Shown here piece by piece: positions 1-64,000 of a stretch of DNA of 64,000 bases (its first letter is position 1; each line of letters opens with the position of its first letter). Source of the stretch: Flavobacterium oreochromis. Lineage in GTDB: Bacteria; Bacteroidota; Bacteroidia; Flavobacteriales; Flavobacteriaceae. A program made the translations under genes and the position numbers. The notes below the pieces were generated by a model, which saw only the letters and a list, made by a program, of their open reading frames with translations, was not told the DNA's origin and ran no database searches. The DNA is taken from contig NZ_CP067377.1 in NCBI RefSeq assembly GCF_019565455.1, positions 558,001 through 622,000 on the forward strand. The letters run 5' to 3'.

Positions 1-629
1 CCACGCAAAAACAAGGTTTTTTTATCATAATGATTTTCAAATGGTAATGCCTCGCCTATAACTGAAGTGTTTTGAGTAAATACTTTTAAATTAAATCGAA
101 AACCTAATTGCCCCGGTTCTACCCAGTACAAATTCTTCAACAAAAACTGACGTGTACCGAAATCCGTTATAAATTTAGAAAGAATTGTTTCAACATCTGT
201 ACGTGATGGTTTTATAGAAAAATCTACTGCATTTAATGCTTCTAAAATAGTTTGATGATGGGGAGCATAATACTTTGGTCCAATATCTGCAACAATTAAC
301 CTTTCAACCAAATCAGGACAAGTAGTAGCTAATAGCATGGCAACTTTCCCTCCCATTGAATGACCAATTACAGAAATATCTGATAAATTATATTGTTTAC
401 AATAATTAACGACATCTTGCACCATACCGCTATAACTCCAATCAGAGGTATGAAAACTCTTTCCATGATTACGCATGTCTAAAGCGTGAACTTCAAAACC
501 TTGCTCAGCATATTGTGCCGCCAAAGTTTTCCAGTTATCAGACATCCCTAGGAAGCCGTGAATGACAACTAACTGACCTTTTAATTCTGCTATTGAATTT
601 ATTATATTACTATGTAATTCTGTATTCAT
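1..629 (-). CDS. Alpha/beta-fold hydrolase (YbfF-like esterase), 3' end outside window
   Basis: Reading leftward from the ATG at 629, the frame stays open to base 1, giving about 209 residues without a stop, so the C-terminus lies outside the window. The start MNTELHSN leads into an HGFLG oxyanion-type turn near residue 24. A nucleophile elbow GHSMGG follows near residue 97, in a sequence typical of alpha/beta hydrolases. The closest family I recognise is the YbfF/proline iminopeptidase-like esterases of about 255 aa. The expected Asp/His of the triad would be in the missing part. Substrate is unknown. It is transcribed in the same direction as pdxJ, behind a decayed small gene. Confidence 0.85.
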   Translation of the reverse strand, partial: MNTELHSNIINSIAELKGQLVVIHGFLGMSDNWKTLAAQYAEQGFEVHALDMRNHGKSFHTSDWSYSGMVQDVVNYCKQYNLSDISVIGHSMGGKVAMLLATTCPDLVERLIVADIGPKYYAPHHQTILEALNAVDFSIKPSRTDVETILSKFITDFGTRQFLLKNLYWVEPGQLGFRFNLKVFTQNTSVIGEALPFENHYDKKTLFLR

Positions 630-704
630 ATACTTTTTTTTGGTATATTATTCACAAGCACTTCCTTCTAAAATTCTCAAAATGATTATTTATCAATGAT
701 GTGT

Positions 705-1170
705 TTAATATATATTTTTTCGGAAATTCTTACTATTTTTTTTAATCCTACAAAGTGTATCTCCTTTTATTTTAAATTCTTCACTAACTTTTACACTTGA
801 TGGAGTAGCAAAATCAAGGAATATTCTTTCACATTTTGAGGAACTTTTAATAATTAATTTTCTTTTACAATAAAATTATAAAAAGTAAAACTATGAAGTC
901 ATTTGATAAAATCAAAATTATTTAGCTGATCGGATTTCTCCTCTAAATAAAAATATTTTATTGATGTTTGAACCGTTTTATTTTCATTAAACTTGATTAA
1001 ATCTACCGTAATTTGATTTTTATATTTTTTATAAAGTAAAAACAGTATATCTCTAGAAACATATAGTTCTTTATAATCTATTTTAGCATTTAAATCGTTA
1101 TCTGTTCAGATCTAGTTATCACAGATGAACAGCCAGCAAAACATATGGCTAAAAAAGACTTAACAACCAT
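705..1170 (-). pseudogene. Remnant of a small lipoprotein gene, frame-broken
   Basis: From the ATG at 1170 the minus strand encodes MVVKSFLAICFAGCSS, a short signal peptide with a plausible lipobox ending FAGC. That frame stops after about 26 codons. A second frame continues from about 1115 (NDLNAKIDYKELYVSRD...) to a stop at 899. The span 899-1170 is 272 bases, one short of a multiple of three, so one indel near 1110-1125 would join them into a protein of about 90 aa. A further open stretch of about 50 codons in another frame ends at 705 (…CERIFLDFATPSSVKVSEE…) and may be a more decayed tail of the same gene. I recognise no family. It could be a pseudogene or a sequencing error. Confidence 0.4.
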
Positions 1171-1248
1171 TTTCAAACATATTTCAAAATTTAATATTGG
1201 CTATAATATTAGAACTAAAAATTGAAATTTATTTTTTATATTTTACAA

Positions 1249-1980
1249 TTAGACCAACTTCAACTTCCTCAAATACATATTTACGACATTCTCTAAGCCT
1301 AGATACAAGGATTCTGAAATTAAAGCGTGACCAATAGACACTTCTAGTAAGCCAGGGATATTTTGATTAAAAAACGCAATATTATCTAAGCTTAAATCAT
1401 GACCAGCATTAACCCCTAAACCTAATTCATTTGCCAATTTAGCAGATGCCACATAAGGCAAAATCCCCTCTTTGTTCCCTAAACTGTATTCGTGAGCAAA
1501 ACTTTCGGTGTATAGCTCAATTCTATCAGTTCCTGTTTCCTTAGCACCTTCAATCATCTTTAACACTGGATCCACAAAAATAGAAGTTCTAATTCCGTTG
1601 CGTTGAAACTCAGCAATGACATCTTTTAAATAAGTTTGATGTGTGATGGTATCCCAACCCGCATTAGAAGTTAATGCTCCAATTGCATCAGGAACTAATG
1701 TTACCTGTGTAGGTTTACATTCTAAAACTAAATCTATAAAATTATGTTGTGGATTTCCCTCTATATTATATTCCGTATAGACCACTTCTTTTAAATCACG
1801 TGCATCTTGATACCTAATATGACGCTCATCAGGTCTTGGATGTATTGTGATACCTTCCGCTCCAAAGTTCTGAATACGTTTTGCCGCTTCTATCACATTA
1901 GGTGTATTACCCCCACGCGAATTACGCAACGTAGCAATCTTATTTATGTTTACACTGAGTTTACAATTATTTTGAGTCAT
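1249..1980 (-). CDS. pdxJ: Pyridoxine 5'-phosphate synthase PdxJ
   Basis: The product is 243 aa, the usual PdxJ length. PdxJ condenses 1-deoxy-xylulose 5-phosphate with 3-amino-2-oxopropyl phosphate to make pyridoxine 5'-phosphate, in the cytoplasmic DXP-dependent vitamin B6 pathway. Family hallmarks are visible: the N-terminal SVNINKIATLRNSRGG, the HPRPDERHI loop near residue 47, the EL.TESFAHEY region, and the C-terminal GHDLSLDN…VSIGHALISESL phosphate-binding part of the TIM barrel. The ATG at 1980 fits the family N-terminus. Two promoter-like -7 boxes lie just upstream (2008-2023). The next gene upstream, the CBS protein, is divergent. Confidence 0.97.
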   Translation of the reverse strand: MTQNNCKLSVNINKIATLRNSRGGNTPNVIEAAKRIQNFGAEGITIHPRPDERHIRYQDARDLKEVVYTEYNIEGNPQHNFIDLVLECKPTQVTLVPDAIGALTSNAGWDTITHQTYLKDVIAEFQRNGIRTSIFVDPVLKMIEGAKETGTDRIELYTESFAHEYSLGNKEGILPYVASAKLANELGLGVNAGHDLSLDNIAFFNQNIPGLLEVSIGHALISESLYLGLENVVNMYLRKLKLV

Positions 1981-2007
1981 TTAAAAACATATTTTTATAA
2001 AAGACAA

Positions 2008-2023
2008 CAAAAATACAAACTTA
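2008..2023 (-). promoter_or_regulatory. Candidate pdxJ promoter (two adjacent TAnnTTTG boxes)
   Basis: On the minus strand TAAGTTTG (2023-2016) is followed directly by TATTTTTG (2015-2008). Both match the Bacteroidetes -7 consensus TAnnTTTG, and they lie 27-43 bases before the pdxJ ATG at 1980. No clear TTTG -33 element was found. Confidence 0.4.
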
Positions 2024-2104
2024 CGCACGGGTCTTATGTAATTTTTTAATTATTTTGCAATTAAATAATAATTCAGAAATATTTTTAAACGACATTATTT
2101 ATAA

Positions 2105-2764
2105 ATGAATACACTAATAGACTATATTAACCATGACTTTGCTCCACTAGACATTAACGAAGAGGTAGCTACAGCACAGGATTTTTTTACGGATTATCCA
2201 TTTTCGCATTTTCCTATAGTTGAAAATGGTATTTTTATAGGCAATGTATCAGCAGAAGATGTTGATGGATTTGATTTTAGTAAAAATTTAGCTGAATACC
2301 GACACACTTTTGAAACTTTCTTTACCAGAAGCAACTCCGTATTATTAGATGTCTTAGATGATTTTGCGAAAAATGAAACGAATATTATTCCTGTATTAGA
2401 TTTAAACAATCAATACATCGGATATTATGAGTTAGAAGATGTAATACGCGTGTTTAACGAAACTCCTTTTCTTCGTGAATTAGGAGGAATTATAATCATT
2501 GAAAAAGGGATAAATGATTACTCTTTTAGTCAAATTGCACAGATAGTAGAAGGTAATAATGGAAAATTACTAGGTGCTTTCATTTCAAATTCAGATACAG
2601 AAAAAATTCAAATTACATTAAAATTAGGAGAAGGCAGCCTTAACGATATTATTCAAACATTCCGCCGTTATGATTACGAAATCATATCAGAACATCAAGA
2701 AGACGAACATTTAAAAACACTTAAAGAACGCTCTGATTATTTAGACAAATACCTAAATATTTAA
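2105..2764 (+). CDS. CBS-domain protein
   Basis: This 219-aa protein has two N-terminal CBS motifs, at about residues 15-70 (ATAQDFFTDYPFSHFPIVENGIFIGNVS) and 75-130 (IIPVLDLNNQYIGYYELEDV). CBS pairs usually bind adenosyl ligands. The C-terminal 80 residues (IIIIEKGINDYSFSQIAQIVE…) resemble an ACT-like regulatory fold. It begins the strand switch from pdxJ and lies 74 bases before nadK, an order I recognise from Flavobacteriaceae. The exact role is unknown, and a ligand-sensing role is inference from the CBS pair. Confidence 0.85.
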   Translation: MNTLIDYINHDFAPLDINEEVATAQDFFTDYPFSHFPIVENGIFIGNVSAEDVDGFDFSKNLAEYRHTFETFFTRSNSVLLDVLDDFAKNETNIIPVLDLNNQYIGYYELEDVIRVFNETPFLRELGGIIIIEKGINDYSFSQIAQIVEGNNGKLLGAFISNSDTEKIQITLKLGEGSLNDIIQTFRRYDYEIISEHQEDEHLKTLKERSDYLDKYLNI

Positions 2765-2838
2765 TCATAACATTACGATTCATCAAAAATTTTGGTGCTT
2801 AAATATTAATTGCTTTTTACCGAAACAGAAACAAAACC

Positions 2839-3723
2839 ATGAAAGTAGCCATTTACGGTCAGTATTATCAAAACACAACTGCACCTATCATAGAAAGATT
2901 AATTCATTTTCTTAAAACAAACGCAATACTCTTTTCGATTGAGGCTAATTTCTTAAAAATTCTTCAAGACAATCAGATTATTACAAACCCTGTAGAAACA
3001 TTTGACCGACATACTGATTTAGATATTTCTTACGATATGGTACTCAGTGTAGGGGGAGATGGCACTTTTCTTAGAGCCGCTACATTTGTTAGAGATTCTG
3101 GAATTCCTATCTTAGGAATAAATGCTGGTAGATTAGGTTTTCTAGCAAATGTTCAACAAGAAAATATTGAAAAATTCTTAGCACTCGTACTGGAAAAAAA
3201 ATATACTGTTTCAGAAAGAACACTTCTTAGTGTAAGTTGCTCGCCCTCATTAAGTTCATTAGAAGATATAAATTTTGCTATGAACGAAATTACAATAAGT
3301 CGTAAAGATACCACCTCTATGATAACCATAGAAACCTATCTAAATGATGAATATCTAACATCTTATTGGGCAGACGGATTAATTATATCTACTCCTACTG
3401 GTTCTACTGGTTACTCCTTAAGTTGCGGTGGTCCCATTTTAACACCAGAAACAGAAAGTTTTGTAATTACACCTATTGCTCCACATAATTTAAATGCTAG
3501 ACCAATGGTTATTCCTGACACTACTGTATTAAAATTAAAAGTAACAGGTCGAGAAGAAAACTATTTAGTTTCATTAGATTCAAGAATTAATTCTGTTAAG
3601 AATGAAAGTATCTTAACAATTAAAAAAACAGCTTTTAAAATCAAAATGGTAGAAATAACAGAAGAAAGCTTTTTAAAAACATTAAGAAAAAAACTACTAT
3701 TTGGTGAAGATAGGAGAAATTAA
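2839..3723 (+). CDS. nadK: NAD kinase
   Basis: The 294-aa product phosphorylates NAD to NADP in the cytoplasm using ATP. The signature VGGDGTFLRAA lies near residues 72-82, followed by INAGRLGFLA and NE.TISR. The second signature DGLIISTPTGSTGYSLSCGGPI is near residues 180-200. Length and motif order match bacterial PpnK. It follows the CBS gene by 74 bases in the same direction and is probably co-transcribed with it. The next gene, DUF6089, has its own promoter-like element. Confidence 0.97.
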   Translation: MKVAIYGQYYQNTTAPIIERLIHFLKTNAILFSIEANFLKILQDNQIITNPVETFDRHTDLDISYDMVLSVGGDGTFLRAATFVRDSGIPILGINAGRLGFLANVQQENIEKFLALVLEKKYTVSERTLLSVSCSPSLSSLEDINFAMNEITISRKDTTSMITIETYLNDEYLTSYWADGLIISTPTGSTGYSLSCGGPILTPETESFVITPIAPHNLNARPMVIPDTTVLKLKVTGREENYLVSLDSRINSVKNESILTIKKTAFKIKMVEITEESFLKTLRKKLLFGEDRRN

Positions 3724-3800
3724 GACCTAAAATACTAGCAAACAAACTTTTTCGTTAATAAATAAGTTTACAAATTAAAACTAACAAATCGACAATTCAC

Positions 3801-3830
3801 TTTGTGGAGTGTTCATAATTACTATATTTG
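3801..3830 (+). promoter_or_regulatory. Bacteroidetes-type promoter before the DUF6089-uppS-bamA run
   Basis: TTTG at 3801-3804 and TATATTTG at 3823-3830 match the -33/-7 consensus TTTG…TAnnTTTG, with 18 bases between the boxes. Transcription would start a few bases past 3830, shortly before the ATG at 3846. This argues against a TTG start at 3828, which lies inside the -7 box. Confidence 0.65.
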
Positions 3831-3845
3831 CAACCTATTATAAAA

Positions 3846-4529
3846 ATGAAAAAGTTAGCACACATTCTCCTGCTTATTTTGACTTTCAGTCAAAACCACG
3901 CTCAATTACACGAAATAGGTGTTTTTGGAGGGGGCAGTAACTACGTTGGTGATATTGGAAGCACCCTGTTTGTATCACCGAAAGATCCTACCTTTGGTGT
4001 TATTTACAAATGGAATAAAAGTAAAAGACATGCTTGGCGTTTTTCTGCTATAACAAGTACGATTAGCGGTGATGACTCTAGTTCAGACCAATCAGCAAGA
4101 AAAGAACGCGGTTATTCTTTTCAAAATAAAATATCTGAATTATCAGCAGGTTTAGAATTTAATTTTTTTGATTTTAACCTCCACGATAACAACTTTATTC
4201 TTACACCTTATATTCATTCTGGATTAAGTTTTTTTAACTATAGAAATTTATACTTCAAGAATGATAACGTCTCTTCAAAAGAGAATTCTTGGTCATTTGC
4301 TATCCCCATGACGGCAGGCATAAAGATGAAATTAACAAACAGTCTAATCTTAGGATTAGAAACCAGTTTTCACTATACTTTTATTGATGATCTAGACGGA
4401 AGTTTACCTAAAGATGATACTATGAAGAATTTTTCCTTTGGAAACACTAACAGCAATGATTGGTACACTTTTACTGGTGCAACTTTAACTTATACTTTCG
4501 GAAAAAATCCTTGTTATTGTAAGAATTAA
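3846..4529 (+). CDS. DUF6089-type outer-membrane beta-barrel protein
   Basis: From the ATG at 3846 the product is 227 aa with a signal peptide ([20 protein letters not shown]). The rest is an alternating beta-rich sequence with typical barrel strands ([34 protein letters not shown]). In Flavobacteriaceae a DUF6089 protein regularly precedes uppS and bamA, as here. Its role is unknown, and an envelope-assembly role is only suggested by the neighbours. The TTG at 3828 is rejected as a start because it lies within the -7 promoter box. The stop overlaps the uppS start by one base (TAATG). Confidence 0.85.
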
Positions 4530-5267
4530 TGAATTTAATAGATAAAATAAACAAAGACAACTTACCACAACATCTTGCCATTATCATGGATGGAAATGGC
4601 CGTTGGGCAAAACAAAAGGAATGCTTCGCGTTTTCGGTCACGAAAACGGCACAAAATCTGTACGTGTTACAGTAGAAACTTGTGTTAAATTAGGCATTAA
4701 AAACTTAACTCTTTATACCTTTTCTACTGAAAATTGGAATCGCCCAAAACTAGAAGTAGAAACATTAATGAAAATACTCGTATCTTCTTTAAAAAAAGAA
4801 CTAGATACTTTTATCAAACACAATATTAAACTAAACAGTATAGGTAATTTAGATTCACTTCCTAATAATGTACGTAAAGAACTACTAGAAGTAATTGAAA
4901 AAACTAAAAATAATAACCAAATGACGCTAACCTTAGCATTAAGTTATGGTTCGCGCGAAGAAATCTTAAATGCTGTTAAAAAAATATCTGATAAAGTTAA
5001 AAATAATATAATTTCAATTGAGAGTATTGACGAATCAATTTTTAATAATCATCTTTACACACATGATTTACCAGAAGTAGATTTAGTAATACGAACAAGT
5101 GGCGAACATAGAATCAGTAATTTTTTACTTTGGCAGATAGCATATGCTGAATTTTATTTTACGGATGTGTTATGGCCTGATTTTAGTGAAAAAGATTTAT
5201 ATGAAGCCCTCATTAGCTATCAAAAAGAGAACGTAGATTTGGAAAAACAAGTGAGCAAGTTAAATAA
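4529..5267 (+). CDS. uppS: Isoprenyl (undecaprenyl) diphosphate synthase, two homopolymer frameshifts
   Basis: UppS adds isopentenyl units to farnesyl diphosphate to make the C55 carrier lipid for peptidoglycan. The ATG at 4529 overlaps the previous stop and gives [10 protein letters not shown]…[15 protein letters not shown], containing the catalytic Asp of the DGNGRWAK signature. The frame then breaks in an A run near 4609-4618 and continues one frame over as [11 protein letters not shown]…[14 protein letters not shown]…[27 protein letters not shown] second break in an A run near 5222-5226 restores the expected ending [13 protein letters not shown] and a stop at 5267. With one A added at each site the protein is 246 aa, the normal family length. 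Because the gene is essential, these are probably sequence errors. Confidence 0.93.
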
Positions 5268-7932
5268 TTTTACACGAGTTAAAAGCAGCATACAATTTAT
5301 GCTGCTCATTGCATTTACAAGTATTACTATAAACGTAAAAGCACAAGAAAGACTAACCATTGAAAATGGTAAATCATATGTACTAAAAAAAGTAAATGTA
5401 ACAGGTAAAGTTACCTATAACGAACAAACAATTGTTACGTTTACTGGTCTATCAAAAGGACAAACTATAACAGTCCCTGGAGAGGAAATTAGTAATTCCA
5501 TTAAAAAACTGTGGAAACTAGGGCTATACAACAATGTCAACTTCTATGTAGATAAAATAGAAGGAGATAGTATTTCTCTTGAACTAAATCTAAATGAATT
5601 ACCAAAACTTAACAATGTTAAAATTATTGGTGTTAAAAAAGGAGCACAGGAATCTTTAATTAAAGATAATGGACTTACTTCTGAAAAAATAGTAAATGAA
5701 AACCTTTTAACTACAACAAAATATTATATTGAGAATAAATATAAAAAAGAAGGTTATTTCAATACAAAAGTAAACATAAGCACTGTGGAAGACACTACTA
5801 CGATAAATCATGTAAATATGGTAGTAAATGTAGACAGAGGAAAAAAAGTTCGTATTAAAGATATAGAGCTAATAGGTAATGATGAGCTAAAAAAAGGCAT
5901 TTTACTTCGTTCGATGAAGGATACTCGTCATATAAGCCTAATGAATTTCTTGAAATTAAAATCAATGAAATTTAAAAGAGATAAATACAAAGATGATTTA
6001 AATTTATTAATCAGTAAGTATAAAGAAAACGGTTATCGTGATGCGAGAATAAAATCAGATACTGTTGTATACAATCCTAAAACAAATAAGGTTTCCATAA
6101 AAATCAATCTTGAAGAAGGTAAAAAATATTATTTTGGTGACATCAACTTTACAGGAAATACAGTTTATAACGACCAAATTTTATCAAAATATTTAGGAAT
6201 TAGAAAAGGAGATGTGTATAACAGCGTTTTATTAGACAAAAGAATTGCAGACAAAACACAGCCTGACGGAGACGATATAACCAATTTGTACCAAAACAAC
6301 GGTTACTTATTTTCAAACATTAACCCTGTTGAAGTTAAGACAGAAAATAATCAAATTGACTTAGACATTAGAATTGTAGAGGGGCCTTTAGCTCATTTCA
6401 ACAAGATATCAGTAGTAGGTAATGACAAAACAAATGATAAAGTAATTTATCGTGAATTAAGAACCAAACCAGGAGAAGTCTATAGTAAAGAAAATTTAGT
6501 AAGAACAATCCGTGAAATTGGGCAATTAGGCTTTTTTGATGCAGAAGCTATAAAACCAGATTTTGAAAATGTGGATCCAGCAGGTGGTACTGTAGATATC
6601 AAATACCACGTTGCTGAAAAAGGAGCAAGTCAAATTGAACTACAAGGTGGTTACGGTGGAGGAGGTTTCATTGGTACTTTAGGATTATCATTTAACAATT
6701 TTGCTCTAAGTAACATCTTCAAGAAAAATGCTTATAGACCGCTTCCTATGGGAGATGGACAAAAGCTGTCTTTACGTTTACAAGCAAGTTCATACTTTCA
6801 AACTTATAGTTTTTCATTTGCAGAACCTTGGTTTGGAGGTAAAAAACCAGTTCAATTTTCAGGCTCGTTATCATACAGTAAACAATTTTCAAATAACTTT
6901 ATAAGTAATAGCGTAGATAGATCAAGAAGTTTCAATATTTTCACAGCTTCTGTAGGTATCGCTAAGAGATTACAGTTTCCAGATGACTACTTTGTCCTTT
7001 CACAAGCAGTTACATACCAACATTATGATTTAAACAATTATAATATTGGATTGTTTACATTTGGTAATGGTACTTCTAGAAACCTATCGTATACTATTGG
7101 ATTAACCCGTAACAATAAAGGCGTAAATCCCATATTCCCTACACATGGTTCTGAATTTAGTGTAACCGCTAAACTTACACCCCCTTATTCATACTTCAAT
7201 GGAGTAGATTATCAAAATCTTGGAAATTTACCAGAAAATAAATTATACGCTACAACTTCTTCTGAAACATATAATGTAGGAGATCCACTAATCAACAATA
7301 ATGGTGTATTAACAAAAGCTAATTCTATTGAAGAAGCGTCTGCAGATCCTGCTAAAGTAGATCAACAAAAATTTAATTGGTTAGAATATTACAAGATAAA
7401 AGTGAAAGCAGAATGGTTTTCTAAGATATATGAAAAACTAACACTACGCACACTAGGAGAGTTTGGTTTTATGGGAGCTTATAATAATAAAAGAGGTCTA
7501 GTTCCCTTTGAACGTTTTTATTTAGGCGGTGATGGTTTAGCTAATTTTGCCATGGATGGTAGAGAAACAATCCAGTTAAGAGGTTATCCTAATAACTCAT
7601 TAACTCCTACTATTACGCAAGGAGATAGAGCAGGTCAACAAATAGGAGGTACTGCATTTAATAAATTTTCATTAGAATTGCGCTACCCAATTACATTAAA
7701 ACAAGCAGCATCTATATACATGATGGCTTTTGTAGAAGCTGGAGCGGCTTTTGAAGGATTTAAATCATATAATCCATTCGCTTTAAAACGTTCTGCTGGT
7801 GTTGGTCTGCGTGTTTTCATGCCTGCATTTGGTCTTTTAGGAATTGATTTTGCTCATGGATTTGACCCTATTAATATAGGGGGAACAAAATCAGGCTGGC
7901 AAACACATTTTATCATAGGACAACAATTTTAA
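5251..7932 (+). CDS. bamA: Outer-membrane protein assembly factor BamA
   Basis: BamA inserts beta-barrel proteins into the outer membrane. POTRA repeats fill roughly residues 40-460 (for example VKIIGVKKGAQESLI, IKDIELIGNDELKKGILLRSMKD, NKISVVGNDKTNDKVIYRELRTKPGEVYS). The Omp85 barrel follows (GGYGGGGFIGTLGLSFNNFALSN, and a late RFYLGGDGLANFAMDGRE segment like the substrate-exit loop region), ending FIIGQQF. The GTG at 5251 gives a signal peptide with a basic n-region ([16 protein letters not shown]…KAQ). The ATG at 5299 is an alternative but leaves no charged n-region. From 5251 the product is 893 aa. The open frame also reads back into uppS only because of the uppS frameshift. Confidence 0.93.
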   Translation: MSKLNNFTRVKSSIQFMLLIAFTSITINVKAQERLTIENGKSYVLKKVNVTGKVTYNEQTIVTFTGLSKGQTITVPGEEISNSIKKLWKLGLYNNVNFYVDKIEGDSISLELNLNELPKLNNVKIIGVKKGAQESLIKDNGLTSEKIVNENLLTTTKYYIENKYKKEGYFNTKVNISTVEDTTTINHVNMVVNVDRGKKVRIKDIELIGNDELKKGILLRSMKDTRHISLMNFLKLKSMKFKRDKYKDDLNLLISKYKENGYRDARIKSDTVVYNPKTNKVSIKINLEEGKKYYFGDINFTGNTVYNDQILSKYLGIRKGDVYNSVLLDKRIADKTQPDGDDITNLYQNNGYLFSNINPVEVKTENNQIDLDIRIVEGPLAHFNKISVVGNDKTNDKVIYRELRTKPGEVYSKENLVRTIREIGQLGFFDAEAIKPDFENVDPAGGTVDIKYHVAEKGASQIELQGGYGGGGFIGTLGLSFNNFALSNIFKKNAYRPLPMGDGQKLSLRLQASSYFQTYSFSFAEPWFGGKKPVQFSGSLSYSKQFSNNFISNSVDRSRSFNIFTASVGIAKRLQFPDDYFVLSQAVTYQHYDLNNYNIGLFTFGNGTSRNLSYTIGLTRNNKGVNPIFPTHGSEFSVTAKLTPPYSYFNGVDYQNLGNLPENKLYATTSSETYNVGDPLINNNGVLTKANSIEEASADPAKVDQQKFNWLEYYKIKVKAEWFSKIYEKLTLRTLGEFGFMGAYNNKRGLVPFERFYLGGDGLANFAMDGRETIQLRGYPNNSLTPTITQGDRAGQQIGGTAFNKFSLELRYPITLKQAASIYMMAFVEAGAAFEGFKSYNPFALKRSAGVGLRVFMPAFGLLGIDFAHGFDPINIGGTKSGWQTHFIIGQQF

Positions 7933-7996
7933 TTATATTTGACGTTATCTATAATATCAAATATATAAGTTAATAGCTTGTGAAAATTAAAAAAAT

Positions 7997-9036
7997 ATGA
8001 AAAGAATCTTCTTAATATTAGGGTTGTTTACCATAACCAATATAATAGGACAGACCAAAACAGGTCTAAAAATTGGGTATATTGACATGGAATATATCCT
8101 AGAAAACACACCTGATTATAAAGAAGCTTCTTCTCAATTAGAAGAGAAAGCACAAAAATGGAAACAAGATATTGAAACTAAAAAAAATGCTATTAATAAA
8201 CTTAAAGATGCTTTAAAAAGCGAAAGCGCTTTACTAACGAAAGAGCTAATTAAAGAAAGAGAAGAAGAAATTAAGTTTCAAGAAAACCAATTATTAGATT
8301 ATCAACAAAAACGTTTTGGATCAAGAGGTGATTTAGCATTGCAAAAAGAAGCTATCCTAAAACCAGTACAAGATCAAGTATTTAATGCAGTTCAGGATTT
8401 AGCTGAAAAAAACAATACGATTATATATTTGATAAATCTTCTGCACAAATGACTATGCTATTCTCTGCAAAAAGGTTTGATCTTAGCGACCAAATTGTTC
8501 GAGTTATAACTAGAGCCGAAAAAAGAGAAGAACTAAGCAAAAAACAACAAAAAGCTCTAGAGGAAAAAGAGGCAAAAGAAGATGATGTTTCTGAAAACCC
8601 AAGCCTTGCAGAGCGAAAAAAAATATTAGATGAAAAAAGATCTCGTCGTGAACAAATATTAGAATCTAGACGTTTAGAGACTGAGAAAAAAAGAAAAGAA
8701 TATGAAGAAAAAAAGAAAAAACAGTTAGAGGAACAAGAAGCTAAAAAAACTGGCACAACTATTGATTCCCCTACAAGCAATAATCTTCCTCAAACCAGCA
8801 ATATACCGAATGCACAAACGGTTAGTTTTAATAAAAGAGAAGATAAAAAAATAAATCAAGACTCTATTCGAATTGTACGCGAAACGGCAAAGCAAGAATT
8901 AATAGAAAAAAATAAAAAAAACCTTGAAGAAAGGAAAAAAGCGTTAGAGGAAAGAAAGAAAAAAATTCTAGAAGAAAAAGAAGCTCAACGCAAAGCTCAA
9001 GAAGAGAAAGCAAAAGAAAAAAAGAGTACTAATTAA
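7997..9036 (+). CDS. OmpH/Skp-family periplasmic chaperone, long form, one frameshift
   Basis: Skp/OmpH proteins hold unfolded outer-membrane proteins in the periplasm before delivery to BamA. The start MKRIFLILGLFTITNIIGQ is a signal peptide, followed by LKIGYIDMEYILENTPDYKEA, the typical OmpH opening, and a long charged coiled coil. The frame breaks in the A run at about 8407-8412. Adding one A restores KQYDYIFDKSSAQMTMLFSAK, which leads into the second half starting near 8449. The second half is a very Lys/Glu-rich helix (EERKKALEERKKKILEEKE). The joined product is about 346 aa, roughly twice the length of the following OmpH, with the extra length in the charged tail. A TATATTTG box at 7934-7941 may be its promoter. 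Confidence 0.88.
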
Positions 9037-9061
9037 TTTTTAACTATACTAAACACTTTAG

Positions 9062-9553
9062 ATGATGAAACAATTGAAATCTTTATTAATTGCGACTGTA
9101 ATGTTTTTAGGTATCAGCGGAATGAATGCGCAATCAAAAACAGCTCATATTGATGTTCAGCAATTACTTTCAAAAATGCCCGAAATGACTGCTGCTAAAG
9201 CACAGTTAGAAACTTTAAGCAAAACTTTAGATGCTGAGTATTCAAAGATGGTAACTGAATACCAAACTAAAATGAAAAAATACGAAAGTGAAGCTCAAAC
9301 TGCTGGTGATGCTGAAAATGAAAAAAGAGCTAAAGAAATGCAAGATATGGGACAAAGAATCCAACAATATCGTGACAATGCTCAAAAACAAATTTCTGAC
9401 AAAGAAACAGAAATTGTAAAACCTATTATGGAAAAAGCAAAAGCAGCTGTAATTAAAGTAGCACGCGCGAAAGGATTCCAATATGTAATGGATTCTTCTG
9501 CTTTAATCTTAGCAGATGGACCAAACTTATTTGAAGATGTGAAAAAGAATTAA
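9062..9553 (+). CDS. OmpH/Skp-family periplasmic chaperone
   Basis: This 163-aa protein has a signal peptide ending at …SGMNAQ, then KTAHIDVQQLLSKMPEMTAAKAQLETLSK, a long alpha-helical hairpin (residues about 45-130), and a closing ARAKGFQYVMDSSALILADG typical of OmpH. Length is that of normal Skp. It follows the long OmpH by 25 bases in the same direction, in the usual bamA-ompH-ompH order, and ends before a strong terminator. The ATG at 9062 is followed directly by another at 9065, and either could be used. Confidence 0.93.
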   Translation: MMKQLKSLLIATVMFLGISGMNAQSKTAHIDVQQLLSKMPEMTAAKAQLETLSKTLDAEYSKMVTEYQTKMKKYESEAQTAGDAENEKRAKEMQDMGQRIQQYRDNAQKQISDKETEIVKPIMEKAKAAVIKVARAKGFQYVMDSSALILADGPNLFEDVKKN

Positions 9554-9583
9554 AATTCTAATTTCATCAAAATAAATTACTAA

Positions 9584-9620
9584 AAACTGTCTTGTTGTTT
9601 TCTTCAAGGCAGTTTTTTTT
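9584..9620 (+). terminator. Rho-independent terminator after the bamA-ompH run
   Basis: Arms AAACTGTCTTG (9584-9594) and CAAGGCAGTTT (9605-9615) pair with one G-U, followed by an uninterrupted T run to 9620. It closes the uppS/bamA/ompH transcription unit. Confidence 0.9.
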
Positions 9621-9632
9621 TATTTTTGTTTT

Positions 9633-10411
9633 ATGACTAACACAAATCCCATAGGCCTTTTTGATTCAGGAATTGGTGGTACTTCAATATGGAAAGAAGT
9701 ACATCACTTATTACCTAATGAAAACACAATTTATCTAGCTGATAGCAAAAATGCGCCTTATGGCAAAAAAACAAAAGAAGAAATCATCCAACTATGTTTT
9801 AAAAATGTTGATTTTTTACTACAACAAAAATGCAAACTAATTGTTGTAGCTTGCAATACCGCTACTACTAATGCCATAAAAGAAATGAGAGCTAAATATG
9901 ACATCCCTTTTATTGGTATTGAACCCGCTATAAAACCAGCTGCAACTCTTAGCGAAACCAAAACTATTGGAATCTTAGCAACTAAAGGCACTTTAAATAG
10001 CGAACTTTTTAATCGTCAACTAAAAAACTATACTAATGTTAGAATTATGGAACAAGTTGGACATGGTCTGGTTGAACTAATAGAAGATGGTAAAATTGAA
10101 TCTGAAGAAATGAGAGGGTTATTATATTCCTATTTAGACCCAATGATTAAAGCAGGCATAGACTATTTAGTATTAGGATGTAGCCACTACCCTTACTTAA
10201 TCCCTGAAATAAAAAAATAATTCCTACATCTATTAAAATCATTGATTCAGGATTAGCAGTTGCAAAACAGACTAAATTAATTTTAGAACAACATCAAATA
10301 ATGAATACACAAGAAAAAAAAGGCACCACTATTTTTTATTCAAATAGTGATACCCGTGTTTTAAAGTCAATTCTAGACTTTGATGAAAATATTTTTGAAT
10401 TAAACTTTTAA
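9633..10411 (+). CDS. murI: Glutamate racemase, one homopolymer frameshift
   Basis: MurI makes D-glutamate for peptidoglycan. The start PIGLFDSGIGGTSIWKEV carries the family's N-terminal Asp/Ser. The two catalytic cysteines are visible in VVACNTATTNAI (near residue 74) and LVLGCSHYPYLIPEI (near residue 187). The frame stops at 10220 right after a run of seven A at 10210-10217. One more A restores IKKIIPTSIKIIDSGLAVA and a stop at 10411, for a 259-aa protein of normal length. The gene is normally essential, so a sequence error is the likeliest cause. A -7-like box TATTTTTG (9621-9628) ends only four bases before the ATG. Confidence 0.93.
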
Positions 10412-10420
10412 TAATAATTA

Positions 10421-10933
10421 TTATTCTTTAAACCAACTTGAATACATAACATAATTATTAGAAATACGTTCAATCTCTCCAGCAAAATCACTCTGATTGA
10501 TATCTTTTACTTTTTTAGCAGGTATTCCAGCGTAAATAGCACCTGATTCAACGGTTGTATTTTGCGTTACTACAGAACCGGCTGCTATGATTGAGTTACT
10601 TTCAATAACACAACCGTCCATAACAATTGCTCCCATACCAATCAAAACGTTATCTTTTATAGTACAACCATGCACAATAGCTTTATGGCCAATAGAAACA
10701 TTATTCCCAATTTCTGTGGGATGTTTTAAATAGGTACAGTGTACTACAGCACCATCTTGAATATTGACTTTATTACCTATTCGGATCGAGTGTACATCTC
10801 CTCTAACTACGGCATTAAACCATACACTGCATTCTTTTCCAAAAACCACATCTCCAACAATAGTAGCATTTTCTGCCACATAACAATCTTCAGGAATTGA
10901 TGGGCTTTTACCATTAACTGCTTTTACTAACAT
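10421..10933 (-). CDS. Gamma-class carbonic anhydrase-like hexapeptide protein
   Basis: The 170-aa product is a left-handed beta-helix protein of the YrdA/PaaY/gamma-carbonic anhydrase family. Hexapeptide repeats run from ENATIVGDVVFG to about residue 130 (IGNKVNIQDGAVV, IGNNVSIGHKAIVHGCTIKDNVLIGMGAIV). The likely metal-binding histidines are the one in AVVHCT and the two in GHKAIVHG. Whether it is an active anhydrase cannot be told from sequence. It converges with murI with only nine bases between the stops. Its upstream edge touches a palindromic repeat (10947-11048), whose T-rich end overlaps a near-match promoter box. Confidence 0.9.
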   Translation of the reverse strand: MLVKAVNGKSPSIPEDCYVAENATIVGDVVFGKECSVWFNAVVRGDVHSIRIGNKVNIQDGAVVHCTYLKHPTEIGNNVSIGHKAIVHGCTIKDNVLIGMGAIVMDGCVIESNSIIAAGSVVTQNTTVESGAIYAGIPAKKVKDINQSDFAGEIERISNNYVMYSSWFKE

Positions 10934-10946
10934 ATTTTATAAAGAT

Positions 10947-11048
10947 AAAAGAGGTCCGAAAAGTAAAAATTTAACGCACTTTTATTTTTTCACAAAAGTG
11001 AGTCCCATATAATATGGGCATTATATTATAAACTTTTTGGACATCCTC
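10947..11048. repeat. Probable diverged copy of the dispersed palindromic repeat
   Basis: The left end AAAAGAGGTCCGAAAAGT (10947-10964) and right end CTTTTTGGACATCCTC (11032-11047) are imperfect inverted repeats matching the ends of the clear copies at 51588 and 57743 (GAGGCTGTCC…AAAAGT). An inner palindrome CCCATATAATATGGG is at 11004-11018. It lies between the 3' end of the PorP/SprF gene and the 5' end of the carbonic anhydrase gene. On the minus strand the hairpin ends in CTCTTTTATC, so it may also terminate the PorP transcript. Confidence 0.5.
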
Positions 11049-11051
11049 ATA

Positions 11052-12038
11052 TTAATTTACAGAAGGACAATTACAATCATATTTTTCACGTTTACAACCA
11101 AAATCAAAACCTAAAGTTAATTGATGAAAACCAGCCCTGTCAAATTTTACATCTCCTATGACATAAGTATAATTATAGGCTAACATAAACTTTTTATAAT
11201 TAACTCCTACAATAGGTGTCAAATATTGTAAACGTTGCTTTTCTACAAATCCATTATTTATATATTGAGAACCATCAAGGCTGTTTCTATAAGATAATCC
11301 TGCCCAAAGTTTACCGAAGTCCATATTTTTATATGCTTTGATATTTACGTCTAAACTTCTTTCTTTCGTTAACTCTGTAAATTGAAACATAATAGAAGGT
11401 TCGTACAATATTTTATCACGATTTCCAAAAATATAACCTGAATTAATAACATATTTTCGAAGGTTACTTGACTCTATATCTGTATAAATATTTCTGCTTT
11501 TAAAAACTGCATTTTTCACAGTTGCGTGCGCATAAAAATCAAGAAAATTATACGAAGCTCCAAAATCAATATTATAATAACTTGCACTTTGCACTCCTCC
11601 ACTCACTATAGGATCAAAAGAGGATCCAAATTCTGTTTCATCTAACTGTAATTGATTCACTCCTAGATTTACTCCAAAAGACAAACGGTTTAAATCAATA
11701 TCATTTCTAGAAAATAAAATATGATGTGCGTATGTTGCCTTAAAACCTCTATTAGAATGATTACCATTACGGTCATTAAATAAAATAAGTCCAACCCCTG
11801 ATTTACCATCTTGATCTACATTACCATTAACACTTATAGTCTGTAAAGCGGGTGCTTTGTCAACTCCAAACCATTGTTTCCTAGCTGTAGCTCTAATTTT
11901 TGCACAACTAGCAGCTCCTGCCATTGATGGGTGTATTAAATAATAATTATCTGTTAAATAATCAGAATATACAGGTATATCAACCTGACCATACAAGGAC
12001 AAACTTACAAATGCGAATACAAGTGATAAATACTTCAT
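11052..12038 (-). CDS. PorP/SprF-family type IX secretion membrane protein (orphan)
   Basis: This 328-aa protein has a signal peptide (MKYLSLVFAFVSLSLYGQ). It continues with DIPVYSDYLTDNYYLIHPSMAGAASCAKIRATARKQW, the N-terminal pattern of PorP/SprF proteins: Y/N…N…NPA/PSMAG and an R.QW motif. The rest is a beta-barrel-like sequence. In F. johnsoniae SprF is needed for secretion of the adhesin SprB, and relatives usually sit next to a large adhesin with a gliding C-terminal domain. Here no such adhesin is adjacent, so its cargo is unknown. It ends with several cysteines (FGCKREKYDCNCPSVN), unlike the second SprF-like protein in this window. Confidence 0.88.
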   Translation of the reverse strand: MKYLSLVFAFVSLSLYGQVDIPVYSDYLTDNYYLIHPSMAGAASCAKIRATARKQWFGVDKAPALQTISVNGNVDQDGKSGVGLILFNDRNGNHSNRGFKATYAHHILFSRNDIDLNRLSFGVNLGVNQLQLDETEFGSSFDPIVSGGVQSASYYNIDFGASYNFLDFYAHATVKNAVFKSRNIYTDIESSNLRKYVINSGYIFGNRDKILYEPSIMFQFTELTKERSLDVNIKAYKNMDFGKLWAGLSYRNSLDGSQYINNGFVEKQRLQYLTPIVGVNYKKFMLAYNYTYVIGDVKFDRAGFHQLTLGFDFGCKREKYDCNCPSVN

Positions 12039-12060
12039 TTTTACTTTTAATATGAGCTCT

Positions 12061-12068
12061 CAAAGTTA
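12061..12068 (-). promoter_or_regulatory. Candidate -7 box for the orphan PorP/SprF gene
   Basis: Minus-strand TAACTTTG (12068-12061) matches TAnnTTTG and lies 22 bases upstream of the ATG at 12038. No clear -33 TTTG was seen. Confidence 0.45.
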
Positions 12069-12154
12069 AACTATTTTGAACTACTGGAAAATAGTAGCAT
12101 AATACAATTCCTTTTTTTTCGTTAAAATTCTTATAACTTTCCTCAATCTCTTAC

Positions 12155-12182
12155 TTTATCCTAAACTTCTTTAGTAAATTTG
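12155..12182 (+). promoter_or_regulatory. Candidate promoter for the Nfu-type gene
   Basis: TAAATTTG at 12175-12182 fits TAnnTTTG, with a weak TTTA at 12155-12158 in the -33 position. The ATG at 12233 is 50 bases downstream, so the mRNA would have a short leader. Confidence 0.4.
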
Positions 12183-12232
12183 CATACATATTTTTTCTTT
12201 TGATTTCAAAGAACAATTTATACTTTATACTC

Positions 12233-13126
12233 ATGAAACTAATTACGATAAAAGAAACTTCAAATCCTTCTATTTTAAAATTTGAATTTTCATATTTCAT
12301 TTGCCCAAATCAAAGTTTTGAATTCAAAAATGTAGATGAATGTGCTGATTCACCTCTAGCAAAACAGTTATTTTATTTACCTTTTGTAAAAACAGTTTAT
12401 ATTTCAGGAAATTTTATTGCTATCGAAAAATTCAGTATAGTAGAATGGAATGATGTAAAACAGGATGTAGCAGAACAACTTGAAAATTATGTTAATGCGG
12501 GCGGTCCTGTTATTATTGAAAAAGAAATTAAAAAAGTTGCTGTAACCGTTTATGCAGAAAGTACGCCTAATCCTTCTGTAATGAAATTTGTAGCAAGCAG
12601 AATGCTAACTAAACAAATTGTGGAATGTAAAAATATAGATGAAACTGGAGCTTCTCCCCTAGCAAAAGCATTATTTAATTTCCCTTATGTAAAAGAGATT
12701 TTCATAGATGAAAATTATGTTTCTATTACTAAATATGCTGTAAGTGAATGGCAAGAGGTAACGAACGAATTACGAACTTTTATTAAAGAATTTATAGAGA
12801 GCGGAAATATTGCGGTAGATGAAACAAAAATAACTGTTTCTCAAAAACAAGAAAAACAACAAATAACAAATTTTGAAAATTTAGACGTTACTTCTCAAAA
12901 AATCATTAACATAATTGAAGAATATATAAAACCAGCAGTAGCTTCTGATGGAGGAAATATATTATTCGATTCTTATAATGAAGCAGATAAAACAGTAAAA
13001 GTAATTCTTCAAGGAGCTTGTAGTGGCTGCCCTTCTTCTACTTTTACATTAAAAAATGGCATTGAAAACATGCTAAAAGAAATGCTTAATGATCAAGAAA
13101 TAATAGTTGAAGCCCTTAATGGATAA
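12233..13126 (+). CDS. Nfu-type iron-sulfur cluster carrier with two N-terminal Nfu domains
   Basis: From the ATG at 12233 the product is 297 aa. Two similar Nfu N-terminal domains are visible, at residues about 1-90 (ETSNPSILKFEF…SPLAKQLFYLPFVKTVYIS) and 100-195 (ESTPNPSVMKFVA…SPLAKALFNFPYVKEIFID). A C-terminal NifU domain at about 220-297 follows (IIEEYIKPAVASDGGNILF, GACSGCPSSTFTLKNGIENML). The CSGC pair is the cluster-binding motif. Such proteins pass Fe-S clusters to cytoplasmic targets. The domain duplication is seen in other Flavobacteria. The ATG is chosen over upstream non-ATG starts because the homology begins at MKLITIKETSNPS. Confidence 0.93.
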   Translation: MKLITIKETSNPSILKFEFSYFICPNQSFEFKNVDECADSPLAKQLFYLPFVKTVYISGNFIAIEKFSIVEWNDVKQDVAEQLENYVNAGGPVIIEKEIKKVAVTVYAESTPNPSVMKFVASRMLTKQIVECKNIDETGASPLAKALFNFPYVKEIFIDENYVSITKYAVSEWQEVTNELRTFIKEFIESGNIAVDETKITVSQKQEKQQITNFENLDVTSQKIINIIEEYIKPAVASDGGNILFDSYNEADKTVKVILQGACSGCPSSTFTLKNGIENMLKEMLNDQEIIVEALNG

Positions 13127-13205
13127 CTTTTTTATAATTTGTTTAAATACTTTTAAATCATTATTAAATAAAAGGGAAAATACATTCGTTTTTGTAAATA
13201 AAAAA

Positions 13206-13240
13206 CAAAACACTTCTTCTTGAGGTGTTTTGCCTTTTTA
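13206..13240 (+). terminator. Terminator after the Nfu gene, within a 326-base gap
   Basis: Arms CAAAACACTTC (13206-13216) and GAGGTGTTTTG (13222-13232) pair with G-U wobbles and are followed by CCTTTTTA. It lies in the 326-base interval 13127-13452. The rest of that interval (13241-13452) is AT-rich, and I see no gene or clear promoter in it. Confidence 0.8.
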
Positions 13241-13452
13241 TCTCATAAAACACCATTAAATAAACTAATTTTAATAAAAGGTGCTAGATTCTTATTAGTA
13301 AACAAAAACTAAAAGATGAGAAAAAAATTTTTCTATAGTATTCATTTTAGATATAAATAACTTTTCTGATTCTTTAAAAGTTTTCATCATTTTCTAAAAT
13401 TAAATCCTAAGACCTTATTTTTAGTAGAATTTTATTACCAAACACTTATAAA

Positions 13453-14205
13453 ATGATTAATATAGACACACTAGAAACAGTAAAAGAACATGCCATTACC
13501 TATTCTATTAATTTATTAACTGCTGTTTTAATTTTTATTGTAGGAATATGGCTTTCTAAATTTATTACAAAAACAACAAAAAAAATACTGATTAATCGAA
13601 ATATAGAAATTACACTGGTTGAATTTCTTGAAGATCTAATTTATTGGACAATAAGAGGGTTAGTATTTATAGCTGTTATTTCAAAACTAGGAGTAGAAAC
13701 TTCTTCTTTTGTTGCTATTTTAGGTGCTGCTGGATTAGCTGTAGGTCTATCATTACAAGGATCTCTTTCCAACTTTTCAGGGGGTATTCTAATTATTTTA
13801 TTCAAACCTTTTAAAGTTGGAGATAAAATAGAAGTACAAGGAGAAATAGGAAAAGTAGAAGATATTCATATTTTTTCTACTAAGCTAACAACGGGAAATA
13901 ATCAAGTTGTATATATTCCAAATGGTGTACTTTCAAACGGTAAAATAAAGAATCATTCTCAAAAAAGCACCTCAAGAAATGATTTTACTTTTAATTTTCC
14001 AATAAATGAGAACATTAAAAATACAAGGTCAAAACTAGAGGTATTAGTTCAAAATCATCCATTAATTTTAAAAGATCCTAAACCGGACATTTTTATAGCT
14101 AGTATAGAGACTGAAACATTTAGCTTATTAGTTCGTGCTTGGACGCAAAACAGTGATGGTGTAGCTGTAAAATCAGATCTATTAAATTCTCTTTACAACC
14201 TATAA
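13453..14205 (+). CDS. Small-conductance mechanosensitive channel (MscS family)
   Basis: The 250-aa product relieves hypo-osmotic pressure in the inner membrane. Three membrane segments (about residues 15-37, 60-80 and 85-110) end in the pore helix GAAGLAVGLSLQGSLSNFSGGILI with the Gly/Ala packing pattern of MscS TM3. The beta domain FKPFKVGDKIEVQGEIGKVEDIHIFST…IPNGVLSNGKI follows. The cytoplasmic alpha/beta part ends at SDLLNSLYNL, somewhat shorter than usual MscS proteins, which normally continue to an IPFP-type motif. The truncation may be real or reflect another indel, but no continuation was found in the other frames. Confidence 0.93.
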   Translation: MINIDTLETVKEHAITYSINLLTAVLIFIVGIWLSKFITKTTKKILINRNIEITLVEFLEDLIYWTIRGLVFIAVISKLGVETSSFVAILGAAGLAVGLSLQGSLSNFSGGILIILFKPFKVGDKIEVQGEIGKVEDIHIFSTKLTTGNNQVVYIPNGVLSNGKIKNHSQKSTSRNDFTFNFPINENIKNTRSKLEVLVQNHPLILKDPKPDIFIASIETETFSLLVRAWTQNSDGVAVKSDLLNSLYNL

Positions 14206-14245
14206 TTTAGTAATTATTTTATAGATACAATATAAATAAAAAATA

Positions 14246-14364
14246 AAAGTGTTCGAAAAGTAAATATTTAGTTATCTAACTTTATTGGTTCATTTAATTA
14301 AAGAAAGCATAACTGAAATTGAGAAAACAAACTAAATATTTATTCTACACTTTTTGAACACTTT
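14246..14364. repeat. Long inverted repeat between convergent mscS and tsaB, probable member of the palindromic family
   Basis: Left arm 14246-14273 begins AAAGTGTTCGAAAAGTAAAT. Right arm 14330-14364 ends CTTTTTGAACACTTT. They are near-perfect inverted repeats apart from a seven-base insertion in the right arm, around a spacer of about 56 bases. The CGAAAAGTAAAnATTTA core is shared with the element at 10947-11048. It occupies the 3'-3' junction and probably acts as a bidirectional terminator. Confidence 0.6.
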
Positions 14365-14383
14365 AATTTTTATGTATTACAAA

Positions 14384-15052
14384 TTAAGATTGTTTTGTAT
14401 TTAGCATAAACTCTTTTAAATAAAAAGGTTCAAAATAAGCTACATCTACAAAATCATTATTCAAAAATTTATGGTAAGCACCTTGTACCATTTCCTTAGA
14501 AGAAGGGAAAATTGCTTGATCATGATATACAAACTGATCTGTATTGAGTACTTCTTTACATTTAGAAGCTCCATCTCCTAACAAATGTATTGTTTCTTGA
14601 AACTCAGAAAATATATTAGATTCTATAATTTGAGATTCTACTTTTCGTTTTTGTTCATAATCTTTAGAAAAAATGGCAGTATAACATTCCATACGCCTAG
14701 CATCTATCATGGGCACAATAAGTCCGTCTAAAATTTTTATTTGCTTAGATAAAATTTCTAAAGTATCTAACGCGATTAACGGGATATTTAAAGCATAACA
14801 CAAACCTTTAGCAGCAGAAACTCCAATTCTCAAACCTGTATACGAACCTGGTCCTTGACTGACTGCTATTGCAGTTAAATTGTTTGGTAGAATTTGAGCT
14901 TCTTTTAAAACTTCTTCTATAAAAACGTGTAATTTTTCTGCATGGGTATATCCTGATTCTGCAATTTCACGAACTGCCACTAACTCGCCATCTTTAGCTA
15001 AGGATACAGAGCAATTGCGAGTAGCTGTCTCTAAATGTAAAATATAAGTCAT
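14384..15052 (-). CDS. tsaB: tRNA threonylcarbamoyladenosine biosynthesis protein TsaB
   Basis: The 222-aa product is the TsaB scaffold that works with TsaD and TsaE to make t6A37 in ANN-decoding tRNAs. The ASKHA fold opening YILHLETATRNCSVSLAKDGELV is followed by ESGYTHAEKLHVFIEEVL and the TsaB signature VSQGPGSYTGLRIGVSAAKGLCYAL near residues 62-85. Length is normal. A promoter-like box precedes it, and the upstream efflux-adaptor gene is closed off by a terminator, so it is probably transcribed alone. Confidence 0.96.
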   Translation of the reverse strand: MTYILHLETATRNCSVSLAKDGELVAVREIAESGYTHAEKLHVFIEEVLKEAQILPNNLTAIAVSQGPGSYTGLRIGVSAAKGLCYALNIPLIALDTLEILSKQIKILDGLIVPMIDARRMECYTAIFSKDYEQKRKVESQIIESNIFSEFQETIHLLGDGASKCKEVLNTDQFVYHDQAIFPSSKEMVQGAYHKFLNNDFVDVAYFEPFYLKEFMLNTKQS

Positions 15053-15070
15053 CGATAATTATATATCCTG

Positions 15071-15078
15071 CAAAAGTA
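15071..15078 (-). promoter_or_regulatory. Candidate tsaB -7 box
   Basis: Minus-strand TACTTTTG (15078-15071) fits TAnnTTTG. It lies 18 bases before the tsaB ATG at 15052 and just after the terminator of the upstream gene. Confidence 0.5.
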
Positions 15079-15088
15079 CAATAATCAT

Positions 15089-15131
15089 AAAAAAACAGGA
15101 TTGATTCATTTAAAAAAATGACTCAACCCTG
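15089..15131 (-). terminator. Terminator of the efflux-adaptor gene
   Basis: On the minus strand a 16-base-pair hairpin (arms 15131-15116 and 15111-15096, two G-U pairs) is followed by a run of seven T (15095-15089). The apparent stop of the adaptor reading frame at 15106 falls inside this hairpin, which suggests that the real stop lies upstream. Confidence 0.85.
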
Positions 15132-16474
15132 TAGGAAACAGCAAACTATTTTTAAACAAATTATTCTTTTTGCTTTCTTTTTTATCTCCTGATATTTTTT
15201 TCACTTTATCACCTGGATTTAATTCTTTTGTAACGATGGTATAAGGTCCTGTAATAATCGTTTCTCCTTTATTTAATCCAGAAAGAACTTCTATATAATT
15301 ATCATCTTGGATTCCAGTAGTAATAACTTTTAATTGCACTTTATCACCCTTTTTTACAAATACACATTCATATCGTTTATCTTCTTTTATTGGTTCCTCT
15401 TCTTTTTCCTGAAAATCACCTTCCTCTTCTTTTTCTAAATATATTTTTTTTGAAGATGTTGTATCAGTACGCATAACAACAGCACTTATAGGAACTGCAA
15501 TAATATTTTCTTTACGAGTAGTAATAATATCAACTGTAGCGGTCATACCTGGACGAAAAGGAGCATAATTATTTAATTTACCTTTCATTAAATCAGCATA
15601 AGATTCTTTTATTATTTTAATTTTCACTTTAAAATTAGTAACTTGATCTGCTGAAGTGGCGGAATTAGCAGAATTAGAAATACTCGTTACAATTCCTTTA
15701 AATTTTTTTTTGAGGTAAGCATCAACTTGAACATTTGCCTGATCTCCTATTTCAATTTTCACTATATCATTTTCATTAACATCTACTTCTACTTCCATAT
15801 TATCAAGATTAGCTACTCTCATTAACTCTGTTCCAGCCATTTGTTGTGTACCTAATACGCGTTCACCTAATTCTACAGCTAATTTAGAAACAGTACCAGT
15901 CATAGGGGCATAAATAGTTGATTTTCGCAAACTTTCTCGGGATTCATTAACTGTAGCAGTAGCACTCTCTACATTAAAATAAGCCGCTTGTCTGGCTGCT
16001 TTTGCTCCTTCAAAAACGGCTAATGATTTATCCCATTCAGCACCTGAAATAACACCTTTATCATATAATTTTTATTCCGTTCATAATTTGCTTTAGCTTC
16101 TTTATATTGGGCTTCTACTTGTGACAGATTGGCTTTAGTATTAGACAGTCCTGCCTGTGTCCGATTTACTCCTTGCAAATATAATTGTGGATTAACTTTG
16201 GCTAACAAATCTCCTTTTTGAACCATCTGCCCTTCTTTAACTGGTAATTCGATAATTTCTCCTGAAATTTCAGATGAAATTTTAACTTCTGTTTCAGGCT
16301 GAATTTTCCCTGTAGCCGATACTGTTTCTATAATAGTACGTTCTTTAACTTCTTGCCATTCTACTTCTGTTACAGAAGTATTATCTCCTAACACTCCTTT
16401 TTTTTCAAACCTATTAATCCTACTATCAGAATTACAACACTACTAATAAGTATGTATTTCGTTTTTGCTTTCAT
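15106..16474 (-). CDS. Efflux periplasmic adaptor (HlyD/MacA-type membrane fusion protein), frameshifted
   Basis: The start at 16474 gives an N-terminal anchor (MKAKTKYILISSVVILIVGLIGL). A break in the A/T run at 16398-16405 leads into LGDNTSVTEVEWQEV…ISGEIIELPVKEGQMVQKGDLLAKVNP, a biotinyl-lipoyl hairpin half. A second break at 16069-16073 is repaired by one base to NKKLYDKGVISGAEWDKS, leading to a coiled-coil hairpin, then APMTGTVSKLAVELGERVLG (second lipoyl half) and the beta-barrel domain. Joined length is about 450 aa. A third indel near 15178-15183 would give the ending KKRKQKE with a stop at 15161, ahead of the terminator hairpin. That seems more natural than the stop at 15106. It is paired with tolC upstream, but no pump gene is adjacent. 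Confidence 0.88.
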
Positions 16475-16558
16475 TTAATTTATTATTTAACATTAAAGAG
16501 AAAATATTTTATCATAGAGCTAGTTCATCTTCAACTTTTATTTATAAGCATTAGAATT

Positions 16559-17986
16559 TTAAAAGATTGGAATTCCAAAATAAAATTCTAAAATTTTAGT
16601 TCTAAAAATATAATCATATTTAGTACGCAATACATCTGATTCTGCATTAACCAACTGCGTTTGCGATTGATTGTAATCAAAAACATTCATTAATCCTACT
16701 TCATAACGTTCTTTTGCATAATTTACTGCTTTTTGTCTTGCTTGTAAAACAACTAATGCTGCTTCATAGGCTTTTTGAGCTCCTCTTGTATCTGTATACG
16801 CTGTATAAACTGTTCGTTGAAGATCTAACATTTGCTGTTCTAATGTTAATTTAGATTTTTGGAAAATAATTTTAGACCGGTTTACATTATTTCTTACAGT
16901 AAATCCATTAAAAATAGGTATGTTCAATTGTAATCCAAAGCTATGTCCTTTATTATTATCTATTTGTTGAAAAAAAGGAGTTGGACCACCTAACACAGGA
17001 ACTTTATTAACCGTGGCAACTAAATCACCTGTTGACTCTACAAAACCTATTTCTCTAATTGGATTTTGTGGATCAATTTCAAATCCTTTTATTCTTTTTG
17101 CATAAGAAACACGAGTATTTACATTATAAAAACCTTGTAAACTGGGCTGGTAAGCACCTTTTGCTATATCAATATCTTTTTGAGCTATTTCTAAATTTGT
17201 CTGTGCTAATTTTAATTCAACACGTGTTTCTTTAGCTTTCTTAAAAATGACATTGGGTGTTTCTGCTAAAACTGTACTTAATTTAGCTTCAACTTCTGCA
17301 TCAGTAATATCAAAAATATCATATTCTTTTAATTGTAATAACTGAGCTAAACTTAATTTTGAGATTAATAAAACATTTTCTGCATTAACTAATTTTTGAT
17401 TATTAGTTGCAATAGTAGCATCTATATCTAACAGATCTCCTCTTGGGACTACTCCTGCGTTTACTAATTCAGTAGTCCTCTTTTTTTGTTCATTACTTAA
17501 CCTTAGTTGTTCTTTTTGTACTTTTAAACTTTCCTTATTAAATAAAATTTGGAGATAGGCATTTACTATATTTAACGAAATATCTTCTTTTATTTTAGTT
17601 AACTGATATTCTGATGCGATCTTTGATAAATTTGATTTTCTTAATTGATTTTGATATTGTAATCCTCTATAAATATCAATACCTAATGATATACCTGCTG
17701 AAGTAAATTGATTCGTTTGATTTTCTAGTAAACCAGTAATTATATTCTGATTTAGCCCTATGTTCCAGGAATGAGATAAACTTCCATTTAAAGATGGTAG
17801 AAATCTACCAAATGCAATTTTTTTATTAACAGTAGCTATATCTACATCTAAGGAAGACTGCTGTACCGCAATATTATTCACTAATGCGTGATTTATACAT
17901 TCTTTTAAAGTCCACTTTTTTTCTTGCCCCTTAGCACTAAATCCTATAAATATTAAAAAGACAAGTATGTGGAATATATTTTTCAT
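16559..17986 (-). CDS. TolC-family outer-membrane efflux protein
   Basis: This 475-aa protein has a signal peptide (MKNIFHILVFLIFIGFSAKG). It has the two-fold TolC pattern of helical repeats: WTLKECINHALVNNIAVQQSSLDVDIA near the N-terminus, and KSKLTLEQQMLDLQRTVYTAYTDTRGAQKAYEAA…YEVGLMNVFDYNQSQTQLVNAESDVLR near the C-terminus. It forms the outer-membrane exit duct of tripartite efflux or type I secretion systems. The adaptor gene follows 85 bases downstream in the same direction, so the two are probably an operon. The transported substrate is unknown. The DUF4403 gene is divergent. Confidence 0.94.
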   Translation of the reverse strand: MKNIFHILVFLIFIGFSAKGQEKKWTLKECINHALVNNIAVQQSSLDVDIATVNKKIAFGRFLPSLNGSLSHSWNIGLNQNIITGLLENQTNQFTSAGISLGIDIYRGLQYQNQLRKSNLSKIASEYQLTKIKEDISLNIVNAYLQILFNKESLKVQKEQLRLSNEQKKRTTELVNAGVVPRGDLLDIDATIATNNQKLVNAENVLLISKLSLAQLLQLKEYDIFDITDAEVEAKLSTVLAETPNVIFKKAKETRVELKLAQTNLEIAQKDIDIAKGAYQPSLQGFYNVNTRVSYAKRIKGFEIDPQNPIREIGFVESTGDLVATVNKVPVLGGPTPFFQQIDNNKGHSFGLQLNIPIFNGFTVRNNVNRSKIIFQKSKLTLEQQMLDLQRTVYTAYTDTRGAQKAYEAALVVLQARQKAVNYAKERYEVGLMNVFDYNQSQTQLVNAESDVLRTKYDYIFRTKILEFYFGIPIF

Positions 17987-18035
17987 TATTCTAGTTTATT
18001 CAATTCTTTATAAGATTAGACTCTCAAAAAATCTC

Positions 18036-18071
18036 TTTGTTACAATCTGTCTAAAAATAATTTTATTTTTG
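18036..18071 (+). promoter_or_regulatory. Candidate promoter for the DUF4403 gene
   Basis: TTTG at 18036-18039 and TATTTTTG at 18064-18071 resemble the Bacteroidetes -33/-7 pair, with 24 bases between, slightly longer than usual. The ATG at 18090 is 18 bases downstream. Confidence 0.5.
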
Positions 18072-18089
18072 TGACAAAATCATTATCAT

Positions 18090-19487
18090 ATGAAAAAACT
18101 ATCCTATTTTTTTTTAATTATAACTTCTAGTATTCCATTAATAAATTGTTCCTCCACTCAAAAAATAGAATTAATGCAACCAGAGGCTGATACTGCTTTA
18201 CCGATTAATTACCCTACTCATTTATCTTATATTAATTTTCCTATTCAACTTACGGTAAAAGATATAGAAAACCAAACGAATAAAGCCCTCACAGGCTTAA
18301 TATATGAAGACAATAATTTAGACGATGATAAAATCATGGTTAAAATTTGGAAAAACAATCCTGTTATAATGAGTGAAAAAGATCATAAACTTCAAACTAT
18401 TGTTCCTTTAAAAGTTTGGGCGAAAGTAAAATATGGAACTTCTTTATTAGGGATTGACCTGTATGATACACGAGAATTTAATCTAAATGCCACTATAAAT
18501 TTACTAAGTAATGTTAACTTAACTAATTGGCAAGTAAACACACAAACACAACTAGAAAGTATTAATTGGAATGAAAGCCCAACTGTTAGTATAGCTGGAA
18601 AAGATATAAAAATTACGTATTTAATTAATCCTGCATTAAAATACTTTAAAAACAAAATAGAAAAAAGCTTGGATGATGCAATTGCTAAATCTCTAGATTT
18701 CAAAAAACAAATTTCTGATCTAATGCAAAAAGCAAGTGAACCGATAGAAATGAATAAAAATTATGAAACTTGGCTACGCATTAATCCACAAGAAATACAT
18801 TCAACCCAAGCTCTCTTAGAAGAGAACAAGATCAGTTTAAATGTAGGATTAAAATGCCAAATAGAATCTTTAGTTGGCCAAAAACCTAAAAATTTATTTG
18901 ACAAAAATAAACTCATTTTAAAAAGTACAGAACAACTACCTAATAAAATAACAGCTTCTCTAGTTGCATTATCTACTTATAATGATGCTTCAAGATTAAT
19001 AAATGCGAACTTTAAAGGTAAAGAATTCAGTTCAGGAAACCGAAAAATAAGCATCCAAAATGTTTCTATTTGGCATAAACATGGAAAAATGATTATTGCA
19101 CTAGATCTCTTAGGGAGTTTAAATGGGCGAATTTATTTAGCTGGTTTTCCAAAATATGATTCAGAAAAAAAAGAGTTTTATTTTGATGACTTAGATTATG
19201 CTTTAGAGACTAAAAGCAGATTGATCAAAACTGCTAATTGGCTGTTCCAAAGTGCTATTATTCAAAAACTAAAAGCAAACTGTAGATATTCTATTGCTTC
19301 TAACCTAGAAGAAGGTAAGAAGAGTATAATGCAATATTTAAACAATTATTCTCCTATGCAAGGTGTATATATAAATGGAAAATTAACACATATAGATTTT
19401 GACAGGGTAGAACTTACTAACGAATCTATTTTAGGTTTTTTAACTATAACAGGCAACTTAAAAATAGAAGTTAATGGTTTACAATAA
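18090..19487 (+). CDS. DUF4403 family lipoprotein
   Basis: The 465-aa product begins MKKLSYFFLIITSSIPLINCSS, a lipoprotein signal with LINC as lipobox. The body matches what I know of DUF4403: NYPTHLSYINFPIQLTVKDIENQTNKAL…GLIYED near the start, repeated beta-rich TULIP/BPI-like stretches, and a late GKMIIALDLLGSLNGRIYLAGFPKYD. Full length is usual for the family. Its function is not established, and its lipid anchor implies an envelope location. It is monocistronic between a divergent tolC and a bidirectional terminator. Confidence 0.88.
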   Translation: MKKLSYFFLIITSSIPLINCSSTQKIELMQPEADTALPINYPTHLSYINFPIQLTVKDIENQTNKALTGLIYEDNNLDDDKIMVKIWKNNPVIMSEKDHKLQTIVPLKVWAKVKYGTSLLGIDLYDTREFNLNATINLLSNVNLTNWQVNTQTQLESINWNESPTVSIAGKDIKITYLINPALKYFKNKIEKSLDDAIAKSLDFKKQISDLMQKASEPIEMNKNYETWLRINPQEIHSTQALLEENKISLNVGLKCQIESLVGQKPKNLFDKNKLILKSTEQLPNKITASLVALSTYNDASRLINANFKGKEFSSGNRKISIQNVSIWHKHGKMIIALDLLGSLNGRIYLAGFPKYDSEKKEFYFDDLDYALETKSRLIKTANWLFQSAIIQKLKANCRYSIASNLEEGKKSIMQYLNNYSPMQGVYINGKLTHIDFDRVELTNESILGFLTITGNLKIEVNGLQ

Positions 19488-19504
19488 ATGAGGTAAATTA
19501 TCCT

Positions 19505-19545
19505 AAAAAGAAAAGTTAACAAAATTGCTAACTTTTCTTTTTTTT
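19505..19545. terminator. Bidirectional terminator between DUF4403 and the oxidase cluster
   Basis: AAGAAAAGTTA (about 19508-19518) pairs with TAACTTTTCTT (19529-19539), followed by a T run to 19545. An A run precedes the left arm, so both strands carry a hairpin plus U tract. It overlaps the last codons of the small membrane protein gene on the minus strand. Confidence 0.75.
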
Positions 19546-19770
19546 ATATAGTTTATAAACATAATATCCTGCTAAACCAACTAATATGTAAGGTATTGCC
19601 ATTAAGTATACAATACCGTCATTTATTGCTTCTGCTTGCTCTACATTCCCTGTACTCTCTAATGATGCACGACACATAGCGCATTGTGCTTGCGAAGCTA
19701 TAGGTAGCAAACAATAAGCTATAAGTATTAGAATGTTTTTAACTTTTATTTTTTGTTTTTTAACTTGCAT
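19528..19770 (-). CDS. Small CxxC membrane protein of the oxidase cluster
   Basis: This 80-aa protein has an N-terminal signal/anchor (VKNILILIAYCLLPIASQAQ), then CAMCRASLES with a CxxC pair. A second hydrophobic segment (DGIVYLMAIPYILVGLAGYYVYKLY) leads to a lysine-rich tail. I recognise the pattern from Flavobacteria, where such a protein ends the cytochrome oxidase assembly cluster, but I know no assigned function. The CxxC could bind metal or act in thiol exchange (inference). Its start overlaps the DUF420 stop by 11 bases, implying translational coupling. Confidence 0.75.
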   Translation of the reverse strand: MQVKKQKIKVKNILILIAYCLLPIASQAQCAMCRASLESTGNVEQAEAINDGIVYLMAIPYILVGLAGYYVYKLYKKKKS

Positions 19771-20299
19771 AGTAAGGAGAAATCATTAAATAAACTATTA
19801 CACCTGTTACTGCAACATATAACCATAAAGGAAATGCCCATTTTGCAATTAATTTATGTCCATCAAAATTACCTGTTAATGCTCTTACATATGTTACCAA
19901 AACAATTGGAATAATACCTATTGACAAAACAACATGTGTAATTAAAATAAAGAAATAAATCGCTTTCATAATCCCAGTACCTCCATAAGGTGTAGCTTCA
20001 GATGTCATATGATACGCAACATACATTCCTAAAAAAGCTACAGAACAGGCTATTGCTGATTTTATTAGTCGTTCATGTAAAATTCGATTTCCTTTTTTTA
20101 TTGCTATGACAGCCCAAATAAGAAGAATTGCAGTCAAACCATTAATTGTTGCATAAATTGAAGGTAAGAAAGTCAGCGGTTTCACATCAAATCCAAAGTC
20201 TTTTAATTTAACTTTAAACAATAAAGCTACCACTAAAGGAATAGCAACTGACAAAATCGTAATTCCTATATTATACTTCTTCTCTATACTATTTTTCAT
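19760..20299 (-). CDS. DUF420 membrane protein
   Basis: The 179-aa product has five predicted membrane helices (about residues 11-30, 45-65, 85-102, 115-140 and 155-175). Conserved histidines fall in ILHERLIKSA, MYVAYHMTSE, LITHVVLS and NFDGHKLIAKW, the pattern of DUF420/CtaM-like proteins linked to haem-copper oxidase assembly. It lies between SCO and the small CxxC protein in one minus-strand run. An oxidase-assembly role is inferred from family and neighbours. Confidence 0.85.
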   Translation of the reverse strand: MKNSIEKKYNIGITILSVAIPLVVALLFKVKLKDFGFDVKPLTFLPSIYATINGLTAILLIWAVIAIKKGNRILHERLIKSAIACSVAFLGMYVAYHMTSEATPYGGTGIMKAIYFFILITHVVLSIGIIPIVLVTYVRALTGNFDGHKLIAKWAFPLWLYVAVTGVIVYLMISPYYAS

Positions 20300-20350
20300 A
20301 CTCTTTATTCTTGAAATTGAAACTGTTATTACTCTTAAATTTATTTCATA

Positions 20351-21034
20351 TTATTCAGCTAATAATTTTGATATATCTTGCTTAATTTGCTTAATTCCTT
20401 CTGGTTTTAATCCATCGTAATAAACTATAGGATTTCCGTAATTATCTTTACGACAACGTATATTTCCTTCTTTATCAATTAATGCAAACATGCCTGAATG
20501 TTCAAATCCTCCACTGACTTTTTTATTTTTTCCTACATACAGGTTAAATCCTTTTTGTGCTAAATCATATATCTTTTCTTGGTTACCTGTTAAAAAGTGC
20601 CAATTCATTCCTTTTAAATTTAAACTTTCTGAATGATCTTTTAAAACTTTTTGAGTATCTGTATCAGGATTAATAGTAATAGATGCAATACCAAAATTAG
20701 CATTAGAAGCAAAACTATCTTGTACTATTTTCATATTACGATTCATAATAGGGCAAATAGTAGGGCAAGTAGTAAAGAAAAATTCTAAAACAAAGACCTT
20801 TCCTTTGTATGTATTATTTGTAATTATCTTTCCTTCTTGATTCGTTAAAGAAAATTTAGGTGCTCGTCCTACTGTAAACAAATCACTTTTTCCAGCTCCT
20901 TGATCAACTAGAGTACTTAAGCGATCTCCTTTTACAATTTCTCCTTCTTTAATCCTTTTTATAATCTTAGGAATAAAAATGATTCCGAAAACTAAAACAA
21001 TAAAACTAACTCCTATATATGATCTATTCTTCAT
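20351..21034 (-). CDS. SCO family protein (Sco1/SenC copper chaperone)
   Basis: This 227-aa protein has one N-terminal membrane anchor (YIGVSFIVLVFGIIFIPKII) and a thioredoxin-like fold. The copper-binding CPTICP motif is at about residue 91 (FFTTCPTICPIMN), and the distal histidine is in GGFEHSGMFALID near residue 176. SCO proteins deliver copper to the CuA centre of cytochrome c oxidase subunit II. It begins two bases after the stop of the preceding membrane protein, so the two genes are tightly coupled. Confidence 0.95.
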   Translation of the reverse strand: MKNRSYIGVSFIVLVFGIIFIPKIIKRIKEGEIVKGDRLSTLVDQGAGKSDLFTVGRAPKFSLTNQEGKIITNNTYKGKVFVLEFFFTTCPTICPIMNRNMKIVQDSFASNANFGIASITINPDTDTQKVLKDHSESLNLKGMNWHFLTGNQEKIYDLAQKGFNLYVGKNKKVSGGFEHSGMFALIDKEGNIRCRKDNYGNPIVYYDGLKPEGIKQIKQDISKLLAE

Positions 21035-21036
21035 AC

Positions 21037-21729
21037 CTAATTAATTCTTGTATTATTATTTTTTTCATGTAAATGAAAATTCTCTTTATTTTTGTTTCTC
21101 TTTAAAGCTAGACGATATTCTCTTAAAAGTATTTTTATATCATCTGTCATTTCATTATGTAAGTCAGCAGCTGAAGTAGTATTATAACTTTCTCTATATT
21201 CTTCTACCCCTTCTTTATTTTTTCCTATACGCCCTCTGTGGTTTATATCTTTATCTAAAATCAGAACTTCAGAAGTAGCAAAATTATTATTCAATTTACC
21301 TCTTAATTTAAATGAATCATAATAGCTTTGAATTGCTGGTTTAGAAGCAAAAACCACGTGATAAGCTGACATGTTTTCTGTAAATCCAGCTAATTTATCA
21401 AATAATTCTTTAACTTCATTTTGAGTTCCTTCAACTGCTAAAAAAACAACTTGAAAATCTTTAAATCCGACGTACTTATCATAAATTTTCTGATTAAGAT
21501 TAAAAACATTTCCTTGAATTCCTTTAATATCATCACCTAAAAAACCTAAAACAGTTATTTTATTGATTAATGTTACAGGTTTCTTATCTAAGGATTCCCA
21601 TTTAGGCAAATCAAGATTATTTTTTGAAATAGTAGGCAAAAACAGCTGATTATGAGTAGCTGAAGCAAAAATCAGATAAATGACAATTGGAAAGACCAAT
21701 AATACTATAAGGATTATTTTTTTCTTCAT
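21037..21729 (-). CDS. Membrane-anchored protein of unknown function in the oxidase cluster
   Basis: From the ATG at 21729 the product is 230 aa. It has one N-terminal membrane helix (KKIILIVLLVFPIVIYLIFASA), then a globular extracytoplasmic part with a thioredoxin-like pattern (KITVLGFLGDDIKGIQGNVFNLNQKIYDKYVGFKDFQVVFLAVEG…) but no CxxC. The in-frame ATG at 21753 is rejected because it overlaps a -7 promoter box (21751-21758). I do not recognise a named family. Its place directly before SCO suggests a degenerate SCO-like or assembly protein (inference). Confidence 0.75.
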   Translation of the reverse strand: MKKKIILIVLLVFPIVIYLIFASATHNQLFLPTISKNNLDLPKWESLDKKPVTLINKITVLGFLGDDIKGIQGNVFNLNQKIYDKYVGFKDFQVVFLAVEGTQNEVKELFDKLAGFTENMSAYHVVFASKPAIQSYYDSFKLRGKLNNNFATSEVLILDKDINHRGRIGKNKEGVEEYRESYNTTSAADLHNEMTDDIKILLREYRLALKRNKNKENFHLHEKNNNTRIN

Positions 21730-21750
21730 AAAAAAGAATTTTGTGAGGTA

Positions 21751-21758
21751 CAAAAATA
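21751..21758 (-). promoter_or_regulatory. Candidate internal promoter in the oxidase cluster
   Basis: Minus-strand TATTTTTG (21758-21751) fits TAnnTTTG, comes directly after a terminator hairpin, and lies 21 bases before the ATG at 21729. It would drive the unknown protein, SCO, DUF420 and the small CxxC gene separately from the oxidase subunits. Confidence 0.5.
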
Positions 21759-21784
21759 AAAAAATCCCGACGTAAATCGGGATT
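21757..21784 (-). terminator. Terminator after the oxidase subunit IV gene
   Basis: A perfect eight-base-pair hairpin AATCCCGA/TCGGGATT (21784-21777 and 21770-21763 on the minus strand, six-base loop) is followed by a T run. It separates the ctaB-to-subunit-IV genes from the SCO group. Confidence 0.85.
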
Positions 21785-21804
21785 CTTTATGAATTAATAT
21801 GTTG

Positions 21805-22155
21805 TTAAAAATTCCACTTTATCGTTGAATTTTTGAACACCTCAAATACATAATCAGCCTCAACTAATAAGATAAAAACTAAATATATGATTAAGAATAC
21901 TAATGGTGCTACTATAGACCAACGTAAAGAAGAAACTTCTCCTTCAAGGTGCATAAACGACCACATAATCCCGTATGCTTTAGCTACTGTTAAGATAATG
22001 AAGATCCAATTAAGTAAATTTGTACCTAAAAGATTTGTAAAATAAAGTGCATGAGGTTTATAAATACCTAAGACCACTTCTATAATTGTTATAAGAGAAA
22101 GTATTCCAAAAACTTTCCAAATTTTTCCTGCGTTCGATTCGTGTGTGTGTGCCAT
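21805..22155 (-). CDS. Cytochrome c oxidase subunit IV family protein
   Basis: The ATG at 22155 (MAHTHESNAGKIWKVF) gives 116 aa with three membrane helices (about residues 13-30, 45-68 and 80-103). It includes GIMWSFMHLEGE, typical of the CyoD/COX IV small subunit of haem-copper oxidases. It follows the large subunit III gene by 19 bases and ends at a terminator. The catalytic subunits I and II are not in this window. Confidence 0.9.
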   Translation of the reverse strand: MAHTHESNAGKIWKVFGILSLITIIEVVLGIYKPHALYFTNLLGTNLLNWIFIILTVAKAYGIMWSFMHLEGEVSSLRWSIVAPLVFLIIYLVFILLVEADYVFEVFKNSTIKWNF

Positions 22156-22174
22156 AATCAATCTTACTTTTTTA

Positions 22175-23161
22175 TTATACTAAGTAGAAGAATGTAAATA
22201 CAAACACCCAAACTAAATCTACAAAGTGCCAGTATAAACCTACTTTTTCAACCATTTCATAGCTCCCTCTTCTTTGATAAGTACCTAATAATACATTAAA
22301 GAAGATAATAATATTGATAACCACACCTGAAAATACGTGGAAACCATGGAATCCTGTAATAAAGAAAAAGAAGTCAGCAAATAGCTTATTACCATATTCA
22401 TTTTGCTTTAAGTTAGCTCCTTCAACTACTGACTTAGCTCCTTCTAATCTTTTTAAAGATTCTTCACGAGTTAAAACAATTTTTTGTTTAGTTTCTGGGT
22501 TTACTTTTTCAGAACGGATTAACAAATCAGGATTTGCCTTAAAACCTTCTACCACTTCTGCAACAGATACAGAAGGTAATGCAGGTTCATCTACAAACCA
22601 TAAACCTTGATTGCGCGTGTGTTGCATTCTTTCTTCTGGTAAATTAGCAGCAAAATCATGTAGAGCCACACGCTTACCATTTTTATCAACAAATTGTAAA
22701 ATTGATCCCCCTTTAGTTTCTATCGCACCATACTCACCTTTGATAAAGTTCTTCCATTCCCACGCCTGAGAACCAACGAAGATTAAACCTCCAATAATGG
22801 TAAGGAACATATAGATTGCTACTTTATCTTTTTTCATTTGGTGACCTGCATCAACGGCTAACACCATCGTTACAGATGAAAAAATTAAGATAAAAGTCAT
22901 CAATGCTACATAATACATTGGAGCAGGTACTCCATGCATGAATGGGAAGTGAGTAAACACTTCATCGGCCAAAGGCCAAGTTTCAATAAATTTAAATCTT
23001 GAAAAACCGTAAGAAGCAAGGAATCCAGAGAAAGTTAAAGCATCTGAAACGATGAAGAACCACATCATCATTTTACCATAGCTTGCTTTCATAGGCTCGT
23101 TTCCGCCGCCCCAAACTTTACCTTCAGTACTCGTAGTAACTGTCGTTGCCATAGAATTCAT
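22175..23161 (-). CDS. Cytochrome c oxidase subunit III (long form)
   Basis: This 328-aa protein has subunit III helices split by a soluble insert. MMMWFFIVSDALTFSGFLASYGFSRF and the next three helices (to SQAWEWKNFI) precede an insert of about 100 residues (GEYGAIETKG…GANLKQNEYGNK). FADFFFFITGFHGFHVFSGV, with the conserved GFHG.HV histidines, and a final YWHFVDLVWVFVFTFFYLV follow. The insert is known in Bacteroidetes caa3-type subunit III. Start is at 23161 (MNSMATT) or 23152 (MATT). Confidence 0.93.
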   Translation of the reverse strand: MNSMATTVTTSTEGKVWGGGNEPMKASYGKMMMWFFIVSDALTFSGFLASYGFSRFKFIETWPLADEVFTHFPFMHGVPAPMYYVALMTFILIFSSVTMVLAVDAGHQMKKDKVAIYMFLTIIGGLIFVGSQAWEWKNFIKGEYGAIETKGGSILQFVDKNGKRVALHDFAANLPEERMQHTRNQGLWFVDEPALPSVSVAEVVEGFKANPDLLIRSEKVNPETKQKIVLTREESLKRLEGAKSVVEGANLKQNEYGNKLFADFFFFITGFHGFHVFSGVVINIIIFFNVLLGTYQRRGSYEMVEKVGLYWHFVDLVWVFVFTFFYLV

Positions 23162-23195
23162 TTTAAAAAGTTGTCAAATTTACATTTTTTATTTT

Positions 23196-23777
23196 TTATA
23201 CGAAATATAAAAACAGAAACAAATATACCCAAAGAAAATCTAAAAAGTGCCAAAACATCGCACCAAGCTCTATTCCAGCGGTTTGAGTAGAATTATACTT
23301 TTGTTTATAATGATTATAAATTATAATTAATAATGAAATTACACCTGCAAAAAGGTGAGCTAAGTGCAACAAAGTCAACATATACAAGAATGAAGTGGTT
23401 ACTGTACTTTCACTTCCTGTAAAATAATACCCCATTGCAATAATTTGACTAAACCCAACAAATTGTGAAAAGACAAACACTAACCCTAAAACTAATGTTA
23501 AACCTAAATAGAAAGAAGTTCTAGAACGATTATCTTTGCGTATAGCTAATTTAGCCAAATGAATTGTTATACTACTTAAAATAATTACAACAGTACTAAC
23601 CATAAAGGCAGGAGGTAAAATCATATCATGTACCCAATCTTTACGAGAAGCACTTACCAAATAAGCACTTGTAAGTCCTGCAAACATCATAAACATACTT
23701 AACATCCCAAATAACAGGATCAACTTGTATGAACGAACTTGTTTTTGTTTTTCTTCTTCTATAGTAATAACTTCCAT
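23196..23777 (-). CDS. Cytochrome c oxidase subunit III (short form)
   Basis: This 193-aa membrane protein has five helices. It opens KLILLFGMLSMFMMFAGLTSAYLVSASRKDW and ends LLHLAHLFAGVISLLIIIYNHYKQ…ELGAMFWHFLDFLWVYLFLFLYFV, the W.F.D..W pattern of subunit III. Its ATG overlaps the restored ctaB stop as TAATG, so the two are translationally coupled. Two subunit III-type genes in tandem are usual in Flavobacteria oxidase clusters. Confidence 0.93.
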   Translation of the reverse strand: MEVITIEEEKQKQVRSYKLILLFGMLSMFMMFAGLTSAYLVSASRKDWVHDMILPPAFMVSTVVIILSSITIHLAKLAIRKDNRSRTSFYLGLTLVLGLVFVFSQFVGFSQIIAMGYYFTGSESTVTTSFLYMLTLLHLAHLFAGVISLLIIIYNHYKQKYNSTQTAGIELGAMFWHFLDFLWVYLFLFLYFV

Positions 23778-24681
23778 TATCTTAAAAATTTATCTAAAAC
23801 ATATACTATTTGTAATAATGAGATATAGGTTACACTCACTAACATTAAACTCTTGGCTGCTTTTACGGTTTGTTGTTGATATAATTTTACCGCATATAAT
23901 AACATCCACCCCCCATTACTAAAACTAATAACGCTGAAAAACCAGACAAATACAACTGCCCAGTATAACCAAAACTAGGCAAAATAGAAGCTACAACCAA
24001 CCAAATTGTATATAATATAGTTTGCATAGCCGTTGATTTATCACGATTTCCTGTTGGCAACATAAAAAAACCACCTTTCTTATAATCATCAAACAAGAAC
24101 CAACCTATAGACCAAAAATGAGGAAACTGCCAAAAAAACTGAATTAAAAATAAAGTCCCTGCTTCAATACCAAAATGATTAGTAGCAGCAACCCACCCTA
24201 ACATAAAAGGAATTGCTCCTGGAAAAGCACCTACAAAAACAGAGAGAGGAGTTTTTGTTTTCATAGGGGTGTATATACTCGTATATAAAAAAATTGAAAT
24301 CGCACCAAACATGGCTGATTTTTCATTAATATTATATAGAATCACAACTCCTAAAACAGCTAGAATGGTAGCTATAAAAAAAGCCTTATTAACAGTCATC
24401 CTTCCCGATGGAATAGGTCTGTTTTTTGTACGATCCATCAACGCATCTAAATCCTTCTCAATAATTTGATTATACGCATTAGATGCTCCAACCATACAGT
24501 ACCCTCCTATTGCTAACATAAAAAGAGTAATGATTGTATCTTGGTTAATTTCGTTTACTCCTAGCATAAAACCAGCCACGGAAGAAAAAACAACACTAAC
24601 AGCCAAACCTGCTTTTGTTATCTCTTTGAAATCAATTAAAAAAGTCCTTAACAACAAAAATGTTTTATGAGTAGTACTCAA
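23777..24681 (-). CDS. ctaB: Protohaem IX farnesyltransferase (haem O synthase), one frameshift
   Basis: CtaB attaches a farnesyl tail to haem B, making haem O for the oxidase. Its motifs are VGASNAYNQIIEKDLDALMDRTKNRPIPSGR (the Asp-rich prenyl-diphosphate site near residues 68-98) and FFWQFPHFWSIGWFLFDDYKKGG. There are about eight membrane helices. The frame breaks at the C/G run 23909-23914. One extra base restores VMGGWMLLYAVKLYQQQ… and a stop at 23777 that overlaps the next ATG. The restored product is 301 aa, the usual length. The neat TAATG overlap supports the repair and the view that the break is an error. Confidence 0.94.
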
Positions 24682-24704
24682 AGTAAAAATTTTAAAAATT
24701 GCGA

Positions 24705-24712
24705 CAAAGATA
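24705..24712 (-). promoter_or_regulatory. Candidate ctaB/oxidase operon -7 box
   Basis: Minus-strand TATCTTTG (24712-24705) fits TAnnTTTG, 23 bases before the ctaB ATG at 24681. No clear -33 element was found. Confidence 0.45.
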
Positions 24713-24872
24713 CACTTTAGTTTAAAAGTATAAAAATCTAATTTATTTTTAATTTAAAAACTTAAACAAGGGTGTAATTACCTTATTATTAATGTATAAG
24801 AAGCACAAAAACTCCTCTTCACAATAGTTATACAAAAAAAACTATTAACTTTATAATTAAAAAACCAAAAAA

Positions 24873-27800
24873 ATGAAAACCCCAAATTTTCAAAGACAAA
24901 CACACTTAATACTATTATTTTTAAGTTGCTTTTTTAATAGTATAGCATTTGCACAAGTTCCAGATGCTGATAAAGCGACTACTGGTAGCGGACTTTATAA
25001 AGATCGGATATTTTGGTTAAATTGGGATCTAAATAAAGATGGGGTTGCTGGCGACTTAATTGTTAATGGTGTCACAAAAACTTTCACTTCTCCTGCTGGA
25101 GTTATTTACCAAGCCACAATATCAAATGTTACAGGCACTCCTAAATCTAGTAAGTCTTACGATTATTCTGGAAATAATTTTCCTGACGGATATGGTAATA
25201 TCGGTGGTAATACGGGAGCAGGTAATATTGTAGGTATAAATAATGGCTGCAATGCCTGCACTTCAACTTTTAGAATTACCATCACAGCCAATTATCCTAA
25301 TGGCATATCAGGTAATGTAGCAGCTTTTGTCATTGGAGGAACAGAAACTCTAGCAAGCACAAATGAATATTATCAACTCACAGTACCTTCAGGAACTGTA
25401 AGATACATGGATAAATACGTTAAAAATAACAACTGGGCTAATACATCTATAAGATTAGATGTCTCAAACTCAGGAAAAACTATAAAAGTGACAAACCCTG
25501 GCTCTGGAGATAGTAGAGGTGATGCCTTACTAATTGCCGAAGATGTTCCTTATATAGATGCTCAAGTAAAAGGAGGTGGAGGACAACACTTTGGTATAGG
25601 ATTTTTAGAAGACCTTGATTTTTCAGATGCCCCAAATTCATATGGAAAAGCTACTCATATCGTAAATAACTCGATACAAGGTGGAACTTTTATCTCTCCC
25701 AGTCAAAACACTTTAACAACAACTACCAATATATTAGACATACAAAAGGGATCTTTTATAAGTCCTAATTTAACACTTGGAAATAACATAGATGTAGAAA
25801 GCGCATATAATCCTGTAGCAACAGGCAACGACCCTAATACAGATGACATCACTGGAATTGATGATGAAGATGGAATACAAGATATTAATTGGTCTACTTG
25901 TAGTGGAACAATATTTGTAAAAAATACTACTGGTAATCTAGCTTATTTAAATTTATGGATAGATGCCAATTCTAATGGTCTTTTTGATAACAATGAAAAT
26001 GCTAGCATTTCAGTACCTTCAGGAACAAATGGAAATATGAGCATTCCCCTAAATTCAATAAATGGTTTAACTTCAGGTAATAGTTATTATGCTAGACTAA
26101 GACTATCCACAACTCAAAACCTACCTCCTTCTGGATTTGCTGCTGATGGAGAGGTAGAAGATCATTGGATAAATATCTATAAAACAACTTTAACAACCAA
26201 TCCTCTTAATAGTTGCGTAGGCTCTACAATAAATTTTTCGGCTATCTCTGGAATGCTTAATTACAATTGGACAGGACCAAATGGATTTACATCCAATCAA
26301 CAAAATCCAGTAATAACGAACAGTAATACTAATCATAATGGTATTTATACCTTGACTGTTACTACGCCAGGAGGTTGTAGTATATCTGACTCAACAAATG
26401 TAATAGTAAACCCTCTACCTACAGCTCCAATTATAGGTGCTATTACACAACCTAGTTGTGCCATGGGTACGGGAAGTGTGGCATTAAGTGGTTTGCCTGC
26501 CTCGGGTACTTGGACTGTAACGGCTTCGCCTGGGGGAATTCTATATCGGGAACGGGAACAAATGTGGTTTTTACGGCTCTAAATCCTAATACTAATTATA
26601 GTTTTGTGGTTACTAATGCTGCGGGGTGTTCTTCTATTCAATCAATAAATATAACTATAAACAATTCTATATGTGCCGTAACCGAAACAACAGCTCCTAT
26701 TAACGGCCTTGCAGGAGGAACTACTGCACCATTAACAGCAAATGATACATTAAATGGAGTAAATGTTACCATAGGTACAGCACCAGGCAATGTAAAAATA
26801 ACAGCTTCTACAGTACCTACAGGATCAGGACTAATAGTAAATCCAGACGGAACAGTTAGCATACCAGCCAATACTCCTTCAGGAACTTACACCGTTAATT
26901 ACACCATTTGTGAGATTAATAATCCAACAAACTGTAGCAACGTTAATTCTAATATACTAGTTAGCAATCCAACTATTATAGCGGTAACCGAAACAACAGC
27001 TCCTATTAACGGCCTTGCAGGAGGAACTACTGCACCATTAACAGCAAATGATACATTAAATGGAGTAAATGTTACCATAGGTACAGCACCAGGCAATGTA
27101 AAAATAACAGCTTCTACAGTACCTACAGGATCAGGACTAATAGTAAATCCAGACGGAACAGTTAGCATACCAGCCAATACTCCTTCAGGAACTTACACCA
27201 TTAATTACACCATTTGTGAGATTAATAATCCAACAAACTGTAGCAACGTTAATTCTAATATACTAGTTAGCAATCCAACTATTATAGCGGTAACCGAAAC
27301 AACAGCTCCTATTAACGGCCTTGCAGGAGGAACTACTGCACCATTAACAGCAAATGATACATTAAATGGAGTAAATGTTACCATAGGTACAGCACCAGGC
27401 AATGTAAAAATAACAGCTTCTACAGTACCTACAGGATCAGGACTAATAGTAAATCCAGACGGAACAGTTAGCATACCAGCCAATACTCCTTCAGGAACTT
27501 ACACCGTTAATTACACCATTTGTGAGATTAATAATCCAACAAACTGTAGCAACGTTAATTCTAATATACTAGTTAGCAATCCAACTATTATAGCGGTAAC
27601 CGAAACAACAGCTCCTATTAACGGCCTTGCAGGAGGAACTACTGCACCATTAACAGCAAATGATACATTAAATGGAGTAAATGTTACCATAGGTACAGCA
27701 CCAGGCAATGTAAAAATAACAGCTTCTACAGTACCTACAGGATCAGGACTAATAGTAAATCCAGACGGAACAGTTAGCATACCAGCCAATACTCCTTCAG

Positions 27801-30800
27801 GAACTTACACCGTTAATTACACCATTTGTGAGATTAATAATCCAACAAACTGTAGCAACGTTAATTCTAATATACTAGTTAGCAATCCAACTATTATAGC
27901 GGTAACCGAAACAACAGCTCCTATTAACGGCCTTGCAGGAGGAACTACTGCACCATTAACAGCAAATGATACATTAAATGGAGTAAATGTTACCATAGGT
28001 ACAGCACCAGGCAATGTAAAAATAACAGCTTCTACAGTACCTACAGGATCAGGACTAATAGTAAATCCAGACGGAACAGTTAGCATACCAGCCAATACTC
28101 CTTCAGGAACTTACACCATTAATTACACCATTTGTGAGATTAATAATCCAACAAACTGTAGCAACGTTAATTCTAATATACTAGTTAGCAATCCAACTAT
28201 TATAGCGGTAACCGAAACAACAGCTCCTATTAACGGCCTTGCAGGAGGAACTACTGCACCATTAACAGCAAATGATACATTAAATGGAGTAAATGTTACC
28301 ATAGGTACAGCACCAGGCAATGTAAAAATAACAGCTTCTACAGTACCTACAGGATCAGGACTAATAGTAAATCCAGACGGAACAGTTAGCATACCAGCCA
28401 ATACTCCTTCAGGAACTTACACCGTTAATTACACCATTTGTGAGATTAATAATCCAACAAACTGTAGCAACGTTAATTCTAATATACTAGTTAGCAATCC
28501 AACTATTATAGCGGTAACCGAAACAACAGCTCCTATTAACGGCCTTGCAGGAGGAACTACTGCACCATTAACAGCAAATGATACATTAAATGGAGTAAAT
28601 GTTACCATAGGTACAGCACCAGGCAATGTAAAAATAACAGCTTCTACAGTACCTACAGGATCAGGACTAATAGTAAATCCAGACGGAACAGTTAGCATAC
28701 CAGCCAATACTCCTTCAGGAACTTACACCGTTAATTACACCATTTGTGAGATTAATAATCCAACAAACTGTAGCAACGTTAATTCTAATATACTAGTTAG
28801 CAATCCAACTATTATAGCGGTAACCGAAACAACAGCTCCTATTAACGGCCTTGCAGGAGGAACTACTGCACCATTAACAGCAAATGATACATTAAATGGA
28901 GTAAATGTTACCATAGGTACAGCACCAGGCAATGTAAAAATAACAGCTTCTACAGTACCTACAGGATCAGGACTAATAGTAAATCCAGACGGAACAGTTA
29001 GCATACCAGCCAATACTCCTTCAGGAACTTACACCGTTAATTACACCATTTGTGAGATTAATAATCCAACAAACTGTAGCAACGTTAATTCTAATATACT
29101 AGTTAGCAATCCAACTATTATAGCGGTAACCGAAACAACAGCTCCTATTAACGGCCTTGCAGGAGGAACTACTGCACCATTAACAGCAAATGATACATTA
29201 AATGGAGTAAATGTTACCATAGGTACAGCACCAGGCAATGTAAAAATAACAGCTTCTACAGTACCTACAGGATCAGGACTAATAGTAAATCCAGACGGAA
29301 CAGTTAGCATACCAGCCAATACTCCTTCAGGAACTTACACCATTAATTACACCATTTGTGAGATTAATAATCCAACAAACTGTAGCAACGTTAATTCTAA
29401 TATACTAGTTAGCAATCCAACTATTATAGCGGTAACCGAAACAACAGCTCCTATTAACGGCCTTGCAGGAGGAACTACTGCACCATTAACAGCAAATGAT
29501 ACATTAAATGGAGTAAATGTTACCATAGGTACAGCACCAGGCAATGTAAAAATAACAGCTTCTACAGTACCTACAGGATCAGGACTAATAGTAAATCCAG
29601 ACGGAACAGTTAGCATACCAGCCAATACTCCTTCAGGAACTTACACCGTTAATTACACCATTTGTGAGATTAATAATCCAACAAACTGTAGCAACGTTAA
29701 TTCTAATATACTAGTTAGCAATCCAACTATTATAGCGGTAACCGAAACAACAGCTCCTATTAACGGCCTTGCAGGAGGAACTACTGCACCATTAACAGCA
29801 AATGATACATTAAATGGAGTAAATGTTACCATAGGTACAGCACCAGGCAATGTAAAAATAACAGCTTCTACAGTACCTACAGGATCAGGACTAATAGTAA
29901 ATCCAGACGGAACAGTTAGCATACCAGCCAATACTCCTTCAGGAACTTACACCGTTAATTACACCATTTGTGAGATTAATAATCCAACAAACTGTAGCAA
30001 CGTTAATTCTAATATACTAGTTAGCAATCCAACTATTATAGCGGTAACCGAAACAACAGCTCCTATTAACGGCCTTGCAGGAGGAACTACTGCACCATTA
30101 ACAGCAAATGATACATTAAATGGAGTAAATGTTACCATAGGTACAGCACCAGGCAATGTAAAAATAACAGCTTCTACAGTACCTACAGGATCAGGACTAA
30201 TAGTAAATCCAGACGGAACAGTTAGCATACCAGCCAATACTCCTTCGGGAACTTACACCGTTAATTACACCATTTGTGAGATTAATAATCCAACAAACTG
30301 TAGCAACGTTAATTCTAATATACTAGTTATTTCTCCAAGTATCAATGCTCAAAATGACACTTTTGTGACTACAAATGGAAGTATAGGAGGGATAGTAGGG
30401 TCTATTTTTTTCAAATAACGGTAATGGTATTGATTTAGCCAATGGAGCACAAGCGGCATTAAATAACGTAACTTTAACTGTTCCAATTTGGTCTGGACAA
30501 TCAGTACCGTATATCAATGCTAATGGATATGTAATAGTGCCTCCTGGGACACCTTCAGGTGAATACAGTATAGGATATACGATTTGTATGCTTAATCCTT
30601 TTCAAAACATATGTGATAAAGCAACAGTAACAATACAAGTTGAGCCAGAGAAAGGAGATGAGATTGTAATTTATAACCATATGACTCCCAATGGAGATGG
30701 TTATAATGATATTTTCTTGATAGATGGTATAGATAAGTTTCCTAATAATACTGTAGAGGTTTATAACCGTTGGGGAGTATTAGTTTATGAGGCAATTGGT

Positions 30801-30962
30801 TATAACAATAATGACCGTGCATTCCGAGGAATATCTACAGGAAGAGTTACGATTAATCAGTTAGAGCAATTACCAGAAGGGACGTATTATTATATGTTCA
30901 AATATGTTAATGCAGAAGGGGTAACCAAAGAAAAAGCAGGTTATTTATATATCAATAGATAG
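24873..30962 (+). CDS. Giant repeat adhesin with gliding-motility C-terminal domain (T9SS cargo), two frameshifts
   Basis: Repaired length is about 2029 aa. A signal peptide ([20 protein letters not shown]…AFAQ) leads into a CshA-like non-repeat domain ([17 protein letters not shown]) and a region with [15 protein letters not shown] and GEVEDHW motifs (GEVED-type), then Ig/PKD-like modules. Twelve 102-aa repeats follow ([13 protein letters not shown]…[17 protein letters not shown]). The C-terminal domain ([15 protein letters not shown]…[13 protein letters not shown]…GTYYYMFKY) is the gliding-motility-associated (TIGR04131-like) type B sorting signal. The frame breaks at 26532-26538 (one base missing) and at the T run 30405-30411 (one base extra). 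SprF-like and OmpA-like genes follow, so it is a probable T9SS-secreted cell-surface adhesin. Its ligand is unknown. Confidence 0.9.
26678..30329 (+). repeat. Twelve tandem 306-bp repeats inside the adhesin gene
   Basis: Copies start every 306 bases from 26678 (26984, 27290 … 30044), and the last ends near 30329. I compared copies by eye, and they are almost identical at the DNA level, including synonymous sites. A recurring difference is G or A in ACC[G/A]TTAAT (26894 and equivalents), coding Val in copies 1, 3, 4, 6, 7, 8, 10, 11 and 12 and Ile in copies 2, 5 and 9. Copy 12 also has TCGGGA in place of TCAGGA. Each unit encodes 102 aa, so copy-number change keeps the frame. Confidence 0.97.
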
Positions 30963-30968
30963 AGAATT

Positions 30969-31000
30969 AACATTCCTCCGTTGTAAAGGCGGAGGATGTT
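30969..31000 (+). promoter_or_regulatory. Intercistronic hairpin between adhesin and sprF-like gene
   Basis: AACATTCCTCCG (30969-30980) and CGGAGGATGTT (30990-31000) form a GC-rich stem with a nine-base loop, seven bases after the adhesin stop. No T run follows, only TAAAAAAG. It may be an mRNA-stability or processing element, or a weak terminator that lowers expression of the downstream genes. Confidence 0.6.
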
Positions 31001-31016
31001 TAAAAAAGAGTATCAT

Positions 31017-31931
31017 ATGAAAAAGAGAATTATATATTTACTACTTTTAATAAGTGGATCTGGTTTTGCTCAACAAGAAGCACAGTACACCCAATATATG
31101 TATAACACTGCTAATGTAAATCCTGGTTATGCAGGTACCCGAGGTTGTTTTAGTGCATTAGTAATGCACCGTTCACAATGGGTAGGTTTAGAAGGCGCAC
31201 CGCAGACAAATACAGTTGCACTAAGTACCCCTTTAGGTCTTAATAATAAAATGGGATTAGGAGTAAGTGTTATAAACGATAAAATAGGACCTTCAGATGA
31301 AAATGCAATATCAGTAGACTTAAGCTATAATATTGATACCTCAGAGAGATCTAAATTGTCTTTTGGGTTAAAAGGGACAGCAAATTTTTTCAGTGTTGAT
31401 TTTAATAAAACCAAGATTCATAACGTAACAGATGGTTTGTTAAGACAAAATGTAGATAATCGCTTTTTTCCTAATATAGGAGCTGGAGCATTTTGGTATA
31501 GTGATAAGAGCTATGTAGGTTTATCTATACCGTTTATCTTAGAACAAAAATATTATGACAATGATGTTCAATACGTAGCAAGTGAGCGTATGCACCCGCA
31601 TTTAATAGCAGGACACGTATTTCGTTTAAGCAGCGAAGTACAATTTAAGCCATCCACTATGATAAAATACGTAAATGGAGCCCCTTTACAAGTTGATTTG
31701 TCAGGTAATTTTTGGTTTAATGAAAAATTTTCATTGGGAGCAGCCTATCGTTGGAGTGCAGCATGGAGTGCTATGGCAGGATTTCAGATTAACGATTCTT
31801 GGTTAATAGGATATGCCTATGATCGTGATGTTACCCGATTAGGGAACTTTAATTCTGGTTCTCATGAAATATTTTTACGTTATGAATTGTTTAAACGTGT
31901 AGAAAAAGTGGTAGCCCCACGTTTCTTCTAA
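31017..31931 (+). CDS. PorP/SprF-family type IX secretion membrane protein
   Basis: The ATG at 31017 gives 304 aa with a signal peptide (MKKRIIYLLLLISGSGFAQ). EAQYTQYMYNTANVNPGYAGTRG and ALVMHRSQWVGLEGAPQT follow, the classic PorP/SprF start: QYTQYM…N…NPGYAG and R.QWVG..GAP. The remainder is barrel-like and ends FNSGSHEIFLRYEL. The ATG at 30996 is rejected because it lies in the hairpin stem and precedes the signal peptide. Family members assist secretion and surface attachment of adhesins with gliding C-terminal domains, so the adhesin just upstream is the expected client. Confidence 0.92.
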   Translation: MKKRIIYLLLLISGSGFAQQEAQYTQYMYNTANVNPGYAGTRGCFSALVMHRSQWVGLEGAPQTNTVALSTPLGLNNKMGLGVSVINDKIGPSDENAISVDLSYNIDTSERSKLSFGLKGTANFFSVDFNKTKIHNVTDGLLRQNVDNRFFPNIGAGAFWYSDKSYVGLSIPFILEQKYYDNDVQYVASERMHPHLIAGHVFRLSSEVQFKPSTMIKYVNGAPLQVDLSGNFWFNEKFSLGAAYRWSAAWSAMAGFQINDSWLIGYAYDRDVTRLGNFNSGSHEIFLRYELFKRVEKVVAPRFF

Positions 31932-31941
31932 AACTATTATT

Positions 31942-33897
31942 ATGAAAAAAATAATTTTATTTACCGTATTAGGATTGTCTTTGCATAATGGATATGCACA
32001 AGAGAGAAAGATCATAAAAGCAGGTAATCACTATAATGGTTTAGCATACGTCGATGCAATTGATACCTACTTAAAAGTAGCTCAAAAAGGATATAAATCA
32101 AAAGAGTTATTTCAACGTTTAGGTGATTCATATTATTACAATGCTAAATTCATAGAAGCTAATAAATGGTATACTGAATTATTCGCCTTAGGTGAAACAA
32201 TAGAAGCAGAATACTATTATCGTTATGCTCAAACGCTAAAATCATTAGAAGATTATAAAAAAGCAGATGAGTATATGAATAGATTTTATCAATTAACATC
32301 AAAAGATACACGAGCTAATATCTTTAACAATCAAAAAGATTATAAAAATATTATAGCAAAGAATTCAGGACGTTTTGAGATAAAAGCAGTAAGTGTTAAT
32401 GGAAAGTCTTCAGATTATGGGACAGCATTTTATGGAGATAAAGTTTTATTTGCTTCAACCCGAGACTCTATAGGTCTTTTTAAAACCCGAGCAAAATGGA
32501 CAGGGAATTCATTTACCAATTTATATATTGCTGATAAAAATGAAACAGCAGATGATCTACTCAAAGCAGTACGTTTCTCAAAAGCAATCAACTCAAAATA
32601 CCATGAAGATTCACCCGTTTTTACCAAAGATTTAAAGACGGTTTACTTTACCCGTAATAATTTTAATGAAGGCAAAGTAGGAAAAGACGATAACAAAGTA
32701 GTAAACTTAAAAATATATCGTGCGAACTTAAACTCCAAAGGAGAATGGGTAAATGTAGTTGAATTACCTTTTAATAGCGATCAATATAGCGTAGCCCATC
32801 CAGCATTATCACCAGATGAAAAGACTCTGTATTTTGCATCCAATATGCCAGGGACTTATGGACAATCAGATTTGTTCAAAGTAGCTATTTTAGGAGAAAA
32901 TAGTTATGGAACCCCTGTTAATTTAGGAAGTGGAATTAATACAGAATCAAGAGAAACATTTCCTTTTATAACAGAAAAAGGAGTATTATATTATTCAACT
33001 GATGGTCAACAAGGACTAGGAGGCCTAGATATTTATGCTACACAATTAGATGAAAAAGGAATGGCATCTAATTTAGTAAACATTGGATCCCCAATAAATG
33101 GTCCTATGGATGACTTTGCTTTTATTATAGACGAAAAAGGAAAAGGATTCTTCTCTTCAAATCGTACAGGAGGAAAAGGTCTAGATGATATTTATAGCTT
33201 CATAGAAAAATCCCCTTTAAATTTAGAGATTCAACATGAGTTAGCAGGAATAGTTACAAATTCAGAAACAGGAGAAATAATTCCAGGAGCTACCGTAACC
33301 TTGTATGATGATAAATTTAATGAAATTGGAAAAGTTTTAGCAGATGAAAAAGGCCTTTATGATTTCAAGAAAGTACCTGCTGGTAAAAAATATTACGTAA
33401 GAGCAGAGAAAGACGAATATGAAACAAAAGAAAAATCAGTTGATATTCCAAACAAAACAGGAAAAACCAACTTGCCAATAGATACAGCTAAAAAAGTACG
33501 AGTAATAAAAGAAGGTTCAGATCTAGCAAAAATATTTGATATTAAAATCATTTATTTTGATTTAGATAAATCATTTATTCGTTCTGATGCAGCAGTAGAG
33601 CTAGCAAAAATATTAGAAGTAATGAAACAATATCCAACGATGAAAGTAGATGTTAGATCCCATACAGATTGTCGTCAAACAGCAGCATATAATGCTAAAC
33701 TTTCTGATCGTAGAGCAAAAGAAACAATGGCTTGGTTAGTTAAAAATGGCATAGCCAAAGATCGTTTAACAGGACGTGGTTATGGAGAATCACAGTTAGT
33801 AAACAACTGTGCTTGCGAACCTACAAACGAATCTTCTTGTACAGAAGAACAACATCAAGCTAACAGAAGAAGCGAGTTTATTATCGTAAAAATGTAA
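31942..33897 (+). CDS. OmpA-family protein with TPR, PD40 and carboxypeptidase-like domains
   Basis: The 651-aa product has a signal peptide (MKKIILFTVLGLSLHNGYAQ) and TPR-like helices at residues 25-130 (AYVDAIDTYLKVAQKGYKSKE…). WD40-like PD40 repeats span about 150-420 (DSPVFTKDLKTVYFTRNNF, AHPALSPDEKTLYFASNMPG, FSSNRTGGKGLDDIY). A carboxypeptidase-regulatory beta sandwich at about 430-510 (AGIVTNSETGEIIPGATVTLYDD) and a C-terminal OmpA domain (IYFDLDKSFIRSDAAVELAKI…VRSHTDCRQTAAYN…LSDRRAKETMAWL) follow. It probably anchors the adhesin/SprF complex to peptidoglycan. It starts 10 bases after the sprF-like stop. Confidence 0.92.
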   Translation: MKKIILFTVLGLSLHNGYAQERKIIKAGNHYNGLAYVDAIDTYLKVAQKGYKSKELFQRLGDSYYYNAKFIEANKWYTELFALGETIEAEYYYRYAQTLKSLEDYKKADEYMNRFYQLTSKDTRANIFNNQKDYKNIIAKNSGRFEIKAVSVNGKSSDYGTAFYGDKVLFASTRDSIGLFKTRAKWTGNSFTNLYIADKNETADDLLKAVRFSKAINSKYHEDSPVFTKDLKTVYFTRNNFNEGKVGKDDNKVVNLKIYRANLNSKGEWVNVVELPFNSDQYSVAHPALSPDEKTLYFASNMPGTYGQSDLFKVAILGENSYGTPVNLGSGINTESRETFPFITEKGVLYYSTDGQQGLGGLDIYATQLDEKGMASNLVNIGSPINGPMDDFAFIIDEKGKGFFSSNRTGGKGLDDIYSFIEKSPLNLEIQHELAGIVTNSETGEIIPGATVTLYDDKFNEIGKVLADEKGLYDFKKVPAGKKYYVRAEKDEYETKEKSVDIPNKTGKTNLPIDTAKKVRVIKEGSDLAKIFDIKIIYFDLDKSFIRSDAAVELAKILEVMKQYPTMKVDVRSHTDCRQTAAYNAKLSDRRAKETMAWLVKNGIAKDRLTGRGYGESQLVNNCACEPTNESSCTEEQHQANRRSEFIIVKM

Positions 33898-33922
33898 TAA
33901 AATTTTTGTTTAATAGAAAACA

Positions 33923-34080
33923 AGAGAATGTCCTAAAAGTCTGCAATCTTTTCATTTCAACCAAAGTGAGACTTGAGGACTCACATAAATAGGCAAAGCA
34001 AGTACTATTAATTAGCCCAACTCCTCTTTCAGTTGAAGTGACAGAGATATGGATTTTTCACTTTTGGGACAGCCTCTTTA
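33923..34080. repeat. Dispersed palindromic repeat, copy A (diverged and longer)
   Basis: The left end AAGAGAATGTCCTAAAAGTC and the right end CACTTTTGGGACAGCCTCTTT are imperfect inverted repeats. Inner blocks CTGCAATCTTTTCATTTCAACCAAAG and GAAGTGACAGAGA match copies at 51588 and 57743 in order. It fills most of the 297-base interval 33898-34194 between the convergent ompA-like and remB genes, and the right end runs into T-rich sequence. The rest of that interval is AT-rich without a gene. Confidence 0.75.
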
Positions 34081-34194
34081 TTTTTAAACAATCTAAGCTT
34101 ACAATATAATATTTAAAAAATCAAGAATAATTGTTTTAATTCGAAAATAGAGTTATAATTTAAACATAAATAATATTATATTATTTAAATCTTT

Positions 34195-36285
34195 TTAATA
34201 ATCAAAGTACCAATTAAATACATCAGAACGTAATCCTAAAGATATCCAAGTTGTATTTTCGTTATAAATTTGAGGCGTATTTACAGCAGGCTTAAATGAA
34301 CGATATATAAAATTAGCAAATAGTTTTAAATTTGTACTTGGATTAACTAAAAACCCAACATTTAAGTCTGCTATTGCTACTTTCGTTTTATTACCTTGAC
34401 CAACAACAACACCTTTATCTCCAGAACGATCTAAATCATAATCTTTATAAATATTAGAGCCATAATTTTTCTTATCAGTTAGAGAATCAAAATCTAAACC
34501 ACGTATACCATAGTTAAGCTTTGCTTCTGCAAACAAACGTCCTCGTGTGTAACGAGCAATAGCAACTAACTCATTTAGATTTGATCCCCAGTTATGCCCC
34601 ATACTTTGATTATTATGTCCATAATTAGTAATTACTTCGCTATGAGAATAAACATAAGGACGTACGATATTAATCTCAGCTTGCAAAGATAAATTGGTTA
34701 CTCCAAAAGCGTTATAATATTTACCTCCTAATTGATATGCCATTTTATTACGCCAACTATTTTCACCTCCAAAAACATCACTTACAGCAAATTCATCAAT
34801 TAATAATTGCCCATATGTATTAAAACAATTTGTCCATTTATATTTAGCTGTTAAGCCTATTGCTGCATTACCACTTTTTGAGGAAGAAGCAAATTCTACA
34901 GAACGGTAAAATATAATAGGATTTACAAAATTCACATCAAACCCTCTATTGTTTGTATTAGACCAAACAACGGATTCAAAAAAACCAATATTTAATCGTT
35001 TAGAAGCATTCCAACTTAAATAATGATTTGCCATATATTTTGTAGCATAGGTTTTTTCAGCGGTAACTTCTGGACGAACATCCTTTAACCACATGTAGGT
35101 ATTGGTATACTTAATTTTCCAAAAACTGGTATTAATTTTTACAAATGGATATGGACTAGCGGCATCACCCTCTAATAAAGAACGATAACCATCACCAATA
35201 AAATTTCGACTGTAACCTAATTGTACATTCAAATGATCTGAAGAAGTGTAAGTAATAATAGCATCTGCGGAAGGAAAATCAAATTGATTTCCTTTAAATT
35301 CTTTTGCAATTCCTATTCCTGGAATTATAGCTGGATTGCCTCCTGATGATTTTTGAGAAATAGCTAAACGATTATAATAATCTGCAAAAAAGCCTTGGCT
35401 TTCAAAAATAGAAGAAGTAAAAGTCCAATTTTCACCTATAGCTCCTTGTAGTTGTATAGCACGGGTATTATTATAAGTATAACCTGATTTTTCAGGTGAT
35501 GTTTTACCTAAACGTAAATCCCAAATTGGATTTAATGTAAACCAGTAATCTTTTCCTTGTATAGCAACTAGATTTTCATTAAATAGTTTACGTCCCCACC
35601 AGCTTTTTTTATTTATCAAAAGCTTCTGATTTGCTCGCTCGAAATCATAATACTTTCCAACTTCTTTATAACTAAAAGGCTTAGATGCTGTATGACTATT
35701 AGTTCCCATTTGATTCATATAACGATCAAAATTAGCATAATAGCTATGTGAAAATGGAATGTTTAAATAACTTTTAAACTGTGGATTATTAAACCTTTGA
35801 TATTCCTTTTCTACATTTTCTAATTCTGGTGAAATCTCTTTAGAGATATTAGCAACTATTTTATTTTCTTCCTTTTTTTCTAAAGATTTATTATTTAAAA
35901 AAGGGTAAACCATGGTAAAGGTATACTTAGAATAGGTTGGACTACCATTATAAGTAGCAGGTTCTATGGTAGGTAAAGAATTAAAAACTCTTTTAGTTTC
36001 TGTAATTAATTCAGGATATAAAGCGTCTACATAAATTATTTTAAAATGACCTTCAGCATCAACTTCAAATAGTGTAATTACCTTACCTGAAGAGGTATCC
36101 GTTGCTAATTGTGAAGGCATTTTAAAATTTTTATATATAAAATCTTCTAATTGAAAATGAAAACATTTTTCTAGTTCTGCTTCAGAACTCTGCGCACATT
36201 CAGAAAACACAGGAAATTTCTCGCGTTTAATTTCTTGTGCTAAACTAGAAGTAATTACAAATAAAAGAGCAAATAAAATTCTCAT
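34195..36285 (-). CDS. remB: Gliding motility protein RemB-like
   Basis: The 696-aa product starts with a signal peptide (MRILFALLFVITSSLAQ). A TonB-like/energy-transducing segment (EGHFKIIYVDALYPELITETKRVFNSLPTIEPATYNG) occupies about residues 75-140. The rest is a long barrel-rich part (LRLGKTSPEKSGYTYNNTRAIQLQGAIGENWTFTSSIFES…GYSRNFIGDGYRSLL) resembling Wzi-type capsule assembly barrels. I assign RemB from this architecture and from the order remB-deoC-vanZ-gcvH-sprA known from F. johnsoniae, where RemB contributes to gliding. Outer-membrane location is expected. It starts 11 bases after the deoC stop. Confidence 0.8.
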   Translation of the reverse strand: MRILFALLFVITSSLAQEIKREKFPVFSECAQSSEAELEKCFHFQLEDFIYKNFKMPSQLATDTSSGKVITLFEVDAEGHFKIIYVDALYPELITETKRVFNSLPTIEPATYNGSPTYSKYTFTMVYPFLNNKSLEKKEENKIVANISKEISPELENVEKEYQRFNNPQFKSYLNIPFSHSYYANFDRYMNQMGTNSHTASKPFSYKEVGKYYDFERANQKLLINKKSWWGRKLFNENLVAIQGKDYWFTLNPIWDLRLGKTSPEKSGYTYNNTRAIQLQGAIGENWTFTSSIFESQGFFADYYNRLAISQKSSGGNPAIIPGIGIAKEFKGNQFDFPSADAIITYTSSDHLNVQLGYSRNFIGDGYRSLLEGDAASPYPFVKINTSFWKIKYTNTYMWLKDVRPEVTAEKTYATKYMANHYLSWNASKRLNIGFFESVVWSNTNNRGFDVNFVNPIIFYRSVEFASSSKSGNAAIGLTAKYKWTNCFNTYGQLLIDEFAVSDVFGGENSWRNKMAYQLGGKYYNAFGVTNLSLQAEINIVRPYVYSHSEVITNYGHNNQSMGHNWGSNLNELVAIARYTRGRLFAEAKLNYGIRGLDFDSLTDKKNYGSNIYKDYDLDRSGDKGVVVGQGNKTKVAIADLNVGFLVNPSTNLKLFANFIYRSFKPAVNTPQIYNENTTWISLGLRSDVFNWYFDY

Positions 36286-36296
36286 TCGTAAACTTA

Positions 36297-37040
36297 TTAA
36301 TAAACACCTGTTGTAGATAGTCCATCAACTATTGCCTTAGCTGCGGAAGTTCCTATTCGTTCTACCCCTAAATCAATCATTATATTTGCCTCTTCAATAT
36401 TACGAACTCCACCAGCTGCTTTTACGGGAAGAGGAGATGAGCTTGCTAACATTAATTTTATGGTATGAACTGTTGCCCCATTTGGCTTTCCATCAACAGT
36501 AGGATAAAAACCTGTAGAAGATTTTACAAAAATTTTATGAAAATCAGATTCATTAAAATTTTCAACAATAGTATTTCGTATTAAACTCGAAATTTGGGTG
36601 ATATGTTCATCTGTCAAAGCAGCTACTTCAATAATAAATTTAACTACTTTATTATTTGAAAGTCCTAACTGAGTACATTGAATAGCTTCTTGTCTTATTA
36701 ATTCTACTTCACCTTTTTTAAAGGCTTCATAATTTATAACATAATCTAATTCATCAACTCCATTTTGAATTGCTATCTTAGCTTCTTCAATTTTTGAAGC
36801 TATTGAAGCTGTTCCAAAAGGAAAATCAATAACGGTTCCTATTAGTACCTCTGAATTTTGTTCATCAATCATTTTTCGAGCTGTACTTACATACTCTGGA
36901 CGGATCATTACTAGTTTAAAATGTTCTTTTATAGCTTCTTGAATAGTTTCAACAACTTTATTTGTATTTTCTTCGTCTGAAACTCCTGCTTGTTCTGCCT
37001 TTTTTAAGTAGGTAGAATCTAAATATTCTCTAACATTCAT
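36297..37040 (-). CDS. deoC: Deoxyribose-phosphate aldolase
   Basis: DeoC splits 2-deoxyribose 5-phosphate to glyceraldehyde 3-phosphate and acetaldehyde in deoxynucleoside catabolism. The 247-aa TIM-barrel product shows IGTVIDFPFGTASIASKIEEA, NGVDELDYVINYEAFKKGE, the Schiff-base lysine in IFVKSSTGFYP and the second active-site lysine in PVKAAGGVRN. Length is normal. Its start overlaps the end of the VanZ gene by 11 bases, so they are co-transcribed. Confidence 0.96.
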   Translation of the reverse strand: MNVREYLDSTYLKKAEQAGVSDEENTNKVVETIQEAIKEHFKLVMIRPEYVSTARKMIDEQNSEVLIGTVIDFPFGTASIASKIEEAKIAIQNGVDELDYVINYEAFKKGEVELIRQEAIQCTQLGLSNNKVVKFIIEVAALTDEHITQISSLIRNTIVENFNESDFHKIFVKSSTGFYPTVDGKPNGATVHTIKLMLASSSPLPVKAAGGVRNIEEANIMIDLGVERIGTSAAKAIVDGLSTTGVY

Positions 37041-37488
37041 ATTTTTTTATTTTGCGATAAAAATAAAAAATCTTAATTAAGCACAAACTGCTTTTAATCA
37101 TTTTATTTTTTAAAAAACGATAGAAGAGGATAGCGGATGTTATAGCTCCTAAACTGTTTGCTATAACATCTTTAATTTCAGCAAAGCGATTAGTTGTCAA
37201 GAATTCTTGTCCTATCTCAACTAAGATACTGAATACTATAGCTACAAACGTTATTAAAAACGTCATTTTCTTTAAACTCAAACATTGTGTTAGTACTATA
37301 TACTTCATCCATAAAAAAACAAAGACAAAGTAGAATACAAAATGCACTACCTTGTCTTCATTTGGAAAAGTATATTTAGGATTTAATGTTGGTGCTTTAA
37401 AACTTAAAAAAAGAATTAAAGAAGTCCAACATAAAGCCAACCAAATAAATTTTCTTTTAGGCTCCAATAAGATTTTTATAATCTTCAC
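37030..37488 (-). CDS. VanZ-family small membrane protein
   Basis: The 152-aa product has four hydrophobic segments ([68 protein letters not shown]). It carries the VanZ-like DKVVHFVFY and [25 protein letters not shown] motifs. Its role in most bacteria is unknown. It overlaps gcvH by 32 bases at its 5' end and deoC by 11 at its 3' end, so the three genes are tightly coupled. Confidence 0.88.
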
Positions 37489-37837
37489 TTGACAATAATC
37501 CTTCTATTTCGGAAACATCTGAAATTTTCACTTTAATCATCCAAGCAGCTCCATAAGGATCTGAATTTACTAACTCAGGATTAGATTCTAATTCTTCATT
37601 GAATTCAACGATTTCTCCAGATAATGGTAAAAACAAATCAGAAACTGTTTTTACTGCCTCTACTGTTCCAAAAACTTCATCTTTAGCAAGTGTTTGATCT
37701 AAAGTGTCAACTTCTACATATACGATATCTCCAAGCTCTTTTTGAGCAAAATCTGTAATTCCTACTGTAGCGATATCTCCTTCAACACTCACCCATTCGT
37801 GATCTTTAGTGTACTTTAAATTAGTTGGTATGTTCAT
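37457..37837 (-). CDS. gcvH: Glycine cleavage system H protein
   Basis: GcvH carries the lipoyl arm that shuttles the aminomethyl group between the P, T and L proteins of glycine cleavage. The 126-aa product has [36 protein letters not shown] and the lipoylation site [19 protein letters not shown], with the lysine near residue 64. Length is typical. A promoter-like box lies 21 bases upstream of the ATG, so the gcvH-vanZ-deoC-remB group can be transcribed apart from sprA. The P and T protein genes are not in this window. Confidence 0.96.
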
Positions 37838-37858
37838 TGTTTTTTATTATTTATAATA

Positions 37859-37866
37859 CAAAAGTA
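37859..37866 (-). promoter_or_regulatory. Candidate gcvH operon -7 box
   Basis: Minus-strand TACTTTTG (37866-37859) fits TAnnTTTG. It lies between the sprA stop at 37905 and the gcvH ATG at 37837. Confidence 0.5.
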
Positions 37867-37904
37867 TAATTATTAAAATAATATCAAAATCATATTTTCA
37901 AAAA

Positions 37905-40900
37905 TTAATTCCCCAATGTATAACGCAAAGTAAAACCTGCTCTAATATTTGTAATAGGGAAAGAAGTAGAAATGACCGCTCTATTAAAATTATAATCAAA
38001 ATAAAACAAGGTGGTCAGATTAGAGGAAAATTTATAATCTCCAGAAATCTTAGCTGTTATAATATTCTGTCCTCCTCCTAATTGATTGTTATTATAATCT
38101 ATATTTCTTACGATCGTTTTATTATTTCTAAACGAAATATCTCCACGTAAATTAATATCACTTTTCACGATACCTGTATTATTATCCGCTAATCGTGAAC
38201 GGATGGCTACATCTTTAATACGATATCCTATACCAAATATATATTCTTGCCCTTTTAACTCTGTAACTAAATTATTATCAAAGCTCAAAGATAATGTTCG
38301 GTCTTTTTTCACCTCTCCTATAAATTTCAGTGAGTTTTTCATTTGAATATCTAATCGCAATAATGGACTAAACTGTTCTGTTAAATTTACATTACCAATA
38401 AGAGTAGAACTATAATAATTTCCAGACACATCAACTCCATTAGGATTTTTATCATATTCAAGATTTGAACGATATGAATTTAAGGTATAAGCAGACTTAT
38501 AAGCATGTTGTATACTAAAACTTCTAAAACGGTCTTTAAAAAATTTATAACGCATCAAACCAGTATATTTAATATTCCAATTAGGCAATGGAAATATTCT
38601 ATTAAAACTTAAAGGAACGTTTGATGAATTTCTAAAATCTGAAGTATAGGCTGCTAGAAATGCAGGTAATAACACTTGTTGACTATTTTTACCGTATCCT
38701 TTAGGGAATCCATCAGAATCAAGTTTAGAAGGATCATATAGCGGATCATAAGAAACACGTTGTTGAGCTAAGCGTTCTGCAATTTCTCTTCTACTATTTC
38801 GAAATGCGTCAAAAGCCTTAGAACCATTTTCATCACTTGCAGCAAAAGCTGTACCTATCATTAATGTACTAATTGAATAATTACCTGTATAATAAGGAGA
38901 TAATGAATTATAATTCCCATCTGTAACTGTATATTGTTCGGTATAATTATTAGAAATAGTACGATCCGCCACTAAATCAATAGTTAAATCAGCAAATGGT
39001 TCTAATTTAGCATTTGCTTGTAATTGTTTAGTATTTACTTTAGTAAAATTCTGATTAAACTTATCATAATTTGTTAGCCAACCATTTTTAGCTGCTTCAA
39101 AACGCACTTCGTCTTGCATTCCGAAAACAAAACCTAATGAAGGTCTGGAAGAACCTAAAAACCCTATGGTTGGTAAATATCCGGGTAATGAAGTACCATT
39201 AGTCTCTGAATAATTTACTTGTATATTTTTAATAGCAGTAACAACTCCTATTAGTCCATCTAAAAAAATATTTTGTTTTGCTATTTTTTCTTTTGGTTTT
39301 GCAACTATTTTTTCTCCAGGTTTAGGTGCTGTTACAGGTACAACTGGCTTAACTGGTTGTTTGCTTCTTTCTGAAAACTTAACTAATCCTATATATTTAT
39401 AGAAATTAGTCATTGAAAAGCTTGTATTTAATTTATGCGTATTTGCATTTTGAATAGTATTACCTAGATCGTAAACTAAGTTTGGATTAGCTAATTTATC
39501 TGGATAAAAATTTCTCATTGCATCTGAACCTCTATTCCAAGAATAATTCCCTGTATAGGTATAATCTGATTTAATAAAAGAAAAAACAGGAATTTTTTCT
39601 ATAGGTAAAGTATAATTAGCTGTAATTTGTTGATTATGTTGATTAGGTTCTCCAATATTCCAAAAATCATCCCAGACAGTATACTCTGGTTTTTGAAAAT
39701 CTGCATTATTTTGACTAATAATATTATTGTTCCTTATAATGTTACCTGTAGTAGCTGTATAATTTATTTTTAATGAACGTGTAAGATTAAAATTAAATCC
39801 ATAATTATAATTAAATAAATAGTTTCTACGGTATAGTGGTTCAACGCCTGCTACTATGCTTTGATCAACTTGACGAAATTCTTGCTTATTAAATTGACGT
39901 AATATAGATGAACTAAAGTTAATATTAGATGGTAATAAATTAAAATTTAAATCACTCAATAATTTCCAATAAGCACTTTTTTTCATAAAAGATGTTTGCT
40001 TAAAGGGCTCAATTGTTTTTGCTTTAAAGGTATAGGCATAATCAGCACTTGTACGTATTTGTTGATCTAAAACATTTTGAACTTCAAAATCACGATGTCT
40101 CATTTCGTTATAAGAATACGAAAGTGTTAGATTTTCAACATCATAAATATGGGGTTTTTGCTCTGGTGAACGTTCTTTTTTACACCAATAAAATTAATAC
40201 TTTTTCTTTTAGTAAAATTTTCGGCTCTTTTTCTGATAGCGTCTTTTTCTTGTTCTGTTTGAGCTACTGCTAAAACATCTTTTAATTTTAAGTCTTGATA
40301 TAACGGATCGTATTCTGGTGTAATAGTCTGTTCTCCTACCGCATAATTAAATGGTAAATTAACACCCCATTTTTTAGGTAATAATTTACCCAAACTAACA
40401 TTTGTTACAAGATCATATTGCCACATATCCTCTCGACTTCTCTCATTTGGCTTTTGTTCAATAGAACCAAAACCAATAGTCCCCATACGACCTGTAGCAG
40501 AAAGGGTTAAAAAATCAGCCATATTTGTATCTAAGCTTGCAACAGCTGCCATTCCTCCTGACTGATCCATTTCGGCTAAACGCAATTCATTAAACCAAAC
40601 TTCTCCTCGTAATTGTTTTTTATCAATATCTTTAGGATTTTTTAATCCCACCATCAGCGTACGAACATATCCTATATTAGGATTTCCTTTTACTCGAATC
40701 TTCATGCCTATTGTTGCACCACTATCATACACAACTGCTTCTCTAACATACGATTTATCTTCAGAATCTATAAATTGAGGATCTGCCTTAAAACTTTCTA
40801 ATTTTAGCTTACCTAAAGCAGAAAGTGCCAAGTTAATTTCGTTTTCTGCAGGCCAAACAACATCTGCTGCACCTTGTCGGAAGGGAGTTACTTTTAATGG

Positions 40901-43900
40901 TACTTCAATTTCATAAAAATTATTAGTAAAATCATTTCCAAAACGAAGAAATGCACTTAAGGTTTTATCTTTTAAATCATTTTCAACTAAAGATTCTGCA
41001 TGCAAAAACATCTTTATACGATTGTATTGACGCATATCAACACTCACATTTTTGAATACAGCTTTTGACTCACCGTCTACTAAACCTTTAGATTCATCAT
41101 TTGCAGAACCTACACGTAAAACTAGGGATTGCTCATTTTGTTTAACAATTGTATTATTGTTATTAATTTGCTCTCGTTGTACATTAGGAGGCAAAACATA
41201 AGGAATTGGTAGTCGTTGAGCATTTTCCTCTATATTAATGCTTTGCACCTCAAAATTAGTATTTGAACCAACAACGCTTGTTAATTGACCTGTATAGCGT
41301 CTCCATTCTCCTCTAACTAAGTCTAAAGCTCCAAAACGTAAGGTAATTTGATCATCAAAACCATTAACCAACATACGCATAAATCGGATAGAGCGGGTAT
41401 CTGATATTCCCCCAACAGGGATTCCTTCTGAAATTGGAATTTTATACTGTATCCAACGTGCATTCTTTTTTTCTCCATTTCCAAAATCTACATCCTTTAC
41501 AATACGTTCACTCACTACGTATTTATCACCCGATTTAGCATTTGGTTTTACATCAATTTCAAATTTATAATACCCTTCAACTGTATTCATAGTATTATCT
41601 CTATTAATATCTTCAACATCTGGAATTGTAGAGTTTCCTCTATTAGTATCTGTAACATCTACAGGTGAGTTTTTTTCTGTTCCGTTGTATTTTTTATATC
41701 GATCAACAATTCCTCCTGAAGTATTTAAGTAATACTGATAATTATCCATAGCAGGGTCTTCTTGATTTGCAAAATTAGGGAACTGTACTCGTTCTTCTAC
41801 ATCGCTTAACCCATTGAGTCCTACATCTTGCAAGGTTCTATTATTATTATCTGCATCAAAAGTATAAATAAGAGATTGATTAGCTGGGACTTTACCCCAC
41901 TTAGAAGGTATTGTTTTTTGAACTGAACCTAATCCTGGTAATCCATTTTCGTACATTTTTTTACCATCTTTCAAAATATCCTCTGACACTTCTCCTAAAT
42001 GAATTGAAATTTTCCCTGTATTAGCTGGAGAAACACCATTAATATTTTCATAATATGGGTCAAGTAACCAAAACTGAACATATTCAACATTAGCTTGTTC
42101 AAAATTAGTAGTTGTAATAGGACGCATAATACCCGCAAAAGATTTTGTAGGATTTGGCATTTCATTATTTAATGCAGCTGGGTTAAAATTATAAGGGCCC
42201 CTTTCTTTAGGATAATAAGTTAAATCCAAAGTATTTACAACTCTTGAATCTCCTATGGCGATACTGGTTTGCGGATACAGCTCATCCATATAAATTCTTC
42301 TTGTATTATACTTAGCTACATCATTATCTGTTATTCCCGAAGGTCTTTGATTTGTGTAAAATATAGGGTCAATACTATACCAAGATAATTTAGCTCTATT
42401 AAATCCGTAACTTAAATCACTAGCACTTGTTTTATCTTGAAATTCATCTGGAATACTAGCTAAACTCCATGACTGAGGAGCTCTCATATCAATAGTTGAT
42501 TGTGATCCTTCAAAATCATCTACATAGACTGTTGACTCTCCATTAAAACGATCTATTTTAGATGTCCCAGGCATCAAATAAGCTAATTCTCCTCTAAAAG
42601 AGAAATTAGAAGGCACGTCCGTATCAATATTAGGAAGTTTATTAACTAATCTAGTAAAAAATGGTACTTCTGTAGAAAAATTACCATTAATACCAAACAT
42701 AGTATTATTCACAGATTCTTGTCCATAATTTGTTTTTTGAGTAAAAGGACGTTCAGACATATTAATTAAAGTTCCATTTATTTGAAACTTATCGGAAATT
42801 TTATGTTCAATATTAAATCCCATATAACGTCTAGTTTGTTGACCAAACATAGAATTATTTTCAACGGAAACCTGAATTGGTGTACCTGAAGCTTGTAATG
42901 AGGGATCTAAAATTTGAACACGTCCCGCTTGGTAATTTACGGTATAGTCTACACCTTCTTGTAAAACTCTTCCACCAGCTGTTACAACAACAGAACCTCT
43001 AGGAACATTAACCGCTCCTAAAGAAATACCATCTCCTCCTGTAGACTTAAATTTACCTTTTAATTGAAATTTATTTTTCTCACTATTCTGTAAAGCAGCA
43101 GCCTGTGTTTTTTTATATAAACTAGTATAAACGTATTTCTTTTGATTTGAATTATAAGAATTTTCATCATTATAATTTTCAGCAACATTATTTGAAACTA
43201 ATTTTTCAAATAATGATTTTCCAAAAGGTTCTACTTTAGTAAATATAACGCGTCCATTTTGAGTATCTATTGTTAATCCTGGTAAAAAATCAAAAAAGCC
43301 ATCACCTCCTTTAGGATCATTATAAAAATCTAATTTATCTAAATCAAATACTTTAAGTAAAGGAACATTAGAAAAATCGCCTCTTAAAGGTAAAGGGGTT
43401 CCTAATGTAATATAATTTACAGGTGAAGGATCTGTATATAGTATATTAAATTTAAAATCTGATTTTTCTAACTGATAAGCACCTGGGATTTGATAAATAT
43501 TTTTCATCATCAGGTTCCAAATGGGTTTATCTATATTATTTAAATTAGGCTTTAATAGCTTTAAAACCAAAGCTTTTGTAATAGGTATATCATTAGTTCC
43601 TGTTGTTGATGAAGTAACGCCATCATTCCCAAATTCTCCTACTTGATACACTTTATTTCCTTCTGTATATTGATAAGCAACAGCTAATACTTCGTCATTT
43701 GTCAAACGTTGATTTAATGAAATATATCCGAGTTGTGGATGATAAGTATATTCATTAGAATTCAGTTTACGCGCATTTTCTAGCTTAGAATAATCAACTC
43801 CTTCTTTTACGTTTAAACCATTAAAACCTGTTGATACATTAGAAACATCTCGTATAGCATCATTTAACAAATTACCTGCCTCTCCTATCTTTTTAGGATT

Positions 43901-45087
43901 AAAACCATTATTTGCATTATCTACAGGTGTATCAGGTGAAACTTTAAAGAAATCAGCAGGGATTGGATTTAAACCTACTATTTCATTTCCTTGTAATTTA
44001 CTGCTTTCTGCTTCTCCTAAATCTGAAAGAGCTACTATATTACGGATATTATTTCCTTCTACTCCAGTAGTAATTCTATTTTGTCTATTAGTAACCCAAA
44101 CTTCTAAACGGGTAATTTGTGTTCTTGAATTAATTACGGGATAAGTTTCTAATGCGCGATCATAATTATTTCTAAAAAATTGTGATAAGAAAAAATGACG
44201 ATCAGCATCATAATCTAAAGCAAATAAACTAAAATCTTGTATCAAGCCTCCTCCTTGGGCAGTTACTGTTCTAGTTTGTGATTTTTGTTCAGAGAAGACA
44301 CCTGTAAAAGTAGTTCTTCCAAATTTTAATTCTGTTTTAAAACCGAATAAGCTTTGGGCTCCTCTAATCAGACTATTACTCAACGGCATACTAACATTTC
44401 CTACCTCAATTTTTTGAAGTATATCATCTTCCGTAGGTGTGTATTGCAACTTTATTAGATTTTGAAAAGCAAAAGTTGACTCTGTATCGTAATTAACGTT
44501 TACGCGAAGACGAGTACCAACTTGCCCCATTAAGCTCATACTAATGCGCTGATCGAAATCAAAATTAAAATTACTTCTGTTTCGGGGTGAAAAAGCAGGA
44601 TTATCTTGTTTAGAATAACGAATTCCTAAATCTACCTCTACACTTCCGGTGGGTTTAATATCAATTGTATTACTTCCAAAAATAGATTCAAAAAGTCCTG
44701 ATCGGATATAATAACGAGGTAATAAATCTTTCTTCTTTTCTTCTGAATTTTTCTTTTGCCCAGCTACTGCATCTGCTTTTTCTTTAAAATATTTATGTAT
44801 AGCTTCTTTTTTTATTAACTTCTGATATTCTTCAGGCGTTAATACTACTGGATAATCTATTGTAAATCCTTCAAATGATTTTGTATAAATATATCGATCA
44901 GTTACAGGATCATATGTATAAGCTTCTAAAATACTTTGGGGATTTGGTAATTCCATTTTACCTTTTTGATATCCTTTTAAAGTATCTTTTACTTCCTGAG
45001 AATAGAGTGTATTAAAAACAAAGAAAAACAGTATATAAAAACTGTTTTTAAATAATAAATTGAATGGGGAAAAAAATTATTTTTCAA
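37905..45087 (-). CDS. sprA: Type IX secretion translocon protein SprA, two frameshifts
   Basis: SprA (Sov) forms the giant outer-membrane barrel through which T9SS cargo leaves the cell. The large part from 44956 contains YYIRSGLFESIFGSNTIDIKPTGSVEVDLG, NFNFDFDQRISMSLMGQVGTRLRVNVNYDTEST and VYVDDFEGSQSTIDMR, typical of SprA. A break in the A/T run 40176-40181 is repaired by one base to KKERSPEQKPHIYDVENL, joining the last third, which ends NIRAGFTLRYTLGN. No ATG with a signal peptide exists upstream of 44956. A TTG at 45087 plus one base in the run 45045-45049 gives MKNNFFPHSIYYLKNSFYIL…LYSQE, a good signal peptide. Repaired length is about 2394 aa, as in F. johnsoniae. ruvA ends four bases upstream. 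Confidence 0.92.
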
Positions 45088-45090
45088 TGT

Positions 45091-45672
45091 TTATAAATTT
45101 TTTAAAGCTTGTTTTATAATATTTTCTACAGTAGCTTCTGGTGTAGAAGCAATAATTTTTTCAACTACTTTCTCAGCAGATTTTCTAACAAAACCAAGCA
45201 CTTCTAAAGCAGATAACGCTTCATCCTTATTTGTATTGTTTGGAATCAATGAAACTTCATCTATTTCATAGATTTTTAACACTTTATCTTTTAATTCAAT
45301 TATGGCTCTTTGAGCTGTTTTAATACCTATTCCTTTAATAGATTGAATAGTGGACACATTTTCAGAAGCCAACGCATTTATAATTTGTTTTGGTTCTAAC
45401 GAAGAAAGCATTGTTCGTGCTGTATTAGCACCAATACCTGAAACAGAAATAAGTAATTTAAATATTTCTCTTTCTGATTTTTCCATAAATCCATATAAAG
45501 AATGACTATCTTCTTTTACTTGTAAATAAGTGTATAATTTTACAAAATCATTAGATGGTAATAAACCATATGTATGTAAAGATATATGAATTAAATACCC
45601 TACCCCGTTGCAATCAATTACAACGTCGGTAGGGTTTTTTTCTACTAATTTTCCTTGTATGTGTGCAATCAT
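45091..45672 (-). CDS. ruvA: Holliday junction branch migration protein RuvA
   Basis: The 193-aa product has the N-terminal OB fold (MIAHIQGKLVEKNPTDVVIDCNGVGYLIHIS) and helix-hairpin-helix DNA-binding motifs (LLISVSGIGANTARTMLSS and IQSIKGIGIKTAQRAIIEL). A short C-terminal domain (NKDEALSALEVLGFVRKSAEKVVEKI) contacts RuvB. RuvA tetramers hold the junction while RuvB drives migration. ruvB is about 3.4 kb upstream on the same strand. A clear -7 box precedes it, and sprA follows four bases after its stop, so the two probably share a transcript. Confidence 0.97.
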   Translation of the reverse strand: MIAHIQGKLVEKNPTDVVIDCNGVGYLIHISLHTYGLLPSNDFVKLYTYLQVKEDSHSLYGFMEKSEREIFKLLISVSGIGANTARTMLSSLEPKQIINALASENVSTIQSIKGIGIKTAQRAIIELKDKVLKIYEIDEVSLIPNNTNKDEALSALEVLGFVRKSAEKVVEKIIASTPEATVENIIKQALKNL

Positions 45673-45691
45673 GCTCTTTTTATTATTCCTT

Positions 45692-45699
45692 CAAATATA
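45692..45699 (-). promoter_or_regulatory. Candidate ruvA-sprA promoter box
   Basis: Minus-strand TATATTTG (45699-45692) fits TAnnTTTG, 19 bases before the ruvA ATG at 45672. It could drive both ruvA and sprA. Confidence 0.5.
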
Positions 45700-45705
45700 G
45701 TAATT

Positions 45706-48042
45706 TTATTGAGCAGAACTATTTAATCTTAAGTACATCAAAAAACATAAGGACTTATTTTTGAGTTCTATGTCTTTTTCTTTTTCTTGAGCATCTATAA
45801 CCGCTATGGTTGCCATGTTTACCATTTCTTCAACACTAGCTCCTAATTGAAAGATATGTACTGGTTTATTTAAACCTAACATTATAGGTCCTATAGACTC
45901 TACTTTATACAATTCTTTCAACATTTTATAGGTAATATTAGCTGATTCTAAATTAGGAAAAACAAGTGTATTTACTTTTTGTCCTGCTAATTTAGAGAAA
46001 GGAAACTTACTTTTTAACATTTCTGAATTTAAAGCAAAATCTGTTTGAATTTCGCCATCAACAATTAAATCAGGATGATTAGTATGTAAATATTCTACTG
46101 CTTCACGGACTTTAGATGCGCTACTATCTTTTGAGGATCCAAAGTTAGAAAATGACACCATAGCCATTACGGGTTCCATTCCAAACAATTTAACTGTTCG
46201 AGCAGTCATAAGTGTAATTTTAGCTAAATCTTCAGCAGTTGGATTGGGATTAATAGCTGTATCTGCTAAAAACATAGGACCTCTAGCTGTCATCATTAAG
46301 TTCGTTGTAGCTATTCTACTTACACCTGCTGCTTTCCCTATTAGTTCCATTATAGGTTTTACAACAGAAGGATAACTTCTAGAATATCCTGTAACTAGTG
46401 CATCTGCCTCACCTTCATTAATCATCATAGCAGCAAAATAGTTGCGTTCACGCATCCATTTTTGAGCATCTAAAAGAGTAATTCCCCTTCTACGACGTGT
46501 TTCCCAATATTTTTGAGCAAATCTATTTTTACGTTCTTCTTCTTCTTTTGTTTTAGGATCAATAATTTCAACTTCTGCATCAAAACCTAATTCTTCTTTT
46601 AATTCTAAGATAATTTCTTTATTACCTAACAAAACAGGAATACCTATTCCTTCTTCAAACACAATTTGTGCTGCTTTTAGCACATCTAGATGATCTGCCT
46701 CTGCAAAAACTACTTTTTTAGGATTAGTTTTAGCACGGTTGGCTAACATACGCACCATTTTATTATCAGAACCTAGTCTATCTAATAATTCATTACGATA
46801 TTTATCCCAATCAGTAATAGGTTGTTGAGCTACTCCGCTTTCTATTGCTGCTTTTGCTACTGCTGGGGCGACTTCTGCTATTAATCGAGGGTCAAATGGT
46901 TTTGGAATAATATAATCACGCCCAAAAACTAATTTAGTTTCTCCATACGCAACATTTACTTGTTCTGGCACAGGTTGTTTTGCTAAACAAGCTAATGCTT
47001 TTACAGCTGCCATTTTCATGGCTTCATTAATTTTTGTTGCTCTTACATCAAGTGCTCCACGGAAAATATAAGGAAAACCTAAAACGTTATTTACTTGATT
47101 AGGGTAATCTGAACGTCCTGTAGCCATAATAATATCTTCACGAGTACTAACAGCAAGATTGTAATCTATTTCAGGCACTGGATTTGCCATTGCAAAAACA
47201 ATTGGATTATCTGCCATCGTTAGTAACATTTCTGGTTTCAAAACATTGCCTGCTGATAGGCCTAAAAACATATCTGCACCTACTATAACTTCTGCTAATG
47301 TTTGAATAGGCATATTTTTAGCATATTTCTTTTGAAGATCTGAGATATCTCCTCTACTTGATACTAACAACCCGTTTACATCAAACATAAAGATATTTTC
47401 AACTTTAACTCCTAATGCCACATATAAATTAGCACAAGCTAATGCTGCTGAACCAGCTCCTGAAACTACTAATTTAATTTTTTCAATATCTTTTCCTGCT
47501 AATTCTAGGGCATTTAGTAAGGCTGCTGATGAAATAATAGCTGTACCATGCTGATCATCATGCATCACAGGTATATTAAGTTCCTCTACTAAGCGTCTTT
47601 CTATTTCAAAAGATTCTGGAGCTTTTATATCTTCTAAGTTAATTCCTCCAAAAGTAGGTGCTATAGCTTTTACGGTATTTACAAATTTATCAATATCAGT
47701 AGCATCTACTTCAATATCAAAAACATCAATATCAGAGAAAATTTTAAATAATAAAGCTTTCCCTTCCATTACTGGTTTAGATGCTTCTGGTCCTATATCA
47801 CCAAGACCTAAAACAGCTGTACCATTAGAAATTACAGCTACTAAATTACCTTTAGCTGTATATTTATAAACTTTATCTATATCTTTAGAAATTTCAATAC
47901 AAGGTTCCGCTACACCTGGGGAATACGCTAAAGACAAATCACGTTGGGTAGCATATTTTTTAGTAGGAACAACTTTAATTTTACCAGGCTGTGGTTTTGC
48001 GTGGTACAATAGAGCTTCTCTTCTTCTTTTATCGTCTGACAT
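45706..48042 (-). CDS. maeB: NADP-dependent malic enzyme with phosphotransacetylase-like domain (MaeB type)
   Basis: The 778-aa product joins an N-terminal malic enzyme (decarboxylation of malate to pyruvate) to a C-terminal phosphate acetyltransferase-like domain thought to be regulatory. In the first part SPGVAEPCIEIS, HDDQHGTAI and the dinucleotide-binding VVSGAGSAALACANLY (near residue 194) are visible. The second part, from about residue 430 (KKVVFAEADHLDVLKAAQIVFEEG), includes YSRSYPSVVKPIMELIG and TNLMMTARGPMFLADTAINPNPTAEDLA. The last 15 residues (NKSLCFLMYLRLNSSAQ) look unlike the family and could result from a late indel. Confidence 0.94.
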   Translation of the reverse strand: MSDDKRRREALLYHAKPQPGKIKVVPTKKYATQRDLSLAYSPGVAEPCIEISKDIDKVYKYTAKGNLVAVISNGTAVLGLGDIGPEASKPVMEGKALLFKIFSDIDVFDIEVDATDIDKFVNTVKAIAPTFGGINLEDIKAPESFEIERRLVEELNIPVMHDDQHGTAIISSAALLNALELAGKDIEKIKLVVSGAGSAALACANLYVALGVKVENIFMFDVNGLLVSSRGDISDLQKKYAKNMPIQTLAEVIVGADMFLGLSAGNVLKPEMLLTMADNPIVFAMANPVPEIDYNLAVSTREDIIMATGRSDYPNQVNNVLGFPYIFRGALDVRATKINEAMKMAAVKALACLAKQPVPEQVNVAYGETKLVFGRDYIIPKPFDPRLIAEVAPAVAKAAIESGVAQQPITDWDKYRNELLDRLGSDNKMVRMLANRAKTNPKKVVFAEADHLDVLKAAQIVFEEGIGIPVLLGNKEIILELKEELGFDAEVEIIDPKTKEEEERKNRFAQKYWETRRRRGITLLDAQKWMRERNYFAAMMINEGEADALVTGYSRSYPSVVKPIMELIGKAAGVSRIATTNLMMTARGPMFLADTAINPNPTAEDLAKITLMTARTVKLFGMEPVMAMVSFSNFGSSKDSSASKVREAVEYLHTNHPDLIVDGEIQTDFALNSEMLKSKFPFSKLAGQKVNTLVFPNLESANITYKMLKELYKVESIGPIMLGLNKPVHIFQLGASVEEMVNMATIAVIDAQEKEKDIELKNKSLCFLMYLRLNSSAQ

Positions 48043-48066
48043 ATTTTTTGCCTTTTAATGAACTGG

Positions 48067-48074
48067 CAAAGATA
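48067..48074 (-). promoter_or_regulatory. Candidate maeB -7 box
   Basis: Minus-strand TATCTTTG (48074-48067) fits TAnnTTTG, 24 bases upstream of the ATG at 48042. Confidence 0.5.
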
Positions 48075-48110
48075 GGTGTTGATGTAAAAGAATGAAATTT
48101 TTTAACTAAA

Positions 48111-49037
48111 TTAATCGTTTAAAAATAGAATATTCCTTTGTAATCCTTCTAATTTAGTCCGTTTTACAGCTGAGTTTTTAAATATTTTTTTAAACACCTC
48201 TTCTGTAATTTCTCTCCAATCGTCTTTAGTAAAATGTATTAAATCAGGATTAGGGGTAAAAGCATCTATTGTGTTCGGTTTTGCAAAACGATTCCAAGGA
48301 CACACATCTTGACAAACATCACAACCAAACATCCAATCATCAAATTTACCTTTCATTTCTTGTGGTATTTGATCTTTTAGCTCTATCGTAAAATAGGAAA
48401 TACACTTACTCCCATCTACAACATAGGGCTGTATAATCGCTTGTGTAGGACAAGCATCCATACATGCTGTACATTTCCCACAATGATCTGTGGTAGGCAC
48501 ATCGTATTCTAACTCTAAATCTAAAATAATTTCAGCTATGAAATAAAAAGAACCTACTTGTTTTGTTATTAAATTACTATTTTTACCAATCCATCCCAAC
48601 CCACTTTTAGCAGCCCAAGCCTTGTCTAAAACGGGTGCTGAATCTACAAAAACTCGACCATCAATTTCTCCAATTTCTGTTTGAATAAAACGAAGCAGAT
48701 CTTTTAATTTATCCTTTATTACGAAATGATAATCCTGCCCATAGGCATATTTTGAAATTTTATAAGCCTCTTGATTTTGTATTTCTGAAGGATAATAATT
48801 CATTATTAGGGAAATAACACTTTTTGCTCCTTCAACTAACAAACGGGGATCTAATCGCTTATCAAAATGGTTTTCCATATAGCTCATCTGACCATGTCTA
48901 TTTTTTTTTAACCATTTTTCTAAACGAGGCGCTTCTGATTCTAAAAAATCAGCTCTAGAAATCCCACAAGAAAGAAAACCGAGCCTTAATGACTCGGATT
49001 TAATCAATTGCGTATATTTTTCTTTATTATTAATCAA
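48111..49037 (-). CDS. queG: Epoxyqueuosine reductase
   Basis: QueG reduces epoxyqueuosine to queuosine in tRNA, using a corrinoid and two [4Fe-4S] clusters. The 308-aa product contains [29 protein letters not shown] and two ferredoxin-type cysteine sets, [16 protein letters not shown] near residue 188 and [13 protein letters not shown] near residue 238. Length is normal. It starts 15 bases after the ruvB stop, so it is probably in one operon with ruvB. Confidence 0.96.
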
Positions 49038-49052
49038 AATAGAAATAAATAA

Positions 49053-50075
49053 TTAAAACAGTTCGCCTTGTGAACCTGTACGTGTACGCCCTAAATGTTT
49101 ATATGCTTTTTCTGTTACTTCTCGACCTCTAGGAGTTCTAACAATAAATCCTTCCTGAATAAGAAATGGTTCATAAACTTCTTCTATGGTTTCACCACTA
49201 TCCGATACAGCTGTAGCCAATGTGCTAATTCCTACAGGCCCCCCTTTAAATTTATCAATAATAGTTGTTAATATTTTATTATCCATTTCATCTAATCCAT
49301 GAGCATCTACATTCAAAGCCTTTAAAGAATATCTAGCTATTTCTATATCTATAGTCCCATTTCCTTTTATTTGGGCAAAATCACGAACTCTTCTTAATAA
49401 AGCATTAGCAATACGAGGTGTACCACGACTTCTTCCTGCAACTTCAATTGCGGCTTCCATAGAAATAGGAGTTCCTAAAATAGAAGCACTACGTTGAACA
49501 ATAGTTGTTAACAATTCGGTATTATAATATTGTAATCTTGATTGAATTCCAAAACGGGCTCTCATGGGAGATGTAAGTAATCCTGAACGAGTGGTAGCTC
49601 CTACTAAAGTAAATGGATTGAGTCCTATCTGAACAGATCGTGCATTAGGTCCACTTTCAATCATAATATCAATCTTATAATCCTCCATAGCAGAATACAA
49701 GTATTCTTCAACTACTGGGCTTAAGCGGTGAATTTCATCTATAAACAAAATATCACGTTCTTCTAAATTTGTAAGTAAACCAGCCAAATCACCGGGCTTA
49801 TCCAAAACAGGTCCAGAGGTAATTTTAATTCCAACTCCTAGTTCATTAGCTAAGATATTAGCCAAGGTTGTTTTACCTAAACCTGGTGGTCCATGAAAAA
49901 GAGTGTGATCTAAAGCATCACCTCTTAAATTAGCTGCCTTAACAAATACTCTCAAATTTTCTAATACCTGATCCTGCCCTGTAAAATCTTCAAAACTTAA
50001 CGGGCGCAAGGCACGTTCAACATCCATCTCTTGTGGTGTGAAACGTTCTTTATTAGGATTCAAATTTTCATTCAT
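49053..50075 (-). CDS. ruvB: Holliday junction branch migration helicase RuvB
   Basis: RuvB is the AAA+ motor for branch migration on RuvA-bound junctions. The 340-aa product has [18 protein letters not shown], Walker [12 protein letters not shown] (near residue 65), Walker [10 protein letters not shown], sensor 1 LVGATTRSG and arginine-finger region [16 protein letters not shown]-terminal winged helix follows ([29 protein letters not shown]). Length is typical. A TATCTTTG box ends only four bases before the ATG, so the mRNA may have almost no leader. Confidence 0.98.
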
Positions 50076-50079
50076 TTTA

Positions 50080-50087
50080 CAAAGATA
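50080..50087 (-). promoter_or_regulatory. Candidate ruvB -7 box, four bases from the ATG
   Basis: Minus-strand TATCTTTG (50087-50080) is followed by TAAA and then the ruvB ATG at 50075. If functional, transcription would begin at or near the start codon. Confidence 0.4.
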
Positions 50088-50163
50088 AAAGTTTGTTTTG
50101 TGAATTATGCACTAGCTCATCAATAAATAAAAAAACATATATTAGCACATCAAACCAAAAACT

Positions 50164-51569
50164 ATGAAAGAAGAAACACAACAATTTAAAAAAGAATTAG
50201 GTTTACTAGATGGAACACTACTTGTTGTAGGCTCTATGATTGGATCAGGTATATTCATTGTTAGTGCAAATATTATCCGTAACATAGGTAGTGCTGGATG
50301 GCTAATCGCTATATGGGGCATATCTGCAATTATAACAATGACAGCGGCTGTCAGCTATGGTGAACTAAGTGCTATGTTTCCACAAGCAGGAGGACAATAT
50401 GTATATTTAAAGGAAGCTTATAATAAATTAATTGCATTTTTATATGGTTGGAGTTTCTTTGCTGTTATACAAACAGGAACTATTGCAGCGGTTGGTGTAG
50501 CCTTCTCTAAATTTGCAGCCTACCTTATTCCTAGTTTTAGTGAAAATAATTTTATAATTGATTCTCCTCATTTTAAATTAAGCGTAGCCCAAATAGTTTC
50601 AATCATTACAATTATCATACTTACTTATATTAATAGTAAAGGTGTAAAAATGGAAAGATAATTCAGAAAATTTTCACAATAACAAAAATTACTTCTTTAT
50701 TTGGATTAATTATTTTTGGCTTTTTATTAGCTTTTAAAAGTGATATTTGGGATGCTAACTGGACAAACTCATGGACAGCCCAATCTTTCAGCAAAGACAC
50801 GGATAGTTGGATTTCAATTGGAGGATATACTTTATTATCAGCCATAGCAGCCTCTATGGTTGGTTCTTTATTTTCTAGTGATGCTTGGAATGGGGTAACT
50901 TTCATTTCAGGTGAAATAAGAAATCCTGAACGTAACGTAGGTCTAAGTCTCTTTTTAGGCACACTAATCGTAAGTATTATTTATATATTGGCAAACATAA
51001 TGTATTTAGCCGTTATGCCTTTGAACGAAATGGCTTTTGCTCCATCAGACCGAGTAGCTGTAGTTGCTTCTGAACATATTTTTGGATCAACAGGAACCAT
51101 TATTATTGCGGTGATGATTATGATTTCAACATTTGGTTGTAATAATGGTTTAATCATGGCGGGATCACGTGTATATTACACAATGGCTAAAGATGGTTTA
51201 TTCTTTAAAAAAGCTGCTGAATTAAACAAAGCTTCTGTTCCTGGTTGGGGGCTATGGATACAGTGTATATGGGCATCTTTATTATGTTTAACTGGTAAGT
51301 ATGGTGACTTATTAGATTTTGTGATGATTATCGTAATTATTTTTTATATATTAACAATCTTGGGTATTTTTATTTTAAGAATTAAAAAACCTGAAATAAA
51401 CAGACCATATAGAGCTTTTGGCTATCCTATTTTACCAGCTCTTTACATTATTGTATCATTAGCTATTTGCATTATGCTTTTAATAGACCGTACAAGTACT
51501 TGTGGCTGGGGAGTTTTAATTATGTTAGGTGGCATTCCTATTTATTACCTAACAAAAGGAAAGGAATAG
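50164..51569 (+). CDS. APC-family amino acid permease, one frameshift
   Basis: The joined product is about 468 aa with twelve expected membrane helices. The start FKKELGLLDGTLLVVGSMIGSGIFIVSANI carries the APC helix-1 motif (GSMIGSGIF), and SYGELSAMFPQAGGQYVYLKEAY follows. The frame breaks in the A run 50646-50650. One base restores SKGVKNGKIIQKIFTITKI, which leads to SLFSSDAWNGVTFISGEIRNPERNVGLSL and the remaining helices. APC permeases carry amino acids by symport or exchange. The substrate cannot be told, though the NPERN motif recalls LAT-like members. Confidence 0.9.
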
Positions 51570-51587
51570 GTCCATAGTTTATATAAC

Positions 51588-51728
51588 AAAAAGAGGCTGT
51601 CCAAAAAGTCCGCAATCTTGTCATTTCCACCAAAGGGAGAAATCAAATAGTACTGATTATGAGACTCTTCCTTACATCAGAGTGACAAACTGTGTGTTGA
51701 TTTTTTACTTTTAGGACAGCCTCTTTTT
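51588..51728. repeat. Dispersed palindromic repeat, copy B
   Basis: The ends AAAAAGAGGCTGTCC (51588-51602) and GGACAGCCTCTTTTT (51714-51728) are perfect inverted repeats. Inner pairs TTGTCATTTC and GAGTGACAAA extend the hairpin. The element starts 19 bases after the permease stop and ends in a T run, so it can also serve as a terminator. Copy C (57743-57878) matches it in inverted orientation over its whole length. Confidence 0.9.
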
Positions 51729-51997
51729 ACATTAAACATGAATAGTTCCTAGAATTCTTATAGATAATCATATAAAGCAAGAGAAAATAAATATATCAGC
51801 TTTAGCCATTTATGCGGAATACTCTTAATCCAACAAATAAATAGATTAATTCAATTCTAGTTTCAGACAGAAAAAAGGATATGAAGAAAGATATACAAAC
51901 ACGTTTAGGTTACATCTTTTCTGCTTATTATAAAGTTTTTTGTAACTATTAATCTAACTTTATACTTTTTGAGATAAATTTTATAAAATATAATTCA
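51729..51997. other. AT-rich intergenic stretch, no gene seen
   Basis: Together with repeat copy B and the infB terminator this makes a 475-base interval (51570-52044) between convergent genes. I see no convincing coding frame, RNA gene or promoter in this part. Confidence 0.5.
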
Positions 51998-52027
51998 TAA
52001 AAAAACCTCGATGATCGAGGTTTTTTT
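51998..52027. terminator. Terminator after infB (bidirectional)
   Basis: AACCTCGA/TCGAGGTT hairpin (52004-52011 and 52015-52022, three-base loop) is flanked by A and T runs, so it works on both strands. It closes the rimP-nusA-infB operon on the minus strand. Confidence 0.9.
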
Positions 52028-52044
52028 ATGAATTTCTTCTACTA

Positions 52045-54960
52045 TTATTTTAGTTTCTTCTTAACTTCTACTGTCGTGAATCCTTCAATTACATCGTATT
52101 CTTGAATATCGTTGTAACCTTTAATTTGCATACCACAATCGTATCCTTTAGAAACTTCTTTTACATCATCTTTAAAACGTTTTAAAGCTACTAATTCACC
52201 TGTGTAAATTACAACGCCTTCGCGAATTAAGCGGATTTTATTAGAACGGAATATTTTACCATCTGTAACCATACATCCTGCAATAGTACCTACTTTAGAT
52301 ATCTTAAATAGTTCACGAATTTCGGCTGTACCTGTAATCTCTTCTTTAAACTCAGGAGATAACATTCCTTCCATTGCATCACGTAAGTCATCAATAGCAG
52401 CATAAATGATTGAATAATGACGGATATCGATTTCTTCTTTTTCAGCTAATGATTTTGCATTACCTTGAGGGCGAACGTTAAATCCTATAATAATTGCATC
52501 TGATGCAGAAGCTAACATTACATCTGATTCTGTAATAGCTCCTACTCCTTTATGAATAATATTAATTTGAATTTCTTCTGTTGATAATTTAGAGAATGAA
52601 TCTGATAATGCCTCTACTGAACCATCCACATCTCCTTTTAATATAATATTTAATTCTTTAAATTGTCCTAAAGCAATACGTCGTCCAATTTCATCTAATG
52701 TAATATGACGTTGTGTACGTACAGATTGTTCACGTAATAATTGAGTACGTTTAGCTGCAATTTGTTTCGCTTCTCTTTCATCTTCAAACACATTAAACTT
52801 ATCACCTGCCGTAGGTGCACCATCTAAACCTAAAATGGAAACTGGTGTTGATGGTCCTGCTTCTTTGACATTATGACCGCGCTCATCTTGCATAGCACGG
52901 ATCTTACCATGATGCTTACCTGCTAAGACATAATCACCAATTTTCAATGTCCCAGCTTGAACTAGAATAGTAGATACATAACCACGACCTTTATCTAAAA
53001 ATGCTTCTACAACGGTACCAACTGCTGGTTTATCTGGATTAGCTTTTAATTCTAAAATTTCAGCTTCTAATAATACTTTTTCAAGTAATTCTTTTACTCC
53101 AATACCCATTTTAGCTGAAATATCATGTGATTGATATTTACCTCCCCATTCTTCAACAAGGAAATTCATGGCAGCTAATTTTTCTTTAATTTTATCTGGG
53201 TTAGCGGTTGGTTTATCAATTTTATTGATTGCAAATATAATTGGAACTCCAGCAGCTTGTGCATGGCTGATAGCTTCTTTTGTTTGTGGCATGATATCAT
53301 CATCAGCAGCCACCACAATAATAGCAATATCAGTTACTTGTGCACCACGAGCACGCATAGCAGTAAACGCTTCGTGTCCTGGTGTATCTAAGAAAGTAAT
53401 TTCTTGCCCATTTTCTAACTCAACACCATATGCTCCAATATGTTGTGTAATACCTCCTGATTCACCTGCGATAACATTTGTCTTACGAATGTAGTCTAAC
53501 AAGGATGTTTTACCGTGATCTACGTGCCCCATTACAGTTACAATTGGAGCGCGTTGTTTAAGATCTTCCGGTTTATCTTCTACAATTTCAATAGCTTCTT
53601 CAATATCAGCGGTTGTAAACTGTACTTCATAACCAAATTCATCTGCAACAATTGTTAAAGTCTCAGCATCTAGACGCTGATTCATTGTTACCATGATTCC
53701 TAAAGACATACAAGTTCCTATAACTTTGGTAATTGGCACATCCATCATTGTAGCAATTTCACCTACTGTTACGAATTCTGTAACTTTTAGTACTTTGCTA
53801 CCTTCTTCTTGTGCAGCTAACTCAGCTTCATTACGTTCTCTGTGTGAGTCACGTTTATCACGACGATATTTAGCTGCCTTAGACTTATTACCTTTTCCTT
53901 GTAATCTTTCTAACGTTTCTTTTATTTGATTTTTTACTTCTTCTTCTGTTGGTTCAACCTTTACGACAGGGGCTTTTTTATTAAATTTATTTCCACCTTT
54001 ATTCCCGCCATGATTTCCACCACCTTGGTTATGATTCCCTCTATTTCCTTGACCATTATTATTATTATTATTATTACCATCTGGTCTATTAGATTGGTTA
54101 TTAGGCTTAGAAGGAATTCGGTTGCGTTTCTTTTTATTAGCATCCCCTCCTTGGTGATTGTTATTTCCACCTTGGTTTGGTCTTGAGTCTTCTTTTTTCT
54201 TTTTAGGCTTTTCAAATTGAGATAAGTCAATTTTCTGACCTGTAAAAGTAGCTCCTGATAATTTTTGGTATTGAGTTTCGTAGCGTTCTTCAACTACTTG
54301 ACCTGCTTCAACTGAAGGACTTGTTGCAGGTTTGTCAGCTTTAGTTTCTACTTTTTGCTCAACTACAGGTTTAACCTCTTTTACTTGTGGTTTTACTATT
54401 ACTTTTTCCACTACTTTTTCTACCTTTTTCTCTACAGGAGGCACCACTACAGGTTTAATTTTTACCTCTACTGGTCTTTCTTGTTTAGGCTCTATTTTTT
54501 CTACTACCTTTTCTTCTACTATTGGCTTAGAAACTTCTTTTTCAACAGGCTGCTCTATCTCTACTTTTGGAGCTTCAATCTCAGGTTTTACAACAGGCTT
54601 AGGATTTAAGTCTATTTTCCCTACCTTTTTAGGACCTGATAAAGCGGCTGCTTTTGCTTTGATAACTTCCTGACGCGCACGCTCTTCTTCAATGCGTTTT
54701 TGCTCTAATTCATGTTCGCGTTCTAAACGTAATGCTTCTTTTTCTTTACGTTTTTCTTCGCCAACCTCCTTAGAAGCATCTTTGTTACCTTTATCTCCAG
54801 CAAATTGATTAGATAGAATGCCATATATCTCCTCTGTGATTTTAGTATTGGGATTAGATTCTATTATAAAACCTTTATCCTTTAAAAAATCAACAGCTCT
54901 CTCAAGAGATATATTAAATTCTCTTAATACTTTGTTTATTCTTATTGTTCCTTCAGACAT
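52045..54960 (-). CDS. infB: Translation initiation factor IF-2
   Basis: The 971-aa product places initiator tRNA on the 30S subunit and promotes subunit joining. The N-terminus ([26 protein letters not shown]) is the Bacteroidetes-type IF2-N domain. A long low-complexity linker follows, Lys/Glu/Pro-Val rich, then Asn/Gly-rich (about residues 60-330). The G domain starts near residue 475 with [15 protein letters not shown] (G1), [10 protein letters not shown] (G2), [12 protein letters not shown] (G3) and NKIDKP (G4). The C-terminal tRNA-binding domains end at the stop. It is the last gene of the rimP-nusA-infB operon. Confidence 0.98.
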
Positions 54961-55007
54961 AAATTTTATTTATGGTTTTTTTTATTTTTTTGTGGATTAA
55001 AAAGGGA

Positions 55008-56252
55008 TTAATCTTCAAATTCTTCTTTTAAAATCTTGATTACCTCAAGAATCGTTTCCTCTTCTAAATCAGTACGACGTACTAAGTCTTCTACTTCTTG
55101 ACTTAAAATACTGCGAGCAGTATCAAGACCTACTTTTGCAAACTCATCAATGATCCATCCATCAATTTCATCAGCAAATTCTGTTAACTCAACATCATCC
55201 TCATCGTCTTGAGTGTTTCCTTCACGAATTACATCTAATTCATAACCTGTTAACATACCAGCTAATTTAATATTATGACCACCACGACCAATTGCTTTTG
55301 ATACTTCTTCTAATTTTAAGTATACCTCAGCAGCTTTCTTTTCTTCATCTATCTTAATTGAAGAAACTTTTGCTGGACTTAATGCTCTAGTAATAAACAG
55401 CTGTGTATTGTTTGTATAATTAATTACATCAATATTTTCATTACCTAATTCACGTACAATTCCATGAATACGAGAACCTTTCATTCCTACGCAGGCACCT
55501 ACTGGATCAATTCTATCATCATAAGAATCTACAGCTACTTTAGCTTTTTCTCCAGGAATACGAACTACCTTTTTAATAGAAATTAACCCATCAAATACTT
55601 CTGGAATCTCTTGTTCAAATAATTTTTCTAAGAATTTTTCAGAAGTTCTAGACATGATGATTTGTGGTTTATTTCCCTTTAACTCAACATTTTCTATAAC
55701 TCCACGAACATTATCTCCTTTTCTAAAGAAGTCAGATGGTATTTGTTTTTCTTTTGGTAATACAATTTCATTTCCTTCATCATCAACTAGTATTACGGCT
55801 TTAGGACGCACATGATGTACCTCTGCTGTATATATATCACCAATTAAATCTTTGAATTGTTTGTACAAATTAGTACTATCGTGTTCATGAATTTTTGAAA
55901 TTAAGTTTTGACGTAAAGCTAAGATTGCTCTTCTTCCTAAGTCAATTAACTTCACTTCTTCAGACACTTCTTCTCCTATTTCAAAGTCTGGTTCTATTCT
56001 GCGAGCCTCTGTGAGCGTAATTTCCTCATTTTCGAAATCTAAATCTTCATCTGCTACGATAACGCGACGTCTCCAAATTTCCATATCTCCTTTATCAGGA
56101 TTAATAATGATATCAAAATTTTCATCGGACCCGTATTTTTTCTTCAATGCACTTCTAAACACATCTTCCAAAATAGCCATTAATGTAACACGATCGATAG
56201 ATTTATTATCTTTAAATTCTGAAAACGATTCGATTAATGCTAAATTCTCCAT
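55008..56252 (-). CDS. nusA: Transcription termination/antitermination protein NusA
   Basis: NusA binds RNA polymerase and nascent RNA and modulates pausing and intrinsic termination. The 414-aa product has the N-terminal RNAP-binding domain (LIESFSEFKDNKSIDRVTLMAILEDVFRSALKKKYG), an S1 domain (GDIYTAEVHHVRPKAVILVDDEG), then two KH domains (PVGACVGMKGSRIHGIVRELGNENIDVI and SKAIGRGGHNIKLAGMLTGYELDVI). It lacks the C-terminal acidic repeats of E. coli NusA, as in most bacteria. It lies between rimP and infB, 47 bases from infB. A terminator hairpin in the operon leader is a possible target of its own control. Confidence 0.98.
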   Translation of the reverse strand: MENLALIESFSEFKDNKSIDRVTLMAILEDVFRSALKKKYGSDENFDIIINPDKGDMEIWRRRVIVADEDLDFENEEITLTEARRIEPDFEIGEEVSEEVKLIDLGRRAILALRQNLISKIHEHDSTNLYKQFKDLIGDIYTAEVHHVRPKAVILVDDEGNEIVLPKEKQIPSDFFRKGDNVRGVIENVELKGNKPQIIMSRTSEKFLEKLFEQEIPEVFDGLISIKKVVRIPGEKAKVAVDSYDDRIDPVGACVGMKGSRIHGIVRELGNENIDVINYTNNTQLFITRALSPAKVSSIKIDEEKKAAEVYLKLEEVSKAIGRGGHNIKLAGMLTGYELDVIREGNTQDDEDDVELTEFADEIDGWIIDEFAKVGLDTARSILSQEVEDLVRRTDLEEETILEVIKILKEEFED

Positions 56253-56270
56253 ACAACTCTTTGATTTGTT

Positions 56271-56735
56271 TTAAAATATAATTGTAACTACTGCTTCCAC
56301 AATATTGCCATATTGTATTTTTTCATTGTGAACAACAGTTTCTTTTCCTTTTCCTATTTTTTTGGGTTCACGAGCACTCCATTCTAGCGTAACCCCCTCT
56401 TCATCTGCTTCTATTAAAAGTGCTTCATACACTTTTTCTACAGTTTTTAATTTTAAGGTGCGTCCTACATTTTTCTTGAACTGACGAACCCTTGTTAAGG
56501 GAGCAGATATTCCTGCAGAAGCGACTTCTAATGCAAAATCTTGTTCTTCTCTATCAAGGCTATTTTCTACTGCTCTACTTACGTTTACACAATCTTGCAA
56601 TTGCACTCCATTATCGCCATCTAAAGTTACGATAATTTTATTACTATCAGTTATAGTTAAATCAATTAAAAAAAGATCTGGAAATTCTTCCAAAGTTTGA
56701 TTTAACAACTGCCCTACTTTTTCTTTAAATGTCAT
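56271..56735 (-). CDS. rimP: Ribosome maturation factor RimP
   Basis: RimP assists 30S subunit assembly. The ATG at 56735 ([28 protein letters not shown]) gives 154 aa with [28 protein letters not shown] and [14 protein letters not shown] [29 protein letters not shown], the family core. An upstream in-frame non-ATG start at 56753 is rejected because it lies within the terminator hairpin. Genes nusA and infB follow in the standard order. Confidence 0.95.
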
Positions 56736-56741
56736 TGGTAT

Positions 56742-56767
56742 AAAAAGAGGCACGCGATGCGTGCCTC
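56742..56767 (-). terminator. Terminator-like hairpin in the rimP-nusA-infB leader (candidate attenuator)
   Basis: On the minus strand GAGGCACGC, loop ATC and GCGTGCCTC form a perfect nine-base-pair GC-rich stem (56767-56747) followed directly by TTTTT (56746-56742). It ends seven bases before the rimP ATG and lies downstream of a promoter-like box at 56807-56800. No other minus-strand gene lies upstream to be terminated, since usp is divergent. It is therefore likely to act on the operon's own transcript, with NusA as an obvious candidate regulator (inference). Confidence 0.8.
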
Positions 56768-56799
56768 ATTATTTAATGTTTAACTTCTAAATAACGGCA

Positions 56800-56807
56800 C
56801 AAATATA
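56800..56807 (-). promoter_or_regulatory. Candidate rimP-nusA-infB promoter box
   Basis: Minus-strand TATATTTG (56807-56800) fits TAnnTTTG. It lies 64 bases upstream of the rimP ATG, leaving a leader of about 60 bases that contains the terminator-like hairpin. Confidence 0.55.
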
Positions 56808-56909
56808 CATTTTTTTTTAATTTTACGAACCCATTGATATTTCTTAAAAAATTTCTTATCTTTATGTAACTGATTAAGAAAAAACAAACCATTAAACAAT
56901 AACCTCATT

Positions 56910-57735
56910 ATGAAACGAATTTTAGTCCCAACCGATTTTTCTCAACATGCAGAATATGCTCTTAAAGTTGCTGCTCAATTTGCAAAAAAAACACAATGCA
57001 GAAATATGTTTAGCACACTTATTAGAGTTACCTAATCAAGGGAATGACACCGTTACACACGGTCATGATATTCCAGAAATCATCTTTTTCAAAAATGCTA
57101 TAACAAACAGAATGGATGACTTATTAGACGAAGAGTATCTAGATGGAATAGAAACTTCAAAAATAATTCAGATAGACCATCCTTTTGAAGGCATCATAAA
57201 AACAATACAAAGTAATAATTTTGATCTTGTAATCATGGGATCACACGGAGCGAGTGGAATTAAAGAAATGTTTGTAGGATCAAATACTGAAAAAGTAGTT
57301 AGAAATTCCCATATACCTGTTTTAGTAATCAAAGAAGATGATCCAAATTTCAAAGTAAATCATTTCATATTTGCGTCAGATTTTTCAGATGAAATCAAAA
57401 AACCTTTTGAAAATGTGGTTCGTTTTGCAAACGAATTTGAGGCAACCTTACACCTTGTAAATATTAATACACCTAACAACTTTCGCTCTACACAAAATGC
57501 ACGAAAACTGATGAGCGATTTTGTTAGCGGATTCAAAATTAACAAATATGAAACTCACATATACAACGATGTTAATGTGGAAGCTGGTATATTAAACATT
57601 GCTAACGATTTAAATGCAGATTTATTAGGGATGTGCACACATGGAAGAAAAGGTTTAGCTCATTTTTTAAATGGCAGCATCAGTGAAAGCCTAGTAAATC
57701 ACGCAAAAAAACCAGTTATAACCTTTAAAATATAA
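56910..57735 (+). CDS. Universal stress protein, tandem UspA domains, one frameshift
   Basis: The ATG at 56910 gives MKRILVPTDFSQHAEYALKVAAQFAKK, the start of a UspA domain. The frame breaks at the run of eight A at 56984-56991. Removing one A restores KKHNAEICLAHLLELPNQG and a 274-aa protein. The first domain ends with DLVIMGSHGASGIKEMFVGSNTEKVVRNSHIPVLVIK, a G.HG…G..…V nucleotide-binding signature. The second domain (HFIFASDFSDEIKKPFENVVRFANEF) ends with ADLLGMCTHGRKGLAHFLNGSISESLVNHAKKPVITFK. Usp proteins accumulate under stress, and the exact role is unknown. Confidence 0.93.
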
Positions 57736-57742
57736 GATTATC

Positions 57743-57878
57743 AAGAGGCTGTCCTAAAAGTAAAAAATCAACACACAGTTTGTCACTCCGACGGAAGTAG
57801 GAGTCTCATAATCAATACTATGTAACTTCTCCCTTTGGTCGAAATGAACAAGATTGCGGACTTTTAGGACAGCCTCTT
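57743..57878. repeat. Dispersed palindromic repeat, copy C (inverted relative to copy B)
   Basis: The ends AAGAGGCTGTCCTAAAAGT (57743-57761) and ACTTTTAGGACAGCCTCTT (57860-57878) are perfect inverted repeats. The reverse complement of the inside matches copy B throughout, including CCGCAATCTTG, CCAAAGGGAGAA, TGATTATGAGACTC and ACAAACTGTGTGTTGATT. It starts eight bases after the usp stop. Confidence 0.9.
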
Positions 57879-58394
57879 CCATCTTGAACTTATCTAGCTC
57901 TTGTATCTAATACACAAAAATTTTAAAACAAAAGAATAAACGATACAACTAATATTTGCAAGACCGAAATCGAAGACTAAAAAAATTCAGCTAAATTACC
58001 TTTCTATTTTAGATTATAACACATGCTCTTCTTTTTACACCAAATAACACCCCATTAAACATGCAAATAATTTGAGTATATACCTCATAAATCCCCTAAC
58101 GCTTCTTGACATTTGAACTAGAATTCACAGCATCATGTTAACTCATCCAAAAAATCCTTTCGGTTTTATTTATCCCTACACAGGCAATAGTTACAAATTA
58201 TAAGAAGGAAAGATCCTTTATTGTTAGCTTAAATTCAACACTAAACAATTCTAAAACAAGACATCTATAGTTTCTGTTTTCTAAAATCCAACCAAACAAC
58301 AACATCTTTCAAAACGTTATATCCATAAACCTGAAGAATAAAATACAATCATTACTAAAAAATTTGTAAGTTTGAAACTCTTTAATCCTACTAT
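57879..58394. other. Intergenic stretch of about 515 bases, no gene recognised
   Basis: AT-rich sequence with frequent stops in all frames that I checked by eye. Near its right end a TAAGTTTG box (58367-58374) fits TAnnTTTG and lies 20 bases before the HupE ATG, so it may be that gene's promoter. I saw no tRNA-like or other structured RNA, but a weakly conserved small RNA cannot be excluded. Confidence 0.5.
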
Positions 58395-58988
58395 ATGCAA
58401 GAATTTTGGTTATATTTTGAAATTGGTTTAAAACACGTATTGAATATCAATGCTTATGACCATATACTATTCCTTATTGGAATGACCATCCCTTATTCTT
58501 TTAATGACTGGAAAAAATGGCTAACACTTGTAAGCTTATTTACGCTAGGACATTCTATTTCATTAATACTTTCTGTATTTGGCATTATATATATTAAAGA
58601 GAATTTAGTTGAATTTTTAATCCCCATTACAATCTTAATTGTAGCGCTTTTCAATCTCTTTACAGCTGGAAAAAGTTCAAAAAAGGAAAGCATAACATTA
58701 ATAGCTATTGTAACTCTACTATTTGGAATAATACATGGTCTAGGTTTTTCAAATTATTTCAAAACCTTATTACCTGGAAATAAATCTGACAAAATACTAC
58801 CTCTTGCTGAATTTGCACTTGGGATTGAAAGTGCGCAAATAATTGTCGTATTTGTAGTACTAATAATTTCCTTTATAATTCAATCTGTTTTTCGTTTCTC
58901 AAAAAGAGATTGGACCTTAGTTATGTCTTCTTTCATAATAGGAGTTGTAACACCACTAATCATACAAAGTCCTATTTGGCACAGATAA
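58395..58988 (+). CDS. HupE/UreJ-family membrane protein
   Basis: The 197-aa product has six or so membrane helices. The family N-terminus YFEIGLKHVLNINAYDHILFLIGMTIPYSF, with the conserved His/Asp-His pair, is followed by TLGHSISLILSVFGI, GIIHGLGFSNYFKTLLPG and EFALGIESAQIIVVFVV. HupE and UreJ are nickel or cobalt permease-like proteins in other bacteria, but no hydrogenase or urease genes are nearby and the substrate is unknown. The dCMP deaminase gene starts two bases after its stop. Confidence 0.9.
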   Translation: MQEFWLYFEIGLKHVLNINAYDHILFLIGMTIPYSFNDWKKWLTLVSLFTLGHSISLILSVFGIIYIKENLVEFLIPITILIVALFNLFTAGKSSKKESITLIAIVTLLFGIIHGLGFSNYFKTLLPGNKSDKILPLAEFALGIESAQIIVVFVVLIISFIIQSVFRFSKRDWTLVMSSFIIGVVTPLIIQSPIWHR

Positions 58989-58989
58989 A

Positions 58990-59418
58990 ATGGAAGAAAA
59001 ACTTAGTAAATATGACACTGCTTACCTACGCTTAGCTAGAGAGTGGAGTAAACTTTCCTACTGCAAAAGAAAACAAGTAGGAGCAATTATAGTAAGAGAT
59101 AGAATGATTATTTCAGATGGATACAATGGCACTCCTTCTGGGTTTGATAATTGTTGTGAAGACGAAAACAACTTAACACACTGGTATGTTCTTCATGCAG
59201 AAGCAAATGCAATATTAAAAGTTGCCAACTCAACTCAGTCGTGCAATGAAGCTACTCTTTATATCACACTTTCACCATGCAAAGAATGCTCTAAATTAAT
59301 CCATCAAGCAGGCATAAGAAGAGTAGTATACCATGAGAAATATAAAGATGATTCAGGCTTAGTTTTCTTAGAAAAAGCAGGAGTAACAGTACAACAAATT
59401 ATAAATTTAGATTCGTAA
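58990..59418 (+). CDS. Deoxycytidylate (dCMP) deaminase family protein
   Basis: The 142-aa product is a zinc-dependent deaminase with the motif HAEANAIL (near residue 71, His ligand plus catalytic Glu) and LSPCKECSKLI (two Cys ligands). The N-terminal KYDTAYLRLAREWSKLSYCKRKQVGAIIVRD matches the ComEB/dCMP deaminase group, which supplies dUMP for thymidylate synthesis. Whether it acts on dCMP or another cytidine compound is not certain. It is coupled to hupE and ends at a terminator hairpin shared with the convergent gene. Confidence 0.92.
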   Translation: MEEKLSKYDTAYLRLAREWSKLSYCKRKQVGAIIVRDRMIISDGYNGTPSGFDNCCEDENNLTHWYVLHAEANAILKVANSTQSCNEATLYITLSPCKECSKLIHQAGIRRVVYHEKYKDDSGLVFLEKAGVTVQQIINLDS

Positions 59419-59420
59419 TA

Positions 59421-59450
59421 AAAAAAAAGTAGTTGCAAAAAAACAACTAC
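59421..59450 (-). terminator. Terminator of the oxidoreductase-MarC operon
   Basis: On the minus strand GTAGTTG (59450-59444) and CAACTAC (59435-59429) form a hairpin followed by a run of eight T (59428-59421). It also lies at the 3' end of the convergent dCMP deaminase gene. Confidence 0.8.
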
Positions 59451-59465
59451 TAAATAATAAGATTC

Positions 59466-60077
59466 TTATTTTTTCTTCACCCCATCATGACTATGTGTTT
59501 CCACTCCTTGGTTCCATAAAACTAATATTTCAGTTGCTACTGCTGCCCCACTCCCAGCAGCTATTGCCAACTGACTTCTATGCCCTGAAAGTGTACCACA
59601 AACATATACTCCATCCTTCACTTTATAATCAATATTTTTCAATTGAATCCGTTTTTTTTCAGGAAGTGATTTCTGATGTGGCTCAACATATTCATTCAAG
59701 CCTTGAATATCAAATAAGTTAGAAGCGCCAACCCCAATAACAACTATTTTAGAATGAAAAACACTTTTATTAGTCATCACTTCAAAACCACCATCAACAG
59801 ACTGTATTTTAAAAACTTTTTCATCTGGAATTTGCACAATATGCTCATAAGTATTTTTTAACTGATCTAGAGATTCAATTAACAAATCAGCTCCTAATTT
59901 ACCAGCCGGCACTCCGTATGCGTTATAAAAAACAGCTTCTTGTAAAGAAGATATTTTTTGATGTGTAAGAATTCCTATTCTTTTACCTTTTACAAAATGT
60001 TTATTTTGAGCAGAACCTAAAATCATAGCACAGGACACTCCTGAAACTCCCCCTCCCACAATTAATACATCAAACAT
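59466..60077 (-). CDS. Small NAD(P)/FAD-dependent oxidoreductase
   Basis: The 203-aa product opens with FDVLIVGGGVSGVSCAMILGSAQ, a GxGxxG-type FAD-binding fold. Later VVIGVGASNLFDIQGL and DGVYVCGTLSGHRSQLAIAAGSGAAVATEIL resemble the C-terminal FAD segment of thioredoxin reductase-like proteins. It has no redox CxxC and is much shorter than thioredoxin reductase (about 310 aa), lacking a separate NAD(P)H domain. The electron donor and substrate are unknown. It follows the small membrane protein by four bases in an operon that starts with marC. Confidence 0.85.
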   Translation of the reverse strand: MFDVLIVGGGVSGVSCAMILGSAQNKHFVKGKRIGILTHQKISSLQEAVFYNAYGVPAGKLGADLLIESLDQLKNTYEHIVQIPDEKVFKIQSVDGGFEVMTNKSVFHSKIVVIGVGASNLFDIQGLNEYVEPHQKSLPEKKRIQLKNIDYKVKDGVYVCGTLSGHRSQLAIAAGSGAAVATEILVLWNQGVETHSHDGVKKK

Positions 60078-60081
60078 AATA

Positions 60082-60285
60082 TTATGATTGATTTTTCAAC
60101 TTATGTTCAATTGACTTTGAAAGATTAAAAATCAGCAAGATAACTATAGCGCACAATACTGCCAATATCCCTATTAATGCAACTAAACTATCTCCTTTAA
60201 ATAAATCTTCAAGATTAAGCATTGTAACATTTACACCAATCAACACAACTCCCAATACTAAAATTATATAAGTAAAAATTTTCAT
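60082..60285 (-). CDS. Small two-helix membrane protein, unknown function
   Basis: This 67-aa protein has two hydrophobic segments (TYIILVLGVVLIGVNVTML and LVALIGILAVLCAIVILLIFNL) joined by a short acidic loop (NLEDLFKGDS) and a basic tail. I recognise no named family. It sits between marC (39 bases upstream) and the oxidoreductase (four bases downstream), in the same direction. Confidence 0.75.
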   Translation of the reverse strand: MKIFTYIILVLGVVLIGVNVTMLNLEDLFKGDSLVALIGILAVLCAIVILLIFNLSKSIEHKLKNQS

Positions 60286-60324
60286 TCTTTTCCTTTTTAA
60301 GAGACAAAATTACATTTTTTCAAC

Positions 60325-60900
60325 CTAAACAAACAAGCCTTTAACATTAGCAGCAAATAATTTAACAGCTATTGCCAACAATACAACACCAAAAACTTTT
60401 CGTACTACCCCTAATCCTGTTGGTCCAAGCAACTCTTCTATTTTACCTGACAGCTTTAAAACAGCATACACAATTATTATATTAAACAAGATAGCCACTA
60501 CTATATTGATTGACTGATACTCTGATCGTAAAGATAACAATGTTGTCATAGTACCAGCACCTGCAATTAATGGAAATGCTAACGGAACAATACTTGCCGT
60601 CTTAGGTTCTTCATCTTTATAAATACTAATCCCTAATATCATCTCCAATGCAAGAAAAAACAAAACAATAGCTCCCGCAACAGCAAAGGATTTAACATCT
60701 ACACCTATAAATTTCAACATCCCTTCTCCCACAAAAAGAAACATAATCATAATCAAGCCTGAAACAAAACTAGCACGTTCAGCATGAATATGTCCTATTT
60801 TATTTCGTAAATCCACAATTATAGGAATTGACCCCATAATATCAATAACTGCAAATAAAACCATCCCTACAGTTAACACTTCTTTCCAATCAAAATTCAT
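60325..60900 (-). CDS. MarC family integral membrane protein
   Basis: The 191-aa product has six membrane helices and family motifs. These are AVIDIMGSIPIIVDL near residue 20, ALEMILGISIYKDEE near 85, SIVPLAFPLIAGAGTMTTLLSLRS near 105, and VVRKVFGVVLLAIAVKLFAANVKGL at the end. MarC proteins are widespread inner-membrane proteins without an agreed function. The name's link to antibiotic resistance has not held up. It is the first gene of a three-gene minus-strand operon, divergent from the DUF3109 gene. Confidence 0.92.
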   Translation of the reverse strand: MNFDWKEVLTVGMVLFAVIDIMGSIPIIVDLRNKIGHIHAERASFVSGLIMIMFLFVGEGMLKFIGVDVKSFAVAGAIVLFFLALEMILGISIYKDEEPKTASIVPLAFPLIAGAGTMTTLLSLRSEYQSINIVVAILFNIIIVYAVLKLSGKIEELLGPTGLGVVRKVFGVVLLAIAVKLFAANVKGLFV

Positions 60901-60986
60901 AACTTATACCATTTAACAAATATTTTCGAATATACTAATTTCAAACAATTAACAAAACTACAAACCTAATTATTGTTTCTTATTTG

Positions 60987-60994
60987 TAATTTTG
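60987..60994 (+). promoter_or_regulatory. Candidate DUF3109 gene -7 box
   Basis: TAATTTTG at 60987-60994 fits TAnnTTTG and lies 21 bases before the ATG at 61016. A TTG start at 60992 is rejected because it lies inside this box. Confidence 0.45.
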
Positions 60995-61015
60995 CAGCAC
61001 TCAAAACAAAATCAC

Positions 61016-61582
61016 ATGTTTCAAATTGGTAAAACAATCGTCTCAGAAGACATTTTAGAAAAAGAATTCGTATGCAATCTAACTGCTTGTAAAGGGGCTT
61101 GCTGTATTGATGGAGATTCTGGAGCTCCTCTATTAGAAGAAGAATTACCAATCTTAGAAGCTATTTATCCTAAAATAGAACACTTACTCAAACCAGAAGG
61201 GGTTGAAGCTATAAAAAACCAAGGCACATGGGTTAAAGACAAAGATAATGAACTAGGAACACCACTAATAGACAATAAAGACTGTGCCTATGTTATTTTT
61301 AAAGACGGAAATGCTTTATGTGGCATAGAAGAAGCCTACAATCAAGGTTTAATAGATTGGAAGAAACCTGTTTCTTGCCATCTTTACCCAATAAGGATAA
61401 AAGAATTTACAAGTTTTCAAGCGGTCAACTATGATCGTTGGGACATATGTTCTGAAGCTTGCTCTCTAGGAAAAGAACTCAAGGTACCTATCTATAAATT
61501 CGTAAAAGAAGCTTTAATAAGAAGATTTGGAGCTGAATGGTATGAAGAACTTGAAATCGTAGCACGCGAATACTACAAATAA
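61016..61582 (+). CDS. DUF3109 family cysteine-rich protein (YkgJ-like)
   Basis: From the ATG at 61016 the product is 188 aa. The cysteine pattern FVCNLTACKGACCIDGDSGAPLLEEE near residue 20, DCAYVIFKDGNALCGIEEAY near 90, KKPVSCHLYPIRI near 115 and DICSEACSLG near 140 is that of DUF3109/YkgJ-like proteins, thought to bind a zinc or Fe-S centre. Function is not established. The upstream neighbour is divergent marC. The next gene is nrdB, 420 bases downstream. Confidence 0.9.
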   Translation: MFQIGKTIVSEDILEKEFVCNLTACKGACCIDGDSGAPLLEEELPILEAIYPKIEHLLKPEGVEAIKNQGTWVKDKDNELGTPLIDNKDCAYVIFKDGNALCGIEEAYNQGLIDWKKPVSCHLYPIRIKEFTSFQAVNYDRWDICSEACSLGKELKVPIYKFVKEALIRRFGAEWYEELEIVAREYYK

Positions 61583-62002
61583 ACAAAAGACTCTACTAAT
61601 AATTTTCTTTTAAGCTAGAAAAAAATCATCAACAATAAAGAGCTCAAAAAACACATTATATCACCCCAACAAAAAGCCTTTTTCATTCCTTAAAAAGCTA
61701 ATCATTTACAACACAAGTAGATCAGATAAATTTGTTAATATTTGTAAAAAAAGCAGACATATTAAAGCCCTCTAAAACCCTTTATTTTATAAGGGTTTAA
61801 CTTTTTAAAAAACGTAAATATTTAATTTTCAAAGATTTAACTTTTTAATACAGAATAACTTACAATCGTATCTTTTGTTAAAAACTCCTCTGAAATGTGA
61901 ATAACTATTCTTTCATTTCTGAGTCTAAATTTGAATCTTTGTAGTCCCCAATTACACATAGATTATTCGAATTAATTTTAAACTATAATTTCAGGTATAA
62001 AC
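61583..62002 (+). other. Intergenic region before nrdB, with hairpin and candidate promoter
   Basis: No gene was seen in these 420 bases. A hairpin AAACCCTT/AAGGGTTT (61775-61782 and 61791-61798) followed by AACTTTTT could be a weak terminator. TAAATTTG at 61926-61933 fits the -7 box and would give nrdB a leader of about 65 bases. I looked for an NrdR-like palindrome and found none convincing. Confidence 0.5.
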
Positions 62003-62980
62003 ATGGCTATTATTGAACCCATTTTACAAGAAAATAAAGACCGTTTTGTCATTTTCCCTATCAAACATCATGATATTTGGGAATGGTATAAAAAAATGGA
62101 AGCAAGCTTCTGGACAGCAGAAGAAATAGACTTACATCAAGATTTGACAGATTGGAATACAAAATTAAGTGAGGATGAAAAATATTTCATTAAACATATT
62201 TTAGCTTTTTTTGCTGCATCTGATGGAATCGTAAACGAAAATCTTGCAGAAAATTTTGTAAATGAAGTTCAATACCCGGAAGCTAAATTCTTCTATGGTT
62301 TTCAAATCATGATGGAAAACATCCATAGTGAAACATATTCATTGCTAATTGATACTTATGTAAAGGATGACACAGAAAAAGATCAATTATTTCATGCAAT
62401 TGAGGTCTTTCCTGCTATCAAGAAAAAAGCACAATGGGCATTACGCTGGATAGAATCAGATTCATTCGCAGAAAGATTAATAGCTTTTGCTGCAGTGGAA
62501 GGAATCTTTTTTTCGGGAGCATTCTGTTCGATCTATTGGTTAAAAAAGCGAGGTTTAATGCCTGGACTCACCTTTTCAAACGAATTAATATCTCGTGATG
62601 AAGGTGTACACTGTGATTTTGCAGTCCATTTACACAATCATCATTTAGTAAATAAAGTTTCCAAAGAAAGAATTTCAGAAATTATAGTAGACGCTTTAAA
62701 TATAGAACGTGAATTTATAACTGAATCACTTCCTGTTTCTCTAATAGGAATGAATGCTATTTTAATGACACAATACCTAGAATTCGTAGCTGATAGATTA
62801 TTAGTTGAACTAGGTTGTGCTAAAGTTTTCAACTCTACTAATCCATTTGACTTCATGGATATGATTTCATTACAAGGAAAAACTAATTTCTTTGAAAAGC
62901 GTGTTGCAGAATACCAAAAAGCAGGAGTAATGAACAATGAAGAAGAGGCAAATAAATTTTCATTAGATGCTGATTTTTAA
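62003..62980 (+). CDS. nrdB: Class I ribonucleotide reductase small subunit
   Basis: NrdB houses the di-iron tyrosyl radical cofactor for deoxyribonucleotide synthesis. The 325-aa ferritin-like product has [17 protein letters not shown] (first iron-ligand helix), the E…H pair in [14 protein letters not shown] near residue 112, [18 protein letters not shown] (third ligand) and [19 protein letters not shown] (E…H ligands). Its C-terminus (NKFSLDADF) is the tail that docks to NrdA. nrdA follows 140 bases downstream in the same direction. Confidence 0.97.
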
Positions 62981-63017
62981 CATATACTTGATTAACTAAA
63001 AAAACGATCGAGTTACA

Positions 63018-63052
63018 AAACACCCATAGTAATAGTCGGGAGACTGGTGTTT
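63018..63052 (+). promoter_or_regulatory. Hairpin in the nrdB-nrdA spacer
   Basis: AAACACC (63018-63024) and GGTGTTT (63046-63052) form a stem around a 21-base loop that has a smaller AGT/ACT pairing. No T run follows. It lies 38 bases after the nrdB stop and 69 before the nrdA start, and could set the NrdA:NrdB ratio or mark an RNA-processing site. Confidence 0.45.
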
Positions 63053-63120
63053 GATAAATCATATTATTAACAAGAAAATAAAGAAGGGATTTTTTATTTT
63101 CAAAAAGAAAAAACAAAACT

Positions 63121-64000
63121 ATGTACGTAGTAAAAAGAGATGGGCATAAAGAACCCGTAATGTTTGACAAAATTACAGACAGAATTAAAAAGCTGTGCTA
63201 TGGCTTAAATGACATGGTAGATGCAGTAAAAGTTGCCATGCGAGTAATTGAAGGTTTATATGATGGAGTAACTACTTCTGAATTAGATAATTTAGCTGCA
63301 GAAACCGCAGCAGCCATGACCGTTACACATCCTGATTATGCACAATTAGCTGCTAGAATTGCCATTTCTAACTTACATAAAAACACAAAAAAATCGTTTT
63401 CTGAAACAATGAACGATATGTTTCACTATGTAAGCCCACGCACAGGTAAAGAAGCACCCCTTATCTCTGATGAAGTACATAAAGTAATCATGGAAAATTC
63501 AGCTTTTCTAGATTCACATGTAATTTACAATCGTGATTTTAATTACGATTATTTTGGATTCAAAACCTTAGAACGTTCTTATTTACTTAAAATTAACGGA
63601 AAGATAGCTGAACGCCCACAACATATGCTAATGCGTGTTGCTGTTGGAATTCACTTAAACGATTTAGAATCAGCAATTGAAACTTACGAATTGATGTCTA
63701 AAAAGTTCTTCACACATGCGACTCCAACGCTTTTCAATGCTGGAACACCCAAACCTCAAATGTCTTCGTGCTTTCTTTTAGCAATGCAAGATGACAGTAT
63801 TGATGGGATTTATGATACATTAAAACAAACTGCTAAAATCTCACAATCTGCTGGAGGTATTGGTTTATCAATCCACAACGTACGTGCAACTGGATCTTAT
63901 ATCAGAGGAACGAATGGCACTTCTAACGGAATTGTACCAATGTTACGCGTTTTCAATGACACAGCTCGTTATGTAGATCAAGGAGGAGGAAAACGAAAAG
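63121..64000 (+). CDS. nrdA: Class I ribonucleotide reductase large subunit, 5' part
   Basis: NrdA reduces ribonucleoside diphosphates using the NrdB radical. The ATG at 63121 opens 293 codons that run off the window. The ATP-cone ([24 protein letters not shown]) occupies residues 1-90 or so, pointing to allosteric activity control. The catalytic domain follows ([45 protein letters not shown] with the first active-site cysteine, and [17 protein letters not shown]). The second redox cysteine and the C-terminus are outside the window. Confidence 0.96.

What the first reader, a model, noticed from the sequence alone, without database searches (positions are those of the whole stretch)
26678..30329. 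Twelve nearly identical 306-bp tandem repeats in a secreted adhesin
The repeats are nearly identical even at synonymous positions, so the array is young or is kept uniform by gene conversion. Because 306 is a multiple of three, gain or loss of copies changes adhesin length without breaking the frame. That would vary how far the N-terminal CshA/GEVED-like binding part stands from the cell surface. Such arrays are also prone to collapse in short-read assemblies, so the true copy number may differ.
Basis: partly seen in the sequence, partly recalled or inferred. Interest (0 to 1): 0.7.

Follow-up and report, generated by a model that had tools for sequence, protein, structure and literature searches.

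The report
Length-variable repeat stalk of surface adhesin
A Flavobacterium of the columnaris fish-disease group has a surface-adhesin gene with twelve near-identical stalk repeats, and related genomes carry other numbers of them: a known kind of adjustable-length adhesin, here with anchoring genes that are also nearly identical to those of a second adhesin.

Summary
The array is real: 12 in-frame 306-bp units; eight of copies 1-11 are identical, three differ at one base. It is the stalk of a GEVED-headed adhesin with a T9SS type B sorting domain, followed by a PorP/SprF carrier and an OmpA-like gene. The same locus has 8 units in F. covae and 12 in F. davisii. Each array is uniform within its genome, yet window units differ from sister units about as much as the unique flank does (dS about 1.1 and 1.0). 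F. oreochromis drafts, near-identical to the window outside the array, show one unit; assembly collapse is not excluded. So young or homogenised, and variable in number: supported. Corrections: in this record the gene lies in three frames and about six genes of the window are frame-broken, sprA included, probably indel errors. The carrier lacks the CxC tail that ties SprF to the gliding track, so the adhesin is probably static. Extra: sorting-domain end, carrier and OmpA-like gene (3.27 kb) are 99.97% identical to those of a second adhesin locus with another head. Known kind: Periscope Proteins.

The parts
24873..26582 (+). N-terminal part (head): ORF of 569 aa with a GEVED domain at residues 358-434; an Ig-like stretch follows (Ig_2, below its cut-off)
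26418..26677 (+). single linker domain before the array; its 5' end resembles the first and its 3' end the second of two linker domains in F. oreochromis protein P0163
26456..26582 (+). stretch in which the reading frame changes between head and stalk
   Evidence: overlap of the two ORFs; described only
26678..30329 (+). twelve 306-bp (102-aa) stalk units, the last one diverging at its end
30408..30536 (+). stretch in which the reading frame changes between stalk and sorting domain
   Evidence: described only
30537..30962 (+). C-terminal part with T9SS type B sorting domain (PF13585 92.0 bits, cut-off 27; TIGR04131 46.3 bits, cut-off 35)
30996..31931 (+). PorP/SprF-family protein, the likely carrier and anchor; its C-terminal tail has no cysteine
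31942..33897 (+). OmpA-like protein with TPR and PD40 matches (CHU_0125-like, 420.6 bits, below the family cut-off of 620)
30653..33920 (+). anchor module of 3268 bp, 99.97% identical to the 3' end of a second adhesin locus (A2) in the same genome

Best explanation
A T9SS-exported, outer-membrane-anchored fibrillar adhesin of the Periscope kind in a member of the Flavobacterium columnare group, most likely F. oreochromis. A unique GEVED-containing head is held out by a stalk of identical 102-aa, probably Ig-like units; the type B sorting domain is carried and held by the adjacent PorP/SprF-family protein. Recombination between identical units adds or removes whole units in frame and keeps the array of each genome uniform (concerted evolution), so protein length changes fast while the unit sequence stays under purifying selection. 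The carrier lacks the cysteine pair that couples SprF to the gliding track, so the adhesin is more likely static than a gliding adhesin. Shown: array, domains, uniformity within and divergence between genomes, different unit numbers in related assemblies, absence of the CxC tail. Inferred: export, anchoring, rod shape, static position, effect of length on reach, and that the frame changes in this record are mostly sequencing indels.
For: Array and domains. Within-array identity 97.5-99.9% in four genomes, against 74-75% between the window and F. covae or F. davisii (one F. davisii unit was mis-taken there and put right). Unit dS 1.12-1.18 against N-part dS 0.92-1.05; unit dN 0.13-0.15. In the unrooted tree the window, F. 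covae and G057 units each form a group with support 0.99-1.00. Unit numbers 12, 8, 12 and 1. The window linker looks like a fusion of the two linkers of P0163, the trace of a deletion between homologous domains. Type B substrates stay bound to their PorP-like carriers (PMC9143113, abstract; PMC12635249, passages). [quoted passage not shown] psychrophilum isolates (PMC8400371, section read).
Against: In this record the gene is in three frames, and in the closed F. davisii and F. covae records it is also in several frames, so real decay or switching cannot be excluded. The single-unit allele comes from drafts that may collapse repeats. The window and F. davisii both have 12 units. Units of F. 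covae and F. davisii are closer (dS 0.36) than their N-parts (dS 0.92), which simple vertical concerted evolution does not predict. The unit matches no Pfam family above its cut-off (best Big_9, 17.9 of 23.6 bits) and the one structure model is poor (mean pLDDT 56.5), so the rod is not shown.
Confidence: 0.63

Rival explanations
1. The gene is truly broken or switched off by frameshifts in this strain (decay or phase variation), and the array is the stalk of a non-functional allele.
For: Three frames here; sprA, the T9SS translocon gene, is split too; the closed F. davisii and F. covae records also change frame within this gene, and five of the 12 F. davisii units carry the same one-base insertion.
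Against: Besides the adhesin, five F. columnare reading frames that are open in the draft G354 fall in two or more frames in the window, in about 50 kb of coding compared, too many for one gene's decay. Completeness is 95.67% on a single closed contig. Draft proteins P0163, P0126, P0164 and P0165 are open through the array. Unit dN is far below dS.
Confidence: 0.14
2. The number twelve is an assembly product and the true number in this strain is different.
For: The record is rich in apparent indels, no reads are at hand, and drafts of relatives break or shorten the array.
Against: One contig crosses the array; a variant base recurs in copies 2, 5 and 9 and copy 12 is distinct, so copies were told apart; independent closed genomes show long uniform arrays of their own unit sequence.
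Confidence: 0.09
3. It is a gliding adhesin of the SprB kind that moves along the cell.
For: Type B sorting domain and a PorP/SprF-family carrier next to it.
Against: The carrier has no cysteine in its C-terminal tail, while two of the six PorP/SprF matches in the genome end in CxC, the motif that SprF needs for the track (PMC12635249, passages).
Confidence: 0.08

Closest known systems
Periscope Proteins (SasG, Rib, Sgo_0707, CdrA, CshA; PMC8201768 abstract and two sections, PMC9704523 passages)
   Same: Long, highly identical tandem units between an N-terminal head and a C-terminal anchor; unit number differs between related genomes
   Different: Export and anchoring by T9SS type B sorting domain and PorP/SprF carrier; no T9SS member was named in the parts of these papers that I saw; length variation within one species rests on drafts here
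Repeat-bearing gliding motility-associated protein of F. psychrophilum (PMC8400371, passages and section 3.4)
   Same: Same genus, T9SS-type protein with a repeat number that differs among isolates (35 to 88 units), seen only with long reads
   Different: Sequence not compared here; the paper reports motif counts, not a 306-bp homogenised array or a shared anchor module
SprB with SprF of F. johnsoniae (PMC9143113 abstract, PMC12635249 passages)
   Same: Type B cargo next to a PorP/SprF-family carrier
   Different: The carrier here lacks the CxC tail, so coupling to the moving track is not expected
Duplicated adhesin, PorP/SprF and outer-membrane-protein region of F. psychrophilum that borders a 1.9-Mb inversion (PMC5808330, passages)
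   Same: Repeated copies of an adhesin-anchor gene set within one chromosome
   Different: There the 10-kb repeat is said to include the adhesin and is inverted; here only the sorting-domain end, carrier and OmpA-like gene are shared, in direct orientation, under different heads

Membership tests
Periscope Proteins | tandem units longer than 50 residues and at least 80% identical | tested here: met
   102 aa per unit, 99.3% mean DNA identity; criterion from PMC8201768, methods section
Periscope Proteins | unit number differs between closely related genomes | tested here: met
   closed sister species: 8 in F. covae against 12 in the window and in F. davisii
Periscope Proteins | unit number differs between strains of one species | tested here: inconclusive
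   one unit in F. oreochromis drafts P0163 and P0126 against 12 in the window; drafts may collapse arrays
Periscope Proteins | N-terminal functional (ligand-binding) domain | tested here: inconclusive
   GEVED domain found; binding not testable here
Periscope Proteins | attachment to the cell surface | tested here: inconclusive
   sorting domain and adjacent carrier gene found; attachment itself not testable here
Periscope Proteins | units fold singly and stack into a rod | tested here: inconclusive
T9SS type B substrates | C-terminal type B sorting domain | tested here: met
   TIGR04131 46.3 bits (cut-off 35), PF13585 92.0 bits (cut-off 27)
T9SS type B substrates | PorP/SprF-family carrier gene next to it | tested here: met
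   30996-31931, TIGR03519 272.3 bits (cut-off 90.55)
Gliding adhesins of the SprB-SprF kind | CxC motif in the carrier's C-terminal tail | tested here: not met
   tail without cysteine; motif from PMC12635249, passages
CshA fibril proteins | CshA repeat or CshA head domain | tested here: not met
   no CshA family listed for the ORFs at E 0.1 or the units at E 1

The most novel reading that the evidence does not exclude
Two levels of concerted evolution in one adhesin system: stalk units are homogenised within each array, and the anchor module (end of the sorting domain, carrier, OmpA-like gene) is homogenised by gene conversion between two adhesin loci whose heads and stalks are different. This would keep every head compatible with one carrier while heads and stalk lengths diversify, and could let heads be exchanged onto a common anchor.
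Probability: 0.4. Interest if true: 0.6.

Novelty: new member of a known kind. Interest (0 to 1): 0.45.

Why it matters
It extends adjustable-length adhesins to a T9SS-anchored locus in the columnaris group and offers a length marker for comparing isolates. The shared anchor module gives a natural experiment: in F. davisii the first adhesin lacks the carrier and OmpA-like genes, and its sorting domain is not homogenised with the second locus. It also shows that unit number, and which head belongs to which anchor copy, can be lost in draft assemblies of these bacteria.

Tried and rejected
CshA membership: not found. Gliding adhesin: carrier tail without cysteine. Recently acquired foreign array: not favoured, because unit dS to the sister species is about that of the N-part. 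Relatives of the unit on plasmids: no match by tblastn in 72,556 records. High whole-protein scores on the repeat ORF (Big_9, head completion protein, CopC, IsdC and others) are sums over twelve copies; on one or two units no family reached its cut-off. Solved structures: a profile of A3 gave four chains at E 0.066 or worse, not taken as relatives. Structure: one job gave a poor model, so no fold search was run. A DNA test of a fused linker against F. davisii and F. covae was only suggestive; the clearer case came from P0163. Of the seven split frames, one lies where the F. columnare draft itself is broken (near 5.2 kb) and one near 4.6 kb is unclear; five are counted. In one search the twelfth F. 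davisii unit was taken from the wrong place (a copy of unit 9); it was put right, and the tree uses the right one. In one search the C-tails of minus-strand loci were read on the wrong strand; one search read both strands.
Full report
Observation. TRF finds one array at 26678-30329, 306 bp x 11.9, 99% matches, no indels. Eight of copies 1-11 are identical; copies 2, 5 and 9 share one base change; copy 12 has one synonymous change and then runs into the next domain. One variant shared at spacings of 3 and 4 is what copying of blocks of units would leave (inference).

The gene. The array lies in a 1320-aa ORF, 26456-30418. Upstream, in another frame, is a 569-aa part with a GEVED domain (PF20009, 47.3 bits, cut-off 24.4); downstream, again in another frame, is the T9SS type B sorting domain. 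Then come a PorP/SprF-family gene and an OmpA-like gene. The unit has 102 aa; its best Pfam match is Big_9, below the cut-off (17.9 of 23.6 bits).

Frame breaks. ORFs of the F. columnare draft G354 were placed on the window: 45 could be placed, over about 50 kb of coding, and 7 were split. One of the seven is a break in the draft itself (near 5.2 kb), one near 4.6 kb is unclear, and five lie in two or more frames in the window (near 10.2, 16.1-16.4, 23.9, 40.2 and 50.65 kb). The adhesin, whose draft ORF is cut by the contig end, makes six. SprA has an open frame of 2395-2411 aa in the four relatives searched and is split here. The genome is one contig of 3,540,003 bases at 95.67% completeness. 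Uncorrected indels are the simplest reading; short homopolymer runs lie in both stretches where the adhesin changes frame. F. oreochromis protein P0163, deposited as one open piece, covers both places. Against this reading, the closed F. davisii and F. covae records also change frame within the gene, and five of 12 F. davisii units share one insertion, which I cannot settle without reads.

Who it is. A scan with the aligned N-terminal parts gave nine loci; the close named ones are F. columnare NBRC 100251 (draft), F. davisii 90-106 and F. covae AL-02-36 (closed chromosomes), 83-85% identical in the best segment. P0163, named F. oreochromis by NCBI, matches the window in 165 of 167 N-part residues aligned, both mismatches lying in the linker, and in 113 of 113 residues of the C-terminal piece. 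So the window is most likely F. oreochromis; the record's own name was not shown to me.

Copy number and uniformity. F. covae has 240 bp x 16.2 and then 8 units of 306 bp; F. davisii has 240 bp x 28.4 and then 12 units of 306 bp. The window has one linker domain and no 240-bp array. Mean identity within arrays is 99.3% (window), 97.5% (F. covae), 99.4% (F. davisii, with one mis-taken unit) and 99.9% (G057); between the window and these 74.4, 74.8 and 66.8%. In the unrooted tree window, F. covae and G057 units form groups with support 0.996, 0.990 and 1.000, the F. davisii units being the remaining cluster; the one partial F. columnare unit is placed with low support. Window units against F. 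covae and F. davisii have dS 1.12 and 1.18; the N-part, first 380 or so codons, has 0.92-1.05 against three species; unit dN is 0.13-0.15. So the unit is as old as the gene, while the copies in each array are recent. One result does not fit a simple tree: F. covae and F. davisii units have dS 0.36 but their N-parts 0.92. F. oreochromis drafts P0163 (contig of 13,393 bases) and P0126 (979 bases, 4 member sequences) show a single unit that differs from window copy 12 at three residues; P0163 has two linker domains, and the window linker has the 5' end of the first and the 3' end of the second. Drafts P0165 (F. covae) and P0164 (named F. columnare) show two units, and P0005 (F. columnare, cut at its start) seven full ones. 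Since drafts may collapse arrays, the closed genomes count most.

Wider spread. 61 of 101 genus genomes have a relative of the unit at E 0.001 (53 of 85 good ones). The N-part matched in 120 of 398 at E 1e-10, in most listed rows only by its last 150 residues or so; six, the own genome included, match at E below 1e-150. Orthologous heads carry other stalks: 321 bp with at least 43 copies in G139, 225 bp with about 76 in the stretch fetched from G112; the 306-bp unit occurs 17 times behind a different head in G057. The main periods (306, 240, 303, 321, 225, 360, 282, 300) are multiples of three; a few weaker TRF rows (107, 310, 332, 605) are not.

Static or gliding. The C-terminal CxC of SprF binds the gliding track (PMC12635249, passages). 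Of six PorP/SprF matches in the genome, two have a CxC tail, one of them at window 11052-12038; the window carrier, its twin at A2 and one more have none, and the sixth is a longer frame without cysteine in the part read. I infer a static adhesin.

Shared anchor. Window 30653-33920 is 99.97% identical over 3268 bp to the 3' end of locus A2 (near 1.87 Mb), whose 2938-aa ORF has another head (SdrD_B and DUF11 matches) and a 303-bp x 19.1 array. F. covae A1 and its two A2 loci share the module at 98.9-99.0%. F. davisii has two A2 loci, 99.8% identical over 10.5 kb, while its A1 has only the sorting-domain end (396 bp, 88.9%), and the module search found copies at its two A2 loci only. Between species the module is 85-91% identical. 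Heads of A1 and of A2 each align across species but not with each other, so both loci seem older than the species, and the modules have been homogenised or replaced since. In the F. columnare draft the module is a contig of its own (3157 bases), and its last 156 bp lie on two further contigs, once at the very end of a contig, as for a collapsed two-copy repeat. A two-copy region of adhesin, PorP/SprF and outer-membrane-protein genes is reported for F. psychrophilum (PMC5808330, passages), and gene conversion among surface proteins is discussed for P. gingivalis (PMC5266723, passages).

Literature. Periscope criteria: PMC8201768, abstract and two sections; PMC9704523, passages. PMC8286594, passages: 134 fibrillar-adhesin-like proteins carry CHU_C, all in Bacteroidetes. 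PMC8400371: passages and one section. Searches: periscope protein with type IX secretion, 0 papers; gliding motility-associated C-terminal with repeats and copy number, 0; F. columnare with tandem repeat and gliding motility, 4; type IX secretion with gene conversion and adhesin, 3; Flavobacterium with tandem repeats, adhesin and type IX, 2; SprB with repeat, adhesin and length, 39, of which 15 listed. In what I saw of these, this locus is not described; I did not read the full texts.

Verdict. A real, recent, in-frame stalk array whose unit number differs between relatives: a T9SS-anchored member of a known kind, in a record with frame errors, with the shared anchor module as the most interesting extra.

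Noticed in passing
window 30653-33920 and L071 11834-15101: Anchor module (sorting-domain end, PorP/SprF, OmpA-like gene) 99.97% identical between two adhesin loci with different heads.
   Followed up: yes
window 37905-44956 (-): sprA, the T9SS translocon gene, is split into two frames here while relatives have one frame of about 2400 aa.
   Followed up: partly
window near 10.2, 16.1-16.4, 23.9 and 50.65 kb: Further genes that are open in the F. columnare draft fall in two or more frames here, which points to an indel-rich record.
   Followed up: partly
window 11052-12038 (-): A second PorP/SprF-family carrier with a CxC tail, with no type B adhesin identified next to it in the ORFs that I scanned.
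   Followed up: no
L108 18786-22457: Five of 12 F. davisii units carry the same one-base insertion, which breaks the frame; error or real is open.
   Followed up: partly
L118 (F. davisii A1, 3' side): F. davisii A1 keeps only the sorting-domain end; no carrier or OmpA-like module was found beside it.
   Followed up: partly
L108 and L112: Stalk units of F. covae and F. davisii are closer (dS 0.36) than their heads (dS 0.92), a hint of exchange between species.
   Followed up: no
L066, L067, L068: Orthologs of the head carry giant stalks of other units: 321 bp with at least 43 copies (G139, in two frames) and 225 bp with about 76 copies (G112, one frame of 7210 aa).
   Followed up: partly
L119, L120, L132, L133: The second adhesin (A2) is present twice in F. 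davisii and twice in F. covae, 99.8% and 98.3% identical over 10.5 and 8.4 kb.
   Followed up: partly
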